Source of the DNA: Streptomyces bambusae
Lineage (GTDB): Bacteria > Actinomycetota > Actinomycetes > Streptomycetales > Streptomycetaceae
Reading direction: 5' to 3'
DNA: 64,000 nucleotides
Assembly: GCF_020532645.1 (NCBI RefSeq)
Contig: NZ_JAJAUZ010000006.1
Span: forward strand, 124,001-188,000
Program-made: the position numbers and the translations under genes
The notes under the pieces: model-generated
What the model saw: only the letters and a program-made list of their open reading frames with translations
The model's database searches: none
What the model was told of the DNA's origin: nothing
Part shown: positions 1 to 64,000 of the stretch, in pieces
Layout of the letters: each line of letters opens with the position of its first letter
Position numbering within the stretch: the stretch's first letter is position 1

Positions 1-1010
1 CCGTACGAGATGTGCGCGGCGCCCTCGGCCCGTATGTCCAGCCGCCAGCCCCGCAGTTGGGACCAGAACGCGGCGGCCGCGGGATGCGTGGCACGGGCGA
101 ACTCGGCGGACATCGTCATGAACGGCCGGTGCAGGTCACCGGCCAGCGGCGGTTGCATCTGCATCGGGGCGTCGAGGCTCAGCCCGGCACGGATGCGCCC
201 GTCCGCGAGCATGGCGCAGGCGGTGGCCGTGCCGCCCTTCGACCAGCCGAGGGCGCCGACGCGCCGGGGGTCGAGGGAGCCGAGGAGCCCGGCCGGCAAC
301 CTGCTGCGGCCGACGTCCGGATTGCACCCGGCAGCGAGCTGCTCGACACAGTCGACGGCGAAGCGCAGATCGGCGGCGAAGTCCCCGGGGTACGTCGGCG
401 CCTGGCTGTCGTCGAGGGGGACGGCGATCCGGCCGTCGGGGAACTCCGTGTACGTGTCGTACTGGTGGGCCAGGGTCACGACCGCGTACCCGTGACTGGC
501 GAGCTCCTGGACCACGATGGTGTGGTCGCCCTCGTGGCTGTGCGCACCGTGCGAGAACACGACGACGGGCAGCCGCCGGCCCGTTCGCCGCACCGGAGCC
601 CCCAGGCGGCCGGCCGTGAGCGGCCCCGCGGAGGCCAGCTCGCCCAACCCGGCATCGGTGACGAACGCCTTGAACGCGCCGTCCGGCATCCAGGGCGCCA
701 ACGGGTGGCGCCCGACGTCCCGGGCGGGGTACCAGACGGTGGCCATCAGCTCGCGGAAACGCCCGGGGCCCGCGATGACGTCCGGACGCGAGCGGTCGAC
801 CAGGTGCAACCGGACCGTACCCACCGGGTGCGGCCCGGTCGGCGCGGGCAGCGTGAGCCGCGCCCCGGCGGAGGCGGGAACCTTCCGGGCCACGGGCGTG
901 CCGGCCCAGGCCGGCCCGGCAACGGCGGCGAGTGGCACGGCGGCCAGCGCCGCGCCCACAATGCTGCGGCGCGTCACGCCCTGCCGACCGGCTAACTGCG
1001 TGGTGTTCAT
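1..1010 (-). CDS. Tat-exported PAF-acetylhydrolase-like serine hydrolase (3' end cut by window edge)
   Basis: An alpha/beta-hydrolase of the platelet-activating-factor acetylhydrolase/dienelactone-hydrolase type, probably an extracellular lipase or esterase. The ATG at 1010 gives a Tat-like leader (Arg14-Arg15, then a hydrophobic stretch to about residue 36 ending AWA). A PVVVFSHG oxyanion strand lies at 148-155, and the nucleophile elbow GWSKGG puts Ser257 in GxSxG. Asp280 (SLDAPM) and His333 (AAHISY) are the expected acid and base. That order and spacing match the PAF-AH II family. About 336 residues are visible, and the remaining C terminus lies left of position 1. It is transcribed away from the rest of the window and has no operon partner here. 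The substrate cannot be inferred. Confidence 0.85.
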   Translation of the reverse strand, partial: MNTTQLAGRQGVTRRSIVGAALAAVPLAAVAGPAWAGTPVARKVPASAGARLTLPAPTGPHPVGTVRLHLVDRSRPDVIAGPGRFRELMATVWYPARDVGRHPLAPWMPDGAFKAFVTDAGLGELASAGPLTAGRLGAPVRRTGRRLPVVVFSHGAHSHEGDHTIVVQELASHGYAVVTLAHQYDTYTEFPDGRIAVPLDDSQAPTYPGDFAADLRFAVDCVEQLAAGCNPDVGRSRLPAGLLGSLDPRRVGALGWSKGGTATACAMLADGRIRAGLSLDAPMQMQPPLAGDLHRPFMTMSAEFARATHPAAAAFWSQLRGWRLDIRAEGAAHISY

Positions 1011-1188
1011 GAGAGCTCTCCCCCGTGGTGACGGATCGTCAACCATGCCGCAACGGCCGTTCCGTGGGCACAGGGGAACCCTGCCAGACCACCCTCCCCT
1101 TCAGCATCAGCCCACGGTTCTACACCCTGGGTCTGAGCCCGGGCACCGGCCGCCGCAGCCACCCGCCCGCCCTGCCGCCGGGGGCAGG

Positions 1189-1377
1189 TCAGTCGCCGCC
1201 GTCGCTGCCGGACCCGCCGCTGAACCCACTGCTGCGGCTGCCGCCGCCCCACATGCCGCCGCGGCGCTTCCGCTGCGTCCCCCCGCCCGCGATGTGGAGC
1301 AGGAATGCGATCACGATCACCGCAGGGGTGATCAGGGATTCGAGCACGGGATCCTCCCGGAACCGCCGGCCACGCAT
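1189..1377 (-). CDS. Small single-pass membrane protein with Gly/Ser-rich tail
   Basis: A 62-residue reading frame with a charged N terminus ([10 protein letters not shown]), one hydrophobic segment at about residues 15-30, then a basic patch (QRKRR) and a Gly/Ser/Trp-rich tail ending in Asp. This layout (positive-inside segment, single helix, flexible GGGS tail) is common among unnamed small Streptomyces membrane proteins. The ATG at 1377 is chosen because nothing upstream in frame resembles a protein N terminus; the longer frame runs into the decayed SDR gene. No clear ribosome binding site is seen, so a chance ORF is possible. Confidence 0.4.
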
Positions 1378-1479
1378 GCGGTCGCACCGTGTGTGACGAC
1401 GATGCCCGCCGAAGGCCCCGGGCCGAAACCGAGTTGAGGAACTCCAGAGCTTCACCTCCGGTGCGCAGAGGCGGCCACC

Positions 1480-2060
1480 GCCGTGCGGAACCCGACCGCT
1501 TCGGCGACGGTGCGGATCACTCCGGAGCGAAGGCGCCGGGAGCAGAACCGCCCGGCCGCCCTCACAGAGCGCACGGACGGCGAACTTGGTGGCGCAGTAG
1601 ACGGCGGCGGTGGGCACCACCTCGTACGCCCCGACGGAGGCGACGTTCACGATGTGCCCGCCGCCCTGGGCGCGCATCACCGGAAGGGCTGCGGCGATCC
1701 CGTACAGGACTCCCCGCAGGTTCACGTCGATCACCCGGTCCCGGTCCCGGACCCTGACTTCCTCCAGCGGCGACAGCGGCATGATGCCGGCGTTGTCGAC
1801 CATCACGTCCACCCGCCCGTAGAGGTCGCGTGCCGCCCGGACGAACGCCTGCACGTCGGCCGCGTCGGTGACGTCCAGCCGCCGGGCCGCAGCCGTGCCG
1901 CCCGAGTCGGCGATCTCCGCGGCGAGCGCGTCGAGACGCCCGGTGCGGCGTGCTCCCAGGAGCACGCCGTGGCCGTCGGCGGCGAGCCGGCGGGCGGTGG
2001 CCTCACCGCCCGGATCCGGCTGCCGCGCGCCGGGTGACTCCCGACCTGCGCACGCTGATC
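1480..2060 (-). pseudogene. Decayed short-chain dehydrogenase/reductase gene
   Basis: The minus strand encodes most of a classical SDR: the post-Rossmann segment [20 protein letters not shown], the [12 protein letters not shown] acid loop, NAG in [10 protein letters not shown], the Ser motif HIVNVASVG and the catalytic YxxxK (YCATK). The nucleotide-binding start is destroyed: where TGASSGIG should precede EATARRLA, the frame reads GARQPDPGG with no start codon. After RALCEG the frame shifts, so the C-terminal substrate region (about 70 residues expected) is lost. Both ends broken means it is not a functional gene. Intact SDRs of this type oxidise or reduce small alcohols or ketones with NAD(P). 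Confidence 0.75.
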
Positions 2061-2338
2061 GACGGCTACCGCGCCACCCCCTGCGCTCGTCATCGGCCCG
2101 GCCCTCGACACCCCGACCGCCGAAGCCCTCCGCCTCCTCCGCTCCGCACACGCCACGTCCCAACAGGCCGCCCGGAGCCGGTGAGCCGGCCGGTCACGGT
2201 GGGCGCCGCGGTCTCCCTGTCACTCCGGGCGGGTGAACTCGCCGACGGTTCCGTTGGCACAGGCGGCCCGGGCGCTGCCGATCAGGTCCGATGGCAGTCG
2301 CAACCCGCTGACCGTCCGGCCATCCGACAGGAGCAGGT

Positions 2339-3760
2339 GTGAGGAGACGCGTGCGTTCCGCGCTGCTGGGCCCTTCCGTGCTCGCCCTGCTCGCGGCGGT
2401 CGCCGCCGCCCCGACGGCTGCGGGCGTGCAGGGGCAGCGGGATCCAGCAGAGGCGTACATCGTGGTGCTCCAGGACGAGGCAGGGGACCCGGCCGCCGTC
2501 TCGAACCGGCACGCCCGGCGCTACGGGGCGGCGGCAACAGCCGTGTTCCGGCACGCCCTGAAGGGCTACGCGGTGCGGCTGACGGAGACGGAGGCCGCCG
2601 GCCTGCGGACCGAACCCGGCGTGCGGTTCGTCAGCAAGCAGCGCCACTACCGGCTCGGCCCGCCCCGGAGCAGGACCCCGGCCGGCTGCCGGGCCGCCAC
2701 GGGCGAGGAGCAGTGCCTGCCCGAGTGGGCCGACCGCGTCGAGGCCGACCGCTCCTCCGCCCGTTCGGGCGACGGCAGGGGCACCGTGACGGGTGTCGGC
2801 GTCGCGGTCATCGACAGCGGTATCCAGGGCACCCACCCCGACCTCGACGTCCGCGGCGGGGTGGACTGCCTCACCGGCAGTCCGGAGATTCCCGGGACCA
2901 GCCTGAACGCCCCCGACCCGCACGGGACGGAGGTCGGTGGGGTCATCGGCGCGAAGGACAACGGATTCGGCGTGGTCGGGATCGCTCCCGGAGTGCCCTT
3001 GTGGGCGGTCAAGGCGTTTCCCGACGACCCCACGCAGCTCGGTACGGACGAGGCCGTCCTGTGCGCGATCGACTGGGTCACCTCCACCCGCACCGACACC
3101 GACCCGGCCAACGACATCCACGTCGCCAACATGAGCTTCACCGCTGAGCCGGGCGCACAGGAGCAGGACGACGAGGCGTGCGGCACCCGGAACGCCGACC
3201 CCTTGCACCTGGCGGTGTGCCATGCGGTCCGGGCCGGAGTCACCTTGGTGGGCGCGGCGGGCAACGTGGGCCAGGACCTGGCCCGGCGCGGCCCGGCCGC
3301 CTACCAGGAGGTCATCACCGCGACCGCGATGGCCGACTTCGACGGCAGGCCGGGGGAGCGTGGGCGGTCCGACTGCCACGGCGTCGACCTGGGCGCGTTC
3401 GGGGAAGAGGACGACCAGGCCGCCCTGGAGTTCAGCAACTTCGCCCGGTCCGCGCGCGACCGCCGGCACACGGTGGCTGCCCCGGGGGTGTGCATCTTCA
3501 CCACCAGCTCCGCCCCCGAAGCCCCGTACACGGCCGTGGACGGCACCAGCTTCGCCTCGCCGGTGATCGCCGGCACCACGGCCCTGTGCATCGCACACGG
3601 CCCGTGCGGGCGGTCCACCCCCGCCCGCAATCTGCGCACGATCGTCGACGACTCCGCCCGCCACAGCCGCCACCACACCGCGTATGGCTACGAAGGCGAC
3701 CCCCACACCCCCTTCCCGGGCCGGTACTACGGGCCGCTCGTCCACGCCGGCGGCTACTAG
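2339..3760 (+). CDS. Secreted S8 (subtilisin-like) serine protease with I9 propeptide
   Basis: A 473-residue exported subtilase. The GTG start at 2339 follows AGGAG by five bases. The signal peptide covers about residues 1-29. An inhibitor-I9-like propeptide spans about 38-104, including the RHALKGYAVRLTE motif. In the catalytic domain Asp159 lies in VAVIDSG, His195 in DPHGTEVGG and Ser404 in DGTSFASP, and oxyanion Asn309 lies in GAAGN, so the triad is complete. Six or more Cys residues suggest disulfides. It is followed 221 bp downstream by a close paralogue (3982-5454) that has lost the His and Ser. This copy should be an active extracellular endopeptidase; whether it processes or is regulated by its partner is inference. 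Confidence 0.93.
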   Translation: MRRRVRSALLGPSVLALLAAVAAAPTAAGVQGQRDPAEAYIVVLQDEAGDPAAVSNRHARRYGAAATAVFRHALKGYAVRLTETEAAGLRTEPGVRFVSKQRHYRLGPPRSRTPAGCRAATGEEQCLPEWADRVEADRSSARSGDGRGTVTGVGVAVIDSGIQGTHPDLDVRGGVDCLTGSPEIPGTSLNAPDPHGTEVGGVIGAKDNGFGVVGIAPGVPLWAVKAFPDDPTQLGTDEAVLCAIDWVTSTRTDTDPANDIHVANMSFTAEPGAQEQDDEACGTRNADPLHLAVCHAVRAGVTLVGAAGNVGQDLARRGPAAYQEVITATAMADFDGRPGERGRSDCHGVDLGAFGEEDDQAALEFSNFARSARDRRHTVAAPGVCIFTTSSAPEAPYTAVDGTSFASPVIAGTTALCIAHGPCGRSTPARNLRTIVDDSARHSRHHTAYGYEGDPHTPFPGRYYGPLVHAGGY

Positions 3761-3933
3761 GGGTGTTGCGAACGTCCCGCACGGCACCCACGGCGCCCGG
3801 CACGCACTCTCGCCGCACCGGCCGAAGCCCCGAGTACGCCCGGTACGAGGACCTTCGCCCGGCACGCCGAGAGCACGCACCGGACACCGCGGGCACCGCG
3901 GGCACCGCACAGGACCTTCGCAACACCCCCTAG
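3757..3933. repeat. 177-bp imperfect palindrome between the two S8 genes
   Basis: The ends read CTA-GGGGTGTTGCGAA (3757-3772) and its complement at 3918-3933, the left end overlapping the upstream stop codon. The match continues inward for about 80 bp per arm, with one roughly 9-bp insertion in the right arm, to a centre near 3840. By eye, the arms differ at about 16 aligned positions in the part I compared, of which about 13 are transitions all in the same sense (left C/right-complement T, or left A/right-complement G). A minus-strand RNA could therefore keep G-U pairs where a plus-strand RNA would have C-A mismatches. It could be a palindromic mobile element remnant, a structured RNA, or an elaborate terminator. 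Confidence 0.7.
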
Positions 3934-3981
3934 ACCTCCGTCGGCCCCAGAACCGGCCGCGGGCGCAGGACAGGAGCAAGC

Positions 3982-5454
3982 ATGACCCTTCCCCGGCGTT
4001 CGACCGCGCTGACCACCACCACACTCGCGCTCGCCCTGGCCCTGGGCACCGGCGGCCTCCAAGCGAACGCGACGGGCGACGGGCCTCCGGCCCGGGCCGA
4101 TGCGGGCGACCCGACCGCTCGGTACATCGTCGTCCTCCCGGACGACGCCGACCCCACCGCACTCTCCGACCGGCAGACCCGCAGGCTGCGCACCACCCGG
4201 ACGGCGATCTTCCGACACGCCCTCAAGGGCTACGCCGCCGAACTCACCGTCTCCCAGGCCGCCGAACTGCGCCGCGACCCGGCCGTCCGCTTCGTGGCGG
4301 CCGAACGCTCCTACCAGCGCACCGAATCCGGTGCCCCGGCGGTACCCGCGACGGGCACGCCCCGCACCGCCGGACGTTGCACGACGGCCACCGACCTCAC
4401 CCGCCGGCAGTGCTTGCCGATGTGGGCCGATCGCATCGACGCCGAGAAGTCCTCGGTGCGCTCCGGTGACGGCCGGGGTCCCGCACCGGACGTGAACGTC
4501 GCGATCGTCGACAGCGGCGTCGCCGGGGACCATCCCGACCTCGACGTCCGCGGCGGTGCCGACTGCCTCACCGGAACTGCGGAACTGCCCGGGACCGCCC
4601 TGTCGGACCCCCTGCAGGTCGGGACCGCCAAGGCCGCGATCATCGGCGCCCGGGACAACGACCGGGGCATCGTCGGCGTGGCGCCGGGAACCCCGCTGTG
4701 GCCGGTGAAGGTCTTCGCCGACGACGGCCGGCCCGCCTCCGACAGCCAACTGCTGTGCGCCCTCGACTGGCTCGCCTCGACCCGGGCGGACACCACCCCC
4801 GCCAACGACATCGCCGTGGCCCACCTCGGCTTCACCCGCACACACTTCTTTCAGCAGCCGGACGACGGCCGGTGCGGAACCCTCAACCAGGACGCCCTCC
4901 ACCTCGCCGTCTGCAACACGGTCCGGGCAGGCGTGACCCTCGTCGCCTCCGCCGCCAACTTCAACGTAGGCTTCGCCATGACGACCCCGGCCGCGTACGA
5001 CGAGGTCGTCACCACCACCGCGATGACCGACTTCGACGGCAAACCGGGTGGCAAGACCTCCCCCACCTGTCAGGGGGAGGACCTGGCCACCTTCGGATAC
5101 CTCGACGACCAGGCCGCGATCCCCTTCAGCAACTTCGCGCGGTCCGCAGCCGACCGACGCCACACCGTCGCCGCCCCCGGGATCTGTCTGGAAACGGCGC
5201 CCGACCCTGCCGACCCCGCCCCCGCCCTCTACGCCGGCGCGGGCCTGGCCGCCGCGATCGCCACCGGGGTCGCCGCGCTGTGCGTGGAGGCCGGCCGGTG
5301 CGGACGAGCCACCCCGGCCAAGAACGTACGCACCCTCGTGGACGACGCCGCCGCCCACGGCCGGCACCACCCCGGATACGGCTTCTACGGAGACCCCCGC
5401 CACCCCATCAGAGGCCGCTTCTACGGCCCCCTGCTCTCCGCAAGGCTCTACTGA
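3982..5454 (+). CDS. Secreted S8-family pseudoprotease (paralogue of upstream subtilase)
   Basis: 490 residues, colinear with the 2339-3760 product from propeptide to C terminus (shared FRHALKGYA, DLDVRGG, DCLTG, FSNFARSA and RRHTVAAPG segments). Signal peptide about residues 1-30. Asp177 of the triad survives (VAIVDSG), but the His position reads LQVGTAKAA (Val213) and the Ser position reads YAGAGLAAA (Gly421) where the active copy has DGTSFASP. The oxyanion GN motif is altered to AANFN. The frame is intact over its full length with no frameshift, so it is maintained as a protein rather than simply decaying. Likely roles are binding, chaperoning or inhibiting the active copy, or a structural role; none can be shown here. 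Confidence 0.9.
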   Translation: MTLPRRSTALTTTTLALALALGTGGLQANATGDGPPARADAGDPTARYIVVLPDDADPTALSDRQTRRLRTTRTAIFRHALKGYAAELTVSQAAELRRDPAVRFVAAERSYQRTESGAPAVPATGTPRTAGRCTTATDLTRRQCLPMWADRIDAEKSSVRSGDGRGPAPDVNVAIVDSGVAGDHPDLDVRGGADCLTGTAELPGTALSDPLQVGTAKAAIIGARDNDRGIVGVAPGTPLWPVKVFADDGRPASDSQLLCALDWLASTRADTTPANDIAVAHLGFTRTHFFQQPDDGRCGTLNQDALHLAVCNTVRAGVTLVASAANFNVGFAMTTPAAYDEVVTTTAMTDFDGKPGGKTSPTCQGEDLATFGYLDDQAAIPFSNFARSAADRRHTVAAPGICLETAPDPADPAPALYAGAGLAAAIATGVAALCVEAGRCGRATPAKNVRTLVDDAAAHGRHHPGYGFYGDPRHPIRGRFYGPLLSARLY

Positions 5455-5550
5455 TCCCGTTGTCATCCGGCGCACGGTCACGTGGACACACGCGCCGGAG
5501 CCGCGGCCACCCACGCCCCCGCTGTCGGCAGCGTCCGACACACTGGCCGC

Positions 5551-6219
5551 ATGGAGAACCACGAGGAACACGACGGCTCGGTCGACCCGCGCGCGCTGCT
5601 GGAGCGGACGGACTGGGACGCCGTGTACCACTGCTGCTGGGACATGGCTCCGCCGACCGAGGACATCCTGCTGCGCCTCTTCGCCGACGACGCGGCCGAA
5701 CAGGGCCACGCCCTGCGGGAGTTGAGGGAGGCGGTCTGGCGGGGAAACGTCGTGTCCAGTGCCACCGCACCGGCCGTGTCGTTCGTCGCTGCGGTCCTCG
5801 GTGATCCCAGGACCCTGGTCCCGGTCACCGACCGGACACCCGACGAGGAGCGCGAGCAGGGCACCCGGATCCGCTTCCCGCTGCGCGCCGGCCTGCTCGA
5901 CTGGCTCGGCGACGTGCTGGAGGACGCCGCCCGCCAGCAGGGCTGCGCGTACGGCGACGAGGAGGACGTCGAGGCCGTGCTCGCCCAGGCCCCCGCCCTC
6001 CACGACGCCGTCCGGCCCTTCCTCGACGACACGTCCCCCGACGTCCGCGAGGCGGCCCTCGGTGCGTTCCTGCCCCTGCTCTCCCTCCCCGCCCTGACGG
6101 GCCGGATACCGGAACACCGGGACCGCGTACGCCGGCTCTCCCGCAGCGGCGGGCGGCACCGGGCGCGGGCCGTGGACACCCTCGCCTTCTGGGGCGAGGA
6201 CCTCTCCACCGTTCTGTGA
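5551..6219 (+). CDS. Hypothetical HEAT-repeat-like protein
   Basis: 222 residues with no signal peptide or membrane segment. It is rich in acidic and alanine residues and built of helical segments such as AVRPFLDDTSPDVREAALGA, which resembles a HEAT/armadillo repeat; similar spacing is seen around residues 75-95 and 165-195. The ATG at 5551 (MENHEEHDG) is preferred to an in-frame ATG at 5482 because the intervening sequence is low-complexity. Such proteins are common and unnamed in Streptomyces. It stands alone between the S8 pair and the rearrangement scar. Function unknown. Confidence 0.6.
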   Translation: MENHEEHDGSVDPRALLERTDWDAVYHCCWDMAPPTEDILLRLFADDAAEQGHALRELREAVWRGNVVSSATAPAVSFVAAVLGDPRTLVPVTDRTPDEEREQGTRIRFPLRAGLLDWLGDVLEDAARQQGCAYGDEEDVEAVLAQAPALHDAVRPFLDDTSPDVREAALGAFLPLLSLPALTGRIPEHRDRVRRLSRSGGRHRARAVDTLAFWGEDLSTVL

Positions 6220-6234
6220 CCGGGACGGCCGGGC

Positions 6235-6425
6235 TCAGGTGTTGGCGGCGCCGTAGTGCAGGGCGCCGCCCTGTGGGAGCAGGTATCCGATGTCGCGCCT
6301 CTGCGGCAGCCTTCCCTCCAGCGCCGATGCGTCGGTGCAGCCGGAGACCTCGAAACCGATGACCCCGAGACTGAAGGGGGCGTTCTTGGTGGCGTCCCGC
6401 AGCGGGTTCTCGGCCACGCGGCGCG
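6235..6425 (-). pseudogene. 3' fragment of a minus-strand gene, 5' part lost at a junction near 6425
   Basis: A protein-like C terminus (GVIGFEVSGCTDAS ... LPQRRDIGYLLPQGG ... YGAANT, stop at 6235) reads leftwards, but its upstream portion is abruptly replaced near 6425 by the interior of an oppositely oriented FG-GAP gene. The fragment has no start codon of its own. I do not recognise the family. The abutment of two truncated genes, each missing its 5' end at the same point, is the signature of an inversion or deletion breakpoint. Confidence 0.5.
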
Positions 6426-7417
6426 CACCACCGCCGGCAACGCCTGGTCCGCCCCGGCCGTCCTGCCCGGCTCGGCCCGCGCCCCCGAGCGGCGGTACAT
6501 GGCCGGGGTGAACGCCGCCGTCGCGGCCGGCTCCGGCGGCTCGGCCGCGGCGGTCTGGCGGCGGGACGCGCGGACCCTCCACACCTCGGACACCCTGGAA
6601 TCCCTGTCCGTGACGGGCTCCGCCGTCCCCGCGAGGGCCGTGCTCAACGCGAAGGCCACCGGCACCGCCTGGGCCCCGGCCTGGGCCCTGAACCGGCCCG
6701 CGGCCTCGTGGTCGGTCACCCTGACCCGACGCCGAGAGGGGCACGGAAGTCCGCACCTTCGGCGGCAGCGTGCAGGGCCGGAAGATCACGGCGGCCTGGA
6801 ACGGACGGACGAACAAGAAGGCCATCACCCCGAACGGGCCGCTCACGTGGACGCTGAAGGCCACCCCGGCCGGCGGCACGGTCCCGGTCTTCCTCGCGTC
6901 GGGCCCGGTCACCGTGTCCGGCGGCGCGGCCGTGTTCCGCGACCACGGCGCGAAGACCGGCGCCCCCGACGGCACCGGCGACGTCATGTCCGTGAACGGC
7001 ACCACCCTGCGCACCGCGTACGGGAACTCCGGCACCGACGACTTCAGCGGCAGCGTGACCACCACCGGCTGGCCGAAGGGCTTCCGCCCCGTCCCCATGG
7101 GCGACATGGACGGCGACCGCTGCAACGACACCCTGGTCCGCTTCCCCGACGGCGAGATGCGCCGCTACACCCCCGCCTGCGGGGCCGCCCTCAAGCCGGC
7201 GACCATCCACAAGGTCCTGGGCAAGGGCTGGAACGCGTACGACCTCATGACCTCGCCCGGGGACGTCAACAAGGACGGACGCCCCGACCTGGTCACCCGC
7301 GATCCCAAGACCGGCGTCCTGTACCTGTACCTGTACACCACCACCGCTTCCGGGATCCTGGCTCCCCGGGTCTCCCTCGGCGCCGGCTGGCAGGTTTACA
7401 CCGGCGGCATCCACTAG
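6426..7417 (+). pseudogene. 5'-truncated, frameshifted FlgD-like/FG-GAP secreted protein
   Basis: The first frame (6426 to about 6725) encodes ARTTAGNAWSAP through RPAASWSVTLT. The second (about 6725-7417) continues with GTEVRTFGGSVQGRKI, an Ig/FlgD-like strand set, then FG-GAP Ca-binding loops (GDMDGDRCNDTLV and GDVNKDGRPDLVT), and stops after VYTGGIH. Removing one C from the CCC at about 6724 rejoins them as SVTLTDAERGTEVR, so a single +1 insertion separates the halves. The N-terminal part of what is normally a several-hundred-residue exported protein is missing. It is either a pseudogene or, for the frameshift alone, a sequencing error; the missing 5' end is not explained by that. Confidence 0.7.
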
Positions 7418-7463
7418 GCGTATCCACCACGGGTGTTGTCGGCGCGGGCCCGGCCCTGCGCAC

Positions 7464-7524
7464 GGCGCAGCCCCGGCAGGCCGGTCCCCGATCAGGACCG
7501 GCCACGTCTGCCGGGGGCTGCGCC
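7464..7524. terminator. Compound bidirectional hairpin terminator
   Basis: The outer arms 7464-7479 and 7508-7524 pair over 16 bp with one bulged G. Inside them 7479-7487 and 7495-7503 form a perfect 9-bp stem with a 7-nt loop. It sits between the convergent FG-GAP remnant (+) and the small secreted protein gene (-), as expected for a shared terminator. Confidence 0.7.
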
Positions 7525-7552
7525 TAAGACCACTGCCGCGCTGCCGAAACCG

Positions 7553-7978
7553 CTACCTCACCGACCTGCAGTTCACCACGCTGCCGTTGTCCACGTCGCA
7601 GATCCGGAACCGCAGGTCCTTGACGGGGCCGGCGTCCTCGAGGGACACGGTCCCCGGTGAGCTCTTGACGGTCTCCCAGTTCAGGTCGAGCCAGTACCCG
7701 GCCACCGGTGAGGTCCACACCCACCGCAGTCCCTTGTACTGGAGGGCGAGACCGTACGCGCAGGTCTTCTCCAGGGTCAGGTGGCCCTCCGTCCGGTAAC
7801 CCGTCTGACTGTCGTACGTGCCGGTCTTGAACCACCGGTAGTCGCCCCGCGCCGAAGCGCACGAGGTGTTCCCGCTGATCGGCGCGGCGTACGCGGACGT
7901 GGGCAGCGCCAGGGTGATGACCGCCGCACCCGCGGCGGCGATCGAACTCGCCGCGAGGGACTTCCTGTACCGCTTCAC
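7553..7978 (-). CDS. Small secreted protein of unknown function
   Basis: 141 residues. The GTG at 7978 follows a strong GAGGAGG. A Sec signal peptide (VKRYRKSLAASS then an Ala-rich core ending SAYA) covers about residues 1-30. The mature part of about 110 residues is rich in Trp and Tyr and has two possible Cys pairs, SCAS with KTCAY and RICDV with VNCRS. It reads like a compact beta-rich exoprotein. It is divergent from the DUF5937 regulator at 8172, 193 bp away, so that regulator is a candidate controller. I do not recognise a family. Confidence 0.75.
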   Translation of the reverse strand: MKRYRKSLAASSIAAAGAAVITLALPTSAYAAPISGNTSCASARGDYRWFKTGTYDSQTGYRTEGHLTLEKTCAYGLALQYKGLRWVWTSPVAGYWLDLNWETVKSSPGTVSLEDAGPVKDLRFRICDVDNGSVVNCRSVR

Positions 7979-8134
7979 GCGTTCCTCCTCGTCTCGGCAC
8001 CCCTGCACTCCGGGGTGGTGGTGGGGCGCTCGGTGTGAGGAAGCGCCCTGACGAACAGGGTTCATTCGGGGCGGCAGCGAAATCGACTCGTTTCGGTCTG
8101 CCCCGAAACGAGGCCGGGGGGAAGCCTTTCGAAA

Positions 8135-8164
8135 GGGGCAGGGGCAGGGGCAGGGGCAGGGGGA
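8135..8164 (+). repeat. GGGGCA hexanucleotide tandem repeat next to a ribosome binding site
   Basis: Four perfect GGGGCA units (8135-8158) are followed by a variant GGGGGA (8159-8164) that itself supplies the Shine-Dalgarno-like sequence for the GTG start at 8172. Changes in unit number would not alter reading frame but would move the promoter relative to the start and could change leader structure. Confidence 0.8.
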
Positions 8165-8171
8165 GATGGGA

Positions 8172-9218
8172 GTGCTGCGACTGCACTTCACCGCGGAGGA
8201 CCTGTCGCGGGTGAAGATCAACGTTCTGGGCCCGCTCGCGGAGACCGCCCTCGGCTTGTGGAACCTCCAACGGCGTGACGCCAAAGTGCTGTTCGGCGGC
8301 TGGCGGGCGCGCACGGGCCGGCTCGTCACCGGGGACGGGCCGTACGTCGCCACGTTCCTCGGCTCGCCGGCCGGGGGACTGGTGGACCTGTTCACCCTGC
8401 TGGGGGCCGCAGGCAGCATGGCCGAGGGGCTGGACCGGCTCCTCGGTGCACCGCAGGGGCGTCTGCGCGAGGAGTTCGCCGTCTGCTCGACCGCCGGCAG
8501 GCGACGGGCACCGTGGCTCTCCGGGCTGGTGGCCGCCGAGCGCCGGTCCGTGGAACGGCTCGCCGCCGCGCTGCAGGACTGCCACGAGGCGGCAGTCGCC
8601 TCGTACTGGGGACGCATCCACAGCCACCTGGACGGCGAGGTGGCGCTCCGGGGACGGCTGATGGTGCAGGGCGGGGTGACGGCACTGCTGGAGAGCCTGT
8701 GCCCGATGGCCCTCTGGAAGCCGCCCGTACTGGAGGTCCCCGACTACCGGCCGCTCTTCCACCCGGTCGCCGACTTCCACCTGGCGGGCCGCCCGCTGGT
8801 CCTGGCCCCGTCGGTGTTCTGCGGGCCGGTTCCGCAGCTGTTCGCCGGCCCGTACGCCGATGCCGTGGTCATGGTGTATCCGGCGCTGCACAATCCGGTC
8901 GACGCAGCCGGTCTGTGGGCTCCTCCCGGTGTAGCACGCCGGGCCGATGCCCCGGTGCCCCCTGCCCTGTCCGCGCTGCTCGGCCGCACCCGGGCGGTGG
9001 TGCTGTGCGTGATAGCCGACCATCCCGCGTGCACGACGACGCAGCTGGCCCGCAGGGCGGGGATATCACCGGCCAGCGCCAGCGAGCACGCCACCACCCT
9101 GCGCGGCGCCGGACTGACCGCCCTCACCAGGGAACGGAAGGCCGCCCTCCACACGCTGACCCATCTCGGACTCGCCCTCCTCAACACCGGCTCGCAGGGC
9201 GCCCCCGGAAGCGGCTGA
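8172..9218 (+). CDS. DUF5937-type ArsR-like winged-helix transcriptional regulator
   Basis: 348 residues beginning LRLHFTAEDLSRVKI, the typical opening of DUF5937 proteins, with a C-terminal winged helix (TTQLARRAGISPASASEH recognition region, about residues 293-310). The GTG at 8172 is preferred over the ATG at 8166 because GGGGGAG ends at 8165, leaving a normal 6-nt spacing; the ATG would have none. The N-terminal domain (about 200 residues) presumably senses an unknown ligand. It is divergent from a small secreted protein gene, and a GGGGCA repeat lies directly upstream. Target unknown. Confidence 0.8.
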   Translation: MLRLHFTAEDLSRVKINVLGPLAETALGLWNLQRRDAKVLFGGWRARTGRLVTGDGPYVATFLGSPAGGLVDLFTLLGAAGSMAEGLDRLLGAPQGRLREEFAVCSTAGRRRAPWLSGLVAAERRSVERLAAALQDCHEAAVASYWGRIHSHLDGEVALRGRLMVQGGVTALLESLCPMALWKPPVLEVPDYRPLFHPVADFHLAGRPLVLAPSVFCGPVPQLFAGPYADAVVMVYPALHNPVDAAGLWAPPGVARRADAPVPPALSALLGRTRAVVLCVIADHPACTTTQLARRAGISPASASEHATTLRGAGLTALTRERKAALHTLTHLGLALLNTGSQGAPGSG

Positions 9219-9462
9219 GCGTGGACCTCGGGGACCAGGACCGGAAGGTGCTCGTCGTCGTCCTCAGCCACACCCCCGGCGCCCCGGCGGACGCGGTGCC
9301 GAACGACGTGGCCGCCCTCGAGACCGTGGACGCCGCCGGCACGGACTGCGGCCCCGACGGGCGCCGCGTACGATCCTCCGAAGACCGGCCGGGTTCCGGA
9401 TGCCGAGCCTTCGGAGGGGCAGGCGCGGGTCATGGCGGTCACCCGGCTGGCAAGGAGGCGCT

Positions 9463-9948
9463 GTGACGGATCTCGACCCCTTCACCGATGATCTCGACGG
9501 CCCGGTGCACGTGGTCACCGCCGCGTCCGGCGGCGAGCGGGCGGGCTGCCTGGTGGGCTTCGCCTCGCAGTGCTCCATCGACCCGCCGAGGTTCACCGTA
9601 TGGCTGTCGACGGCCAACCGCACCTACCGCGTCGCGTGCCGGGCCGAGTACCTCACCGTGCACCTCCTCCGCCGGCAGGACCGTGCGCTCGCCGAGCTCT
9701 TCGGAGGGGAAACGGGCGACCGGACGGACAAGTTCGCGCAGGTCGCCTGGCGGGCGGGCACGTCGGGCAGTCCGGTCCTGGAGGTTCCCACCTGGTTCAC
9801 CGGCCGGATCGAGGGGCGCATCGACGGCGGCGACCACGTGGGCTTCCTCCTCGCACCCGTGGACGTGTGCCCGCCGTCCGAGGGCCCGCCGCCGCCCCTG
9901 CTCCGGTACCGCGAGCTGGCGGACCTGGAGGCCGGCCACCCGGCCTGA
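9463..9948 (+). CDS. Flavin-reductase-like FMN-binding split-barrel protein
   Basis: 161 residues. The GTG at 9463 follows AAGGAGG. The domain is the NAD(P)H:flavin reductase split barrel, with HVVTAASGGERAGCLVGFASQCSID near the N terminus, then TVWLSTANRTYRVA (flavin phosphate loop) and a final strand GFLLAPVDV. It is slightly short for the family (160-180). It probably binds FMN or F420 and could supply reduced flavin; the next gene is an F420-type LLM enzyme 54 bp downstream, so the two may be co-transcribed. The 244 bp upstream (9219-9462) show no convincing gene. Confidence 0.8.
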   Translation: MTDLDPFTDDLDGPVHVVTAASGGERAGCLVGFASQCSIDPPRFTVWLSTANRTYRVACRAEYLTVHLLRRQDRALAELFGGETGDRTDKFAQVAWRAGTSGSPVLEVPTWFTGRIEGRIDGGDHVGFLLAPVDVCPPSEGPPPPLLRYRELADLEAGHPA

Positions 9949-10002
9949 CGCGGCGGACACTCCGGTACGTTTCATCGGGGCCGCAGCGGTAAGGCGCCCC
10001 CC

Positions 10003-10968
10003 ATGGTGCGATTCGGGTACACGATGATGACCGAGCAGGCCGGGCCCAGGGAACTGGTCGGCCACGTGGTGGGCGCCGAGCGGGCGGGATTCGACTTCTC
10101 CGTCATCTCCGACCACTCCTTCCCCTGGCTGGAAGCCCAGGGACACGCGCCGTACGCATGGAGCGTCCTGGGCGCCGCCGCGCAGGCCACCACCCGTATC
10201 CCCCTCATGACGTACGTGACCTGCCCGACCTTCCGCTACCACCCCGCGGTGATCGCCCAGAAGGCCGCCACGATGCAGCTCCTGTCCCAGGGGCGCTTCC
10301 GGCTGGGCCTGGGCTCGGGCGAGAACCTCAACGAGCACATCGTCGGCGCGGGCTGGCCCGCGGCCCACGTCCGCCTGGACCTGCTCGAAGAGGCCGTGGA
10401 GATCATCCGCTCCCTGTTCGGCGGCGGGACCGTCAGCCACCACGGCGCTCACTTCGACGTCGAGAACGCCCGCCTCTGGGACCTCCCCGACGTTCCGCCC
10501 CCGATCGGGATCGCCGTGTCCGGAGACCGCTCCTGCGAGCTGGCGGGCCGCCACGGCGACCTGCTCATCGCCACCGAACCGAAGCAGGAGCTGCTGGCCG
10601 CCTTCGACGCCCACGGAGGCTCCGGCAAGCCGCGCGTGGGCCAGGTCCCCGTCTGCTACGACCCCGACCGCGACGCGGCCGTGGCCAGGGCGCACGACCA
10701 GTTCCGCTGGGCACTGGGCGGCTGGAAGGTCAACGCGGAACTCCCCGGTCCGGCCTCCTTCACCCAGGCCGCCCGGCACACCAGGCCGGAGGACGTCGCG
10801 GACGCCATCCCCTGCGGCGACGACGTGGACGCGTTCGTCGACGCGGTACGCCCCTACGCCGAAGCCGGCTTCACCGAGATCGCCCTGGTACAGATCGGCG
10901 GCGACCGGCAGGAACCCTTCCTGGACTGGGCCGCCACCAAGCTGCTCCCGGCCCTGGGCGAGCTGTGA
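10003..10968 (+). CDS. F420-dependent LLM-class oxidoreductase (TIGR03557-like)
   Basis: 321 residues, full length for the F420-dependent glucose-6-phosphate-dehydrogenase-like LLM subgroup. It opens RFGYTMMTEQAGPRELV, followed by SDHSFPW, TYVTCPTFRYHPAVIAQ, GLGSGENLNEH (the characteristic GSGE-LNEH motif) and GDLLIATEP. A TIM-barrel enzyme using F420 as hydride carrier; the substrate is not predictable. It lies between a flavin-reductase-like gene (54 bp upstream) and a HAD phosphatase (53 bp downstream), so a three-gene transcription unit is plausible. Confidence 0.88.
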   Translation: MVRFGYTMMTEQAGPRELVGHVVGAERAGFDFSVISDHSFPWLEAQGHAPYAWSVLGAAAQATTRIPLMTYVTCPTFRYHPAVIAQKAATMQLLSQGRFRLGLGSGENLNEHIVGAGWPAAHVRLDLLEEAVEIIRSLFGGGTVSHHGAHFDVENARLWDLPDVPPPIGIAVSGDRSCELAGRHGDLLIATEPKQELLAAFDAHGGSGKPRVGQVPVCYDPDRDAAVARAHDQFRWALGGWKVNAELPGPASFTQAARHTRPEDVADAIPCGDDVDAFVDAVRPYAEAGFTEIALVQIGGDRQEPFLDWAATKLLPALGEL

Positions 10969-11021
10969 GGGCGTCCGCCGCCGTGAGCGGCACCGAGAGC
11001 CGAGGACCACGGGAGGCGGAC

Positions 11022-11696
11022 ATGAACCGTGCCGCTCTGTTCGACGTCGACGGCACCCTCGCCGACACCAACCACCTGCACGTCGTCTGCTGGTGGGAGG
11101 CCCTGCGGCAGGCCGGGCACGACGTCGCGATGCACGACATCCACCGCGCGATCGGACTCCCCGGCGAGGACCTCCTCGCACACCTCCTCGGCGAGGACCG
11201 GGACCGGAGCGAGGACGACGGGCTCGGCGCCGCCCACACCACCCTCTACGGGACGTACTTCGACCGCCTGCCCCCGCTGGACTCGGCGGGCGACCTCCTG
11301 CGCGAACTCGACGGACGGGGCTGGCGGGTCGTGCTCGTGACCTCCGCCGGGGACGACGAACTCGGCGCCCTCAGACGGGCCGTCGACGCCGACGACGCCA
11401 TCACCGCGACGGCGAGCTCCGACGACGTCGAGGAGGGCAAGCCCGCACCGGACCCGGTGCACCACGCCCTCGACCTCGCCGACGCACCCGCGCACAGTGC
11501 CGTGTTCGTCGGCGACACCGTCTGGGACATGCAGGCCGCCTCCCGCGCCGGCGTCACGTGTGTGGGGCTGCTCAGCGGCGGCATCCCGCAGCGCGACCTC
11601 GAAGCGGCCGGCGCCCGGGCCGTCTACCGGCACCCCGCCGACCTGCTCGCCCACCTCGACACCAGCCCGTTCAACGCGGGCCGCACGGCGGCCTGA
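11022..11696 (+). CDS. HAD-superfamily hydrolase (phosphoglycolate-phosphatase-like)
   Basis: 224 residues with all four HAD motifs: DVDGT (Asp8/Asp10) at the N terminus, VTSAG (motif II), EEGKPAPDP (motif III Lys) and VGDTVWDMQAA (motif IV). A C1 helical cap lies between motifs I and II, as in the beta-phosphoglucomutase/phosphoglycolate phosphatase branch. The ATG at 11022 follows GGGAGG. It should dephosphorylate a small phosphoester in the cytosol; no neighbour fixes the substrate. Confidence 0.88.
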   Translation: MNRAALFDVDGTLADTNHLHVVCWWEALRQAGHDVAMHDIHRAIGLPGEDLLAHLLGEDRDRSEDDGLGAAHTTLYGTYFDRLPPLDSAGDLLRELDGRGWRVVLVTSAGDDELGALRRAVDADDAITATASSDDVEEGKPAPDPVHHALDLADAPAHSAVFVGDTVWDMQAASRAGVTCVGLLSGGIPQRDLEAAGARAVYRHPADLLAHLDTSPFNAGRTAA

Positions 11697-11736
11697 GTGT
11701 CACCGCGCTGCCCGGGTGGCGTCGGGGGATCCGGGA

Positions 11737-11763
11737 CGTGCCCAACGTGCCCAACGTGCCCAG
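11737..11763 (+). repeat. Three tandem 9-bp repeats in a promoter region
   Basis: CGTGCCCAA occurs at 11737-11745 and 11746-11754, then CGTGCCCAG at 11755-11763, ending a few bases before a TTGACT (11768-11773) that could serve as a -35 element for the lipoprotein gene at 11830. It could be a regulator-binding array or simple slippage. Confidence 0.6.
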
Positions 11764-11829
11764 GGAATTGACTGTTCGTCATTTTGTTAGGCTCGGCGCT
11801 CTTTGATCATTCTTTGTGAGGGAGCACCC

Positions 11830-13248
11830 ATGCGCGTGACGAAGACGACGGCCGCTCTGGCCGCCGTGCTGACGGCCGCCCTGCTGGCCGGCTGCAGCGA
11901 CGCGCCGAGCACGGACGACACCCGCCGTCCCGGCGGCACGGCGAGCGGGGACGCGAAGCCACCGGCCAGACTGGCCGTGCCGCCGGCCTACGACGGTGCC
12001 GAGGGGTGGGACGAGTCCCTGCCCTGGGTCCCGGAGCACGCGGAGCCGCCCGTGGCGGTCCTGCCGGGTGCCGCGGCGGTGGCCGTGCTGACGGTGGGTG
12101 ACGCCGGCGGCTTCGCCGTGCGGACCAGGGCCGCCGGCACCGGAAAGGTCCTCTGGACCTCGGCGGTCTGGACCCCGCCGCTGCCGCTGGAGTACGCGGA
12201 CAAGGACGACATCCCCACCGTGCTCGGCGTCGAGCAGGACGGCCGGAGGTTCGTCGTCGTGTCCGCGCACGGCACGGTCGGCAAGGACGACCTGCACGAG
12301 GGCACCGAGGTGATCCGCCTCGCCGTCTTCGACGCCGCCGACGGCCCCGCCACCGGCCGCAAGCCGCTGCGGGAGATCGACGTGCCCGTGCAGGTGAAGG
12401 CGGACAACGACGGCTGGCGGGTGAGCGCGGACGGCGGCCGGGTCCTGGTCGCCCACGGCGGCCACGGCCGCTACCCGAGGTGGGGGTCCGCCGTCGACCT
12501 GGCCAGCGGCAAGGTCACCTCGTACGGGCACCCCGCCGGGCTGCTGAAGCAGTGCGAAGGGAAGTCCCTGGAATGCGGCTGGAGCCGCGTGGTCGCAGCC
12601 GGCCCGAAGGGCCCGCTGGTCGGCCTCGGCCACGGTTTCGGCGTCCCGGGCGTCTGGTTCAGCGACGCCGTTCTGCCGCCGGGTGCCGCGCGCACGGGCT
12701 CCTTCGGCTTCTCCGAGGCCTGGAACGGTGACGTCTACGGCGTGGCCGGCGGCCGGTTCGTCGCCCAGTGGCACGGCACCGAGAAGAACGGTTCGGACGG
12801 GCCGACCGTGTGGTCCGTGCACGAGGTCGGCTCCGGCAGCCTGCTCGCCCGGACCGAGTGCGCCTACGAGGAGTTCCCCACCGGCACCTCCCAGGGCAAC
12901 TCCCGCGACTACCCGGTCGTCGCCTCGCCCTCGGGCCGCTTCCTCGCCGCCGGCCCCGTCGCCTTCGACCTGGAGCGCAAGCAGGGCGTCTGCCTGCAGG
13001 GCGACGGCAACCGCAAGACGATCGCGGTGGGCGCCATCGCCGATGACGGCACCGCCTACGGCACGGTCGAGGGCGACGCCTCCGACCGGGTGACCGTGCG
13101 GCTCGACCTGAGGACGGCGACCGGTGACGCCAAGGTGCTGGGCGCCGGGGTCGAGATCCCGCAGCACACCTCGGCGGCCGGCTCGGGCCTCTTCGTCACC
13201 CGTGACGAGAACGAGAACCTGCTCGTCGCAGGGCGTCCGCTCCGCTGA
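11830..13248 (+). CDS. Exported lipoprotein with PQQ/WD-like beta-propeller
   Basis: 472 residues with a lipoprotein signal (MRVTKTTAAL..., lipobox LLAGC, Cys22 as the lipidated residue). The rest alternates short beta blades of the type PxLVLGxEQDGRRFVVVSAHG and SADGGRVLVAHGGHG, consistent with an outer-face beta-propeller. ATG 11830 has GGGAG about eight bases upstream; an in-frame TTG at 11803 is not favoured. A TTGACT box and a 9-bp triple repeat lie about 60-90 bp upstream. A similar propeller lipoprotein is encoded on the opposite strand at 14585. Role unknown, probably protein or ligand scaffolding on the cell surface. Confidence 0.8.
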   Translation: MRVTKTTAALAAVLTAALLAGCSDAPSTDDTRRPGGTASGDAKPPARLAVPPAYDGAEGWDESLPWVPEHAEPPVAVLPGAAAVAVLTVGDAGGFAVRTRAAGTGKVLWTSAVWTPPLPLEYADKDDIPTVLGVEQDGRRFVVVSAHGTVGKDDLHEGTEVIRLAVFDAADGPATGRKPLREIDVPVQVKADNDGWRVSADGGRVLVAHGGHGRYPRWGSAVDLASGKVTSYGHPAGLLKQCEGKSLECGWSRVVAAGPKGPLVGLGHGFGVPGVWFSDAVLPPGAARTGSFGFSEAWNGDVYGVAGGRFVAQWHGTEKNGSDGPTVWSVHEVGSGSLLARTECAYEEFPTGTSQGNSRDYPVVASPSGRFLAAGPVAFDLERKQGVCLQGDGNRKTIAVGAIADDGTAYGTVEGDASDRVTVRLDLRTATGDAKVLGAGVEIPQHTSAAGSGLFVTRDENENLLVAGRPLR

Positions 13249-13356
13249 CCCCGGCCGGCACCGGACCGGGCCGGGTGGAGTTGCGGGGCGGGGACGCGGG
13301 CAGGCGCAGGGTCGGGGTCGGGGTGCGTTGTCCGGCGAGTGCGAGAGGAGGTGGGG

Positions 13357-13761
13357 ATGGAATCCGCGGTACGACGACACTGTGAGTGCGGTGGTGCGGG
13401 TGCACCCGCACGGGCGCGGGACGAGGTGCACGGCCTCGTGGAGGACGTGCTGCTGTCCGGCCACCGGGTCCCGGCCGAGGCGGAGGCCGCCGCCCTGCTG
13501 GTGGTGAGTGAGCTGGTCACCAACGCGGTCCGCCACACCCGCGGCCCCTGCGCCCTGGACGTCACCTGGGCGCCGGACGGCATCGACATCGACGTCACCG
13601 ACACCAGCTCCACCCCGCCCCGTCTGCGTCCGCTGGACCCGTCCGGGGCCGAGGGCGGCTACGGCTGGCGCATCGTCCGGACCCTGGCCTCCGAGGTGGC
13701 CGTGCGCCCGGTGCGCGGGAACGGCAAGACGGTCCACGCCCATGTGCCGCTGTCGGCATGA
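13357..13761 (+). CDS. RsbW-like histidine-kinase-fold ATPase (anti-sigma/regulatory)
   Basis: 134 residues, a stand-alone HATPase_c domain. The N box is SELVTNAVRH, followed by an ITDTS-like acidic strand (DVTDTS) and the G box GGYGWRIV. ATG 13357 is preceded by AGGAGG. Streptomyces encodes dozens of these anti-sigma-factor/serine-kinase-type ATPases, which usually act with an anti-anti-sigma STAS partner; none is adjacent here. The next gene is a DUF5709 protein. Confidence 0.88.
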   Translation: MESAVRRHCECGGAGAPARARDEVHGLVEDVLLSGHRVPAEAEAAALLVVSELVTNAVRHTRGPCALDVTWAPDGIDIDVTDTSSTPPRLRPLDPSGAEGGYGWRIVRTLASEVAVRPVRGNGKTVHAHVPLSA

Positions 13762-13931
13762 GGCCCGCCGGACCACCGGCCCGCACCGCCTGGCGTGCGG
13801 GTCCGGATTCGGGGAAGACGCGTGTCCGAGCGGAGTCCGTCCGGGCGCCGGACGGTCCGCGGCAGGACTTCGTACGGTCCGCCCCGACGCGCGAACGGCG
13901 GCCGGAGAGCTTCGGAAGGGAGGCGCAGCCC

Positions 13932-14459
13932 ATGAGCGAGAGCGAAGCCCGGGGCGACGACGTGTACCAGCCGGCGGAGGAAGCCGAGCCCGGCGAGTTG
14001 CAGCCGGACATGGCGAACGCCCTCGGCGAACCGGACCTGGACCAGACCCTGGACACCGGCTACGCGCCGCCTTCGCGTCCCCGTGCGGTCGCCCGGCACG
14101 GCACCACCGCCGGGGAGCAGTACGCCGGGGAAACCCTCGACCAGCGGCTCGCGCAGGAGGAGCCGGAACCGGCCGGTGGCGATGCGTACCGCGGTTCGGA
14201 AGCCGTTCCGGGAGAGGACCTGCCCGCCGCCGACGGGCACGGCGGCGACGGCCGGGAGGAGGACATGAGCGGCGATCCGCACGGCGACGCGTCCACGGCG
14301 GGCCGGGAACGGTCCGGCCGGATGACCTCGGCCGGGGAAGGCCCGCCGGATCGGCACATCGCCGTCCTGGCCCGCGACGCCGGGGTCGACGGCGGAGCCG
14401 CCTCCGCGGAGGAGGCGGCCGTGCACGTGATCGAGGAAGCACCGGGCGAGCGACCGTAG
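13932..14459 (+). CDS. DUF5709 family protein
   Basis: 175 residues, acidic and probably disordered, carrying the family hallmark DQTLDTGYAPPSRP (residues 36-49) followed by GETLDQRLAQEEPE and the C-terminal AEEAAVHVIEE. No signal peptide or membrane segment. ATG 13932 follows a GGGAGG. The family is abundant in Streptomyces, linked by others to stress or sporulation-associated loci, but its biochemical role is unknown. Confidence 0.8.
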   Translation: MSESEARGDDVYQPAEEAEPGELQPDMANALGEPDLDQTLDTGYAPPSRPRAVARHGTTAGEQYAGETLDQRLAQEEPEPAGGDAYRGSEAVPGEDLPAADGHGGDGREEDMSGDPHGDASTAGRERSGRMTSAGEGPPDRHIAVLARDAGVDGGAASAEEAAVHVIEEAPGERP

Positions 14460-14549
14460 CCGTACGGCCCTCCTGCGGATCGCCGTCACCGGCACCGCCC
14501 TTCCCGGCCCTCCGCCCGAACCCGAACGGCTTGAGCAGCCCCGCCGGAC

Positions 14550-14577
14550 CCCCGGCCCCCTGAACCGGGGGCCGGGG
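14550..14577. terminator. Bidirectional hairpin terminator
   Basis: A perfect 11-bp stem, CCCCGGCCCCC (14550-14560) with 14567-14577 and a 6-nt loop, lies between the convergent DUF5709 gene and the lipoprotein gene at 14585. Confidence 0.8.
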
Positions 14578-14584
14578 CACCCCG

Positions 14585-15982
14585 TCAGACGGGCTGGGCG
14601 GCGAAGACGAAGAGGCCCCCGGCGCTGCGCACGGTGGCGTACCCGTTCGTCGTGAACTGCGGCATCTCCTGGATTCCGGAGGTCAGCAGCTTCTTGTCGC
14701 GGGCGTCGAGCGCGGCCCCGACGCCGTCCAGGTACGCGTAGAGGACGCCGTTGCCCGGGAGGGCGCGCGGCGTGATGCTCACCTCGTCCGCGGCCTGGCG
14801 CCACAGCTCCTTGCCGGTCTCCGTGTTCCAGGCGACCGCGCCCTTGCCGTACTGCACCACGGCGGTCTTGCCGTCCGGGGAGACGGCGAGGCCGTCGTCG
14901 TCGCCGGTGCCGTTGGTGTCGATGCCCGGCCCCTCGGCGAGCCGCCGGCCGCTCTTGACGTCGATCAGCGTCATGACCGCGTTGGAATCGCCGTACGAGG
15001 ACCATTCGAGGAGGGCCTTGTCGCCCTGGAACGGCATCAGCCGCGCGCTGGTCGCCGTGGTCGAGGTGACCAGCTTGGCGATGGCGGCCGGCGGCGCGAG
15101 GTCCTTGGTGTTCCACGCCTTCTTGCCCGTGCGGATGTCCGTGGCGGTCAGCCAACGGGCGTAGGGCTGGAAGGAGATGTCCTGCTCCGAGGAGTAGCCG
15201 AGCCCGGGACCGACCGCATCCTTGAGATCGAGGTGCGAGGCCTTGGTGGTCAGGGTCTCCCCGTCGCCGATCGGGATGAACTTTGCGCCGTCGAAGTCGC
15301 TGGTGTCCACGACGAAGCCGTGCCGGACCTGTGTGGACATGTGGGTGTCGCCGTCGAAGGAGGAGCTGCCCAGCTTCTCGCCGGACGGCGCGTACATGGT
15401 CAGCACGGTCTGGGTCGAGGCCTTCTTCAGGCCGCCCGCCGGGGTGTCGACACGATGGCGGACCAGCAGGGCCGGTGAACCGTCCCGCCACTCGCCCACC
15501 TGCACGAGCGCCGTCGCGTGGGAGGACGTGGAGCCGCTGCCCTCCGCGGGGAGCGGGAACTCGAACTTCTTGCGCAACTGGCCGCTCTTGGCGTCGAAGA
15601 GCCGGGCGGTGAGGGTGCTCGTGCCCTCCTGCCCGTTGCGGTAGCCGGTGACGATGACGGCGTCCCCGACCGTGCAGACACTGCGGTCCGACGAGTCCCC
15701 GTCGGACGCCTTGCCCGCGCAGTTCCCCGCCTCACGGTCCGTCAGGCTCCACACCGGCTGAGCGGCCAGTCCGGGCACCGGCTTGCCCTGGTAGGCGGGG
15801 CGCTTCGGCGTCGCGGGCGCGGACTCCGTGGCCTTCCCCTTCTCCCCGCCGCCGGCCTTGGCATCGGCGTCCGCTCCTCCGGAGCACCCGGTCACCAGCC
15901 CCGTGGTGAGCACCAGACCGAGCGCCACGGTCGTGCGTATGCGATTCAACTTTCTTGCCCGTCTTCCCTCTTGAGTGATCAC
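14585..15982 (-). CDS. Exported lipoprotein with PQQ-like beta-propeller
   Basis: 465 residues from GTG 15982 or 454 from TTG 15949. The later start gives a more typical leader (NRIRTTVALG, lipobox LVTGC) but I see no decisive ribosome binding site. PQQ-type blades are clear: GKKAWNTKDLAPPAA, KSGRRLAEGPG, SPDGKTAVVQYG and WNTETGKELWRQAADE. The mature N terminus is a low-complexity Ala/Asp/Lys linker. Probably a surface-anchored propeller; partner unknown. It resembles the + strand lipoprotein at 11830 in design but not closely in sequence. Confidence 0.8.
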   Translation of the reverse strand: MITQEGRRARKLNRIRTTVALGLVLTTGLVTGCSGGADADAKAGGGEKGKATESAPATPKRPAYQGKPVPGLAAQPVWSLTDREAGNCAGKASDGDSSDRSVCTVGDAVIVTGYRNGQEGTSTLTARLFDAKSGQLRKKFEFPLPAEGSGSTSSHATALVQVGEWRDGSPALLVRHRVDTPAGGLKKASTQTVLTMYAPSGEKLGSSSFDGDTHMSTQVRHGFVVDTSDFDGAKFIPIGDGETLTTKASHLDLKDAVGPGLGYSSEQDISFQPYARWLTATDIRTGKKAWNTKDLAPPAAIAKLVTSTTATSARLMPFQGDKALLEWSSYGDSNAVMTLIDVKSGRRLAEGPGIDTNGTGDDDGLAVSPDGKTAVVQYGKGAVAWNTETGKELWRQAADEVSITPRALPGNGVLYAYLDGVGAALDARDKKLLTSGIQEMPQFTTNGYATVRSAGGLFVFAAQPV

Positions 15983-16107
15983 GCCCAGCGGACCACCTTA
16001 CTTCGATCAAGATCCGCTGAGCTCCGCGGCTGAATCCACGGAGGGGTGGCCCGGGGTGGTGGGCGTGGCGTGCGGATTTGTGCGGGCCGTGCGGTCATGA
16101 TGGCGCA

Positions 16108-16743
16108 GTGCGACTTGATCACGTGTCCTATGCGGTGGCCCGCGACAGCTTCGTCTCGACCGTCCAGTGGATCGGATCGGCCCTCGGCGCCGGGTTCGTC
16201 GACGGGGGCGTGCACCCGCGGTTCGGCACCCGCAATTTCATTCTCCCGCTGAGCGGCGGCACCTTCGTCGAGGTCGTCACCACACTCGACCACCCCGCCG
16301 CCGACCGGGCACCCTTCGGCCAGGCGGTCGCGCGCCGCGCCGCCGAGGGCGGCGGCTGGCTCGGCTGGGTGGTCTCCGTCGACGACATGGCTCCGGTCGA
16401 GGCCCGGCTCGGCCGCACTTCGTCCGAGGGCCACCGGGTCCGCCCCGACGGGTTCGACCTGAGGTGGAGGCAGATCGGCCTGCTGGAGCTGATGGAGGAC
16501 CCGCAGCTGCCCTACTTCCTGCAGTGGCTGGTGCCCGACGAGCAGCGCCCGTGCGCCGACCCGCGCACCTCCACCACCATCCACGGTGTCTCCATCGCCG
16601 GCGACGCCGCCTCCATCGCCGAATTCCTCGGTGAGCCGGCCGACCATCCCCTCGACCAGATCGACGTCACCTGGGTCGAGGACGAGGAGCCGGGCCTGGT
16701 CTCGGTCGAGTTCGCCACCGCCCGCGGGCCGGTCACGATCTGA
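16108..16743 (+). CDS. Glyoxalase-like (VOC superfamily) protein
   Basis: 211 residues. The GTG at 16108 gives the start RLDHVSYAVARDS, the usual first strand of a VOC domain with its metal-site His. GTRNFILPLSGGTFVEVV supplies a metal Glu, and the second half repeats the fold (STTIHGVSIAGDA ... VSVEFATARGP). It matches the glyoxalase-like PF13468 type. Substrate unknown; it stands alone between the lipoprotein gene (-) and the DUF5685 gene. Confidence 0.8.
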   Translation: MRLDHVSYAVARDSFVSTVQWIGSALGAGFVDGGVHPRFGTRNFILPLSGGTFVEVVTTLDHPAADRAPFGQAVARRAAEGGGWLGWVVSVDDMAPVEARLGRTSSEGHRVRPDGFDLRWRQIGLLELMEDPQLPYFLQWLVPDEQRPCADPRTSTTIHGVSIAGDAASIAEFLGEPADHPLDQIDVTWVEDEEPGLVSVEFATARGPVTI

Positions 16744-16939
16744 CGGACCGGTCCCGCGGGCGGACCCGGTGCGACGTCTCTCGGCAGGCACTCCCCGGAG
16801 GGGAACCATTTAGGATGTCGGCCGCGTGTTGATGTCACGTGCGGTTGACGTCGTGCCGCGCGGCTCGTGTGCGGTCCTGCGCCCGTGATCCGTCCGGCCG
16901 GGCGCGTCCGGGTGGCTGTTCCTGTGGGGGAGAAGTTCG

Positions 16940-18343
16940 GTGTTCGGAATCATCAGGCCATGCCGTCATCGCCTGGGCGAGGGCTTGCGTACCGAGTGGA
17001 TGGCGCATCTGTGCGGTCTGTGCCTCGCTCTGCGCAGCGAGTACGGACAGTTCGCGAGGGTGGCCACGAACTACGACGGTCTGATCGTTTCGGTGCTGAC
17101 CGAGGCGCAGTCGGAGCGTACGGGTGACTGGCGGCGGGGTGCCGGTCCGTGCCCGCTGCGCGGGATGCGGTCGGCGGACGTGGCGCAGGGTGAGGGTGCG
17201 CGGCTGGCGGCGACGGTGTCGCTGGTGCTGGCCGCGGCGAAGATACGTGACCACGTGGCCGACGGCGACGGCCTGGTGGCGCGCCGTCCGGTGGCGCTGG
17301 CGGCCCGCCGGATCGCCCACGGCTGGGACCGTGCGGGTGCCGCAGGCGGCGAACGGCTCGGCTTCGACACCGCCGTGCTGATCGGGGCGGTCGAGCGCCA
17401 GCCGGAGGTTGAGCGGTCGACCGGCCCCGGTGGCTCGCTGCTGACGGTCACGGAGCCCACGGAGACGGCGACCGCAGCCGCCTTCGCGTACACCGCGGTG
17501 CTCACGGATCGGCCGGAGAACGCCGGACCGCTGGCGGAGGCCGGCCGCCTGTTCGGGCGGCTAGCGCATCTGCTGGACGCCGTGGAGGACCGGGCCGCGG
17601 ACGAGGCGTCGGGTGCGTGGAACCCGATCGCCGTGACCGGTGCGGACCTCGGCGAGGTGCGCCGGCTCTGCGACGACGCCGTCCACGGCATCCGGCTCGC
17701 CCTGTCCGATGCCGTGTTCGTCGACGGGCGGCTGGTGCAGGCGCTGCTGGGCGGCGAGTTGGAGCGTGCCGTCGACCGTGTCTTCGATCCCCGGCACCGT
17801 CACCACCAGCACCGCCCGCAGGCTCGGGGCCTGCGCATGGTGCCCTGGCTGGGACGCCGGACGGGGACGGAAGCGCCCTCGTCGGGGACCGGTACCGGCG
17901 CCGGTGAGGCCTGCGGCGTCGGGGCGCTCGCGGGCGCGGCCCCCGAGGGCCGGCCGATGGCGTCGGGCCGCCCGCCGGAGGGGCAGTGCCGGCGGTGCCA
18001 CGAGTGGCGCCCGCTGTGCGCCGATTGCAGGCTGTGCTTCAGCTGCTGCCGCTGCTCCGCCGATGAGGGCGAGCCCTGGGACTTCGGCGGCGGAGGCGGC
18101 AACAGCGGCGGCGGTTCGGACCGGGGCGGTTCCGGGGGCGACGGCTGGTACGGCGGCCGGGGCGGCGGCAACTCGGGCGGTTCCTACGGTGGTTCCGGCG
18201 GCGGCCACGGCTCCGGCGGTTCGGGTGGCTCCGGTGGCGGTCACGGCTCCGGTGGTTCCGGCGGTGGCTCGGGCGACGGCTGCGGGGGTGGCGGCGGTGG
18301 CTGCTGCAACCCGTGCAAGTGCTGCTGCGACTGCTGCGACTGA
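16940..18343 (+). CDS. DUF5685 family protein with Cys-rich, Gly/Ser-rich C-terminal tail
   Basis: 467 residues. The N-terminal 300 are the DUF5685 helical domain (MFGIIRPCRHRLG, HLCGLCLALRSEYGQ, then long helices). After a linker comes a CxxC zinc-ribbon-like cluster (CRRCHEWRPLCADC, LCFSCCRC, about residues 350-374), a roughly 70-residue Gly/Ser repeat, and a terminal run containing CCNPCKCCCDCCD. At least 20 Cys fall in the last 120 residues. The GTG at 16940 is favoured because MFGIIRPC is the family start. Family members are suspected phospholipase- or regulator-like proteins but no activity is established. The tail looks made for metal binding or disulfide cross-linking. Confidence 0.8.
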   Translation: MFGIIRPCRHRLGEGLRTEWMAHLCGLCLALRSEYGQFARVATNYDGLIVSVLTEAQSERTGDWRRGAGPCPLRGMRSADVAQGEGARLAATVSLVLAAAKIRDHVADGDGLVARRPVALAARRIAHGWDRAGAAGGERLGFDTAVLIGAVERQPEVERSTGPGGSLLTVTEPTETATAAAFAYTAVLTDRPENAGPLAEAGRLFGRLAHLLDAVEDRAADEASGAWNPIAVTGADLGEVRRLCDDAVHGIRLALSDAVFVDGRLVQALLGGELERAVDRVFDPRHRHHQHRPQARGLRMVPWLGRRTGTEAPSSGTGTGAGEACGVGALAGAAPEGRPMASGRPPEGQCRRCHEWRPLCADCRLCFSCCRCSADEGEPWDFGGGGGNSGGGSDRGGSGGDGWYGGRGGGNSGGSYGGSGGGHGSGGSGGSGGGHGSGGSGGGSGDGCGGGGGGCCNPCKCCCDCCD

Positions 18344-18353
18344 ACGCGGACGA

Positions 18354-18391
18354 GCCGCACCCGGCACCCCCGGCGGGGCACCGGGTGCGGC
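18354..18391. terminator. Bidirectional hairpin terminator
   Basis: A perfect 11-bp stem (GCCGCACCCGG at 18354-18364 with 18381-18391) between the convergent DUF5685 and aldo/keto reductase genes. Confidence 0.8.
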
Positions 18392-18444
18392 AGCCTCTGC
18401 CCGCCGTCGCCGTCGCCGGCGGTCCGGCCCGGTACGGGGCGCGG

Positions 18445-19491
18445 TCAGGCGGGCCGGGGCAGCAGTGGCGGGTTGAGGCGGGCGAAGCCCTCCTGGCGCT
18501 CGTACGGGAAGTGCGGGTACGGGGCCGGGCGGTGGCTGACCGAGTCCAGGCGAGCGGTCTGCTCCGGAGTCAGTGACCAGCCCACCGTGCCGAGGTTCTG
18601 GCGCAGCTGCTCCTCGTCCCGGGCCCCGATGATCACGGAGGCGACGGTGGGCCGCCCCAGGAGCCAGTTCAGGGCCACCTGCGGGACGGTCCGGCCGGTC
18701 TCGGCCGCGACCTGGTCGAGCACGTCCACCACGTCGTACAGGAGTTCCGGGTCCACCGGCGGCCCGTAGTCGGCGGTGGCGTGCAGGCGGCTGCCGGCGG
18801 GCAGCGGGCGGCCGCGGCGGACCTTCCCCGTCAGCCGGCCCCAGCCGAGCGGGCTCCACACCAGGGCGCCCACCCCCTGGTCCCGGGCCAGCGGCATCAG
18901 GTCCCACTCGTAGTCCCGGCCGATCAGGGAGTAGTACACCTGGTGGGCGGTGTAGCGGGGGCGGCCGTCGCGGTCGGCGGCGGCCAGGGACTTCATGAGC
19001 TGCCACCCGGCGAAGTTGGAGACGCCGACGTGGCGCACCTTGCCCGCGCGGACCAGCCCGTCGAGGGCCTCCAGCACCTCCTCCACGGGCACGGCCGCGT
19101 CGAACGCGTGCAGCTGGAACAGGTCGATGCGGTCGGTGCCCAGCCGGGTCAGGGCCTCCTCGACGGCCCGTACCAGCCGGGGCCCGGAGGTGCCGGCCTC
19201 CCCGGGGCCGTCCCCGGTGGGCAGCCCCGCCTTGGTGGAGAGCAGCAGCCGGTCCCGGCGGCCGCGGACCGCCTCGCCGAGGACGGACTCCGAGGCGCCG
19301 GCCGAGTAGACGTCGGCGGTGTCGAAGAGGGTGATGCCCGCGTCGAGGGCGATGTCGACCATGCGCCGGGCTTCCCGTACTCCGGTGTCGCCCCAGGCTC
19401 CGAAGAGCGGGCCCGAGCCGCCGAAGGTGCCCGCTCCGAAGCTCAGCGCGGAGACCTCCGGGCCGGACGTACCGAGTTTCCTGTAGTCCAT
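18445..19491 (-). CDS. Aldo/keto reductase
   Basis: 348 residues, a typical AKR (beta/alpha)8 barrel. It opens MDYRKLGTSGPEVSALSFG. The catalytic tetrad is Asp57 (LFDTADVY), Tyr62, Lys87 (LSTKAG) and His128 (FQLHAF). The C-terminal VIIGARDEEQLRQNL is the NADPH-binding end. It reduces aldehydes or ketones with NADPH; substrate unknown. Its divergent neighbour is a TetR regulator, and two related 22-bp palindromes lie in the 91-bp gap, one of them 18 bp upstream of this start, so repression by that regulator is likely. Confidence 0.92.
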   Translation of the reverse strand: MDYRKLGTSGPEVSALSFGAGTFGGSGPLFGAWGDTGVREARRMVDIALDAGITLFDTADVYSAGASESVLGEAVRGRRDRLLLSTKAGLPTGDGPGEAGTSGPRLVRAVEEALTRLGTDRIDLFQLHAFDAAVPVEEVLEALDGLVRAGKVRHVGVSNFAGWQLMKSLAAADRDGRPRYTAHQVYYSLIGRDYEWDLMPLARDQGVGALVWSPLGWGRLTGKVRRGRPLPAGSRLHATADYGPPVDPELLYDVVDVLDQVAAETGRTVPQVALNWLLGRPTVASVIIGARDEEQLRQNLGTVGWSLTPEQTARLDSVSHRPAPYPHFPYERQEGFARLNPPLLPRPA

Positions 19492-19508
19492 GACAACCCC
19501 CAGCTCTC

Positions 19509-19530
19509 TAATGGGACCACAGCCCCCTTA
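19509..19530. promoter_or_regulatory. Probable TetR operator O1
   Basis: TAATGGGAC-N4-GCCCCCTTA, an imperfect 22-bp palindrome of the form TAAnGGG...CCCnTTA. It shares 16 of 22 positions with O2 at 19562-19583. The two centres are 53 bp apart, about five helical turns, so bound dimers would lie on the same face. It lies just upstream of the aldo/keto reductase start. Confidence 0.6.
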
Positions 19531-19561
19531 AGATGACTCCAAGGTAGCAGCCGTACGGCAT

Positions 19562-19583
19562 TAATGGAACTGGAGACCCGTTA
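19562..19583. promoter_or_regulatory. Probable TetR operator O2, overlapping the regulator start codon
   Basis: TAATGGAAC-N4-GACCCGTTA, the second copy of the palindrome at 19509-19530. Its last base is the first base of the TetR ATG (19583), a position suited to autorepression. Confidence 0.6.
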
Positions 19584-20305
19584 TGGTGGATCGAGTGGCA
19601 CCTGGGGAGCAGCCCGACGGACGGGGCGCGGAGGCCCGGGCCGAGCAGCCCGCGGACCCCGGCACCCTGCGGCCCGGAGGCCGGACCGCCCGGGTCCGCG
19701 CGGCCGTCCTGGAGGCGGCGGGCGACCTCATCGTCGAGGCCGGGCTCACCGGCCTCGACCTGGCCGAGGTGGCCCGCCGGGCCGGGGTCGGCAAGACCAC
19801 CGTCTACCGGCGCTGGGCCACCACCACGGGCCTGGTCGCGGACCTGCTCGCCCACATGGCCGAGGAGTCCGTGCCCCGCACCGAGACCGGCAGCCTCGAC
19901 GGGGACCTCCTGGCCAATGCCGAACTGGTCCGGGCCACCCTGTCCGACCCCCGGCAGGGCGCGCTGTTCAAGGCGGTCATCGCGGCGGCCGCCACCGACC
20001 CGCGAACCGCAGACGCCCTGCACCGCTTCTACCGGATCCGGGTCGCCGAATGGGCCCCGTGCGTCACCACGGCGGTGGCCCGCGGCGAACTGCCCGCCGG
20101 CACCGACCCCGCCGAGGTGATCAGGGCCGTCTCCGCCCCGCTCTACTACCGCCTGCTGACCACCCCCGAACCCCTGACCCCGGACCTCGCCGCCACCGCC
20201 GCCCGCGCCACCGCGGCCGCGGCCCGCGCGGGCGCCTACGCCAGGACCGCACCCGCCACGGAAACCGGCGGCACGGGCGCGCCAGACGGGGGAGCGGCGG
20301 ACTGA
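19583..20305 (+). CDS. TetR family transcriptional regulator
   Basis: 240 residues. The N-terminal helix-turn-helix sits at about residues 35-80 (AVLEAAGDLIVEAGLTGLDL, then VARRAGVGKTTVYRRW). The C-terminal ligand domain matches the TetR_C type with LFKAVIAAAATDPR. It has a longer than usual N-terminal extension (about 33 residues, Pro/Gly/Glu-rich). Divergent from the aldo/keto reductase with two shared operators, so it most likely represses both genes and is released by a substrate of the reductase. Confidence 0.9.
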   Translation: MVDRVAPGEQPDGRGAEARAEQPADPGTLRPGGRTARVRAAVLEAAGDLIVEAGLTGLDLAEVARRAGVGKTTVYRRWATTTGLVADLLAHMAEESVPRTETGSLDGDLLANAELVRATLSDPRQGALFKAVIAAAATDPRTADALHRFYRIRVAEWAPCVTTAVARGELPAGTDPAEVIRAVSAPLYYRLLTTPEPLTPDLAATAARATAAAARAGAYARTAPATETGGTGAPDGGAAD

Positions 20306-20465
20306 ACGCGCCCGCCGACCCGCTCCGGGACACCCCCGGCCGGCGTAGGCCGTCCGGGCGACACGGCGTCAGACGGCTGCGGCACCGGGGAGAGATCAGT
20401 GCATCCGAACCAGCGCCACCAGCGGAACCACAGGCGTGCCAGCAACCGAGCGGGAGAAGGTATGC

Positions 20466-21632
20466 ATGTCGCACCCGTGGACGCCCCCGGCCGGGCGAGC
20501 CGGCCCCAGGCCCGCCGCATCACGCACCGACCGCACGCTGACCAGCGCGGAGGAAGCCGTCACGGACGGAGAGGACTTCCTCCACCAACGGCTCTGCGCG
20601 GCACTCCACGACGCCCGCCGGACCGACCGGGTGTTCGCCGACGAACTGGCGGGCCGCGTCGCCGCCCTCGTGCGCAGGGGCGGCAAACGGCTGCGCACCG
20701 CGTTCGTGTGGTGCGGGTGGCAGGCCGCGGGCGGGCACGGAGACCCCGCGGACGTCCTGCGCCTGGGCGCCGCCCTCGAACTGCTCCAGGCGTGCGCCCT
20801 GGTACACGACGACGTCATGGACGGCTCCCCGGTCCGGCGCGGCGCACCCGCCGTGCACGTCGACTTCGCCCGCCTGCACCGGGCAGGCCGGACACACGGC
20901 TCGCCGGACGCCTTCGCGACCGGCGCCGCCATCCTCGCCGGCGACCTCGCTCTGGCCTGGGCCGACGACCTCCTGACCGAAACCGCCCTCGGCTCCCCCC
21001 ACGGCCGCCGCCTCCACCACGAATGGCAGGCGATGCGGACGGAGATGGCCGCAGGCCAGTACCGCGACATCCGCGCCCAGGCCCGCGGCTCCTCCGACGT
21101 CACCGAAGCGGTGACCGTCGCCACCCTCAAGAGCGCCTGCTACACCGTGATACGGCCCCTCGGTCTCGGCGCCGCCCTGGCAGGCGCCGACGCACACACC
21201 CTCGGCGCGCTGCGGTCGGCGGGACGCTGCGCGGGCCTCGCCTTCCAGCTGAGGGACGACCTGCTGGGGACGTTCGGTGACCCCGCCCACACCGGCAAGC
21301 CGGCCGACGACGACCTGCGCGGGCGCAAGCTCACCTACCTCCTGGCCACCGCGGCCCGCCTCGCCGAAGCCTCGGGCGACGAGCAGGCCGGTGCCGTCCT
21401 CGCGCCCGGTGCGGAGCCCCGCTCGGACGCCGGCATCGCGCAGATGCGATCCGCCATGGAACGCACGGGGGCACGGACCGCGGTGAGCGGAGAGATCGCC
21501 AGACTCGCCGCGGCGAGTGTGGACCACTTCGCGGCGACCGCCGCACCCGCCGACGTCGTCCGCGAGTTCGACGCCCTGGTGCGGCGCGCCGCCGGCGGGG
21601 CACCGCAACCGGCCGGCCGGGAGGTCCTGTGA
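20466..21632 (+). CDS. crtE: Geranylgeranyl diphosphate synthase, carotenoid type
   Basis: 388 residues, all-trans polyprenyl synthetase. The first Asp-rich motif is HDDVMD (Asp115, 116 and 119) and the second RDDLLG (Asp264/265); the GGKRLR substrate site is at residues 72-77. The ATG at 20466 (MSHPWTPP) is preceded by GGGAGAAGG; a GTG at 20436 in frame is less likely. First gene of crtE-I-B-V; its stop overlaps the crtI GTG by 4 bp, giving translational coupling. It makes GGPP from FPP and IPP in the cytosol for phytoene synthesis. Confidence 0.93.
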
Positions 21633-23155
21633 AGACCGTGCCCGGCCCGACCGGGCACGTCGTCGTCGTCGGCGCGGGGCTCGCCGGGCTGGCCTGCGCC
21701 CTGCACCTGCTGGGTGCCGGGCGCACCGTCACCGTCGTCGAGCGCGACAGCGGGCCCGGCGGCAGGGCCGGCCGGACGGAAACGGGCGGGTACCTGCTCG
21801 ACACCGGACCCACGGTTCTGACGATGCCGCACCTGGCCGACGAAGCCTTCGCCGCGGTCGGCGACAGCCTGGCCGCCCACGTCGAACTCCTGCCGCTCCA
21901 CCCCGCCTACCGGGCCGTGTTCGCCGACTCCTCCCGCCTCGACGTCCACACCGACGGCGAAGCCATGGAAGCCGAAATCAGCCGCTTCGCAGGCCCCGCC
22001 GAAGCAGCCGGCTACCGGAGGCTGCGCACCTGGCTCGAGCAGCTGTACCGGGTGCAGATGCGCCGCTTCATCGACACCAACTTCGACTCGCCGTTCCAAC
22101 TCCTGCACCCCGACCTGGCCCGCCTCGCAGCGCTCGGCGGCTTCGGCCGCCTCGACCGCAGGATCGGCAGCTTCCTGGCCGACGAGCGCCTGCGCCGGGT
22201 GTTCTCCTTCCAGTCCCTGTACGCCGGGGTCGCGCCAGCCCGCGCCCTCGCCGCCTACGCCGTCATCGCCTACATGGACACCGTCGCCGGGGTGTGGTTC
22301 CCCCGCGGCGGCATGCACGCCCTGCCCGCCGCCATGGCCGTCGCCGCCCGCCGGGCCGGCGCGCAGTTCCACTGGTCCTCCGAGGTCACCCGCCTCGAAC
22401 ACACCGCAGGACGGGTCCGCGCCGTACACGTGGCACCCGACGTACGGATCGCCTGCGACGCAGTCGTCCTGACGCCCGACCTGCCCACCGTCCACCGACT
22501 GCTCGGAAGGGCCCCACGCCGCCCGGTGCGCCTGCGCCACTCGCCGTCCGCGGTGGTCCTGCACGCCGGCACGGACCGAACCTGGCCGGAGCTGGCCCAC
22601 CACACGATCTCCTTCGGCTCCGCATGGGAGCGCACCTTCGAGGAACTGACCAGCACCGGGTCCCTGATGAGCGACCCCTCCCTGCTGATCACCCGGCCCA
22701 CCACCACCGACCCGGGCCTGGCGCCGCCCGGCAGACACCTCCACTACGTGCTGGCACCCTGCCCGAACACCGACACGGGACCCTCGGCGGCCGCCTGGCG
22801 GACCCTCGGCCCGCGCTACCGCGACTCCCTGGCCGCGGAGCTCGAACGCAGGGGCCTGCACGGATTCGCCGACAGCATCGAGCACGAAGTGCTGGTCACC
22901 CCTGCCCACTGGGCCGCTCAGGGCCACGGCGCCGGGAGCCCGTTCTCCGTCTCCCACACCTTCGCCCAGACCGGACCGTTCCGACCCCGCAACCTGGTGC
23001 GCCACCTCGACAACGTGGTCCTCGCCGGCTGCGGCACCACCCCGGGCGTCGGCGTCCCCACCGTCCTCATCAGCGGAAAGCTCGCCGCCGCCCGCATCAC
23101 CGGCGGCCGCCCCGCCGCCCGCCGACCCGCACCGGGAAGGACCCCCGCGCCATGA
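21629..23155 (+). CDS. crtI: Phytoene desaturase
   Basis: 508 residues with the N-terminal FAD Rossmann motif [20 protein letters not shown], the GGRAGR extension and the family C-terminal block [23 protein letters not shown] followed by [16 protein letters not shown]. That C-terminal signature identifies CrtI-type desaturases, which convert phytoene to lycopene in four FAD-linked steps at the membrane. It starts at GTG 21629, overlapping the crtE stop, and ends by overlapping the crtB ATG. Confidence 0.93.
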
Positions 23156-24153
23156 CCAGCCGCGAACTCGACGCCGCGGGCGTCACCGACCCGCACCTCA
23201 GATCCGCGTACGCGCTGTGCCGCAGCCTCCACGCCGCCCACGGACGCACCTACTTCCTCGCCACCCGACTCCTCCCCGTCGAGCGCCGCCCCGCCGTCCA
23301 CGCGCTGTACGGCTTCGCCCGCTGGGCCGACGACATCGTCGACGACCTCGACCGCCGCCGGCCGGCCGCCGAACGCGACCGACAACTCCTCCGCCTGGAG
23401 GAGGCCCTCACCCGCGGCCTCGACACCGGAACCAGCACGGAACCCGTCGTCCGTGCCCTCGCCGACACCGCCGCCCGCTACCGCATCCCGCACGCCCACT
23501 TCACCGACTTCATGGCCTCGATGCGCGACGACCTCATCGTCACCGACTACCCGACGTACCAGGACCTGCGCGCCTACATGCACGGCTCCGCCGCGGTCAT
23601 CGGACTCCAGATGCTGCCCGTCCTCGGCACCGTCACCGACCCCCGGGAGGCGGCACCCCACGCGGCCGCGCTCGGCGTGGCCTTCCAGCTCACCAACTTC
23701 CTCCGCGACGTGGGAGAGGACCTCGACCGGGGCCGCGTCTACCTGCCCGCCGACCTGCTGGCCGCACACGGCGTCGACCGCCCGCTCCTCGAACACAGCC
23801 GCCGCACCGGCCGCGGCGACCCGCGCATCCGTGCCGCGCTCGTCGCGGCAGAAGCCATGACCCGTACGGTGTACCGGGAGGCAGAGCCGGGCATCGACAT
23901 GCTCGATCCGCGGGTGAGACCCTGCATCCGCACGGCGTTCGTCCTCTACGGCGCCATCCTCGACGCCATCGCCCGCGACGACTACACCGTCCTGCACCGG
24001 CGCTCCGCCGTCAGCCGCCGGCGCCGGGCCGCCGCGGCCGCCGCCGGCACCGCCCGCGTCCTGGCCGCCCGCCTCCGCCACCGGAACCCGCGCCCCGGTC
24101 CCCTCCCGGTGCCCGACGACCACCTCGCCTCGCGGCAGGGGACCGCCGAATGA
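23152..24153 (+). CDS. crtB: Phytoene synthase
   Basis: 333 residues. The two Asp-rich signatures of squalene/phytoene synthases are present: WADDIVDD (Asp60, 61 and 64) and [16 protein letters not shown] near residue 187. [23 protein letters not shown] is the usual N-terminal start. It condenses two GGPP into phytoene. Overlaps crtI by 4 bp upstream and the Rieske gene by 4 bp downstream. Confidence 0.93.
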
Positions 24154-25157
24154 GCGGGCCCGCACGCCGGCAGCGCCGGTGGACGCCCCTGCGGCTGCGG
24201 ACCGGCCCCGACTGGGCCGCGCAGACACCGACCTGGCAGCAGGCCAGACCGGCGCTCATCGCCGCCGCGCTGAAGCGGGCCCAGGCCCGCCCCTCCGGCA
24301 ACTGGTTCGTCGTCGGCGCCTCACGGACCACGGCCACCGACGGCCGCCCGAGCGGCCGGACGGTCGCCGGCGCCGAGGTCGTGCTGTGGCGCACGGCATC
24401 GGGAGACCTGCGCGCGGGACCGGGCGCCTGCCCCCACCTGGGGGCGCCCCTGCGCGACAGCCGCGTGGTGTGCGGCACCCTGGTGTGCCACTGGCACGGC
24501 ATGGCGCTGGACGGCACCCCGCTCGCCGGCTGGCACCCCTACCCCGTCCACGACGACGGAGTCCTCGTGTGGGTGCGCCTCGACCGGACCGGCGGCGAGC
24601 AGCCGACCGACCGCCCGCCGCCGGCTCTGCGGCCGGACCCCGGGCGGGCCGTGGACGCGGTGGTCACGGTCGTCGGGCGGTGCGAACCCGAGGACGTGGT
24701 GGCCAACCGCCTCGACCCGTGGCACGGTTCGTGGTTCCACCCCTACTCCTTCACCGACCTGCGCGTCGTCAGCGCTCCCGAGGGGGAGCAGGACGACCCC
24801 TTCGTCGTGGACGTCTCGTTCAGGGTGGCGGGCCGGCTCGTGGTCCCCGTACGGGCCGAATTCACCGCCCCGGGGCCCCGCACGGTCCTCATGCGGATCA
24901 CCGGAGGCGAAGGGAGGACCTCCGTCGTCGAGACCCACGCGACCCCCCTGACAGCACCCGGCGCCGCCACGCCCAGGACCGCCGTCGTCGAGGCGGTGGT
25001 GGCCGCCTCGGACCGGAACGGATTCCGGTTGGCGAGGGCCCTCGCCCCGGCCCTGAGGCCGCTGATGTCCCGGGCCGCGGGGCGGCTGTGGCGCGACGAC
25101 CTCGCCTACGCCGAACGCCGGTGGGCGATGCGCAGCGCCGGCACGTTCCCCGGCTGA
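24150..25157 (+). CDS. crtV: Rieske [2Fe-2S] protein (DUF5914 type) of the crt operon, crtV position
   Basis: 335 residues. The Rieske ligands are clear: CPHLGAPL (Cys94, His96) and CHWHGM (Cys113, His116), with the spacing of a [2Fe-2S] cluster. The C-terminal two thirds ([14 protein letters not shown] and so on) match DUF5914 and resemble the catalytic domain of Rieske oxygenases, with possible iron-ligand His residues. It is the fourth gene of the crt operon, coupled to crtB by a 4-bp overlap, in the place named crtV in S. griseus and S. coelicolor. The literature name implies a methylesterase, but the sequence says iron-sulfur redox protein. A role in aromatic ring formation or carotenoid oxidation is inference. 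Confidence 0.8.
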
Positions 25158-25167
25158 CGGGTGGGGC

Positions 25168-25193
25168 GGCGGCCGGGCCCGCGCCCGGCCGCC
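25168..25193. terminator. Bidirectional terminator between the two crt operons
   Basis: A perfect 10-bp stem (GGCGGCCGGG at 25168-25177 with 25184-25193, 6-nt loop) lies in the 45-bp gap between the convergent crtV and crtU stops. Confidence 0.85.
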
Positions 25194-25202
25194 CCCCGAT
25201 GC

Positions 25203-26702
25203 TCAGGACCGCCCCGCCACGGCGGCCAGCGCCCTCAGCGCGCGCGAGCGGCCCGCCCGGGGCACGGTCCACAGCACCTGGCCCCGTACCCCCCAGCCGG
25301 CGAGGAGCGCGTTGGCGGCGAGGAAGCCGGTCGTGGCGGCCCGCTCCATCAACGCCACCGGAAGGCCGCAGCGCACCGCGTCGCCGGCCAGCACCACCCC
25401 CGGGTCCGGTGAGCGCACCGCCGGACGCCGCCCGTAGCCGCCGACCGGGAACAACGGGCAGTCGGAGCGCCATTCGTGGCGGGAGTCGACGACGCGCGCC
25501 CCGCGGGTCTCCGGGTAGACCTCCCGCAGCTGCGCGACCAGCCGCTCCTGGACCGCCTCTCGGGGGGCCGGGCCGTCGACCGCGTAGGCGTGCAGTTCGA
25601 CGACCGAACCGCCCGTGCGCCCGGCCCAGCGGGCCGCCTCGCCTTCCCAGCGGTCGAGGACGCTGATGTTGTCCAGGCCGCCGAAGCCGCTGGTCCCCAG
25701 AAAGCCCGGCCGCCGCGGGTGTACCGGCCGGTCCAGCCACAGCCGGGTGACCAGGAACGGGGGAGCCGTGCGCAGGCCCGCGACCCCCTCGCGCCACGCG
25801 GCCGTGCCGAGGCCCGGCGAGCCCGCCACCACGTGCCGCAGGCCGGGCACGTCCAGAGCCAGCACGACGGCATCGTGCCGGGAGGCCCCGCCGTCGGTGC
25901 GCACGTCGAGGGAGCCGCCGGGGAGCGGGCGTACCCCGTGCACGGCGGTGCCGCACCGCACCTCGACGCCCAGTCGCTCCAGATAGGTCCCGAGGGGCTG
26001 CCACAGCGCCTGCGGGAAGGGCTCGGTGGGCACGTCGAAGAGCAGCCCCTCGGAAGATCCGAGGAAGTAGATGTGGAACATCAGCAGCAGCTCTGCCGCC
26101 GACAGTTCGCGCGGGTCGGAGAAGAAGCTCCGGGAGAACACCTCGAAGGCCAGATGGCGTGCGGCGGCGGGGAAGCGGATGCGGTCGAGGAACTCGGCGG
26201 CACCGACCCCGTCGAAGCGCTCGTACACCTCGGGCACCCGCACGTCGAGCAGCGGCAGGGCGGCCCGCGGATCCATTGCCGCCAGGTCCCGCCAGCCGAA
26301 CGTCGGGCTCAGCGCGACGAACCCCAGGGCACTCCACGGCGGGGTGCGCGGCACCCGCGCGAAGCCGTCCCGCGCCCCGCCGCTGTGCTGCAGCGGGTAG
26401 TCGGGAAGCGGCACGAGCCGGGCCAGTGCCGGGTCGGTCCGCCGCAACAGCCCCCGGAGGTTGTAGTACTGGCGGAAGAACGCGTGGAAGCCCCGGCTCA
26501 TCGTCACGGCCGAACCGTCCGCCAGCACGGTGGGCCATCCCGCGAGCCGGCCGCCCAGCGAGGCCTCGCGCTCGTACAAGGTGACCCGCACTCCGCGTTC
26601 CGCCAGCGCAGTGGCCGCCGCCAACCCGGCGATGCCCCCGCCCACCACCGCCGTGCTCGGGGCGTTCCGGGGCTCGAAGCCGGCGCGGCCCGGAGCGGGC
26701 AT
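25203..26702 (-). CDS. crtU: Carotene desaturase/methyltransferase (isorenieratene-type ring aromatase)
   Basis: 499 residues. N-terminal FAD motif STAVVGGGIAGLAAATALAE, then MSRGFHAFFRQYYNLR, characteristic of CrtU-type beta-ring aromatases, and a C-terminal GVVLAGDAVRCGLPVALMERAATTG. CrtU turns beta-carotene rings into phi-rings with a methyl shift. ATG 26702 follows GGAGG. Last gene of the crtY-T-U operon, convergent with crtE-I-B-V; its presence implies isorenieratene as end product. Confidence 0.9.
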   Translation of the reverse strand: MPAPGRAGFEPRNAPSTAVVGGGIAGLAAATALAERGVRVTLYEREASLGGRLAGWPTVLADGSAVTMSRGFHAFFRQYYNLRGLLRRTDPALARLVPLPDYPLQHSGGARDGFARVPRTPPWSALGFVALSPTFGWRDLAAMDPRAALPLLDVRVPEVYERFDGVGAAEFLDRIRFPAAARHLAFEVFSRSFFSDPRELSAAELLLMFHIYFLGSSEGLLFDVPTEPFPQALWQPLGTYLERLGVEVRCGTAVHGVRPLPGGSLDVRTDGGASRHDAVVLALDVPGLRHVVAGSPGLGTAAWREGVAGLRTAPPFLVTRLWLDRPVHPRRPGFLGTSGFGGLDNISVLDRWEGEAARWAGRTGGSVVELHAYAVDGPAPREAVQERLVAQLREVYPETRGARVVDSRHEWRSDCPLFPVGGYGRRPAVRSPDPGVVLAGDAVRCGLPVALMERAATTGFLAANALLAGWGVRGQVLWTVPRAGRSRALRALAAVAGRS

Positions 26703-26788
26703 CACGACCTCCGCCCGCCGGTCACGGCCCCGCCGCGGCCCTCCGGTGCCCGTACCCGGTGGGCGCCCCGCGTCCTGGAGCAGGGCGT

Positions 26789-27517
26789 TCACCGTGCGGC
26801 CTGCGGCAGGCCGGACCCGTTGCGGGCCGTGAAGGTGTGGACGATGCCGGTCTGCCAGCCGGCCACGGGAGCCGTGCGCACCGCCGTGAAACCCGCCCGG
26901 CGCATCCGGTCCGCGAAGACGGTCGCGGTGTCGAAGGCCTGCACGCTGTCGCACAGGTGCCGGTACAGGCCGCGGTCGCCGGTCAGGGTGCCCGCCGGCA
27001 CGATGACGCACCGGCTGACCGCCTGCCACACGGCCCGGTGCACGGCACGCCCGCTGAGGCTGTACTCGTGCGCCGAGAGCCGCCCGCCGGGGCGCAGGAC
27101 CCTGCGGACCGCGGCGAGCACGGCGTCAGGGTCCCTGACGTTGCGGAACAGATAGGCGGCGAACACGGCGTCGTAGGGGCCGGTACCGGAGACCGACAGG
27201 TCCTCTGCGGCGAGCTGGACGAACCGGACCCGGTCGGGCCACTGCTTGGCGCGCGCCCGCTCCAGCATGCCCGCGGAGGCGTCCACCGCCGTGACGCGGG
27301 CGAGCGGGGCCGCCTGCAGCAGCGCCCGGGTGGACGCGCCGGTGCCGCAGCCGAGGTCCAGGACGTGCAGGCCCGCACCTCCGTCGGGAAGCTGCAGGCG
27401 GCGGGCCGAGCGGTGCAGCTCGGCGCGGTGGCCGGGGTTGAGCGCGGTCAGCCGGTCGTAGGAGCGGGCGGCGTGGTCGAAGGCGTGGGACAGGTCGTGG
27501 TCGCGTAGCAGCGTCAC
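26789..27517 (-). CDS. crtT: Class I methyltransferase of the carotenoid cluster
   Basis: 242 residues, UbiE/COQ5-like. Motif I is VLDLGCGTGASTRALL, followed by AVDASAGMLERAR, the post-I YDAVFAAYLFRNV and RVLRPGGRLSAHEYS. GTG 27517 is preceded by GAGGAG and overlaps the crtY stop by 4 bp (GTGA). It occupies the crtT place of known Streptomyces clusters, where it is annotated as a methyltransferase without a demonstrated step. Confidence 0.88.
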   Translation of the reverse strand: MTLLRDHDLSHAFDHAARSYDRLTALNPGHRAELHRSARRLQLPDGGAGLHVLDLGCGTGASTRALLQAAPLARVTAVDASAGMLERARAKQWPDRVRFVQLAAEDLSVSGTGPYDAVFAAYLFRNVRDPDAVLAAVRRVLRPGGRLSAHEYSLSGRAVHRAVWQAVSRCVIVPAGTLTGDRGLYRHLCDSVQAFDTATVFADRMRRAGFTAVRTAPVAGWQTGIVHTFTARNGSGLPQAAR

Positions 27518-28842
27518 CGCGGGTTCTCCTCGGGTCGTGGCGCACCGCCGCCGGGCTGGGGCCGGCGGCGCAGGAAGGGCAGTTCGGCGGCGGTGCGCAG
27601 CATCGGGGCGGCGGGCGAGCGCAGCCCGATTCCGAACTCCTCCCATGCAGTGGTCCGCCCGTCGAGGAAACGCAGCAGCCGTTCACCGGGGACGGTGCGG
27701 AAGAGGTGGGTGAAGAAGGAAGGCCCGTCGATGCGGCCGGCATCGATGCACCGGAGGAGCACCGCGTCCATGGCGAGCGCGCGGCGGCCGTGCGGGGGCG
27801 GCACGATCTCGCCCCTGCCGGACTGCAGGGCGGCTGCGATGTCCCTGCTCTGCCGCTGTACGGCGGCGAAGGTGTAACCGGTGGCGGGGCGGGTGGCACC
27901 TGAGGCGGCGCCGATCCGGTACACGGACGAGCCCACGCGGCGCGGGAACCGTGCGTCGGTCATGGGGATCACGCCCTGCTCCGCGGAGACGACGCTGTAC
28001 GACCCCAGCCGCAGCACCCGGTCCGCGTAGTGGCGCAGCGCTGCCTCGTACCCGGCCGTGGTCAGCGGTGTGCGCGAGAACTCGGTGTACTCGACCAGTG
28101 CGTGATCGGGGGCGAGCGGCAGGACGTAGCCGAACGCCAGCCCGTGCCGGGGCTGCGGTACCCGGAAGTCCATCAGATCGGCGATGCCCGGGTCGAACCG
28201 GTGGGCGGCGGTGCGCACGAACCAGCCCCGGAAATGCTGGAGGAGCACGGTCCGGGCGGGCGGAAGCACGGGCAGGGGCCGGGAGTCGAAGACGTACCGG
28301 CCGCGCAGCAGCAGCCGGCCGCCGTCCGCGAGGGTGCAGGCGACCTCGGCCGCGCCCCGGCCCTGGCGGACCGCGTGCACCGTGCCCCGCACCAGCCGGG
28401 CCTTCGGGCGACCGGCCAGAAGGCCGTGCACCAGCTCCTCGAACGCACCGGACCGGATCATCCGGTAGCTCATCGGGGAGGGGTCGGTGACCACGGTGCT
28501 GCCGTCAGGACCGCGGACCCGCAGCCGCTCCCAGGAGGCGGAGACCGCGCCGTCGAAGTCGCCGGGTCCTGCGGCCCAGTGGCACCAGGTCCGCTCGGGG
28601 GGCCGGAGCGGCCCGTCGGGGGGCTCCACCACGGTCACATCGCCGATGCCGGTCGACGTCAGCCGGTGAGCCAGGCTCAGCCCCGCCGCACCGCCTCCCA
28701 CGATGACGACCTCCGCGTCGGCGCGACGGGCCCGCGCCGCGCCGGGACCGTCCGCTGCGGGGCTCACCGTGCCGGAACTCACCGTGCCGCCGGCCGTCCG
28801 GTCGACCGGAGCCGAACCCGGTCCGGATCCGTTGGTGCACAC
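27514..28842 (-). CDS. crtY: Lycopene beta-cyclase
   Basis: 442 residues of the CrtY/CrtL lycopene cyclase family: AEVVIVGGGAAGLSLAHRL for the dinucleotide site, RTWCHWAAG, LLQHFRGWFVRT (the FxGW motif), MDFRVPQ and VIPMT, all family marks. It cyclises both ends of lycopene to beta-carotene. The GTG at 28842 follows AGGGAGG and is preferred over the much longer frame that begins at 29001, whose extra 53 residues are Arg-rich non-coding-like sequence. First gene of crtY-T-U. Confidence 0.9.
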   Translation of the reverse strand: MCTNGSGPGSAPVDRTAGGTVSSGTVSPAADGPGAARARRADAEVVIVGGGAAGLSLAHRLTSTGIGDVTVVEPPDGPLRPPERTWCHWAAGPGDFDGAVSASWERLRVRGPDGSTVVTDPSPMSYRMIRSGAFEELVHGLLAGRPKARLVRGTVHAVRQGRGAAEVACTLADGGRLLLRGRYVFDSRPLPVLPPARTVLLQHFRGWFVRTAAHRFDPGIADLMDFRVPQPRHGLAFGYVLPLAPDHALVEYTEFSRTPLTTAGYEAALRHYADRVLRLGSYSVVSAEQGVIPMTDARFPRRVGSSVYRIGAASGATRPATGYTFAAVQRQSRDIAAALQSGRGEIVPPPHGRRALAMDAVLLRCIDAGRIDGPSFFTHLFRTVPGERLLRFLDGRTTAWEEFGIGLRSPAAPMLRTAAELPFLRRRPQPGGGAPRPEENPR

Positions 28843-29067
28843 GTCGTGGAGCCTCCCTGTTCCTGCCGGAGCGCGGGTGACGCTCCGTCTGCCGGGAGCG
28901 AGTCTGCGCCGACTGCTGTTCGCACCCCGACTTCCGGCCGAGGGTCCGTGACGGATGCAGCGAGCGGCAGGTCCCGCGCATCGCCGTCCGGTGCGAAGCA
29001 CCGCCCCGACCCGGAGGGCCGGCTCGGCGCGCGGCGGGTCTTCGGGGCCGGGAGGAGCCGGGCGGGG

Positions 29068-29979
29068 CTACTTGTAGGTGGGGCCGTTGGTTCCTGCGGG
29101 GGTGCGGTAGTTGCCCGGCGGGGTGGTGCGGATGGTTCCGTCGTTGCCCTTGCCGCCGGTGCCGCCGGGGTGTCCGCCGCCTCCGTTGCCGCCCGCTGCT
29201 CTGACGACGTCGGTGCCGGGGTTTCCGGAGGCCGTGATGTCGCCGTCGTTGCCGTGACCGCCGTTTCCGCCGTCGCCCTTGGCCGAGCCGCGGCCGCCGT
29301 CCCCTCCGGTCGTGATGACGTGGTTGCCCGCGGTGCCCGAGCCGATGATCCGGGCGTTGTTGCCGTCGCCGCCATGGCCGCCCTCGCAGTCGGACGTCCC
29401 TGCCGGGTGGGGCCTTCCGCCGGGGCCGCCGTCGCCTCCGATGGCTGTGATCTGGCCGTGTGCGCTGATGAGTCCGTCGTTGCCGATGCCGCCGTTGTGA
29501 CCGTTGCGGCAGTTGCTCCGAACGGTCGCGTCCAGGCCTGCCGCGCCGGCCGTGGCGATGACGGTGATGTTGTCGTTCCCTCCTCCGCCGTAGATCGTTC
29601 CGTTGTTGCCGTGCCGGCCCGCGCTGTTGTGCGCGGCGTGTCCGGCACGCACCTCGATGGTGTCGTCGCCGGTGCCGCCGTTGATCTCTCCGGCGTTGCC
29701 GTGCAGCCCCACGTTGGCGCTGACCGTGATGGTGTCGTTGCCCGCGCGTCCGTGGACGAGGACACCGCCGGGGATCGAGGGGCACTGGATGGTGTCGTTG
29801 CCGGCCGTGCCGTTGATGGTCGTTCCGGAGACTTCCGAGTGGTTGACGGTGCAGGTGATGGATGCGGCGGCCGCAGGGGTGGCGCACGTGACGGTGGTGG
29901 GCACGGCGAGGAGCATCGCCACGGTGAGGACTCGCGCGCCGCTGTGCCGGGCTGGACGGCTGGGGACGTTGCCGATCAC
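29068..29979 (-). CDS. Secreted Gly/Asn-rich RTX-like repeat protein
   Basis: 303 residues. GTG 29979 has AGGAT upstream. Signal peptide to about residue 38 (VLTVAMLLAVPTT ... TPAAAAS). The mature part begins SITCTVNHSEVSGTTING and carries RTX-type nonapeptide turns (GTAGNDTI, GRAGNDTI, GGTGDDTI, GGGGNDNI), then degenerates into Gly-Gly-x runs (GGDGGPGG, GGHGGDGN, GGNGGHGN) resembling PE_PGRS domains. Two Cys pairs are visible. RTX turns bind calcium and fold outside the cell, so this is probably a Ca-dependent exoprotein. No catalytic domain is attached and no type I secretion genes are nearby; export is by Sec. Confidence 0.75.
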   Translation of the reverse strand: MIGNVPSRPARHSGARVLTVAMLLAVPTTVTCATPAAAASITCTVNHSEVSGTTINGTAGNDTIQCPSIPGGVLVHGRAGNDTITVSANVGLHGNAGEINGGTGDDTIEVRAGHAAHNSAGRHGNNGTIYGGGGNDNITVIATAGAAGLDATVRSNCRNGHNGGIGNDGLISAHGQITAIGGDGGPGGRPHPAGTSDCEGGHGGDGNNARIIGSGTAGNHVITTGGDGGRGSAKGDGGNGGHGNDGDITASGNPGTDVVRAAGGNGGGGHPGGTGGKGNDGTIRTTPPGNYRTPAGTNGPTYK

Positions 29980-30174
29980 GACGGGGATCCTTTCGCGAAG
30001 GGAGACGGTGGAGTGCACCGCTGGTGTGTCTTCCCGATCCCCCTCGCGCTCAGGGCACGCGCGCCGGAAGTGCACACGTTTGCCGTGCCGCCGGGTGCGG
30101 GCCGGTCCCGGCCACGGCCGGAGGCACGGGCCGGGCTTGACTCCCGGGTAACGCGCGACGGCACAGCCTGTGCC

Positions 30175-30772
30175 GTGGACAGGAAAGACCTGCTGCCGAC
30201 AGGACAGTTCTCGCAGGCAAGCGGCCTCTCGGTCACGGCTCTCCGGCACTACGACGCCAGTGGGGTGCTGGTGCCGACGTTCGTCGATCCGGTCAGCGGC
30301 TACCGGTACTTCCGGCGTGATCAGGTGCGTACGGCGCAGTCGATCAGGGCTGCGGCAGCTGGACATCCCGGTCGAGGAGGGGCGCCGCCTGCTCGACGGC
30401 GGCGAGGAGCAACTGGTCGCGGCACTGCAGGCACATCTGCGGGCGGCCGAGCGGCGGCTGGAGGTGCAGCGTTCCACGGTCCACAGCCAAGGTGCCTACC
30501 AGGAGATGTACGCAGTCGCTGGCCGCGGCCCGCTCACCTTCACCGGGCCTGCTTTCGTCCGCTTCCACGGAGTGTGCGACGACGAGAACGCGACGCTCGT
30601 CGAGGCGTGCCTGCCGTTCTGGGAGGGCGGTGCGCAGCCCGCGGACCTGCCCGCGGCCACGGCCCGCCCCGGCACCCCCACGGCCGGGGCACGGCCGTGG
30701 CCGCTCACCCCCTGCCCGCCCGCGCAGCCCACCGCGCCGTACCGAGGGCGCGGCTCCCGCGTCAGAGCATGA
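30175..30772 (+). pseudogene. Frameshifted, truncated MerR-family regulator
   Basis: From GTG 30175 one frame encodes a standard MerR helix-turn-helix (TGQFSQASGLSVTALRHYDA, then PVSGYRYFRRDQVRTAQSI). At about 30346 the continuation QLDIPVEEGRRLLDGGEEQLVA moves to the next frame. The product then covers the dimerisation helix and the start of the effector domain (VRFHGVCDDENATLVEACLPF) and runs into low-complexity sequence instead of the expected 100 or so further residues. So it carries both a frameshift and a lost C terminus. A TTGACT at 30137-30142 with a CCCGGG dyad just after it still looks like a MerR-type promoter. Confidence 0.75.
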
Positions 30773-31622
30773 CCGCCCCCACCACGGCCGCCGCCGCCAC
30801 GATCAGGACGCCCACGACGTTGACCGCCTTGTCCCACTGCCAGGAGCGGCGCATGGACCCGACGTCCAGGGTGAAGACGGCCGGGTCCTCGGGGGCGTAG
30901 TGGACCGGGACGTCCAGGCCGCGCGATCCGGCGGGGTCGGGCAGCCCCGACTCGCAGTAGGCCGTGACGGCCCTGCCGTCGAGGGTCGTGAAGGTGACGA
31001 CCGGCACCAGACGGGTCGAGGTGTGGCCGTCGTCGTCCGTGCTGACGCTCTTGAGCACGGCGACGACACGGCCGGGTACGCAGGCCATCCCGGCCAGCTC
31101 GTCGAGACGGCGGTTCCTGTCGCGCATGTTCCCGGGCAGGTGGTACAGCCCGGACAGGGCCCACGGGCCGCAGAAGCCGACCAGCGCCCACGGCCAGCCC
31201 CGCTCGATCGCGGCGACGGCGACCGGACCCGCGTAGACGAGGAAGAGCGCGAACGTCGGCCAGGCGAGTCCGCGCCCGCCCTCGGCGCGGTGGCCGGCGA
31301 ACCGGAACGCGTGGGGCCGGCCGGGCGGGTAGTGGACCCCGATCTCCCGGCCCGTCCAGGCCACGTCGATCAGGTCGCCGCACTCCCCGTCGTTGGTGAC
31401 GGTGAACTCCTGCCCGGTGGCCGGGTCCTGGAAGGAGACGACCACGGATATGCCCTCCCGTGGGGAGCTCCCGTGCCGGGGCACGTCCACGCGCTCGATC
31501 CGCCCCTTCGCCCGGACCGTCCGCTGCGCCCGGGTCATCCCCGCCAGTGACCTCCCGTATCCGACGAGCGCCAGTGCGCCGAACACGCCGCACCACAGCA
31601 CCAGATACCCGTGCAGGCCCAT
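30762..31622 (-). CDS. DUF3592-like membrane protein
   Basis: 286 residues with four hydrophobic segments (at about 4-24, 112-130, 137-155 and near the C terminus, 265-285). Between them lie two copies of a small soluble domain (residues about 35-105 and 175-255) of the DUF3592 kind: ISVVVSFQDPATGQEFTVTND and RLVPVVTFTTLDGRAVTAYCE are equivalent, each followed by a GxxVxVHYxPxxP strand. ATG 31622 follows GGAGGGGGG. The next membrane protein, 80 bp upstream on the same strand, has a similar V-V-R-Y-PPDRP strand, suggesting a co-transcribed pair. Function unknown. Confidence 0.7.
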   Translation of the reverse strand: MGLHGYLVLWCGVFGALALVGYGRSLAGMTRAQRTVRAKGRIERVDVPRHGSSPREGISVVVSFQDPATGQEFTVTNDGECGDLIDVAWTGREIGVHYPPGRPHAFRFAGHRAEGGRGLAWPTFALFLVYAGPVAVAAIERGWPWALVGFCGPWALSGLYHLPGNMRDRNRRLDELAGMACVPGRVVAVLKSVSTDDDGHTSTRLVPVVTFTTLDGRAVTAYCESGLPDPAGSRGLDVPVHYAPEDPAVFTLDVGSMRRSWQWDKAVNVVGVLIVAAAAVVGAVML

Positions 31623-31701
31623 CCGTCCCCCCTCCTGCCAGTTCGCGGACGCCCACCGGCGTACGCCCTTGCCGCCCGGCACCGTCCGGTGCCACGGCAC
31701 C

Positions 31702-32796
31702 TCACCGTGGGGGCTCGCGCCGCACCACGTTGCCCCGGCCGTCCGCTTCCAGCGATGCCGTGCCCTCGGCCCCGGTCACGACGATCCTGATGACGAGGGA
31801 GCCGGTGAGACCCTCGGCGGTCAGCTGCCAGGTCCGCGGGGAGCGGACCGCCAGGCCGGTCGCTGCCTCCTCGACCAGGGCGGGGAACCGGTCGTAGGGC
31901 AGCGCCCGGGGGTCGAACCCCGGGGCCTGCGTGCCGGCGGGTGCGAACACGACCGACAGCGTGCGTTCCTGTACGACGACGGTTAGCGCCCGGAGCGCGC
32001 CCCCGCCCTGGGCGAGCGTGTCGAGGGCCCGGTCCGGTTCGCCCTCGTCGAGGTACGACCGCCCCGGACCCAGGGCAACCGTGCCGGACACGGACGACAC
32101 CACCGTGGTCGACGACGTGGAGGAGACGGACGGCCGCGAGGCGGAAGGCGGCTTCGCGGCGTCGTCGCGGCCGGAGAGGTCTGAGGAGAAGAGCAGGACC
32201 ACCGCGGCCGCGCCGATCAGCAGGCCGAGGAGCCCGACGAAGCCGACGCCGCGCACCTCCGCGGGCGCGACCGCCCTGGCCGCCTCCGGAGCCGGGTCGA
32301 GGCGGGCCGAGGCCGCCCGCTCCTCCCACTCCGGCGTCGGCCGCTTGACGATGCGCACCTGCCACGGCCGGTCCGGCGGGTACCGGACCACCACGACACC
32401 GCGCGGCCGGTAGTCGGGCAGGTCCACGACGTTGACGTCCTGCGTGACCTCGACCCGGTACGCCGGCCCGGCGTCCGGCGCGACGGTGAGCTCGAACCGC
32501 ACCGGTACGTCGCTCGACTCGCCGCCGACAACCGTCCGGCTCTCGATCACCGCGAGCGCCGTGCGGGGCACGACCGCCGCCTCCCGGGCCCGCCGCGGCG
32601 AACCGGCGAGGACGAACAGCAGGCCGTACACCGCGGGCAGGACCAGCCCCGCCACGAACAGCGGCACGCTCTCCACGACACCGCCCACGACGAGCGCGGC
32701 GAGCGACGTGCCGACGACACTGCCGGTCAGGAACCCGCGTGCGAGCGCGACGGGCGTTCGGTGCGTGGGCGGTAACGGGCCCGTGCTGATCGTCAT
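31702..32796 (-). CDS. Multi-domain membrane protein of unknown function
   Basis: 364 residues. Two hydrophobic segments at about 22-40 and 45-65, a soluble domain containing GVVVVRYPPDRPWQVRIV (DUF3592-like strand), a third helix (GFVGLLGLLIGAAAVVLLF, about 187-205), a Ser/Thr-rich stalk, then an exported C-terminal domain of about 130 residues (DRALDTLAQGGGALRALTVVV through SLEADGRGNVVRR). It is upstream of the DUF3592-like gene. I do not recognise the C-terminal domain. Confidence 0.65.
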   Translation of the reverse strand: MTISTGPLPPTHRTPVALARGFLTGSVVGTSLAALVVGGVVESVPLFVAGLVLPAVYGLLFVLAGSPRRAREAAVVPRTALAVIESRTVVGGESSDVPVRFELTVAPDAGPAYRVEVTQDVNVVDLPDYRPRGVVVVRYPPDRPWQVRIVKRPTPEWEERAASARLDPAPEAARAVAPAEVRGVGFVGLLGLLIGAAAVVLLFSSDLSGRDDAAKPPSASRPSVSSTSSTTVVSSVSGTVALGPGRSYLDEGEPDRALDTLAQGGGALRALTVVVQERTLSVVFAPAGTQAPGFDPRALPYDRFPALVEEAATGLAVRSPRTWQLTAEGLTGSLVIRIVVTGAEGTASLEADGRGNVVRREPPR

Positions 32797-32895
32797 ACCG
32801 GCGATTGTGCGGGGCGCAGGCGGTGTCCGGTAGCCCCCGTGATCGTCCGGGAGCGCGGGAGGCGGGGAGCCGCACCGGCGGGGGACGGTGCTCCG

Positions 32896-33110
32896 TCAGA
32901 GCCAGTACGAGAAGCGCAGCGCGCCCCCTTCCTCCCGGTACCGGCCGCGTCCTTCCTTGCCGAAGGGGTTGGGCAGCATCCGGACGGCCATCCGCTCCGG
33001 ATCACGGACGGGCGTCACCACCAGCAGCCGCCACCGGTCGTTCCCGGTGCGCGTCGTACCCGTTCTGGAGCAACTCGAGGAGGAAACGGCCTGCGATGCC
33101 GGCTGCGGGG
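32896..33110 (-). pseudogene. Possible 3' remnant of a gene
   Basis: Stop at 32896; the frame upstream reads RWRLLVVTPVRDPERMAVRM then LPNPFGKEGRGRYREEGGALRF, which is protein-like, but it starts without a good start codon. Another frame just upstream reads AGRFLLELLQNGYDAHRE, which would join naturally after a one-base shift. I do not recognise the family; a short real gene or chance ORF is possible. Confidence 0.3.
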
Positions 33111-33127
33111 ACGGCGGCCGAAGGGCG

Positions 33128-33832
33128 TCAGTCCCGGCGGCCCCGGCCGTCGCCGGTCCCGGCGCGGATCAGGGCGTTGGCCAGTTCCACGGGGTGGCCC
33201 AGGGCGACGCAGTGGCCCGCGGCGATCTCGTCGGGTTCGATCCCGAGACGCTGCCGGACGAGGCGGCGCAGGAAGCCGGGCGGGAGGAAGCGGTCCTCGG
33301 TGCACAACACGAACCGGGTCGGCACGGGAGGCCAGGCGTCGAGCGGCCAGGGCTGGGCCGACGCGGCCGGTGACGGGTGCGCCCGCTCCCGGCTGATCGC
33401 CTCGGCAGCCAGTGCGCGGGGCACGTCGTGGTAGAAGGCGACGTAGGGGTCGGCGCTCCCGGTTCGGCCGCCGTCCCGGAGCGCCTGCTGTCGTACGGCG
33501 TCGGCATGGCCCGTGGCGCCCCACCACTGGTCGGCCGACTCGCCGGGCACGGGGAGCATCCCGGCCACCAGCACCAGCCCCTCGACCGGGCGGCGGGCCG
33601 CAACCAGCGGTGCGGTGAACGCGCCGAACGACTGCCCCACGACCACCAGGCCGTCCCGGTCCCCGACCGCTTCCAGTACGGCGTCGGCATAGTCGTCCAA
33701 CATCAGCGAGTCGTCGTCCCCCGGGAGATCGGGAGCCACCGTGTCATGCCCGCGCGCCCGCAGCTCCGCCTCGACCGCATGCCAGTACCAGCCGACGTCG
33801 CCGGCCCCGTGAATCAGGACGAACGTGCTCAC
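33128..33832 (-). CDS. Alpha/beta hydrolase
   Basis: 234 residues, of the salicylate-esterase/hydroxynitrile-lyase-like branch. FVLIHGAGDVGWYWH holds the oxyanion HG; VVVGQSFGAFTAPL is the nucleophile elbow (GQSFG, Ser about 80); VLCTEDRFLPP supplies the acid; IAAGHCVALGHPVELA supplies the catalytic His. GTG 33832 overlaps nothing and lies 5 bp after the stop of the truncated RibD-like gene, so the two are probably co-transcribed. Esterase or lyase activity cannot be told apart by eye. Confidence 0.85.
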   Translation of the reverse strand: MSTFVLIHGAGDVGWYWHAVEAELRARGHDTVAPDLPGDDDSLMLDDYADAVLEAVGDRDGLVVVGQSFGAFTAPLVAARRPVEGLVLVAGMLPVPGESADQWWGATGHADAVRQQALRDGGRTGSADPYVAFYHDVPRALAAEAISRERAHPSPAASAQPWPLDAWPPVPTRFVLCTEDRFLPPGFLRRLVRQRLGIEPDEIAAGHCVALGHPVELANALIRAGTGDGRGRRD

Positions 33833-33836
33833 CGGG

Positions 33837-34310
33837 TCACTCCCGGGGCCGGCCGGCAGGGGAACAAAGCCGAAGCAGGAGGACGGGGGCAACCGCCGCC
33901 TGGCCGCCGACGTCGCCGGCGGCGACCTCGACCGTTCGGTCGCCCGCGAGCTCCTGAGCCCCGGCCACGGCTGCCTTGATGCCGACGACGAAGTGGAACG
34001 GCGCCTTGGGGTCCCAGACCTTGGTCTCCGGCCGGTGCGTCACGACGACCGGGTGGTCGATCCCGCCCGGCGGCTTCCCGCCCCAGCCGTCCGTCAGGTC
34101 GAAGACGCGGTGGCCCGCGACCGTGACCACGATCCCGCCCCAGTACGGCCGCGTGTGGTCGTAGGACACCTGCGACACCTTCAGCACGCCGCTGTCGTCC
34201 AACGGGACGTCACCGCCGGTCAACCAGCCGAACAGAGGTCCGGTCCGGTCATCCTCGTCCGCGATGAACCCGTCCACCGACACCGAGCCGTACATGACCA
34301 CCGCGCCCAC
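33837..34310 (-). pseudogene. C-terminally truncated RibD/dihydrofolate-reductase-like gene
   Basis: The start VVMYGSVSVDGFIADEDD and the following GGDVPLDDSG and VSYDHTRPYWGG are typical of the stand-alone RibD C-terminal/DHFR-like family. The motif VEVAAGDVGGQ, which should be followed by about 60 more residues forming the last strands, is instead followed by a short unrelated tail and a stop at 33837. The tail equals the sequence leading into the hydrolase gene, so a deletion seems to have fused the two. A GTG at 34310 has GGAGAG upstream; the ATG at 34295 is an alternative. The product, if made, lacks part of the fold. Confidence 0.6.
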
Positions 34311-34593
34311 GGGTCTCTCCTCTGCTTCGGGATGCCTCAAATTAGCGCGCTGCGAGCCGCCGCTCTCGCTGGAACGACCCCCGTTCGCCCCCGTTCCCCG
34401 AACCGCTGTGACGACCGCCGGCGATCGGGGCCGGCAGCCCGGGGGAGGCCGGGTCAGGGCCTGCGATCTTGATTTCGGCCTTTGTCGAGGAAATTCCGAG
34501 AGGTGGTATGGCTGGTTCCGGCGTGGCTCGCGGTGATCTTGGGTTCTAGGTTGATCACGCCTTGTCAGAGAACGATCACGGAGGACGACAGCT

Positions 34594-34905
34594 ATGCGTA
34601 AGAGCCTTGTCGGGCTGGCTGCGGCAGCGAGCCTGGTTTTCATGGGCAGCGCCGTTCCCACCGCTTCCGCGGGAGAGCTGGGCCCCTGCGGCACCCAGTC
34701 CACCGGGTTCCTCGTCCTGGAGAACTCGCTGAAGCCGACCCACCGGCTGTACCGGGTGATGAACTGCTACAAGGGCAGCGTGCGCGCCAAGCCCTCGGGC
34801 CTGGCCCAATGGCAGGACACCCGGTGCGAGACGATCCCGGGCTGGTCCTCCTTCAGCTGGTACCTCGACCGCGGCTCCTACCCCACCGGCGTCAAATACT
34901 GCTGA
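34594..34905 (+). CDS. Small secreted four-cysteine protein
   Basis: 103 residues. Signal peptide MRKSLVGLAAAASLVFMG...ASA (about 1-26), leaving about 77 mature residues with four Cys (GPCGTQ, MNCYKG, TRCETI and the final Cys) compatible with two disulfides. ATG follows GGAGG by 8 bases. A TAGGTT hexamer at 34547-34552 could be a -10 element. No family recognised; the size and Cys pattern fit an exported inhibitor, signal or antimicrobial-like protein, but nothing proves that. The 280 bp upstream have no gene. Confidence 0.65.
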   Translation: MRKSLVGLAAAASLVFMGSAVPTASAGELGPCGTQSTGFLVLENSLKPTHRLYRVMNCYKGSVRAKPSGLAQWQDTRCETIPGWSSFSWYLDRGSYPTGVKYC

Positions 34906-35145
34906 CCGGGTCCGCTCGGTTGCACCACGAGGCGGGACGTGACCTCACCTCGCTCCGGCCTGCTCAGCGCGTGGCGCTACTGAGCGTCACGCGCTGAGGA
35001 CGGGGCGGCGGAGGACCTGGACGCCGGGGAGGCCGCGGCCTCGGAGGCGGATCCGGCTTGCCGGGCCTACCGTGGTCGAAGGAGGAGGAGGCCGCGGCGG
35101 AGCAGCGCTTCGTCCGGGGCCGACGACGGCCAAGAGGTAAGTCCC

Positions 35146-37830
35146 ATGGGATACGCCCTGTTCAAGAAGGCCGAGCGCTGGCCGGGAGGCCGTGTTCCGT
35201 ACGAAATCGACGGACTGTCGTTCCCGACCCCCTCGGTGAACCGGTCGGCGATCGATGCCGCGCTCGCCGACTGGAACCGCGACACGATCGTCGACTTCGT
35301 GCCCCGCAACGGGGAGCCGGACTTCATCCGCATCGTGCCGGACGAGGCGAAGGTCGCGTCGCCCGTGGGCCGGAGCGGCGGCGGCCAGAAGGTGGTACTG
35401 GCCGCCTATCCGAGGATCCCGGCCGGCGCGCCGATCTCGACGATCCACCAGCACGGGGACCAGGTCGACTGCCTGTACGCGGATGACAGCGGCGCCATCC
35501 GGGTCATCTGGGTCAACGGGGAGGGGGAGTGGGACGGCCTGGTCGCCCTGACCCCGCCCAACACCGTGGCCCCCGGCGCACCACTGGCCACGGGCCGTCA
35601 GACGGATGACCAGATCGACCTGTTCTTCGTCGACAGGGACCAAGCCGTCAACGTCATGTGGGTGGTCGGCAACGGAACCTGGAACGGGCCCATCAGGCTG
35701 ACGGACCCGGGAAGGAAGAGGATCCCCAGGACCGCGTCACTGGTAACGGCCCGGCAGGGCGATGAGCAGCTCGATCTGTTCTTCATCGACGCCGACGGCG
35801 CGGTGAACGTCATGTGGGTCGTGGGCACCGGACAGTGGAACGGCCCCGTCGAGCTGGCGCCCGACAGCTCGGCTTCGCCGGGTGCGTCGCTGGCCGTCGC
35901 CCAGCAGACGGAGGGGCAGCTCGACCTGTTCTACGTCGGCGCAGGCATGGACAACGGCGGGATGATCACCGTCGTGTTCGTCGCCGGCAACGGCGCCTGG
36001 AGCGCGCCCATCGGGCTCACCGGACGTGGTGCGGCGTCGATCGTCGCACCGCTGGCCACCGCCCGTCAGACGGACGACCAGATCGACCTCTTCTACGTCG
36101 GCCACGACGGCTCGGTCAACGTCATGTGGGTCGTCGGCAACGGGGCGTGGCAGGGCCCCGTCGGCATCACCGCCCCCGGGGCGGCGAAGTCGGGAGACGC
36201 GCTCGCGACCACCCGTCAGACGGATGACCAGATCGACCTGTTCTTCGTCGACGGGGCAGGCGTGGTCCACGTCATGTGGGTGGAGGGCACCGGCCCATGG
36301 CACCCACCCGTGGGCCTGACACCCCCCGGCACCGCCCTCAGCGGTGGTGCGCTCGCCACCGCCCGGCTGACCGAGAAGCAGATCGACCTCTTCTACATCG
36401 GCACGAACAACGCCCTCACCGTGATGTGGGTGGTCGACAAGGGCAACTGGAACGGTCCCGTCGCCTTCGAACCCAAGGCGGTGAGAGCCGGCAACGTCAT
36501 GCACGAGCTCGGCCATGCGATCGGTCTGCATCACGAGCACGGGCGGCCCGACTCCGTCAACTTCGTGGCCATCGAAGGCGGCACGCCACCGAACTACGGC
36601 CCGGCGGCGGACTCCGCGCCCGTCGGGCCGTACGACTGCGCCTCGATCATGCACTACGGGCCGAGCGCCACCCTCCCGATACTGAGGGTCCTCCCCTCGG
36701 CCGCCTGCGCGGACGCGAAGGTCGGGCAGCGCGACGGGCTGAGCCCAGGAGACATCGCCACCGCCGACTACCTCTACGGCCGCGTGACCGTCCCCGGGGC
36801 GGCGCTGGCCACCGAGAGCCAGACCGACAGTCAGCTCGACGTCGTGTTCGCCGACCGTTTCGGGGCGATCGCCGTGACGTTCGTCGAAGGCGTCGGAGCC
36901 TGGGAAGGCCCCATCGAGCTGACCGCTGCCGGAGTCGTCGAGCCCGGCATACGGATCGCCTGCGCCCGGCAGACGACAGACCAGATCGACACCTTCTTCG
37001 TGGACCGTGACGGCGCCGTGAACGTGATGTGGGTCGTCGGCAAAGGCGCCTGGAACGGCCCCGTCGCCCTGACAGGCCCCAAGGCCGCCCCCAGGAACGC
37101 GGCGTTGGCGACGGCCCGGCAGACCGGCGACCAGATCGACTTGTTCTTCGTCGGCGAGGACGGTGCCGTCCACGTCATGTGGGTGGTCGGTACGGGGGCT
37201 TGGAACAAACCCGTCGCCCTGACGCCGCCCGGCACCGTGCGCAAGGACGCGACGCTGGCCACCGCCCGGCAGGTCGACGACGACGATCAGGTCGACGTCT
37301 TCTTCGTGGACGAGTTCGGTGCCGTCCATGTCGCCTGGGTGGTCGGTACGGGAGCCTGGAACAAGGCCGTCGCGCTCACGCCCCCGGGCACCGCTCCCGC
37401 GAACGCGGCGTTGGCGACGGCTCGGCAGACCGCCGATCAGATCGACTTGTTCTTCGTCGGCGAGGACGGTGCCGTCCACGTCATGTGGGTGGTCGGTACG
37501 GGCGGATGGAACGGGCCCCTCGCCCTCACCCCGCCCGGCACCGTGCGGAAGGACGCGGCACTGGCCACGGCCGGGCAGACCGGCGATCAGGTCGACGTCT
37601 TCTTCGTGGACGAGTTCGGTGCCGTCCATGTCGCCTGGGTGGTCGGTACGGGAGCCTGGAACAAGGCCGTCGCGCTCACGCCCCCGGGCGCGGCCCCCGC
37701 GAACGCGGCGTTGGCGACGGCCCGGCAGACCGCCGATCAGATCGACCTGTTCTTCGCCGACGAACACGGCGCCATCCAGGTCATGTGGGTGGTCGGCACC
37801 GGCAGCTGGCACGGACCGATGGGTCTGTGA
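35146..37830 (+). CDS. Astacin-type (M12A) metalloprotease with two 7-unit propeller-like repeat blocks, one nested in the catalytic domain
   Basis: 894 residues. The N-terminal astacin strand set (RWPGGRVPYEIDG through IRIVPDEAKV, residues 11-88) is followed by seven repeats of about 50 residues (about 90-446; core DQIDLFFVD...VNVMWVVGxGxWNGP). Only then comes the zinc site HELGHAIGLHHEHGRPD (His453, Glu454, His457, His463) and the Met-turn SIMHYG. Seven more repeats fill 547-894. The full astacin consensus HExxHxxGxxHExxRxD is intact, so catalysis is expected. Seven units suggest a seven-bladed beta-propeller in each block (inference). No signal peptide or propeptide is visible from ATG 35146 and none is found in frame upstream. 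AAGAGG precedes the start. Confidence 0.85.
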   Translation: MGYALFKKAERWPGGRVPYEIDGLSFPTPSVNRSAIDAALADWNRDTIVDFVPRNGEPDFIRIVPDEAKVASPVGRSGGGQKVVLAAYPRIPAGAPISTIHQHGDQVDCLYADDSGAIRVIWVNGEGEWDGLVALTPPNTVAPGAPLATGRQTDDQIDLFFVDRDQAVNVMWVVGNGTWNGPIRLTDPGRKRIPRTASLVTARQGDEQLDLFFIDADGAVNVMWVVGTGQWNGPVELAPDSSASPGASLAVAQQTEGQLDLFYVGAGMDNGGMITVVFVAGNGAWSAPIGLTGRGAASIVAPLATARQTDDQIDLFYVGHDGSVNVMWVVGNGAWQGPVGITAPGAAKSGDALATTRQTDDQIDLFFVDGAGVVHVMWVEGTGPWHPPVGLTPPGTALSGGALATARLTEKQIDLFYIGTNNALTVMWVVDKGNWNGPVAFEPKAVRAGNVMHELGHAIGLHHEHGRPDSVNFVAIEGGTPPNYGPAADSAPVGPYDCASIMHYGPSATLPILRVLPSAACADAKVGQRDGLSPGDIATADYLYGRVTVPGAALATESQTDSQLDVVFADRFGAIAVTFVEGVGAWEGPIELTAAGVVEPGIRIACARQTTDQIDTFFVDRDGAVNVMWVVGKGAWNGPVALTGPKAAPRNAALATARQTGDQIDLFFVGEDGAVHVMWVVGTGAWNKPVALTPPGTVRKDATLATARQVDDDDQVDVFFVDEFGAVHVAWVVGTGAWNKAVALTPPGTAPANAALATARQTADQIDLFFVGEDGAVHVMWVVGTGGWNGPLALTPPGTVRKDAALATAGQTGDQVDVFFVDEFGAVHVAWVVGTGAWNKAVALTPPGAAPANAALATARQTADQIDLFFADEHGAIQVMWVVGTGSWHGPMGL
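37300..37750 (+). repeat. Near-identical 300-bp direct duplication inside the metalloprotease gene
   Basis: The sequence around 37309-37389 recurs at 37609-37689, with the 60 bases from 37321 and from 37621 identical, and neighbouring stretches differing at only a few bases. The period is 300 bp, i.e. two repeat units of 50 codons (repeats 11-12 and 13-14). The other units of the gene are much more diverged, so this is a recent duplication or gene conversion. Confidence 0.85.
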
Positions 37831-37860
37831 CAGCTGCCGTCACGCATACCGCGGGGCCGG

Positions 37861-39399
37861 TCAGGCGGTGCCGGAGACCGTGCCGAGGTCGGTCCAGCCG
37901 CCGTTGCCGTCCCCGCCGTTCCAGAGCCGGACGCGGGTCGAGCCGTCGGCGTCCGTCAGGACGTGGTCGCTGTGCCCGTCGCCGTCGAAGTCGGCGAACG
38001 ACACCTGACGGTGATCACTCGTCACTCCGGCAGTCACCGGTCCTGCCGGGACGGACCAGCCGCCGTGGCCGTCGCCGCCCCGGTTCAGGTAGGTGTGCAC
38101 CGAGCCCTCGCCCTGCACGACGGTGTAGTCGGCGTACCCGTCCCCGTCGAAGTCCGTCCACCGCACGCGGGACGGCTCCTTGGTCACTCCCGTGGCGACG
38201 GTCCCGCGGTCCTGCCAGCCGCCCCGGCCGTCGCCGCCCTTGTTGAGGAAGACGGAGACGGGGCCGTCGGGACGGACCCAGGTGTAGTCGGTGCGGCCGT
38301 CGCCGTCGAAGTCCACGAAGCGGACCTGGTCGGCGTCCCGGGTGAGGCCGGTCGCCACGTTGCCCGCAAGCGACCAGCCGCCGTGGCCGTCGCCGCCCCG
38401 GTTGAGGTAGACGGACACCGAACCCGTCTCCGAGAGCCAGATGTAGTCGGCCCGGCCGTCGCCGTCCCAGTCGGCGAAGCGCACCCGCTTGCGGTCCGCC
38501 GTCAGGCCCGTGGCGGTCTGCCCGAGGTCTTCCCAGCCGCCCCGCCCGTCGCCGCCACGGTTCAGCAGGACCCGGACCGCTCCGCTGTCGGCGACCACGA
38601 TGCGGTCGGCGCGGCCGTCGCCGTCCCAGTCCGCCCAGCGCAGCCGGTCGGAGCCGCCGGACTCGGTGCCCGCCCGCCCGGAGTGGGTACGGACCGCCGT
38701 GCCGTCCGTAACGGCCTTGTCGATGCCGTCGAAGAAGGCGTCGCCCATCCGGCGGTGGCCGGCGTCGTTGGGGTGCAGGCCGTCGGCCATCTCGCCCCGG
38801 ACCAGGGCGGGCGCGTCGACGTAGCGGACCTTGGCGCCGGCCTGGGACTTCGAGACGACCCAGTCCTTCACCGCCGAGTTGAAGGCCGGCACTCCGGCCG
38901 GGGCGGAGGACGGGATGAGGCCCATCACCACGACGGTGACACCGGGGCGCGCTGCGAGGATCTCATCGGTCACCGCCGCCAGCCGGGCCGGGGCGTTGGC
39001 CTTGTCGGTCCCGCGGTCCAGGTCGTTGATGCCGTGGTGGAGGAGGACGACGTCCGGCGCGGCGCCGCGCACCCATGCGGCGGCCTTGCCCCGGAAGTCG
39101 TTGATCATGGTGGCGGTGTGGGCCTCGTTGTCCGAGTCCGGTGCCGAGCCCGACTGCCGGGATCCGACGAAGTCGACGCGGAAGCGCGTGTGGGTCTGGG
39201 ACTTCTGCCACAGCGGCAGCCGGTATCCGGCGTTGGAGGAGGTGAGGTACCCGTCGGTGATGGAGTCGCCCAGGGGCATGACGCGCAGCACCGGCGGTGC
39301 GGGCGTCGTGGCGGCGGCCGCGGGGGCCGCTGCCGCTGCGAAGGCGGTGCCGGCGCCGAGTACGGCGGTGGCCGCGAAGGTGGTCAGCTTGTGCAGCAT
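37861..39399 (-). CDS. Secreted SGNH hydrolase with five VCBS/FG-GAP repeats
   Basis: 512 residues. Signal peptide MLHKLTTFAATAVLGAG... to about residue 30. SGNH blocks: MPLGDSIT (Ser46), GINDL (Asn125), and DGLHPN (Asp206, His209), a full catalytic set for a GDSL esterase or acetylhydrolase. From about residue 250 five repeats of about 53 residues with the DxDGDGxxD Ca-binding loop and the xVYLNRGGDGxGGW signature form a propeller-like tail. The same tail follows different heads in the next two genes upstream (39462 and 41196). Probably acts on polysaccharide or lipid esters outside the cell. Confidence 0.9.
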   Translation of the reverse strand: MLHKLTTFAATAVLGAGTAFAAAAAPAAAATTPAPPVLRVMPLGDSITDGYLTSSNAGYRLPLWQKSQTHTRFRVDFVGSRQSGSAPDSDNEAHTATMINDFRGKAAAWVRGAAPDVVLLHHGINDLDRGTDKANAPARLAAVTDEILAARPGVTVVVMGLIPSSAPAGVPAFNSAVKDWVVSKSQAGAKVRYVDAPALVRGEMADGLHPNDAGHRRMGDAFFDGIDKAVTDGTAVRTHSGRAGTESGGSDRLRWADWDGDGRADRIVVADSGAVRVLLNRGGDGRGGWEDLGQTATGLTADRKRVRFADWDGDGRADYIWLSETGSVSVYLNRGGDGHGGWSLAGNVATGLTRDADQVRFVDFDGDGRTDYTWVRPDGPVSVFLNKGGDGRGGWQDRGTVATGVTKEPSRVRWTDFDGDGYADYTVVQGEGSVHTYLNRGGDGHGGWSVPAGPVTAGVTSDHRQVSFADFDGDGHSDHVLTDADGSTRVRLWNGGDGNGGWTDLGTVSGTA

Positions 39400-39461
39400 G
39401 TGTGGTCGTGCCTTCTGGTCGTGCGGGCCTGCGTCCGGCCGGGCCGGATGCGCGGGTGTGT

Positions 39462-41024
39462 TCACGAGGTGTGGGGGACGGGGCCGAGGCGGGTCCAGCC
39501 GGCCGGGTTGGGGTCGCCGCCGTTGAAGGCGTAGACGGTGGTGCCGCCGTCGGCCTCCTGGAGGAGGTAGTCGGCGTGGGCGTCGGCGGTCAGGTCCGCG
39601 AGCTGCACGCGGGTGTGGTCGGTGGTCACCCCGGTCGCGGTCTGGCCGGCGTGGCGCCAGCCGCCGTGTCCGTCGCCGCCGCGGTTGACGTACGTCGTCA
39701 CGCTGCCGTTGGAGTTGACGGTCCAGTAGTCGGCGCGGCCGTCGCCGTCGAAGTCCGCCAGGCGGACCCGGGTGCGGTCGGCGGTGGTGCCGGTGGCGAC
39801 CTGGCCGATGTTCACCCAGCCGCCCGGGCCGGCGGGGTCGCCGCCGCGGTTGAGGTGGACGTTCACGGCCCCGCTGTCGGCGATGGTGGTGTAGTCGGCG
39901 CGGCCGTCGCCGTCGAAGTCTGCGAAGCGGACCTGCTGGTGGGCGCGGGTGGTGCCCCACGCGACCTTGCCGAGGTGCTGCCAGCCGTTGGGGCCGCTGA
40001 CGTCGCCGCCGCGGTTCAGGTACGCCGTGACACCGCCGTCGGGGGCGATGTGGAGGTAGTCGGCGCGGCCGTCGCCGTCGAAATCGGCAAGGCGGACGCG
40101 GGTGCGGTCGGTGGTGACGCCGGTGGCGATGCGGCCGATGTCCTGCCACGTACCGGCGCCCTCCCCGCCACGGTTGAGGCGGGCCCGTACCTCGCCGGAA
40201 TCGGCGATGGTCAGCTGGTCCGTACGTCCGTCGCCGTCGAAGTCGGCCCAGCGGACCCGGTCCGTACCGCCCGACTCGGTGCCGGCCCGCGCGGCGCGGA
40301 CGGGCTTCACCCAGCCGTCGGCCAGCGCGGCCTGCAGGCCCTCGTGGTAGGCGGCGGCCATCTTGCGGTACCCCGCCTCGTTGGGGTGCAGGCCGTCGGG
40401 CAGCTCGGTCGCCACGTCCAGGCGCGGCGACTCGACGTACCGTACGTGCCGGCCTGAAGCGGCGCGCGTGGCCACCGCGGCGCGGAGTTCCCTGTTGAAG
40501 GTGTTCGTACGCTCGAACTGCCCGCGGGTGTCGACCAGCAGGCCCTGGACGATGACGGTCACGCCCGGCTTGTCGGCCTGGATGCGGTCGATGAGCGCGG
40601 ACAGTTCGGCCGCGGCGGTGGCCGGGTCGGCGTTGTGGGAGTTGAGGTCGTTGATGCCGAGGTGGAGCAGGACGACGTCGGGTGCGGCGGCGTTCTGCCA
40701 GCGGTCGATGCCGTCGCGGATGCCCTTGACGGTGTACCCGCTGTGGCCTTCGTTGTCCGGGTCCGGCGCGCTGCCGAAGGAGCCGGACCCGACGAAATCG
40801 GGGGTGTATCCGCTCTGAGCGGTGATCCGCTCCCACAGCGGGGCGCGGTAGCCGGTCAGGCCCGCGCTGCCCTCACCGGCGGTGATGGAGTCGCCGAGCG
40901 GCATGATCCGCAGCAGCGGAGGGGCGGGCTGCGGGGCCGACGCGGCGGAGGGGGCGCCGGCCAGACCGAGCGCGGTGGTGGCCCCGACGAGCAGGGCGGT
41001 GGTCAGAGAGGTGCGGTGCTTCAT
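39462..41024 (-). CDS. Secreted SGNH hydrolase with five VCBS/FG-GAP repeats (paralogue)
   Basis: 520 residues, colinear with the 37861-39399 product. ATG 41024; signal peptide to about residue 30. Ser46 (MPLGDSIT), Asn125 (GINDL), Asp210 and His213 (DGLHPN) are all present, then five VCBS repeats, the last with a degenerate Ca loop (ADLTADAHADY). Heads are roughly half identical by eye while tail repeats are closer, suggesting repeated exchange among tails. It lies 62 bp upstream of the other SGNH gene on the same strand, so they may share a transcript, and is separated from the pseudo-trypsin gene by a strong terminator. Confidence 0.9.
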   Translation of the reverse strand: MKHRTSLTTALLVGATTALGLAGAPSAASAPQPAPPLLRIMPLGDSITAGEGSAGLTGYRAPLWERITAQSGYTPDFVGSGSFGSAPDPDNEGHSGYTVKGIRDGIDRWQNAAAPDVVLLHLGINDLNSHNADPATAAAELSALIDRIQADKPGVTVIVQGLLVDTRGQFERTNTFNRELRAAVATRAASGRHVRYVESPRLDVATELPDGLHPNEAGYRKMAAAYHEGLQAALADGWVKPVRAARAGTESGGTDRVRWADFDGDGRTDQLTIADSGEVRARLNRGGEGAGTWQDIGRIATGVTTDRTRVRLADFDGDGRADYLHIAPDGGVTAYLNRGGDVSGPNGWQHLGKVAWGTTRAHQQVRFADFDGDGRADYTTIADSGAVNVHLNRGGDPAGPGGWVNIGQVATGTTADRTRVRLADFDGDGRADYWTVNSNGSVTTYVNRGGDGHGGWRHAGQTATGVTTDHTRVQLADLTADAHADYLLQEADGGTTVYAFNGGDPNPAGWTRLGPVPHTS

Positions 41025-41103
41025 CACCGGGGTGGGCCTTTCGGGTTCGTCGGCCGCCGGGTCCTGCGCGAGGAGAGCCCGGCGGGGAGGAGGCGGCATG
41101 GGA

Positions 41104-41147
41104 CGGCCGCCCCCCGTCCCGCCGCATGGCAGAACGGGGGGCGGCCG
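41104..41147 (-). terminator. Rho-independent-like hairpin after the pseudo-trypsin gene
   Basis: A perfect 14-bp stem (CGGCCGCCCCCCGT at 41104-41117 with 41134-41147, 16-nt loop) just downstream of the stop at 41196 on the minus strand; it should separate that gene from the SGNH gene at 39462-41024. Confidence 0.8.
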
Positions 41148-41195
41148 GTCGGGCGTGCCCCGTCAGGGGCTCGGCCTGGGAGGGAACGGGACGGC

Positions 41196-43199
41196 TCAGG
41201 TGCCGCTGGCGACGACGCCGATGCCGTTCCAGCCGTTGCCGCCGGCCGGGTCGCCGCCGTTCCACAGCCAGACGGAGGCGCTGTTGCCGTTGCCGGCGAC
41301 GACGTAGTCCGCGTGGGTGTCGGCGTTGAAGTCGACGAACTGGACCTTGGTGTGGTCGGTGGTGGTACCGGTCGCGATCTGGCCCACGACCTTCCAGCCG
41401 GTGTTCGGGACGACGTCGCCGCCGCGGTTGACGTACAGGTCGACCTTGCCGTCGGGCTTGATGAACAGGTAGTCGGCCTTGCCGTCACCGTCGTTGTCGG
41501 CGAAGCGGATGCGGGCGCGGTCGCTGGTCACGCCGGACGCGACCTTGCCGACTGCGGGCCAGCCGTTGCCGGACTGGTCGCCGCCGCGGTTGAGGTACAC
41601 GGAGACCGCACCGTTGTCGGCGAAGGCCAGGTAGTCGGAGCGGCCGTCGCCGTCCCAGTCCGCGAACCGGACCTTGCTCGCGTCGTTGGTGACGCCGTGC
41701 GCGACCTTGCCGATGTGCTTCCAGCCGTTGCCGCCGGCCGGGTCGCCGCCCTGGTTGAGGTACACCTCGACGGAGCCGTCGGTGTTGATGAGGAAGTAGT
41801 CGGCCTTGCCGTCACCGTCGAAGTCCGCGAACCGAACCCGGTTGCGGTCGTTGGTCAGACCGGTGGCCACCTGGCCGATGCCCTGCCAGCCGTTGGAACC
41901 GGCCGGGTTGCCGCCGCGGTTCAGCCAGACCGAGACCGACCCGTTGTCGGCGATGTTGAAGTAGTCGGGCTTGCGGTCGCCGTCGAAGTCGGCCCAGCGG
42001 ATACGGCCGTTGGCGCCGGCCTCGTTGACGGCGGCGGAACGGCGCGAGGTCAGGGAGCCGATCCAGGAGGCCAGGCCGTCGACGCGGGTGTCGTGGGAAG
42101 CGAGCTTGGGTTCGGTCTCGGCGATGCAGCCGCCCTGCCATGCGCGGCTGGTGATGCCGGCGATGAGGGTCTTGCCGTCCACGGTCTGCAGCGCAGGGGA
42201 TCCTGCGTCGCCCTTGCACACGGGGGCGTCCGCCGGAGAGTGGGGCGTGAGGTCGAACCCGGTCTCCGCGACGGCGCCAACGGTGAAGTCGGCCTTGTGA
42301 GCCTGTGCGGGAGCCCAGTGCTGCAGGGTGCGACCGTAGCCGGGAACCGTAACCTTGGCGCCCGCCGCGGGAGCGGTGTCGGAGACACCGACGGGAGCAA
42401 TGGTGAACACCGGCTGCGCCAGCCGGGCCATGACCAGGTCACGGTCGGTACGCGGCACCAGCTCGGTGATCTCGGTGGTGTGCCCGCCGGACGCGTTCAG
42501 GTCCTTGCGCCCGATGGTGAGGACGGTCTTCGCCTTCGGCGCCCCGGCGGCCACGTCGATGCTCTCGGCGGGCTTGTCGGCGAAGCAGCTCTTCGCCGTC
42601 ATCACCCAGCGGGGGTCGACGAGCACGGCCGTGCAGGCGCGCGTCTCGCCGATCCGGAGCTTGCCCAGGTAGGCGTACGGATTCTCCCCGGCCGGCTGCT
42701 GCGGCGTCGCGCTGCCGGAACCGGTGACCCGCATCTCCAGGAGGACGGCCCGCTTGGGGTCGGTCGGATGGGCTTCGCCGAAGCCCTTGGTGGTGTCCTT
42801 GGGGACGTCGAGGTTCTGCGTGCTGCCCTCGATGGAGACGGATGCCTTGATGTCCCGGTCGTTGGTCTCGATCCGGTAGGCGCGCGGGATGTTCACCGAG
42901 AGGTAGCCGGTGTTCGCGGCAGCGAAGCAGATCCTCGACTCATCAGTGAGGAGGTTCCGCGCCCACACCGTGATCTGGTGGCTGCTGGTGCAAGGCGTCT
43001 GTGTGATGTTTCCATCACCGGCGATCAAGTCCGCGCCGGTCGCTGCCAAGGCGGCAGCGCGGTCCGGGTAGGCACCGTCCTCGACAGCGTAAGGCGCGCC
43101 GACAGGGCTGTCGCCGTCTGCCGACATGGCCGGAACGGGTGTCCCCAGGACTACGGCAGTGGCCATGACGGCTACGGGGAGCCGCTTGGGTATGCGCAT
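41196..43199 (-). CDS. Secreted trypsin-like (S1) pseudoprotease with five VCBS/FG-GAP repeats
   Basis: 667 residues. Signal peptide about 1-27 (MRIPKRLPVAVMATAVVLG...). A pre-domain of about 140 residues with two Cys is followed by an S1 chymotrypsin fold. The His57 position reads TAKSC (Ser204 instead of His), the Asp102 position looks kept (DRDLVMARL, Asp254), and the Ser195 motif reads CKGDAGSPAL (Ala332 instead of Ser). So two of three catalytic residues are missing in an intact frame. Residues about 390-667 are five VCBS repeats of the type in the SGNH genes. Probably a secreted binding protein. Divergent from the ALF/Hint toxin gene. Confidence 0.88.
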   Translation of the reverse strand: MRIPKRLPVAVMATAVVLGTPVPAMSADGDSPVGAPYAVEDGAYPDRAAALAATGADLIAGDGNITQTPCTSSHQITVWARNLLTDESRICFAAANTGYLSVNIPRAYRIETNDRDIKASVSIEGSTQNLDVPKDTTKGFGEAHPTDPKRAVLLEMRVTGSGSATPQQPAGENPYAYLGKLRIGETRACTAVLVDPRWVMTAKSCFADKPAESIDVAAGAPKAKTVLTIGRKDLNASGGHTTEITELVPRTDRDLVMARLAQPVFTIAPVGVSDTAPAAGAKVTVPGYGRTLQHWAPAQAHKADFTVGAVAETGFDLTPHSPADAPVCKGDAGSPALQTVDGKTLIAGITSRAWQGGCIAETEPKLASHDTRVDGLASWIGSLTSRRSAAVNEAGANGRIRWADFDGDRKPDYFNIADNGSVSVWLNRGGNPAGSNGWQGIGQVATGLTNDRNRVRFADFDGDGKADYFLINTDGSVEVYLNQGGDPAGGNGWKHIGKVAHGVTNDASKVRFADWDGDGRSDYLAFADNGAVSVYLNRGGDQSGNGWPAVGKVASGVTSDRARIRFADNDGDGKADYLFIKPDGKVDLYVNRGGDVVPNTGWKVVGQIATGTTTDHTKVQFVDFNADTHADYVVAGNGNSASVWLWNGGDPAGGNGWNGIGVVASGT

Positions 43200-43640
43200 G
43201 AGTGTTGTTTTCGCCTTCGGAAAACTCCCACGGCTGCCTGGTCAGGGCGGGTGGGATGACGTAAGTCGGCCCACGTCTGCGTGGGCCGGGCAAGATCGCC
43301 TGGGGAGGTCGCCGAGCAGGATAACCCGACCGCCGGGAGTGCCTTCCACCGCCCGCAGTTTCAAGCCATAAGTAAAGGGGGAGTAAAGCACTCCGGCAGG
43401 CTATTAGCCTTTGATGAAGCCGCGGGATCGCCCCGGCTGAAACAGCAGTTCCGTACCGGGTCCGACCAACCCGGGAAAGGAGCCGGCTGCCCTTAGGCCT
43501 GGGGAGGCCGAATCGTGGAGGGCAGCCGGCGCCGACGGCGTACATCAGGGGGCAATGAAGCCCGCATCCCGGTCAACGACCGGGATGCCGTTCTGTCGTG
43601 CCCGGGATCTGCGCAAGAAGATTACCGAGGGGAACATTCC
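43200..43640. other. Divergent intergenic region with a structured leader for the toxin gene
   Basis: No gene is seen in this 441-bp stretch. It holds three hairpins: 43268-43287 (8-bp stem, 4-nt loop); 43482-43530, where a 12-bp perfect outer stem (GCCGGCTGCCCT with its complement) encloses a 5-bp inner hairpin with a GGGG loop; and 43564-43588 (11-bp perfect stem, AAC loop). The last two lie within 160 bases upstream of the toxin start and could be an attenuator or riboswitch-like leader. An AT-richer patch (43369-43390, AAGTAAAGGGGGAGTAAAG) may hold promoter elements. Confidence 0.6.
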
Positions 43641-46600
43641 GTGCTTCGCATCAGAAGCCGGCGTGCCACCGTGTGGGGGCGCGGATACGCGATGGCTGCA
43701 AAAGCCAGCCGCGGTCTGCTGCCGCTCGCCCTGGCCGCCGGACTGGTGTCGGCGACACCTGCCGTCGCCGAGGAACCAGGCACTCCACAGCTGTCCAACC
43801 GCGAACGCGCCTTGGCCAGCTGGAAAACGGGCGGCCCGGCCGTCAAGGCTGCCGCCGGCGCCGCCCTCGTCGGCGACGACGAGAAACTCCGCCTCTTCAT
43901 CCAAGAGGGCCAGAAGGTCGCCGAGGACCTCGACCTCCGCGAGGCCGCACTCAAGCTCGTCACCGAAGCCGGCCCCGGCCTGAGCGAGGCCGCCCGCACG
44001 GCACTTGACGGTACGCCCGACCAGCTGGCCGCCTTCATGAAGGACGGCTGGAAGGCTCCGCTCGCCGACGACCAGCGGGTCGAAGCAGCCCGGATCACCG
44101 AAGGCGGTGGTCCCGGACTGCGCGAGGCCGGCGACAAGGCCATGAAGGGCTCCCTCGACGACATCAAGGTGTTCCTGACCGAGGGCCAGTACCGCCAGCG
44201 CGATGACGACGCGCGCGTCCGCGTCTCCCAGATCGAGACATCCGGTGGTCCCGCCACCAAGCGTGCTGCCGCGGCAGCGCTCAAGGGTTCGATCGAGGAC
44301 GTCCGCGAGTTCCTCACCTATGGTCAGCACATCGCTCGGGCCCAGGACCAGGAACACGCCACCATCACGGACCTGGCGCAGCAGACCAAGGACGCGCAGG
44401 CGGCGGCTGAAAAGGCCCGCAAGAGCGCGCAGGAACAGGCCGAAAAGGCCAAGACTGCTGCCGCCCTGGCAAAGCAGGAGACGGCAAAGGCGGCCGCCGA
44501 GACCAAGGCCGCCAAGGGTGACGCCCTCCGGGCCGCGGACGCAGCCCGGAGAGCAGCCGAGTCCGCCCGCCGGGCCGCCTCGGCCGCCCGTACTGCCATC
44601 TCCGCCGCCCGCGCGGCAAATGCTGCCGCCGAGACGGCTGCCGTGGCCGCCCACAACGCCGCCACCGCCGCGCTGTACGCCTCCCAGGCCGCCAGCCGTG
44701 CGTGGGACGCAGCAGCCTCCGGCAAGGTGCACGAGAACATCGCCGCCAACGCCCAGCGCGCTGCGGACGAAGCAAGCAGGATCGCGGACTCGGCCGACGC
44801 GGTCCGGAAGACCCTCGCGCACTCCACCGACGCGCTGGACGCCGCGCTCTCGGCCATCGACGACATGAACGCGTCCGCCGACCTGGCGGGCGAGGCCGGC
44901 GACTGGGCCAAGCAGTCCGGCGTCCACTCCGGCCAGGCCGCGGCTGCCGCAGCTTCCGCTCGGCGCCACGCCGCAGAGGCCAAGCGGGCCGCTGCCGCAG
45001 CTCGTTCGCACGCCAATGCTGCAGCAGGTGCTGCCCAGGAGGCGGCCACCGCCGCCCGCTCGGCTGCCGACCACGCTCGCAGGGCCGCCACCGCAGCCCG
45101 CAACGCGGCCCAGCACGCAGGCAACGCCCAAGCCGCCGCCAACGCGGCCAAGGTCAATGCCGGCGAAGCCATGGCAGCCGCAGACAAGGCCGGCGCCGCG
45201 GTCAAGCAGGCCCAGGAGGTCCAGCAGAAGGCCCGCCAGCGTGAGGCGGAAGAAGTCGCCGCCCGCACCAACACCCAGGTCAACGAAGCCCGCGACGCCA
45301 AGGACCTCTACGACCAGGCCAAGTCCGAGGCGAAGCGCCTCTTGGATGCGCGGACCAAGCTGGAAAGCGACTTCGTCCAGCTCGCCATCCAGGCTGAACA
45401 GCCCGGTGCGAAGCCGGCAGACATCGCCGCCGCCGGCCGCAAGATGGCCCTCACGGCTCTGGAGGTCCGGGGCCCCTGGTCCCGCGCGGCTGCCGAAGCC
45501 GCTCTCGTAGGCGCCGACGCGGCCGTCATCGCCTACGCCACCGACGGCTGGAAGAAGGCCAACGAGCAGGACGAGCGTCAGCAGGTCAACCAGATCGCCC
45601 AATCCGGGGATTACGACGACGTGCGCAAGGCCGCCGTCGCCGCCCTCGCAGGCACCGCTGCCGATGTGCGTGCTTTCCTGGCCACTGGCCAGTATCAGGC
45701 CGCGGCCCCCGACCGCCGTATCGAGGTCGCCCGCATTGCCGAAGCGGGGGGACCGGGGGTGAAGGATGCGGCCTCGGTTGCACTGAAGGACGCCAACCCC
45801 AAGGCGCTCGAGCTGTTCCTGGCGACAGGTCAGCACCGGGCACGGCTGGAAGACGACCGTGTCGAGGCGGCCCGCCTCGCCGAAGGCGGCACCCCCGAAC
45901 TCAAGGCCGCTGCCGAAACGGCGCTGGCCAGCCCCGACACGCTCTTGCGGACCTTCATCGAGTCCGGCCAGCACCGCGCCAAGCGACGAGACCAGCTCAA
46001 CGCGGCCCACGTCGCCGAGGTGAAGGCGATCATCGCCGCCGCCAGCCAGGTCTCCGCGCTCGCCTACCAGGATGCCTACAAGGCGGCGAAGTCGGCGGCT
46101 GATGCTCAGGGCTACGCCGACGAAGCCTCCGGTCACGCGAAGAAGGCCGACGAGTACGCCGCCAAGGCGAACGGCTACGCCACCCAGGCGCGGCAGTCGG
46201 CCGACGAAGCTCGCAGGTCCTCCGACGCCGCAGCGGGATCCGCAGCCACGGCGACCAAGGCCGAGCGTCAGGCCGCCGACAGCGCTGAGCGCGCGGAGTC
46301 TTCCGCCACCGCGGCATACGCGAGCTCCCTGGCAGCCGCTGACTACGCCGAGAGTGCGTACACGGCCGCCGAGCAGGCGCGTGTCTCCGCTGCGAACGCC
46401 GGTATGAGCGCTCAGGAAGCGCAGGTCAAGCACCAGCAGACCGTTCAGCGCTACATGATCGATGAGTACAACAAGGAGGTCCAGCGACAGCAGGCCGAAG
46501 CAGCCGAAGCGAAGAAGCGCAGCCTGATCAAGATCGGTGTGGGCATCCTCACCTTCGCCGTGACAGGCCAGCTGCCGCCGGACACACCGCTCGGCGTCCG

Positions 46601-47684
46601 ACTCGACGTCCTGCACGGCTTGCTCGACGTCATCGGACTGATCCCAGGAATCGGCGAAGTCGCCGATGGGGCCAACTGCGCCATCTACGCCATCGAAGGC
46701 ACGGTCCAGTACTTCCACCCCATCGGCCGCGAAGGCGCCTGGATCGACGCCGGCCTGGCCTGCGCCTCGATGATCCCCGTGGCCGGCTGGGCGACGACAC
46801 CCGCCAAATGGGCTCGCTACGCCGAGAAGTACGGCCCCGACGTCAAGAAGGCCTTCGACGACCTCTCCGACCTGGCCCGGAAGACGCCCGGCGTCTGTCC
46901 CGTACGTGGGAACAGCTTCCCGGCGGGCACCCGTGTGCTCATGGGGGACCGGTCTGCCAAGCCCATCCAGGACGTGCAGGAGGGCGACTTCGTACTCGCG
47001 ACCGACCCCGTGTCCGGGCTGACCGGACCGCGGCGTGTGGTGGCGACCATCTACACCCCCGACGACCGGGACTTCACCGATGTCACCCTGGAAGGGGACA
47101 GGGCGGCGTCCGTCACCGCCACGGACCACCACCCGTTCTGGACGGAGAACACGCGGACGTGGACCGACGCGGCAGAGGTAGAGGTCGGCGACACGCTGCG
47201 TACGGCCTCTGGTGCCATGGCACGGGTCGGTTCGGTGCGGCACTGGAAGACCCTGCAGCCTGCCTACAACCTGACTGTCGACGACCTGCACACGTACTAC
47301 GTGCTCGCCGGTCGGACTCCCGTTCTGGTCCACAACACCAACGGTCCGGTTCCCTGTCCGCGTGTTCCCTGGCTGTCAGGCAGGTTGCCCGCGGCTGAGG
47401 AAGCAGCGCTCAACGACACGCTGGCTCACATCGCTGCCGGCACGGTGCCCACCGGACCGACCAGCATCAAGTGGGGGACCAAGTTCAACAACCGGGCCGT
47501 TGACCTTCCCGGCGGCGTGGGTGAGCACTCCCCCTACCTGGAATACCGTGTCGCACCGCCCCCGGGCACTTCGGGTGCTGGTCCGCTGCGTGTGGTTCGC
47601 CACCAGTACACTGGTGAAACCTATTACACGTGGACCCATTACGGCGATAACAACGTCAAGCCAGCCTTCGTGCGAGTTCGGTGA
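43641..47684 (+). CDS. Polymorphic toxin: ALF repeats, Ala-rich coiled coil, Hint domain, C-terminal guanyl-type RNase
   Basis: 1347 residues from GTG 43641 (GAGGGGAAC upstream); ATG 43692 is an alternative. Secretion leader hydrophobic core at about 24-43. Short ALF-type repeats (AFxxxG, FxxxG) span about 50-240 and 594-797, with long Ala-rich coiled coils between and after them to about 960. A hydrophobic pretoxin segment (VIGLIPGIGEVADGANC) at about 985-1015 precedes a Hint domain (NSFPAGTRVLM at 1091, ending VLVHN near 1232). The last 115 residues resemble RNase Sa/barnase: FNNRAVDLPG, YLEYRV (Glu1301), LRVVRHQ (Arg1317) and YYTWTHYG (His1333), the Glu-Arg-His catalytic set. A barstar-like gene follows after 3 bp. 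Confidence 0.85.
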   Translation: MLRIRSRRATVWGRGYAMAAKASRGLLPLALAAGLVSATPAVAEEPGTPQLSNRERALASWKTGGPAVKAAAGAALVGDDEKLRLFIQEGQKVAEDLDLREAALKLVTEAGPGLSEAARTALDGTPDQLAAFMKDGWKAPLADDQRVEAARITEGGGPGLREAGDKAMKGSLDDIKVFLTEGQYRQRDDDARVRVSQIETSGGPATKRAAAAALKGSIEDVREFLTYGQHIARAQDQEHATITDLAQQTKDAQAAAEKARKSAQEQAEKAKTAAALAKQETAKAAAETKAAKGDALRAADAARRAAESARRAASAARTAISAARAANAAAETAAVAAHNAATAALYASQAASRAWDAAASGKVHENIAANAQRAADEASRIADSADAVRKTLAHSTDALDAALSAIDDMNASADLAGEAGDWAKQSGVHSGQAAAAAASARRHAAEAKRAAAAARSHANAAAGAAQEAATAARSAADHARRAATAARNAAQHAGNAQAAANAAKVNAGEAMAAADKAGAAVKQAQEVQQKARQREAEEVAARTNTQVNEARDAKDLYDQAKSEAKRLLDARTKLESDFVQLAIQAEQPGAKPADIAAAGRKMALTALEVRGPWSRAAAEAALVGADAAVIAYATDGWKKANEQDERQQVNQIAQSGDYDDVRKAAVAALAGTAADVRAFLATGQYQAAAPDRRIEVARIAEAGGPGVKDAASVALKDANPKALELFLATGQHRARLEDDRVEAARLAEGGTPELKAAAETALASPDTLLRTFIESGQHRAKRRDQLNAAHVAEVKAIIAAASQVSALAYQDAYKAAKSAADAQGYADEASGHAKKADEYAAKANGYATQARQSADEARRSSDAAAGSAATATKAERQAADSAERAESSATAAYASSLAAADYAESAYTAAEQARVSAANAGMSAQEAQVKHQQTVQRYMIDEYNKEVQRQQAEAAEAKKRSLIKIGVGILTFAVTGQLPPDTPLGVRLDVLHGLLDVIGLIPGIGEVADGANCAIYAIEGTVQYFHPIGREGAWIDAGLACASMIPVAGWATTPAKWARYAEKYGPDVKKAFDDLSDLARKTPGVCPVRGNSFPAGTRVLMGDRSAKPIQDVQEGDFVLATDPVSGLTGPRRVVATIYTPDDRDFTDVTLEGDRAASVTATDHHPFWTENTRTWTDAAEVEVGDTLRTASGAMARVGSVRHWKTLQPAYNLTVDDLHTYYVLAGRTPVLVHNTNGPVPCPRVPWLSGRLPAAEEAALNDTLAHIAAGTVPTGPTSIKWGTKFNNRAVDLPGGVGEHSPYLEYRVAPPPGTSGAGPLRVVRHQYTGETYYTWTHYGDNNVKPAFVRVR

Positions 47685-47687
47685 GGA

Positions 47688-48101
47688 ATGGAATTCAAAG
47701 CAGGCATCACGTTCATTGGCGCGGAAGATGTCGGTCGTGCTGTAGATGAAGCATTGCTCGCCGATCTCTGCGTGCTACCTCTCAGGACCGGAGGATCGGA
47801 AGACCGGGATGCGATCTTCGAGGCTCTTCGGAGAGATCTCCCCATGGATCCGCCATCCCATAGTTCGCGTAGCTGGGATGCGATCAGCGATTCTCTCTTC
47901 GGCGGTCTTTTCAATGTGCAGTCCGCCGGTGTCGTCATCGTCTGGGAAGACGCCGGACAGCATCAGTCGCTTCGAACGGGTCCTGCTTCTGTTGTGCTGT
48001 CCGTGCTGGCCGAGGTAGCCGACCTTCTGGGCAGCGAGGAAGTGACCAGAGCGAATTCGAAGGTTGTTTCGGTGCTGGTTCCGGCCGATACGGAGGAATA
48101 G
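47688..48101 (+). CDS. Barstar-like immunity protein for the upstream RNase toxin
   Basis: 137 residues, no signal peptide, so cytosolic. The central part (AIFEALRRDLPMDPP, then SSRSWDAISDSLFGGL, VVIVWEDA and SVLAEVADL) follows the barstar pattern: helix, an exposed loop, SWDALxDxL helix, a buried strand and a final helix. Barstar plugs the barnase-type active site with an acidic helix; the SWDAISDSL helix is the candidate. It starts 3 bp after the toxin stop (ATG 47688 just downstream of TGAGGA), an arrangement typical of toxin-immunity pairs, and is followed by a strong terminator. It is longer than classical barstar (about 90) by an N-terminal extension. Confidence 0.75.
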   Translation: MEFKAGITFIGAEDVGRAVDEALLADLCVLPLRTGGSEDRDAIFEALRRDLPMDPPSHSSRSWDAISDSLFGGLFNVQSAGVVIVWEDAGQHQSLRTGPASVVLSVLAEVADLLGSEEVTRANSKVVSVLVPADTEE

Positions 48102-48117
48102 TTCCCAAAGCATGCTG

Positions 48118-48153
48118 AAGTCCCCCTTTCCGGCTGTGCGGAAAGGGGGACTT
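48118..48153 (+). terminator. Strong hairpin terminator after the toxin-immunity pair
   Basis: A perfect 15-bp stem, AAGTCCCCCTTTCCG (48118-48132) with 48139-48153 and a 6-nt loop, starting 16 bp after the immunity stop. Confidence 0.9.
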
Positions 48154-48566
48154 CGTGCTCGAATCGAGCGCGTCGCCGAGATCCGCTTCCGTCATGTGGT
48201 CATGTGTCGGCATCGGCATGCCCGGAAGGGGTCACTTGACCTCGATCTTGACGCCGAGTTCTCCCTACCGAACTCGCCCGCCAGTCGTCCCCCTCGGCAT
48301 AGTCCCTTGGCCAATCTCCCCGGGCTCGGGTGGTGGCCGACTCCCGACCCGGGGGTTCTCCGTGCCGGGCGGCACACTGTGGGTCCCTTGATCCGAAAGC
48401 CCGGGGGAATCGAAATCCGTACGCCCGGGTGGCTTGTTCGAATCCTCCCGTGAGGAGTGGTTTCCGGACGAGAAGTGGAGTACCGATTGCCCTGGTCCGT
48501 ACCTCACCACCACGCTGAGCCCGGCACGTCATCGGGACCACCCACATCGAAACAGGGGGCTATGTC
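48154..48566. other. Intergenic region without a recognisable gene
   Basis: 413 bp. Short frames exist on both strands but none has protein-like composition with a start and ribosome binding site. It probably contains the promoter of the 48567-52444 operon. A tRNA-like GTTCGAATCC at 48436-48445 has no flanking stems. Base composition is less GC-biased than the surroundings. Confidence 0.5.
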
Positions 48567-49367
48567 ATGCAGGACGTCGCGGTCATCGGTGCAGGGCACA
48601 TGGGGACGGCCATGATCGCGGGCATCCGGAAGCAGCTGCCGGACGTACGGATCGAAGTCGCGGAGCAGTCGGCGGAGCGGGTCCGGCTCCTGCGTGACCA
48701 GTTCGGCATCGAGGCCCGCGGCGCGTACACGCCCCGCCCCGGCACCGTGGTCCTGCTCGCCATCCCGCCCCAGGCGTTCGAGGAATTCGCCGCCCGGGCG
48801 GTTCCGGGCTCCTACCGGGACTGCCTCGTCATCTCGGTGATGGGCGGGGTGACCGTCGCCGCGATCACCAAGCTCCTCGACACGCAGCGCGTCGTCCGGT
48901 CGATACCCAACACCCCGTCCGAGGTGGGGCAGGGCATGACCGTCTTCTGTGCCGACCCGTCGATCGGCGAGGCCGACGTGGAGACCGCCAGGCGCGTGCT
49001 CTCGGTGATCGGCGGTACCGTCCGCGTCGAGGACGAGACCTTGCTGGACGACGCCTCCGCGCTGTGCGGCGGCGGGCCCGCCTTCGTCGCGCACATCGCG
49101 GGCGCCTTCGCCGACTTCGCCCTGGCGGCGGGCTTCGACGCGTCCCAGGCCCGCGCCGTCACCTGCCAGGTGCTGCGCGGCACGGCCGATCTCCTGGAGC
49201 TCACCCGGCGCGACCCGGAAGAGGTGGCACGCCAGGTCATGACCCCGGGAGGGACCACGGAGCGCGGCATGTCCGTCCTCCGGCAGCGGAATCTGCACGA
49301 CGTGATCGTCGAGGCGCTGGACAGCGCCGCCGCCCGTTCGCGTGAACTCGGCGCGATCGGCCAGTGA
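48567..49367 (+). CDS. Pyrroline-5-carboxylate reductase-like protein
   Basis: 266 residues, the length of ProC. N-terminal Rossmann motif AVIGAGHMGTAMIAGI, VLLAIPPQAF (usual VLAVKPQ region), SVMGGVTVAAI, VVRSIPNTPSEVGQGMTV (the RxMPNTPxxVxxG motif), ALCGGGPAFVAHIAGAFAD (catalytic/dimer segment), and TPGGTTERGM. The reductase normally makes proline from P5C with NAD(P)H. Here it heads an operon with a methyltransferase, transporter and amine oxidase, so it may reduce a cyclic imine in a specialised pathway rather than supply proline. I therefore withhold the symbol proC. Confidence 0.85.
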   Translation: MQDVAVIGAGHMGTAMIAGIRKQLPDVRIEVAEQSAERVRLLRDQFGIEARGAYTPRPGTVVLLAIPPQAFEEFAARAVPGSYRDCLVISVMGGVTVAAITKLLDTQRVVRSIPNTPSEVGQGMTVFCADPSIGEADVETARRVLSVIGGTVRVEDETLLDDASALCGGGPAFVAHIAGAFADFALAAGFDASQARAVTCQVLRGTADLLELTRRDPEEVARQVMTPGGTTERGMSVLRQRNLHDVIVEALDSAAARSRELGAIGQ

Positions 49368-49473
49368 GACCCGTCCGGCACGCGGGAGTGCAGGCGGAGC
49401 CGGGCAGTGATGTCCGGCAGGGGCAGCCGGCCGCGGAGCCCGGCGCCGAACCGCAGAACGATTTGGGGGGCAC

Positions 49474-50331
49474 GTGCTCGGCCTGACCAATGAGAGTCGG
49501 ACGTCCGACTCCGCGATGGTGTCATCACAAGACTCGTACGAGACCTACTTCGGGCTCGGCCACTCACTCCGCCTCCTCGACCGGTCCGGGGTCTTCCGGG
49601 TCAGCCCGGCCGGACTGCGCCTCGGCGACCTGCTGGTGCGGCATGTGGAAGCGCCGGCCGACGACGGCTGGGCACTCGACATGGGAACCGGCAGCGGGGT
49701 CCAGGCGCTCCTGCTGCGCAGCATCGGCGCCCGGAACGTCGTGGCCACGGACATCTCGGAAACCTCCGTGAAGATCGCGGGCGAGAACGAGATCCTGAAC
49801 TTCGGGGACCAGACCGTCACCTTCGAGGTCGGCAGCCTGTTCGACGCGCCCTCGGCCGACCGGGCCTTCGACCTCATCGTCTTCAACCCCCCTGGCTGGC
49901 GCACTCCTTCAGCCGGCTGCCAGGAGGGGCTGGAGCGGCTCGGCCTGACCGGACTCGGTCTGGAGGCGATGTTCTCGGGGGACCGCGTGCTCACGGAGTT
50001 CCTCTGCCGCCTGCCCGACCACCTGACCGAATCCGGGCGGGCCATCGTCGGCTTCAACTCCATCGTCGGAATCCAGAAGGTGCTCACCGACGTCAGGAAG
50101 CAGTCCGGTGCCCGCCACTCCCTGCGGCTCCGGCTCCTGGAGCGGCACACGTTCCCCCTCTTCGTCTACACGGAGAAGTGGCGCGCCTCCCTGGACATGC
50201 TGATGGCGGAGTTCGGGCTCTGGAAGGAGCACTACGGCTCCGCGTTCACCGTCCACGCCGACGGCACGCTCTACTTTTCCTACGAACTCGTCGAATGCCG
50301 CGTCGCCCGCTCCGCGAGGGCCACCAGGTGA
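49474..50331 (+). CDS. Class I SAM-dependent methyltransferase (HemK-like motif)
   Basis: 285 residues. GTG 49474 follows a run of G (TTGGGGGGCAC) and is 106 bp after the reductase. GWALDMGTGSGVQALLLRSIGA is SAM motif I, NVVATDISETSV motif II, and FDLIVFNPPGW the NPP(Y/W) motif that in PrmC/HemK and DNA N6-methyltransferases binds a planar amide or amine. The length and lack of an RNA-binding domain suggest a small-molecule or protein N-methyltransferase. Overlaps the next gene by 4 bp. Confidence 0.8.
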   Translation: MLGLTNESRTSDSAMVSSQDSYETYFGLGHSLRLLDRSGVFRVSPAGLRLGDLLVRHVEAPADDGWALDMGTGSGVQALLLRSIGARNVVATDISETSVKIAGENEILNFGDQTVTFEVGSLFDAPSADRAFDLIVFNPPGWRTPSAGCQEGLERLGLTGLGLEAMFSGDRVLTEFLCRLPDHLTESGRAIVGFNSIVGIQKVLTDVRKQSGARHSLRLRLLERHTFPLFVYTEKWRASLDMLMAEFGLWKEHYGSAFTVHADGTLYFSYELVECRVARSARATR

Positions 50332-51302
50332 CCCGTCCGGCCCCTGCAGCAGGGGCGGCCGCAGGGACAGCCACCGGGGCAGCCACCGGGGTGGCGTCCA
50401 TGGTGGCCGCGAACCTGATCCTGGGTTCCTCGGTCGTCTACTGGCACGCGCTCGGCCACATCCCGGCCACCACCCTGCTGGGGTACCGGATCCTCGTCTC
50501 CCTCGCCACCCTCGCCCTCACCGTCGCCGCCCTGCGCCGCACCGGGGTGCTGCGCGCGGCCCTCGGCGACCGGCCGCTGCTCGCCACCCACCTGCTCGCC
50601 GCCGTCCTGATCTGCGTCAACTGGCTCACCTTCATCTGGGCGTCCATCCACGGCCGGGTCATCGAGGCCAGCCTCGGCTACCTGATCGCACCCGCCGTCA
50701 CCATCGCCGTCGGAATGCTCCTCGTGCGCGAGCCGGTCAGCCGGCTGCGGCGGGCCGCGCTGGCGCTCTGCCTGCTCGGCATCGCCCTGCTCATCACCAG
50801 GAGCGGTGAGCTGGACTGGTGGGTGTTCGTCACCATCGGCGCCACCTGGGGGCTGTACGGTGCCGTCAAGAAGCAGTCCCCGGCGGACCCGGTCACCGGG
50901 CTCACCCTGGAGACGGCCTTCCTCGCCGTAGGCGTCGTGGCGGTCGCCGCGTTCTCCCCCTACTCGCTCGCGCTGCAACCGCCCGCCGACACCTCCGACC
51001 ACGTACTGCTCGCGCTCTGCGGGCTGATCTCCGTCGTCCCGCTCTGGCTCTTCTCGTTCGGGGCGAAGGCCATCACCCTGACCGTGTCCGGCTTCGTCCA
51101 GTACCTGAACCCGACCGCCCAGCTCGTCATCGCCCTCGGCGTCTACGGACAGGTGCCGTCCGCCAACACCTTCGTCTGCTTCGCGCTGGTCTGGCTCTCG
51201 CTCGTGGCCCTCGTCATGGAGACCGTCCTCGGCGAGCGACGGCGGCGGCCGAGGGATCCGCAGCCGTCCACGGAACTGTTGAAGGGAAACCACCGCTCGT
51301 GA
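50328..51302 (+). CDS. EamA/RarD-type membrane transporter
   Basis: 324 residues with about ten hydrophobic segments, the first near 20-40. It resembles RarD (chloramphenicol-sensitive protein family): LGYLIAPAVTIAVGMLLVRE, LLITRSGELDWWVFVTIGATWG and FVQYLNPTAQLVIALG are its characteristic stretches. GTG 50328 overlaps the methyltransferase stop and its own stop overlaps the oxidase GTG, so all three are translationally coupled. Probably exports or imports the pathway product. Confidence 0.85.
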   Translation: MTRPAPAAGAAAGTATGAATGVASMVAANLILGSSVVYWHALGHIPATTLLGYRILVSLATLALTVAALRRTGVLRAALGDRPLLATHLLAAVLICVNWLTFIWASIHGRVIEASLGYLIAPAVTIAVGMLLVREPVSRLRRAALALCLLGIALLITRSGELDWWVFVTIGATWGLYGAVKKQSPADPVTGLTLETAFLAVGVVAVAAFSPYSLALQPPADTSDHVLLALCGLISVVPLWLFSFGAKAITLTVSGFVQYLNPTAQLVIALGVYGQVPSANTFVCFALVWLSLVALVMETVLGERRRRPRDPQPSTELLKGNHRS

Positions 51303-52444
51303 CCAGCACCTATGACGCCGTGGTCGTCGGCCTCGGGGTATTCGGAGCCGCCGCCTCCGCAGCGCTGGCGACGCGGGGAGCCTCCGTCCTCGCCGTCGAT
51401 GCGCACGGTCCGACCCACTCGTACGGCTCTTCGCACGGCGAGAGCCGCATCTTCCGGCGCGCGTACTGGGAGGGGACGTCGTACCTGCCGCTCCTGGACC
51501 GGGCCGACCGGATGTGGAGCGAACTGGAGAGCGCGCACGGCGACGTCCTGGCCGTGCGTACCGGCGGCCTGTTCATGGGCGACACCGCCGAGGGCCTGGT
51601 CGAGCTCAGCCGGGCCACCGCCCGGGCCGGCGGCATCGCGCACGAGATCTGGGACGCGGCGGAGGCCAACGCCCGCTTCGACTGGCTCGGTCTGGCCCCG
51701 GACTTCTCCGTCCTGCACGAACCCGGCGCCTACACCCTCCTCGCCGACCGTGCCCGGCTGGCGCTGATCGACGCGGCCGTGCGCGCCGGCGCCGCAGTGC
51801 GCTTCGGCGAGCGGGCACTGGCCGTGTCCTCCACCGCCGAAGGCGCGACCGTACGCCTCGGCTCCGGTGAGACGGTGTCGTGCGGGGCGGTGGTCCTGGC
51901 CGCCGGCCCCTGGTCGAACGACTTCCTCGCCGACGAGCTGCCCGGCCTGCTCCGCCCGCACCGGGTGCCCGTGTACTGGTTCCGCACCAGGTCCGCCGAC
52001 GGGAACGAGGGGATGCCCGCGTTCGTGTACGAGTCGGCCTCCGGAGACGTCCTCTACTCCTGCCCGGAGTGGGGCCGCGGCGGCCGGGAGATCAAGATCG
52101 GCTTCCACAACCGGCAGCAGGACCCGGGAGATCCGTCCGACCTTGCTCCCCACCCGGTCGGGCCGGCCGACCGGGCCGAGATCACCGAGGTGGTGTCGCG
52201 GTTCCTGCCCGGGATCGACCCCGAGCCCGTACGGTCCGCGACGTGCTTCTACACGATGACGCCGGACGGCGGCTTCGTCATCGACCGGGTACGGTCCGCG
52301 CCGCGGCTCGTGTACTCCGCCTCCTGCTCCGGACACGGCTTCAAGTTCGCCCCGGCCGTCGGGGAGTGCCTGGCGCAGCTGGCCCTGGGCGAGAAGCCCG
52401 ACACCGACCTCACCGCCTTCGCCCGGGCGCGGTTCGACGTCTGA
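51299..52444 (+). CDS. Monomeric sarcosine/N-methyltryptophan oxidase-like flavoprotein
   Basis: 381 residues. FAD motif AVVVGLGVFGAAASAALATRG, then SHGESRIFRRAYWEG as in the MSOX family. The covalent FAD Cys lies in SATCFYTMTPDGGFVID, the same place as in monomeric sarcosine oxidase. SCSGHGFKFAPAVGE is the conserved C-terminal FAD segment. These enzymes oxidise secondary or N-methyl amines, releasing an imine and peroxide. Coupled to the transporter by a 4-bp overlap. Fits a pathway in which an N-methylated amino acid is oxidised to an imine that the reductase-like enzyme could use; that order is inference. Confidence 0.88.
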   Translation: MTSTYDAVVVGLGVFGAAASAALATRGASVLAVDAHGPTHSYGSSHGESRIFRRAYWEGTSYLPLLDRADRMWSELESAHGDVLAVRTGGLFMGDTAEGLVELSRATARAGGIAHEIWDAAEANARFDWLGLAPDFSVLHEPGAYTLLADRARLALIDAAVRAGAAVRFGERALAVSSTAEGATVRLGSGETVSCGAVVLAAGPWSNDFLADELPGLLRPHRVPVYWFRTRSADGNEGMPAFVYESASGDVLYSCPEWGRGGREIKIGFHNRQQDPGDPSDLAPHPVGPADRAEITEVVSRFLPGIDPEPVRSATCFYTMTPDGGFVIDRVRSAPRLVYSASCSGHGFKFAPAVGECLAQLALGEKPDTDLTAFARARFDV

Positions 52445-52478
52445 CACCACGGGCCTGACGCCCGCCCCGGCAGGTCTT

Positions 52479-52503
52479 GCCGCCCCGGCCCGGCCGGGGC
52501 GGC
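52479..52503. terminator. Hairpin terminator of the four-gene operon
   Basis: A perfect 11-bp stem (GCCGCCCCGGC at 52479-52489 with 52493-52503, 3-nt loop), 35 bp after the oxidase stop and before the M4 protease leader. The remaining bases to 52739 show no gene. Confidence 0.8.
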
Positions 52504-52739
52504 CTCCGCCGTGACGCGTGCGTGTTGCGGAATCCTGTGCCCGCCGTGTCGGCACGTATCGGCACCTTGTCCTTCCTGTAAAGAGGCGGGCGGCAAATCC
52601 GGCAACGGCGCCCGAACCACCATTTGTGCCACGTGACATGTGCGCGACGGCTTGAGAGTGTCCCTGCCCATCAAGGCAGTCACCTTGTGCGAGGGGCGGC
52701 GATCCCGCCCAACTCCCCATGACACTCTGGAGATTCCCC

Positions 52740-54407
52740 ATGTCCTCGCTTTCCCCCACAGGTGGCCGGGCGCGCCGTCTCGCGCTCACGACCGGCGCTG
52801 CCGTCCTCACCGGCACCCTGCTCGCAGCCGGCACGGCCACCGCAACGGCGGGCCCCACTCCGGAGCGCCACGACGCCAACTCCCCTGCGGCCACCGCCCG
52901 GTCGCTCGGCCTCGGCGCCAAGGAGAAACTGGTCGTCAAGGACGTCGTCAAGGATGCCGACGGCACGGTCCACACCCGCTACGAGCGCACGTACGCGGGC
53001 CTTCCGGTCCTCGGCGGCGACCTCATCGTCCACCGGACCGCCGACGGCACCGTCAAGGAAGTCACCAAGGCAGTCGAGACCGCCATCAAGGTCGCCTCGC
53101 TCACCCCGAAGCTGAGCCCGGCCGCGGCCGAGTCCGCCGCGGCCAAGGCCGCCAAGGCAGCGAAGACGAAGGACACCGGCACCGCCGAGGCACCCCGCAA
53201 GGTCATCTGGGCCGCCGACGGCAAGCCCGTGCTCGCCTACGAGACCGTGGTCGACGGCACCCGGCACGACGGCGTCACCCCGAGCCGGCTGCGCGTCGTC
53301 ACCGACGCCAACACCGGCCGGAAGCTCCACGAGAAGCAGCTGATCGACGGCATAGCCACCGGCATCACCGCCGAAGGCGCAGCCGGGGCCGCCAAGCCGG
53401 GCGGCGTCCAGGCCGCCGCCGTCGGCACCGGCGCCAGCCAGTACAGCGGCACCGTCAGTCTCAACACCACCAAGTCGTCGAAGGGTTACACCCTCGTCGA
53501 CAGCGCGCGCGGCGGATCCAGCACCATCGACCTCCAGCACCGTACCGGCGGCAAGGGCGTCGCCTTCACCGACGCGGACAACGCGTGGGGTGACGGCACC
53601 CCCGCCCACAACCAGACCGCCGGTGTGGACGCCGCCTACGGCGCCGCCCAGACCTGGGACTTCTACAAGAACGTCCTGAACCGCAACGGCATCAAGAACG
53701 ACGGCCGGGCACCGGTCTCCCGGGTCCACTACGGCAACGCCTACCAGAACGCCTTCTGGGACGACCGCGCCTTCACCATCACCTACGGCGACGGCGCGAA
53801 CAACCGGCACCCGCTGACCCAACTCGACGTGGCGGGGCACGAGTTCAGCCACGGCGTCACGTCCGCCACCGCGAACCTGCAGTACTCGGGCGAGTCCGGC
53901 GGTCTGAACGAAGCCACCTCGGACATCTTCGGGACCGCGGTGGAGTGGAACGCCGGCAACGCCCAGGACCCGGGCGACTACCTGCTCGGCGAGAAGATCG
54001 ACATCTTCGGCAACGGCAAGCCGCTGCGCCACCAGGACCAGCCGAGCAAGGACGGCCGCGGCTCCGCCGACTACTGGAGCGCCGATGTCGGCGACCTCGA
54101 CGTGCACCACTCCTCGGGTGTCGCCAACCACTTCTTCTACCTGCTGTCCGAGGGCAGCGGCGCGAAGGACATCAACGGCGTCCACTACGACAGCCCGACC
54201 GTGGACGGCTCCACGGTCACCGGCATCGGCCGCGGCAAGGCGGTGCAGATCTGGTACAAGGCCCTGACCGCCTACTTCACCTCCACCACCGACTACCACG
54301 GCGCCCGTGAAGGCACCCTGAAGGCGGCCACCGACCTCTACGGCGCGGGCAGCGCCGAGGTCAGGGCGGTGGACGCAGCCTGGGCGGCGGTGAACGTCAA
54401 GGCCTGA
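52740..54407 (+). CDS. Secreted M4 (thermolysin-like) neutral metalloprotease
   Basis: 555 residues. ATG 52740 (GGAG eight bases upstream) gives a signal peptide with a double Arg followed by Leu/Ala-rich core to about residue 38; an in-frame ATG at 52719 is possible. An FTP/PepSY-type propeptide of about 190 residues (PVLGGDLIVHRTADGTVKE) precedes the catalytic domain. Zinc site HEFSH (His367, Glu368, His371), third ligand Glu391 in GGLNEATSD (19 residues after His371, as in thermolysin), and the transition-state His in DVHHSSGVANHFF. Full length. Active extracellular protease is expected. Confidence 0.93.
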   Translation: MSSLSPTGGRARRLALTTGAAVLTGTLLAAGTATATAGPTPERHDANSPAATARSLGLGAKEKLVVKDVVKDADGTVHTRYERTYAGLPVLGGDLIVHRTADGTVKEVTKAVETAIKVASLTPKLSPAAAESAAAKAAKAAKTKDTGTAEAPRKVIWAADGKPVLAYETVVDGTRHDGVTPSRLRVVTDANTGRKLHEKQLIDGIATGITAEGAAGAAKPGGVQAAAVGTGASQYSGTVSLNTTKSSKGYTLVDSARGGSSTIDLQHRTGGKGVAFTDADNAWGDGTPAHNQTAGVDAAYGAAQTWDFYKNVLNRNGIKNDGRAPVSRVHYGNAYQNAFWDDRAFTITYGDGANNRHPLTQLDVAGHEFSHGVTSATANLQYSGESGGLNEATSDIFGTAVEWNAGNAQDPGDYLLGEKIDIFGNGKPLRHQDQPSKDGRGSADYWSADVGDLDVHHSSGVANHFFYLLSEGSGAKDINGVHYDSPTVDGSTVTGIGRGKAVQIWYKALTAYFTSTTDYHGAREGTLKAATDLYGAGSAEVRAVDAAWAAVNVKA

Positions 54408-54446
54408 CCCCTGCCGGGGTGACGGAGGACGCGCACAGGGGGGCGG

Positions 54447-54464
54447 TGGCCGGATCGCCGGCCA
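54447..54464 (+). terminator. Short hairpin after the M4 protease gene
   Basis: TGGCCGG-ATCG-CCGGCCA, a perfect 7-bp stem 40 bp after the protease stop. Short; possible terminator. Confidence 0.4.
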
Positions 54465-54549
54465 TCGTTCTCCGTTCACTCTCCTCGTTCTTCCTTTCCC
54501 CCGCGCACTGCTCCTTTCAGCACCACCCATCAGAAAGGCGTGGTCCGAC

Positions 54550-55683
54550 GTGCCCGAACTCCACCTCGCCGTCGCGCTCGACGGCGCCGGCGCCCACCCG
54601 GCGGCCTGGCGCGAGCCGGGCGCGCGCCCGGACGAGCTCTTCACCGCCCGCTACTGGGCCGACGTCGTCGCCGAGGCCGAAACCGGGCTGCTCGACTTCG
54701 TCACCTTCGACGACGGCCTGGCCCTCCAGTCCGCCTCGGCCGCGGAACCCGACACCCGGACGGACCACGTACGCGGCCGCCTGGACGCGGTGCTCACCGC
54801 GGCCCGGATCGCGCCGCTGACCCGGCACATCGGGCTGGTCCCGGGCGTGACTGTCACCCACACCGAGCCGTTCCACCTCTCCAAGGCGCTCGCCACGCTC
54901 GACCACGTCAGCCGCGGGCGGGCCGGCGTGCACATCCAGACCTCCGGACTCCCGCACGAGGCACGGCACTTCGGCCGCCGCGAGTTCCCGGTCCCGGTGG
55001 GTGAGCTCGCCGGGGAGGCCGCCGACCACATCGAGGTGATCCGGCGGCTGTGGGACAGCTGGGAGGACGATGCCGAGATCAGGGACACCGCCACCGGCCG
55101 GTTCATCGACCGCGACAAGCTCCACTACGTCGACTTCAAGGGACCGTACTTCAGCGTCCGGGGACCGTCCATCACCCCGCGCCCACCACAGGGACAGCCC
55201 CTGGTCACCGCCCGGGCCGGCACCGCCGCACCCCGGCACGCCCTGGTCGACCTGGTGTACATCACCCCGCGCGACGCGGACGAAGTGCGGGCCGTGACCA
55301 CCCTCCTGACCCCTCCGCCCGGCACCCGCCACGTCTTCGCCGACCTCACCGTCTTCCTGGACGAGGACCAACGGGCCGCGGACGCACGCCGCGCCCGGCT
55401 CGACGCGCAGGCGGGAGCCCCGTACGGCACGGATTCCGCGGTGTTCACCGGCACGCCCGGCCGGCTCGCGGACCTGCTGCAGGAGTGGCAGCAGGCGGGC
55501 CTGTCGGGCTTCCGACTGAGGCCCGGCGTGATCGCCCACGACCTGCCCGCGATCACCCGCGGCCTGGTCCCGGAGCTCCAGCGGCGCAGCGCGTTCCGCC
55601 GCGGCTACCGGGCGGACACCCTGCGCGGGCTGCTGGGGCTGCCACGGCCGGCCAACCGGTACGCCACCGGACCCGCGGCCTGA
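54550..55683 (+). CDS. LLM-class flavin-dependent monooxygenase (first of three)
   Basis: 377 residues, luciferase-like TIM barrel: LHLAVALDGAGAHPAAW at the N terminus, VTFDDGLALQ, HIGLVPGVTVTHTEPFHLSKALATLDHVS and RAGVHIQTSG. GTG 54550 has AAAGGCG upstream. FMN supplied by a separate reductase is the family rule; the flavin-reductase-like gene at 9463 is far away. Followed by two more LLM genes on the same strand, 80 and 103 bp apart. Confidence 0.88.
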   Translation: MPELHLAVALDGAGAHPAAWREPGARPDELFTARYWADVVAEAETGLLDFVTFDDGLALQSASAAEPDTRTDHVRGRLDAVLTAARIAPLTRHIGLVPGVTVTHTEPFHLSKALATLDHVSRGRAGVHIQTSGLPHEARHFGRREFPVPVGELAGEAADHIEVIRRLWDSWEDDAEIRDTATGRFIDRDKLHYVDFKGPYFSVRGPSITPRPPQGQPLVTARAGTAAPRHALVDLVYITPRDADEVRAVTTLLTPPPGTRHVFADLTVFLDEDQRAADARRARLDAQAGAPYGTDSAVFTGTPGRLADLLQEWQQAGLSGFRLRPGVIAHDLPAITRGLVPELQRRSAFRRGYRADTLRGLLGLPRPANRYATGPAA

Positions 55684-55763
55684 CCCGCCACCCGCCCCCC
55701 CCGCCATCCGCCCCACGCCCCTCGCCCCCGCCAATGGCCCGACCTCGGACCCGGAAGGACTCC

Positions 55764-57152
55764 ATGAGCACGAAGCCGCTCAAGCAGATCCACCTCGCGG
55801 CCCACTTCCCCGGCGTCAACAACACCACCGTGTGGAGCGACCCGGCGGCCGGCAGCCACATCGACTTCGACTCCTTCGTGCACTTCGCGCAGACCGCCGA
55901 ACGCGCGAAATTCGACTTCCTGTTCCTCGCCGAAGGACTCCGACTGCGCGAACAGGGCGGTAAAATATACGACTTGGACGTGGTCGGCCGGCCCGACACC
56001 TTCACCGTGCTCGCCGCCCTGGCCGCCGTCACCGAGCACCTCGGCCTGACCGGCACCATCAACTCCACCTTCAACGAGCCCTACGAGGTGGCCCGTCAGT
56101 TCGCCAGCCTCGACCACCTCACCGGCGGACGGGCCGCCTGGAACGTGGTGACGTCCTGGGACGCCTTCACCGGCGAGAACTTCCGCCGCGGGGGCTTCCT
56201 GCCCCGGAACGAGCGCTACACGCGCGCCCGGGAGTTCCTGGAGACCGCCACCGAACTGTTCGACTCCTGGGACGGCACCGAGATCGCCGCCGACCCGGTG
56301 ACCGGGGTGTTCCTGCGTGACGCCCGCGCGGGCGCGTTCGCCCACCACGGGCGGCACTTCGACATCGAGGGCCGGTTCAACGTGCCGCGCAGTCCGCAGG
56401 GCCGGCCGGTGGTCTTCCAGGCAGGCGACTCGGACGAGGGCCGCGAGTTCGCCGCAGCCCGTGCCGACGCCGTCTTCGGCCGGCACGCGACGCTGCAGGA
56501 AGGTCGTGCGTTCTACGCCGACGTCAAGGGCCGGCTGGCCCGGCACGGGCGACGCCACGAGGATCTCAAGATCCTACCGGCCGCCACCTTCGTCCTCGGG
56601 GACACCGACGCCGAGGCCCGGGAACTCGCCCACGAGGTGCGCCGGCTCCAGGTCAGCGGACAGACCGCGATCAAGTACCTGGAGCACGTCTGGAACCGCG
56701 ACCTGTCCGGCCACGACCCGGACGGCCCGCTGCCCGCGACCGACCCCGTGCCCGGCGAGAACACCGTCGCCCTCGGCCGCGCGAGCGTACGGCAGTTCCG
56801 GGACCCCCTCGCCACCGCCCGGGAGTGGCGGGCGCTCGCCGAGGCCAAGAACCTGTCCATCCGCGAGCTGGTCATCGCCGTCACCGCCCGGCAGACCTTC
56901 GTCGGCTCCGCCGCCACGGTCGCCGGCGCGATCGACACCCTCGTGCAGGCGGACGCCGCCGACGGCTTCATCCTGGTCCCGCACCTCACCCCCGGCGGCC
57001 TGGACGTCTTCGCCGACACCGTGGTCCCGCTCCTGCAGGAGCGCGGCGTCTTCCGCACCGAATACACCGGCAGCACGCTCCGCGAGCACCTCGGACTCGC
57101 CGTACCGCAGCCCGTACGTCCGGCCGGTGACCGGCAGCCCGCCGCCCGGTGA
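55764..57152 (+). CDS. NtaA/SnaA/DszA-family FMN-dependent monooxygenase (second of three)
   Basis: 462 residues. KPLKQIHLAAHFPGVNNTTVW is the family start, then FAERAKFDF-like FDFLFLAEGLRLREQGG, RPDTFTVLAALAAVTEHLGL, FNEPYEVARQFASLDHLTGGR and AAWNVVTSWD. This branch covers nitrilotriacetate, pristinamycin and dibenzothiophene-sulfone monooxygenases and sulfur-scavenging enzymes. ATG 55764 has GGAAGGA upstream. Role probably oxidation of an organosulfur, amine or xenobiotic substrate. Confidence 0.9.
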   Translation: MSTKPLKQIHLAAHFPGVNNTTVWSDPAAGSHIDFDSFVHFAQTAERAKFDFLFLAEGLRLREQGGKIYDLDVVGRPDTFTVLAALAAVTEHLGLTGTINSTFNEPYEVARQFASLDHLTGGRAAWNVVTSWDAFTGENFRRGGFLPRNERYTRAREFLETATELFDSWDGTEIAADPVTGVFLRDARAGAFAHHGRHFDIEGRFNVPRSPQGRPVVFQAGDSDEGREFAAARADAVFGRHATLQEGRAFYADVKGRLARHGRRHEDLKILPAATFVLGDTDAEARELAHEVRRLQVSGQTAIKYLEHVWNRDLSGHDPDGPLPATDPVPGENTVALGRASVRQFRDPLATAREWRALAEAKNLSIRELVIAVTARQTFVGSAATVAGAIDTLVQADAADGFILVPHLTPGGLDVFADTVVPLLQERGVFRTEYTGSTLREHLGLAVPQPVRPAGDRQPAAR

Positions 57153-57255
57153 CCTCAGGCCGACGGCCCGCAGCAGAACTCCCGTCGGAGATCGCACCGG
57201 TCTGCTCCGGGAGACCCCCGCCCCCGCCTCTCCGAACCGTGAAGGAGACCTGGCC

Positions 57256-58368
57256 ATGTCCGGCATTCCGCTCGGGGTCCTCGATCTCGTGCCCGTACCC
57301 TCCGGATCCACCGCCGCCGACGCCCTGCACCACAGCATCGACCTGGCACGGCAGACCGAGCGGTTCGGCTACGCCCGCTACTGGTTCGCCGAGCACCACC
57401 TCAACCCCGGGGTGGCCGGAACCTCCCCGGCGGTGGTGCTGGCGCTGACCGCGTCCGCCGCGTCCACGATCCGGATCGGCTCCGGCGCCGTCCAGCTCGG
57501 CCACCGCACGGCACTGTCCACGGTCGAGGAGTTCGGCCTCATCGACGCGCTGCACCCGGGCCGGCTGGACCTGGGACTGGGCCGGTCGGCGGGCGGCCCA
57601 CCGCAAAGGACCGCAGAAGGCGAGCCCTTCGAGGGCCACACCCCCAACGGACTGCGCATCCCCGCCCGCTTCTCGTTCGCCCACCTGGCGGGGCACCCGC
57701 GGACCCTGCTCCAGCAGCGGCTGCTGAACCTGCCCGGAGCCGTCCCCCCGGACTACGGAGAACAGGTCGACGACGTCCTGGCACTCCTGCGGGGCGAGTA
57801 CCGGTCCCCGGAGGGAGTCGCGGCCCACGCCGTGCCCGGCGAAGGAGCCGACGTACAGGTGTGGATCCTGGGCAGCAGCGCCGGACAGAGCGCCGAGACA
57901 GCCGGCCGCAACGGTCTGCGGTTCGCCGGGAACTACCACGTCAGCCCGGCCACCGTCCTGGAGGCGGTGGAGGCCTACCGGGCCGCCTTCAAGCCCTCCG
58001 CCGAGCTGGACCGGCCGTACGTGACGGTGTCGGCGGACGTGGTGGTGGCCGAGGACGACGCCACCGCCCGGGAACTGGCCGCCGGATACGCCCCCTGGGT
58101 GCGCAGCATCCGCACCGGCGAGGGCGCCATCCCCTTCCCCTCGCCCGCCGAGGCGCGGGCCCTGCCGTGGACGGACGCCGACACGAAGCTGGTCGCTGAC
58201 CGGCTGGAGACACGGTTCGTGGGCTCCCCGGCAACGGTCGCCAACCATCTGGAACGGCTCCGGGAAGCCACCGGCGCGGACGAACTGCTGATCACCACGA
58301 TCACCCACGACCACGCCGACCGAGTGCACTCGTACCGCCTGCTGGCCGAGGAATGGCAACACCGCTGA
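57256..58368 (+). CDS. MsnO8-type LLM-class oxidoreductase (third of three)
   Basis: 370 residues. IPLGVLDLVPVPSGSTAADAL, then RYWFAEHHLNPGVAGTSPAVV and LGHRTALSTVEEFGLIDALHPG are typical of the alkanal-monooxygenase-like subgroup (TIGR03558). A middle insertion of about 40 residues (SFAHLAGHPRTLLQQRLLNL) is longer than in many relatives. ATG 57256 follows GAAGGAGA. Likely the last gene of the LLM transcript. No transporter accompanies the trio, which is unusual. Confidence 0.88.
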   Translation: MSGIPLGVLDLVPVPSGSTAADALHHSIDLARQTERFGYARYWFAEHHLNPGVAGTSPAVVLALTASAASTIRIGSGAVQLGHRTALSTVEEFGLIDALHPGRLDLGLGRSAGGPPQRTAEGEPFEGHTPNGLRIPARFSFAHLAGHPRTLLQQRLLNLPGAVPPDYGEQVDDVLALLRGEYRSPEGVAAHAVPGEGADVQVWILGSSAGQSAETAGRNGLRFAGNYHVSPATVLEAVEAYRAAFKPSAELDRPYVTVSADVVVAEDDATARELAAGYAPWVRSIRTGEGAIPFPSPAEARALPWTDADTKLVADRLETRFVGSPATVANHLERLREATGADELLITTITHDHADRVHSYRLLAEEWQHR

Positions 58369-58543
58369 ACGTCCGGCCCGCTCCGAACACGCCCCCGGGG
58401 CGAGCTACGCGCGCCGCTCCGGGTCATACAGGCTTTCCGTGACGTACTCCAATGCGGGTCCGGAGTCCGGGTGGCGCTCCGTCCCCGGGTGTAGGACCTG
58501 CGCCCCATGCGGACCGTGAACCCGCTGGCTAAGGTCGGCTTCC

Positions 58544-59005
58544 ATGCAAGGTACGGAGATCATTCGGCGCGGCACGGCGGAGCGCAGGCGGGACACCCTG
58601 GAACGGCTCGGCTCGGAGCGTGACATCTGGGTGTCGACGTCCCACCCGGACCACGGCCCGCACCAGGTGCCGCTGTGGTTTCTGTGGGACGGGCAGGCGG
58701 TGTGGATGTGCACCGGCGCGGACTCCGCCACCGCGCGCAACGCACGCACGGAACCGCGCGTACGGCTGGCCCTGCCGGACACCGTCGACGTGGTGCTGCT
58801 GCAAGGAGAAGCGACGTGCCATCCCGCCGGGAACGTGCCGACGGAGGCCGCGGACGCGTTCGCGCGCAAGTTCCACTGGGATCCGCGGAGCGAAGGGGCT
58901 CCCTACCTGTACCTGCGGGTGGCGCCGCGGACAGTACGCGCCTGGCGCTCGGTGGCGGAACAACGCGGCCGGGTCGTGATGCGCGACGGAGCGTGGCTCG
59001 CGTAG
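58544..59005 (+). CDS. PPOX-class F420-dependent oxidoreductase-like protein (TIGR03667-like)
   Basis: 153 residues, a flavin/F420 split-barrel domain: ERDIWVSTSHPDHGPHQVPLWF for the first strands, VWMCTGADSATARNARTEPRVRLALPD for the cofactor phosphate loop and strand, then YLYLRVAPRTVRAWR. Full length for the family. ATG 58544. It stands apart from the LLM genes by 175 bp and may supply a reduced cofactor, but no direct link is seen. Confidence 0.85.
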   Translation: MQGTEIIRRGTAERRRDTLERLGSERDIWVSTSHPDHGPHQVPLWFLWDGQAVWMCTGADSATARNARTEPRVRLALPDTVDVVLLQGEATCHPAGNVPTEAADAFARKFHWDPRSEGAPYLYLRVAPRTVRAWRSVAEQRGRVVMRDGAWLA

Positions 59006-59082
59006 CACGATACGACGGCGGCACGCGGCGGCTCCGGCGCGTGCGGGACCCGGTGGTGCGCGGCGGGTGAGGGCGCGGAAGG

Positions 59083-60039
59083 TCAGCTGGGGGCGGGCAC
59101 GGGACCGTCGTGGTGCAGGAGGTCCACCGCGCTGCCCCCACTGCCGCCGTCCGCGGCCACGCGGAACCCGATGTTGCCGGTCGAGCTGTCGGGCGTGTTG
59201 GAGCTGCGGGCCGCGACGCGGTAGCGGTTGCAGTACGAGTCGTGGCAGAGGTAGGAGCCGCCGCGCATCACGCGGCTGCTTCCCGGTGCGAACCAGTCGG
59301 CACACCACTCCCACACGTTGCCGACGGTGTTGTAGAGGCCGAATCCGTTGGGGCGGAAGGACTTCGCCGGGGCCGTGCCCTCGTAGCCGTCCTCGGCGGT
59401 GTTGAGGACGGGGAAGTCGCCCTGCCAGATGTTGCACATGTGCCGGCCGCCGGGGGTGAGGTCGTCGCCCCACGGGTAGCGCCGCTGTTCCAGGCCGCCG
59501 CGGGCCGCGTACTCCCACTCGGCCTCGGTGGGCAGGCGGGTGCCGGACCAGGCGCAGTACGCCTGGGCGTCGTTCCAGGAGACGTGGACCACGGGATGGT
59601 CCTGGCGCGCGGTGACGGACGAGCCTGCGCCCTCGGGGCGGCGCCAGCTCGCACCGGGAACCGCCCGCCACCAGGGGACGGCCGCCACGTGGCGGGACAC
59701 GGCGGCGACCTCCTCGGACAGGAAGCCGCCGAAAGTGAACGAGAAGCCCAAGCGCTCGGCTTCGGTGACGTGGCCGGTGGCCTTCGCGAAGGTGGCGAAC
59801 TGGGCGTTGGTCACCGTCGTCGGCGCGATGCGGAACGGGCCGACGCCCACTTCGCGCACGGGCCCTTCCCCGTCGCCGGGGAAGCCGTCGGGGTCGTCGG
59901 TGCCCATGAGGAAACGACCGCCCGGCAGGTCGATCAGCCGGCGGGCGGCCCGCTGGGATGCGGCGGAACGTGGTCGCGGTGCAGGGGAGAGCGTGACGGT
60001 GGTGACGTCACCGTGTCCCGGGGTGCAGCAGGAACGCAT
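59083..60039 (-). CDS. Formylglycine-generating enzyme (sulfatase-modifying factor)
   Basis: 318 residues, copper-dependent FGE family. RRLIDLPGGRFLMGTDDPD, VTNAQFATFAKATGHVTEAE, VHVSWNDAQAYCAWSGTRLPTEAEWEYAARGG (quoted in part: RLPTEAEWEYAARGG), NVWEWCADW, and the catalytic pair in SYLCHDSYCNRYR (Cys265 and Cys270, equivalent to the active-site Cys pair of S. coelicolor FGE). No signal peptide: it acts in the cytosol on the CxPxR of unfolded sulfatases. ATG 60039 follows GGAG. Downstream of a Cys-type sulfatase on the same strand and close to a second, divergent one. Confidence 0.93.
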   Translation of the reverse strand: MRSCCTPGHGDVTTVTLSPAPRPRSAASQRAARRLIDLPGGRFLMGTDDPDGFPGDGEGPVREVGVGPFRIAPTTVTNAQFATFAKATGHVTEAERLGFSFTFGGFLSEEVAAVSRHVAAVPWWRAVPGASWRRPEGAGSSVTARQDHPVVHVSWNDAQAYCAWSGTRLPTEAEWEYAARGGLEQRRYPWGDDLTPGGRHMCNIWQGDFPVLNTAEDGYEGTAPAKSFRPNGFGLYNTVGNVWEWCADWFAPGSSRVMRGGSYLCHDSYCNRYRVAARSSNTPDSSTGNIGFRVAADGGSGGSAVDLLHHDGPVPAPS

Positions 60040-60066
60040 GGCGGCTCCGAAGGTGTGGGGTGAGGA

Positions 60067-60102
60067 CCGGGTGCCCCGCGGCCGACGCCGCGGGGCACCC
60101 GG
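60067..60102 (-). terminator. 16-bp perfect hairpin between sulfatase and FGE genes
   Basis: CCGGGTGCCCCGCGGC (60067-60082) pairs perfectly with 60087-60102 around a CGAC loop, starting 9 bases after the sulfatase stop and ending 28 bases before the FGE start on the minus strand. Either a terminator that makes FGE separately expressed, or an intercistronic stabiliser that sets their ratio. Confidence 0.8.
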
Positions 60103-60111
60103 CCGGACGGG

Positions 60112-61515
60112 CTACGCGGTCCGGTCCGCCGCGAGTTGGGTCGCCAGCGCGGGAATGCCCAGGCTCTGCTCCTCCGCCGGGGTGGCCTGGTACAGCCGGT
60201 TCGTCAGCTGGTACGGGTCGCCCGCCAGGTCGTAGTACTCGCGGAACCTGACCTGCCCGGTGCCGGACACGGTGCCGTCGCCGTCGGTGGTGAGGTCGTA
60301 GTACTCCGTGTACTGCTTGTCCTTCGCGACGTACGACGCCCAGGTGGGCGGGCCGCCCGCGGTCGCGCCCTGCTGCCACCACTCGACGAGCAGGTGGTCG
60401 CGGCTGTACGAGGAGAGCAGTGACCTGCCGTCCACCGAGTGGGCGGGGGTGATCCCGGCCGCGTCGAGGACGGTGGGGGCGATGTCGATGTTGGCGGTGA
60501 TGCGGTTGTCGGTGGTCCCGGCACCCAGGCCGCCGGCCGGCCAGGAGAGGTAGAACGGCACCTCGTGCGCCGGGCGGTAGGGCACCGACTTCTTGGTCCA
60601 GCCGTGGTCGGCCCAGCCGAAGCCGTTGTCGGCGATGTAGATGACCAGGGTGTTGTCGAGCTGTCCGAGCGCCTGGAGCTTGTCCTTGAACGCCTGGACC
60701 GCGTCGTCGACGGTCCGCAGGGTGCGGAGCTGCTCCGCGCGGATCTGCTTTCCGTCGGCGAGCGTGCCGGTGGCGTTGCGGATGTAGGCGGGCTTGTCGC
60801 TGCGGTCGTTCTCCGGGACGGAGGGCCTGCCGTTCCAGTCCGGGACGGCCGTGCCGGCGTACTTCGGCTCGGGGGTGCGCGGGCCGTGCGAGGCGTACGG
60901 GGTGACGTACGCGAACCAGGGCCGGGTGTCGGTCGCCGCCTTGTCGAGGAAGTTCAGGGTGCGGCTCTTGACGATGTTCGTCGTGTAGCCGTTGATCGTC
61001 TGGACCGTGCCGTTGACGTTCCACTGCGCGTCGACGTAGCCCGGCTGGAGCAGGGCGAACTCCTCGAAGTGCGGGGGGTTGTGCGACAGGGTCCAGGCGT
61101 TGAGCCACTTGCCGAACAGGCCGGTGCGGTAGCCGGCCTGCTTGAGGTACCGGGGCAGCGTGGTGCTGTGGTCGAGCCGGTACGAGGCCTGGTTGTTCCG
61201 GACGCCGTGGTTGTGGGCGTAGCGGCCGGTGAGGACCGACGACCGGGACGGCGAGCAGAGCGGGGTGGTGACGTGCCCGTTGGTGAACTTCACTCCCTGG
61301 TCGGCCAGCCAGGCCGTGGTCTTCGGCAGGGCCCATTCGGTGTGCTTGGGCTGGTCGTCGGTGACGATGAGCAGGATGTTGGGGCGGGTGGCGGCAGCGG
61401 CGGGACTGCCGGCCGCGAGCTGGGCGATCGTCGGCACTGCCGCGGTGGCCGCGGCTGCCGCTGTACCGGCGAGGAAGCCGCGGCGGCTCACCCGCGGTCT
61501 GCTGTTGTCGCTCAT
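60112..61515 (-). CDS. Tat-exported Cys-type arylsulfatase-like sulfatase
   Basis: 467 residues. Tat signal (SRRGFLAGTAAAAATAA, then to about residue 42). NILLIVTDDQ gives metal ligands, and PLCSPSRSSVLTGRY contains the formylglycine motif CSPSR (Cys87). GKWLNAW, YVTPYASHGPR, YIADNGFGWADHG and HEVPFYLSWPAG are other family stretches. FGE made by the downstream gene would oxidise Cys87 in the cytosol before folded export. Substrate (sulfated glycan or aryl sulfate) not determinable. ATG 61515. Confidence 0.92.
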   Translation of the reverse strand: MSDNSRPRVSRRGFLAGTAAAAATAAVPTIAQLAAGSPAAAATRPNILLIVTDDQPKHTEWALPKTTAWLADQGVKFTNGHVTTPLCSPSRSSVLTGRYAHNHGVRNNQASYRLDHSTTLPRYLKQAGYRTGLFGKWLNAWTLSHNPPHFEEFALLQPGYVDAQWNVNGTVQTINGYTTNIVKSRTLNFLDKAATDTRPWFAYVTPYASHGPRTPEPKYAGTAVPDWNGRPSVPENDRSDKPAYIRNATGTLADGKQIRAEQLRTLRTVDDAVQAFKDKLQALGQLDNTLVIYIADNGFGWADHGWTKKSVPYRPAHEVPFYLSWPAGGLGAGTTDNRITANIDIAPTVLDAAGITPAHSVDGRSLLSSYSRDHLLVEWWQQGATAGGPPTWASYVAKDKQYTEYYDLTTDGDGTVSGTGQVRFREYYDLAGDPYQLTNRLYQATPAEEQSLGIPALATQLAADRTA

Positions 61516-61977
61516 GGACGTCTTCTCCTGGTTCCGCAGCTGGTACGGGGCACGGCAGACCGACTGCCGTGCAGAGGGTGCAGAGGGACGAGAACCGGGC
61601 ATCGGCCGACCAGGCCTCTCGGGGCGGGCCGGTGCGCGATGCCGGGCGCGAATCCCGTGCGAGGGGGCGTGGTTACCGTCGCGCCGGGGCGACCGGACAC
61701 AGGGCGCTCGCCAGCCTGCCCAGGTCGAGGTGGCGGCGCGCAGTGAGAAGGCTTCCTGCTGCCATGCCGATGAGGTTAGGGGCGGGGCCGGGACCGGTCC
61801 ATGTACGGCGTGTGAAGAGTGGAACTCCGCCTGCGTCGCTTCGGGTTGTCCCAGCGGCCTTCGAACGCACGGGTGGGCAGGGGCGCCGTCACACGTTCTT
61901 CATGCCGTGTGCATGGCCGTGGGAGCCGAACCCCACGCATGATCGAACTCCCGTCCGCGAGAGCCGAGGAGCATCCG
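61516..61977. other. Divergent intergenic region between two sulfatase genes
   Basis: 462 bp with no convincing gene on either strand. It must contain two divergent promoters; I see no clear operator or terminator pair. Base composition is typical. Confidence 0.5.
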
Positions 61978-64000
61978 ATGTCCACCCGCCGCCACTTCCT
62001 CGTCGGTTCGACCGCTGCCCTCGGCCTCGCTGCGCAGCCCGCCGCTCCGGAGGCCCACGCGGCGCCGCCGGCAGCCCGGACCGCCACGACCTCGGACACG
62101 GCGACCCCGAACTTCGTCGTGATCCTCGCCGACGACCTCGGCTACGGCGACCTCGGCGCGTACGGCCAGAAACTGATCACCACCCCGCGGATCGACCGGC
62201 TCGCCGCCGAGGGCCTGAGGTTCACCGACGCCTACTCGACCGCAGCGGTCTGCGCGCCGTCCCGCTGCTCGCTGCTGACCGGCCTGCACACCGGCCACTC
62301 CGCCGTCCGGGCCAATCCGGGCAGTACGCCCGGCGCGCTGAAGGCCGGTGACACCACCTTCGCCGAAGTGCTGCGGGCCCGCGGCTACCGGACCGCGCTG
62401 ATCGGGAAGTGGGGCTTCGGGCCGGAGGAGGCCGACCAGCCCAGCCACCCCAACTCCCGCGGTTTCGAGGAGTTCTACGGATACATCGACCACGGTCACG
62501 CCCACGAGTACTACCCGCAGTACCTGTGGCACAACGGCGTGAAGGAGACGATCGCCGCCAACGCGGGCGGGGCGAAGGGCGCCTACGCCCCTCATCTGAT
62601 CGAGCAGCGCGCGCTGGACTTCGTCGCAGAGCACGCCGCCGAGCCCTTCCTGCTCTTCCTCGCCCCGACCGTGCCGCACGCACCGAGCGACATCCCTGAC
62701 GTCGGCGCGTACGCGTCCCGCAGCTGGACCGCGCAGAACAAGGGCCACGCCGCCCAGATCACCTCCTTCGACACGCTCGTCGGGAACCTCACCGACCGGC
62801 TGCGCGCGCTCGGCATCGACGGCAGCACCGTCGTACTCGTCACCAGCGACAACGGTCCGCACGAGGAAGGCGGCGTCAACCCCGACCTGTTCGACGCGAA
62901 CGGCCCGCTGCGCGGCTACAAGCGCAACCTCTACGAGGGCGGCATCCGCGTCCCGCTGATCGCCTGGTCCCCGGGCCGGATCGGCGCCGGCACCACCGAC
63001 CGTCCCACCTCGCTCACCGATGTGCTCCCCACGTTGGCGGAACTCGGTGGCGCTCCCGCCCCCACGGACATCGACGGACTCTCGGCCGCTGCGCTGCTCG
63101 CCGGGAGCCCGGACGCCGCACGCCACGACCACCTGTACTGGTATCGGGACGAACGAGGAGTCACCAGCCGTGCGAACACGCAGGACGGCGGCCGCGCCAC
63201 CTGGCTCGCCGAGGCCGTGCGCAAGGACGACTGGAAGGCCGTGCGGTTCGCGCCGGTCAGGGACCACGCCCTGCCCGACGCACAGTGGCAGCTCGAACTG
63301 TACGACCTCGCCTCCGACCTCGGTGAGCAGCGCAACGTCGCCGACGCCAACCCGTCCGTGGTGGCCGGCCTGGTAGCCCTCATGCGTTCGTCGTGGGTGG
63401 AAACGTACGTCCGCAGGCCCTTCGGGGCCATGGCGCATGTCCAGGGGCCTGCCGTGCCCGGCCGTGCCTTCACGGTGACCGGAACGCTCGGTAACGGCTC
63501 GGGCAGGCCGTGGACCCGGGCCCTCCTCACACTGCGCGCTCCGGCGGGCTGGCAGGTCCAGGCCACCACCCCGGCCGGTCAGGACCTGCTGGCCGCCGGT
63601 GCCGCGCTGACCACGACCTGGCGGGTCACCCCGCCCGCGACGGCGGCCCCGGGCACCCGGTGGCCGCTGACCGTCGACGGCACCGCGGAGTCGCAGACGG
63701 GCCCGCTGCGGTTCTCCGCCACGGAGCCGGTCTCCACCGTGCCGCCGGCGCCCGTCGCGGACGCCTACCTGAGCGATCTCCCGTGGGTTTCGGCCACCAA
63801 CGGCTGGGGTCCCGTGGAGATCGACCGGTCCAACGGGCGGAAAGCGGCCGGGGACGGTACGCCGATCTCGTTCGGCGGAGTGACCTACGCGAAGGGCCTC
63901 GGCGTCCACGCACCCTCCGAGATCGTCTACCACCTGGGCGGGACGGCGAACCGCTTCACCGCACGCGTCGGCATCGACGACTTCTCGACGAACCAGGCCG
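61978..64000 (+). CDS. Tat-exported Cys-type sulfatase with NEW3-like and NPCBM carbohydrate-binding domains (3' end cut)
   Basis: 674 residues seen; the gene runs off the window. STRRHFLVGSTAALGLA is a Tat signal. NFVVILADDLGYGDLG (metal-binding Asp pair), VCAPSRCSLLTGLH with formylglycine motif CAPSR (Cys92), LIGKWGFGP, APTVPHAP and LVTSDNGPHEEGG are standard arylsulfatase/A-type blocks. After about residue 470 comes an alpha-galactosidase NEW3-like beta domain (GRAFTVTGTLGNGSG, WRVTPPATAAPG), then from about 600 an NPCBM-type module (LPWVSATNGWGPVEIDRS, ISFGGVTYAKGLGVHAPSEI). The two carbohydrate-binding domains indicate action on sulfated polysaccharides. Confidence 0.9.
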   Translation, partial: MSTRRHFLVGSTAALGLAAQPAAPEAHAAPPAARTATTSDTATPNFVVILADDLGYGDLGAYGQKLITTPRIDRLAAEGLRFTDAYSTAAVCAPSRCSLLTGLHTGHSAVRANPGSTPGALKAGDTTFAEVLRARGYRTALIGKWGFGPEEADQPSHPNSRGFEEFYGYIDHGHAHEYYPQYLWHNGVKETIAANAGGAKGAYAPHLIEQRALDFVAEHAAEPFLLFLAPTVPHAPSDIPDVGAYASRSWTAQNKGHAAQITSFDTLVGNLTDRLRALGIDGSTVVLVTSDNGPHEEGGVNPDLFDANGPLRGYKRNLYEGGIRVPLIAWSPGRIGAGTTDRPTSLTDVLPTLAELGGAPAPTDIDGLSAAALLAGSPDAARHDHLYWYRDERGVTSRANTQDGGRATWLAEAVRKDDWKAVRFAPVRDHALPDAQWQLELYDLASDLGEQRNVADANPSVVAGLVALMRSSWVETYVRRPFGAMAHVQGPAVPGRAFTVTGTLGNGSGRPWTRALLTLRAPAGWQVQATTPAGQDLLAAGAALTTTWRVTPPATAAPGTRWPLTVDGTAESQTGPLRFSATEPVSTVPPAPVADAYLSDLPWVSATNGWGPVEIDRSNGRKAAGDGTPISFGGVTYAKGLGVHAPSEIVYHLGGTANRFTARVGIDDFSTNQA

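Follow-up and report, generated by a model that had tools for sequence, protein, structure and literature searches.

An open reading frame in the 64,000-nucleotide stretch of Streptomyces bambusae DNA analysed here (the window) encodes a zinc-protease motif lying between two blocks of repeats. The original prediction was that this is an astacin with one of the repeat blocks set inside its catalytic domain. This raises the question of whether one catalytic domain is really interrupted by a lectin-like module, how the layout is distributed, and what it may serve. As read from its sequence, the frame is one astacin (M12A) domain in two pieces with a lectin-like propeller nested between them, and a second propeller forms the end of the protein (Table 1). 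The nested layout combines known families in a new way, with neither a new fold nor new chemistry.

Table 1. Features of the nested astacin gene, with positions in the window.
Feature	Residues	Positions	Strand	Basis
Whole gene: astacin split by one propeller lectin, then another	1-894 (894 aa)	35146..37830	+	ORF exact; AGAGG just upstream of ATG
N-terminal part of astacin domain (strands and backing helix)	9-88	35170..35409	+	Pfam Astacin positions 1-73 matched by residues 11-86
Inserted BP39L-like seven-bladed propeller (predicted)	90-445	35413..36480	+	7 units; profiles; 6gxr match, model range 95-442
C-terminal part of astacin domain	446-545	36481..36780	+	Pfam Astacin positions 79-186; model helices
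Zinc-binding motif HELGHAIGLHHEHGRPD	453-469	36502..36552	+	Motif intact
Met-turn SIMHY	500-504	36643..36657	+	Motif intact
Second, C-terminal seven-unit propeller, BP39L family (predicted)	547-894	36784..37827	+	7 units; BP39L 444.3 bits; phmmer to 6gxr

The whole protein scores 76.8 bits against the Pfam Astacin profile (cut-off 22.5), and the match falls into two stretches. When residues 1-89 were scanned alone, they matched profile positions 1-73 with 30.7 bits; residues 446-546 scanned alone matched positions 79-186 with 56.5 bits (matched residues 448-544). Both scores exceed the same cut-off. Since the two matches complement each other without overlap, the halves complete one astacin domain, and from this complementarity we infer that residues 9-88 pack on residues 446-545 as one domain. 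For the original prediction to hold, the zinc domain should be incomplete without residues 11-88; the zinc half does miss the first 73 profile positions, and the N-terminal segment supplies them. In a profile search of the window's own genome, the two pieces lay in one open frame with about 1.04 kb between them, and no further Astacin match reached E 0.01 there.

The zinc ligands of the HEXXHXXGXXH motif are H453, H457 and H463, and the Met-turn carries the zinc tyrosine; both elements are intact, as originally predicted. Directly after H463 stands E464, the family-specific glutamate. The available text of a 2023 review of astacins (PMC9848320) places this glutamate right after the zinc motif and gives EXXRXDRD as a motif typical of the family. 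The latter is partly kept: E, R and the first D are present (EHGRPD), and SV replaces the final RD. A Peptidase_M10 match of 16.4 bits is below the cut-off of 24 and covers 15 residues only; the protein is not a member of the matrixin family. The catalytic domain begins at about residue 9, with no earlier in-frame ATG, GTG or TTG and no FXGDI motif. As judged by reading, no signal peptide is evident in this protein or in the second nested protein described below. In the core plan of animal astacins, as the available text of the review gives it, a signal peptide and a pro-segment precede the catalytic domain (PMC9848320). Going by its sequence, the window protein does not follow this animal-type plan of a secreted zymogen, and its M12A assignment rests on the catalytic domain.

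The repeat blocks were examined with a core pattern of the unit, which occurs 14 times: seven copies start at residues 106-412 and seven at residues 563-865, with a spacing of 50-54 residues within each block. In 2000 shuffles of the protein the mean was 0.005 copies and the maximum one copy, and chance repeats were rejected. The claim of seven units on each side of the zinc site was reproduced by this count, and the block limits proposed with it, 90-446 and 547-894, are correct to within a few residues. All 14 units have a tryptophan in the last strand, in the form W-x-x-P/A in 13 of them and W-x-x-L in one. Pfam labels the blocks FG-GAP-like. Both the insert (266.7 bits) and the C-terminal propeller (284.8 bits) pass the cut-off of 200 of the NCBIfam beta-propeller lectin profile (NF052348). 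Against the profile of the BP39L family lectin (NF052349, cut-off 400), the C-terminal propeller passes with 444.3 bits; the insert, with 276.8 bits, fails. The whole protein scores 774 bits with the latter profile, which is the sum over both propellers; an assignment of both to BP39L from this sum was dropped after the separate scans, and the insert is BP39L-like only. Using phmmer, we found the BP39L lectin of PDB entry 6gxr at 4.8e-83. The two propellers of the window protein are 55% identical to each other. Within the C-terminal propeller, units 3 and 5 are 86% alike and units 4 and 6 are 88% alike, which suggests the recent copying of a two-blade unit. According to the available text of PMC6943638, PLL-type lectins bind fucose, and some O-methylated sugars, between the blades with a stacking tryptophan, and their pockets may accept non-sugar ligands too. 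By analogy with this family, both propellers would be expected to bind sugars.

The AlphaFold2 model of residues 1-546 reached a pLDDT of 79.1 and a pTM of 0.69 with an alignment of 15 rows. The window contributed four of the rows, which take in most of the second propeller, and seven astacin loci contributed 11; P0002, the orthologue described below, was left out. Earlier alignments smeared the N-terminal astacin half into the propeller, and the alignment used was chosen among several row sets since known motifs lined up. Because of this choice, the model rests on a motif-picked alignment in which most of the second propeller was treated as related to the first. With single-sequence AlphaFold2, the full chain of 894 residues reached a pLDDT of 33. 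In the model of residues 1-546, strands are predicted at 16-21, 50-53, 60-65 and 80-85 and a helix at 31-46, followed by the blades at 97-441 and then by the helix 448-458, which bears the first two of the zinc histidines. No strand of at least three residues is assigned at the place of the short strand 4. The first propeller is thereby predicted to sit between strand 80-85 and the active-site helix; the strand order and this helix are described for astacins in the available text of PMC9848320. Residues 446-545 hold the zinc site and the Met-turn and, in the model, the active-site helix and a C-terminal helix at 534-543.

The modelled insert matches 6gxr with a Z score of 48.2 (rmsd 1.6 A over 342 residues, 36% identity) and the PLL/PHL lectins with Z scores of 36-39. 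Prolyl endopeptidase 2bkl stands at Foldseek ranks 49-50. No astacin or MMP is among the best 50 matches listed of each of the two fold searches; propellers filled both, which makes them uninformative on the catalytic part. A seven-bladed fold of the insert is predicted by the model, and the seven units and the phmmer match to 6gxr point to the same fold for the second propeller. The profiles, the 6gxr match, the model and a second genome support the original prediction of two seven-bladed propellers with one inside the catalytic domain; for the second propeller, this support is at the sequence level. Both repeat blocks resemble BP39L, PLL and PHL by profile, and the insert also by structure match. 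In contrast to the solved chains, which by their titles are lectins, the two propellers here are built onto and into a protease.

Gelatinases offer a comparison for this site. In MMP-2 and MMP-9, fibronectin modules are inserted after the fifth strand (available text of PMC10702220); the gelatinase layout and MMP exosites are covered in the accessible parts of PMC10531186 and PMC7771667. The likeness is one of topology, in that strand 5 and the active-site helix flank the insert, in the window protein by the model. However, gelatinases belong to family M10 and not to M12A, they carry three gelatin-binding fibronectin type II modules where the window protein has a seven-bladed lectin-like propeller, their C-terminal propeller has four blades instead of seven, and their propeptide is absent here. 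By analogy, the window protein may work like a gelatinase, and it is not a member of that group. The reading we prefer, with a probability of roughly one half, is a lectin-guided astacin metallopeptidase for glycosylated substrates. One catalytic domain would be built from residues ~9-88 and ~446-545, with a BP39L-like lectin in the loop before the active-site helix and a second lectin on the C terminus. The propellers, with up to about 14 putative inter-blade sugar sites, would keep glycan-bearing substrates, or the surfaces of cells, close to the cleft. The zinc site would then cut the protein attached to the held glycan, much as the fibronectin modules serve gelatinases. The proposal presumes sugar binding, substrate holding, activity and release from the cell.

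We compared the window protein with 21 other astacins found by the zinc-motif pattern, a count restricted to loci that fit this motif. In 16 of the 21, the GR of strand 4 and HExxH are 21-23 residues apart, versus 378 and 372 residues in the two nested proteins; the distance pattern is silent in the other five, whose printed stretches have no insert by reading. In 12 uninterrupted domains, a cysteine before strand 4 is invariant and a cysteine in the loop from strand 5 to the helix nearly so. We take these two to correspond to the Cys64-Cys84 disulfide of crayfish astacin. The window protein, with cysteines at 109, 498, 521 and 606, has lost both, and P0002 keeps the first (C70) without the second. 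The loop between strand 5 and the helix may have become free when such a disulfide was lost.

Four of the related loci (L008, L010, L012 and L057) resemble the window protein in that propeller-type repeats follow the astacin domain. They differ in that the catalytic domain is continuous, a FEGDI-bearing pro-segment is present and the repeats are of another kind (in L012 by reading). The repeats that follow the domain comprise seven DUF346 stretches in each of L008 and L010 and three in L057; with the propeller-lectin profile L008, L010 and L057 score 60.8, 73.3 and 71.1 bits, below its cut-off of 200. L008, L010 and L012 belong to the same genus as the window, and L023 also carries an N-terminal segment with FEGDI. 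As a separate observation, L008 (1312-3171, minus strand), L010 (859-2718, minus strand) and L057 (1240-3153, plus strand) exceed the NCBIfam LegP cut-off of 300 with 343.6, 353.9 and 305.1 bits. LegP is a family named after a Dot/Icm effector, and these three loci come from the window's genus or class.

The pro-segments of L008, L010, L012, L057 and L023 bring up the idea that the inserted propeller takes the place of a pro-segment, as a gate or latency device capping or tightening the cleft until a ligand or a partner binds. The domain of the window protein starts at residue ~9, and the FEGDI of the relatives agrees with FXGDI, a motif with an aspartate that blocks the zinc in animal astacin zymogens (available text of PMC9848320). 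The same chain order occurs in prolyl oligopeptidase, an enzyme with a buried active site, where the hydrolase domain comprises residues 1-71 and 428-710 and the seven-bladed propeller residues 72-427 (available text of PMC5446394). This S9 peptidase is like the window protein in having a seven-bladed propeller nested after ~71 residues of a discontinuous peptidase domain; it differs in being a serine alpha/beta-hydrolase and in having no second propeller. To our knowledge, its propeller is not a lectin. However, locus L040, by reading, has neither a pro-segment nor an insert, and we consider a gate unlikely. It is also conceivable, though quite improbable, that the protease is switched by sugar: a glycan on the inserted propeller would shift the adjoining active-site helix and turn the zinc site on, replacing the pro-segment. 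If this were true, metzincins would have used the loop between strand 5 and the active-site helix twice independently as a ligand-sensing port.

An Astacin match at E 0.01 or better was present in 105 of 394 genomes of the family, many of the matches being weak or partial. The profile was split by about 1 kb within one frame in two of these genomes, namely the window's own and G465, which is from another genus. The search for the same nesting in other actinomycetes, suggested with the original prediction, thus yielded a second case in the same family. In the family scan, 17 matches run unbroken over Astacin positions 1 to 186-187 and span 543-576 bases. Genome G572 has two nearby astacin pieces, but these are 38 bases apart and were rejected as a nested layout. 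The G465 protein, P0002 (883 aa), aligns end to end with the window protein at 59% identity and has 7 + 7 units. Because a protein so similar in another genus shares the nesting, the layout is no assembly accident, and an assembly chimera was ruled out.

The inserted propellers of both proteins are 61% identical, the counterpart at the same position being the best or tied-best match for six of the seven blades, and the catalytic halves are 62-63% identical. A common origin of the nested layout has good support from these sequences for the insert and the catalytic halves. For the C-terminal propeller it is weakly supported: identity is 56% across the proteins versus 55% within one protein, and the best partner is at the same position for one blade of seven. 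The blades of this propeller seem to have been copied among each other. The dN/dS between the two nested proteins (Nei-Gojobori) is ~0.48 overall and 0.45-0.64 for the four parts, values that are only rough because of the strong GC bias. No common gene neighbour was apparent between the window locus and G465, with a home-made gene caller and by eye, the G465 neighbours being unannotated.

These comparisons bear on the notion of a tolerated accident, in which the propeller was duplicated into a surface loop and has no special role, or the enzyme is dead. Such an origin would fit the very rare layout, the 55% identity of the two propellers and the loss of both cysteines (one of them in the orthologue) and of the RD of the family motif, in place of which P0002 has AS. 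Yet both proteins keep all zinc ligands while 41% of their residues differ, and the overall dN/dS also speaks against an accident, which we regard as very unlikely.

Among 392 genomes of the genus, some match to the window protein was found in 16, and a full-length match only in its own genome. Full-length matches were likewise confined to its own genome in 394 genomes of the class, 41 relatives and 198 genomes of the phylum. In the genus of G465, one of 70 genomes has a full-length match. The Pfam Astacin profile matches in 30 of the 394 class genomes, in two pieces only in the window's own. These genome sets overlap and are samples, and in the genus, class and phylum searches no more than 2 to 4 candidates were scored in each genome. 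A scan of GTDB contigs added L023 and L024, two astacins without the nesting. Ten plasmid records have a match, none covering 80% in one place, and the viral contigs hold some astacins and no lectin relative. The layout is known from two proteins in the genomes sampled, and a nested astacin was not found in the literature searched. The available text of PMC9848320 gives astacins a catalytic domain of ~200 residues and accessory domains, and in its main text, as available, the words 'propeller', 'insertion' and 'Streptomyces' do not occur. Section 2.3 of the review describes astacins in bacteria as occurring sporadically, for the most part in hosts that live in close contact with animals, whereas 105 of the 394 family genomes scanned here have a match.

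Propeller-lectin repeats are also joined to other proteins. In L022 (1-2496), repeats of this likeness lie C-terminal to an M14 carboxypeptidase and score just below the propeller-lectin cut-off, and L007 (40-2482) resembles it by reading. In L056 (601-2412), such repeats lie C-terminal to a CAP-domain protein and score above the cut-off. On the basis of these three loci, propellers of this kind recur as added modules in related genomes. That like propellers sit at the C terminus of proteins as unlike as those of L022 and L056 agrees with a role as anchors (adhesins) on glycans of the producer or of a neighbour, in which case the insertion site would matter little for catalysis. But an anchor is already there at the C terminus, and two lineages have retained the insert at a precise site, so that we think it improbable that the propellers are simply anchors.

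For the lectin-guided metallopeptidase, we count the complementary halves, the intact HExxHxxGxxH, E464 and SIMHY, both propellers above the propeller-lectin cut-off, the match of the modelled insert to solved lectins, the conserved tryptophans, the 59% identical orthologue, the blade-by-blade agreement of the inserted propellers, the dN/dS of ~0.48, an insertion at strand 5 as in MMP-2/MMP-9, and the same-genus L008 and L010 with their seven DUF346 repeats after an uninterrupted domain. Against it we count the EXXRXDRD motif lacking RD, the insert below the BP39L cut-off, the weak orthology of the C-terminal propeller, the possible non-sugar ligands of PLL-type pockets, and only two proteins of this layout. 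The BP39L-like status of the insert and the weaker case of the C-terminal propeller leave the odds of this mechanism unchanged. If it holds, the metzincin loop between strand 5 and the active-site helix would have taken up a 350-residue module in an astacin and fibronectin modules in MMP-2/MMP-9, and a bacterial enzyme would become available for testing what an inserted exosite does. Work on glycoproteins could also profit from a natural protease with as many as 14 putative sugar sites.

The astacin gene adjoins, on the opposite strand, three consecutive hydrolase genes (37864-43199, minus strand) for two GDSL lipases and a trypsin-like protease, each with FG-GAP repeats. They are followed on the plus strand by an open reading frame of 1389 aa (43515-47684) with ALF repeats and a PT-HINT pretoxin domain.
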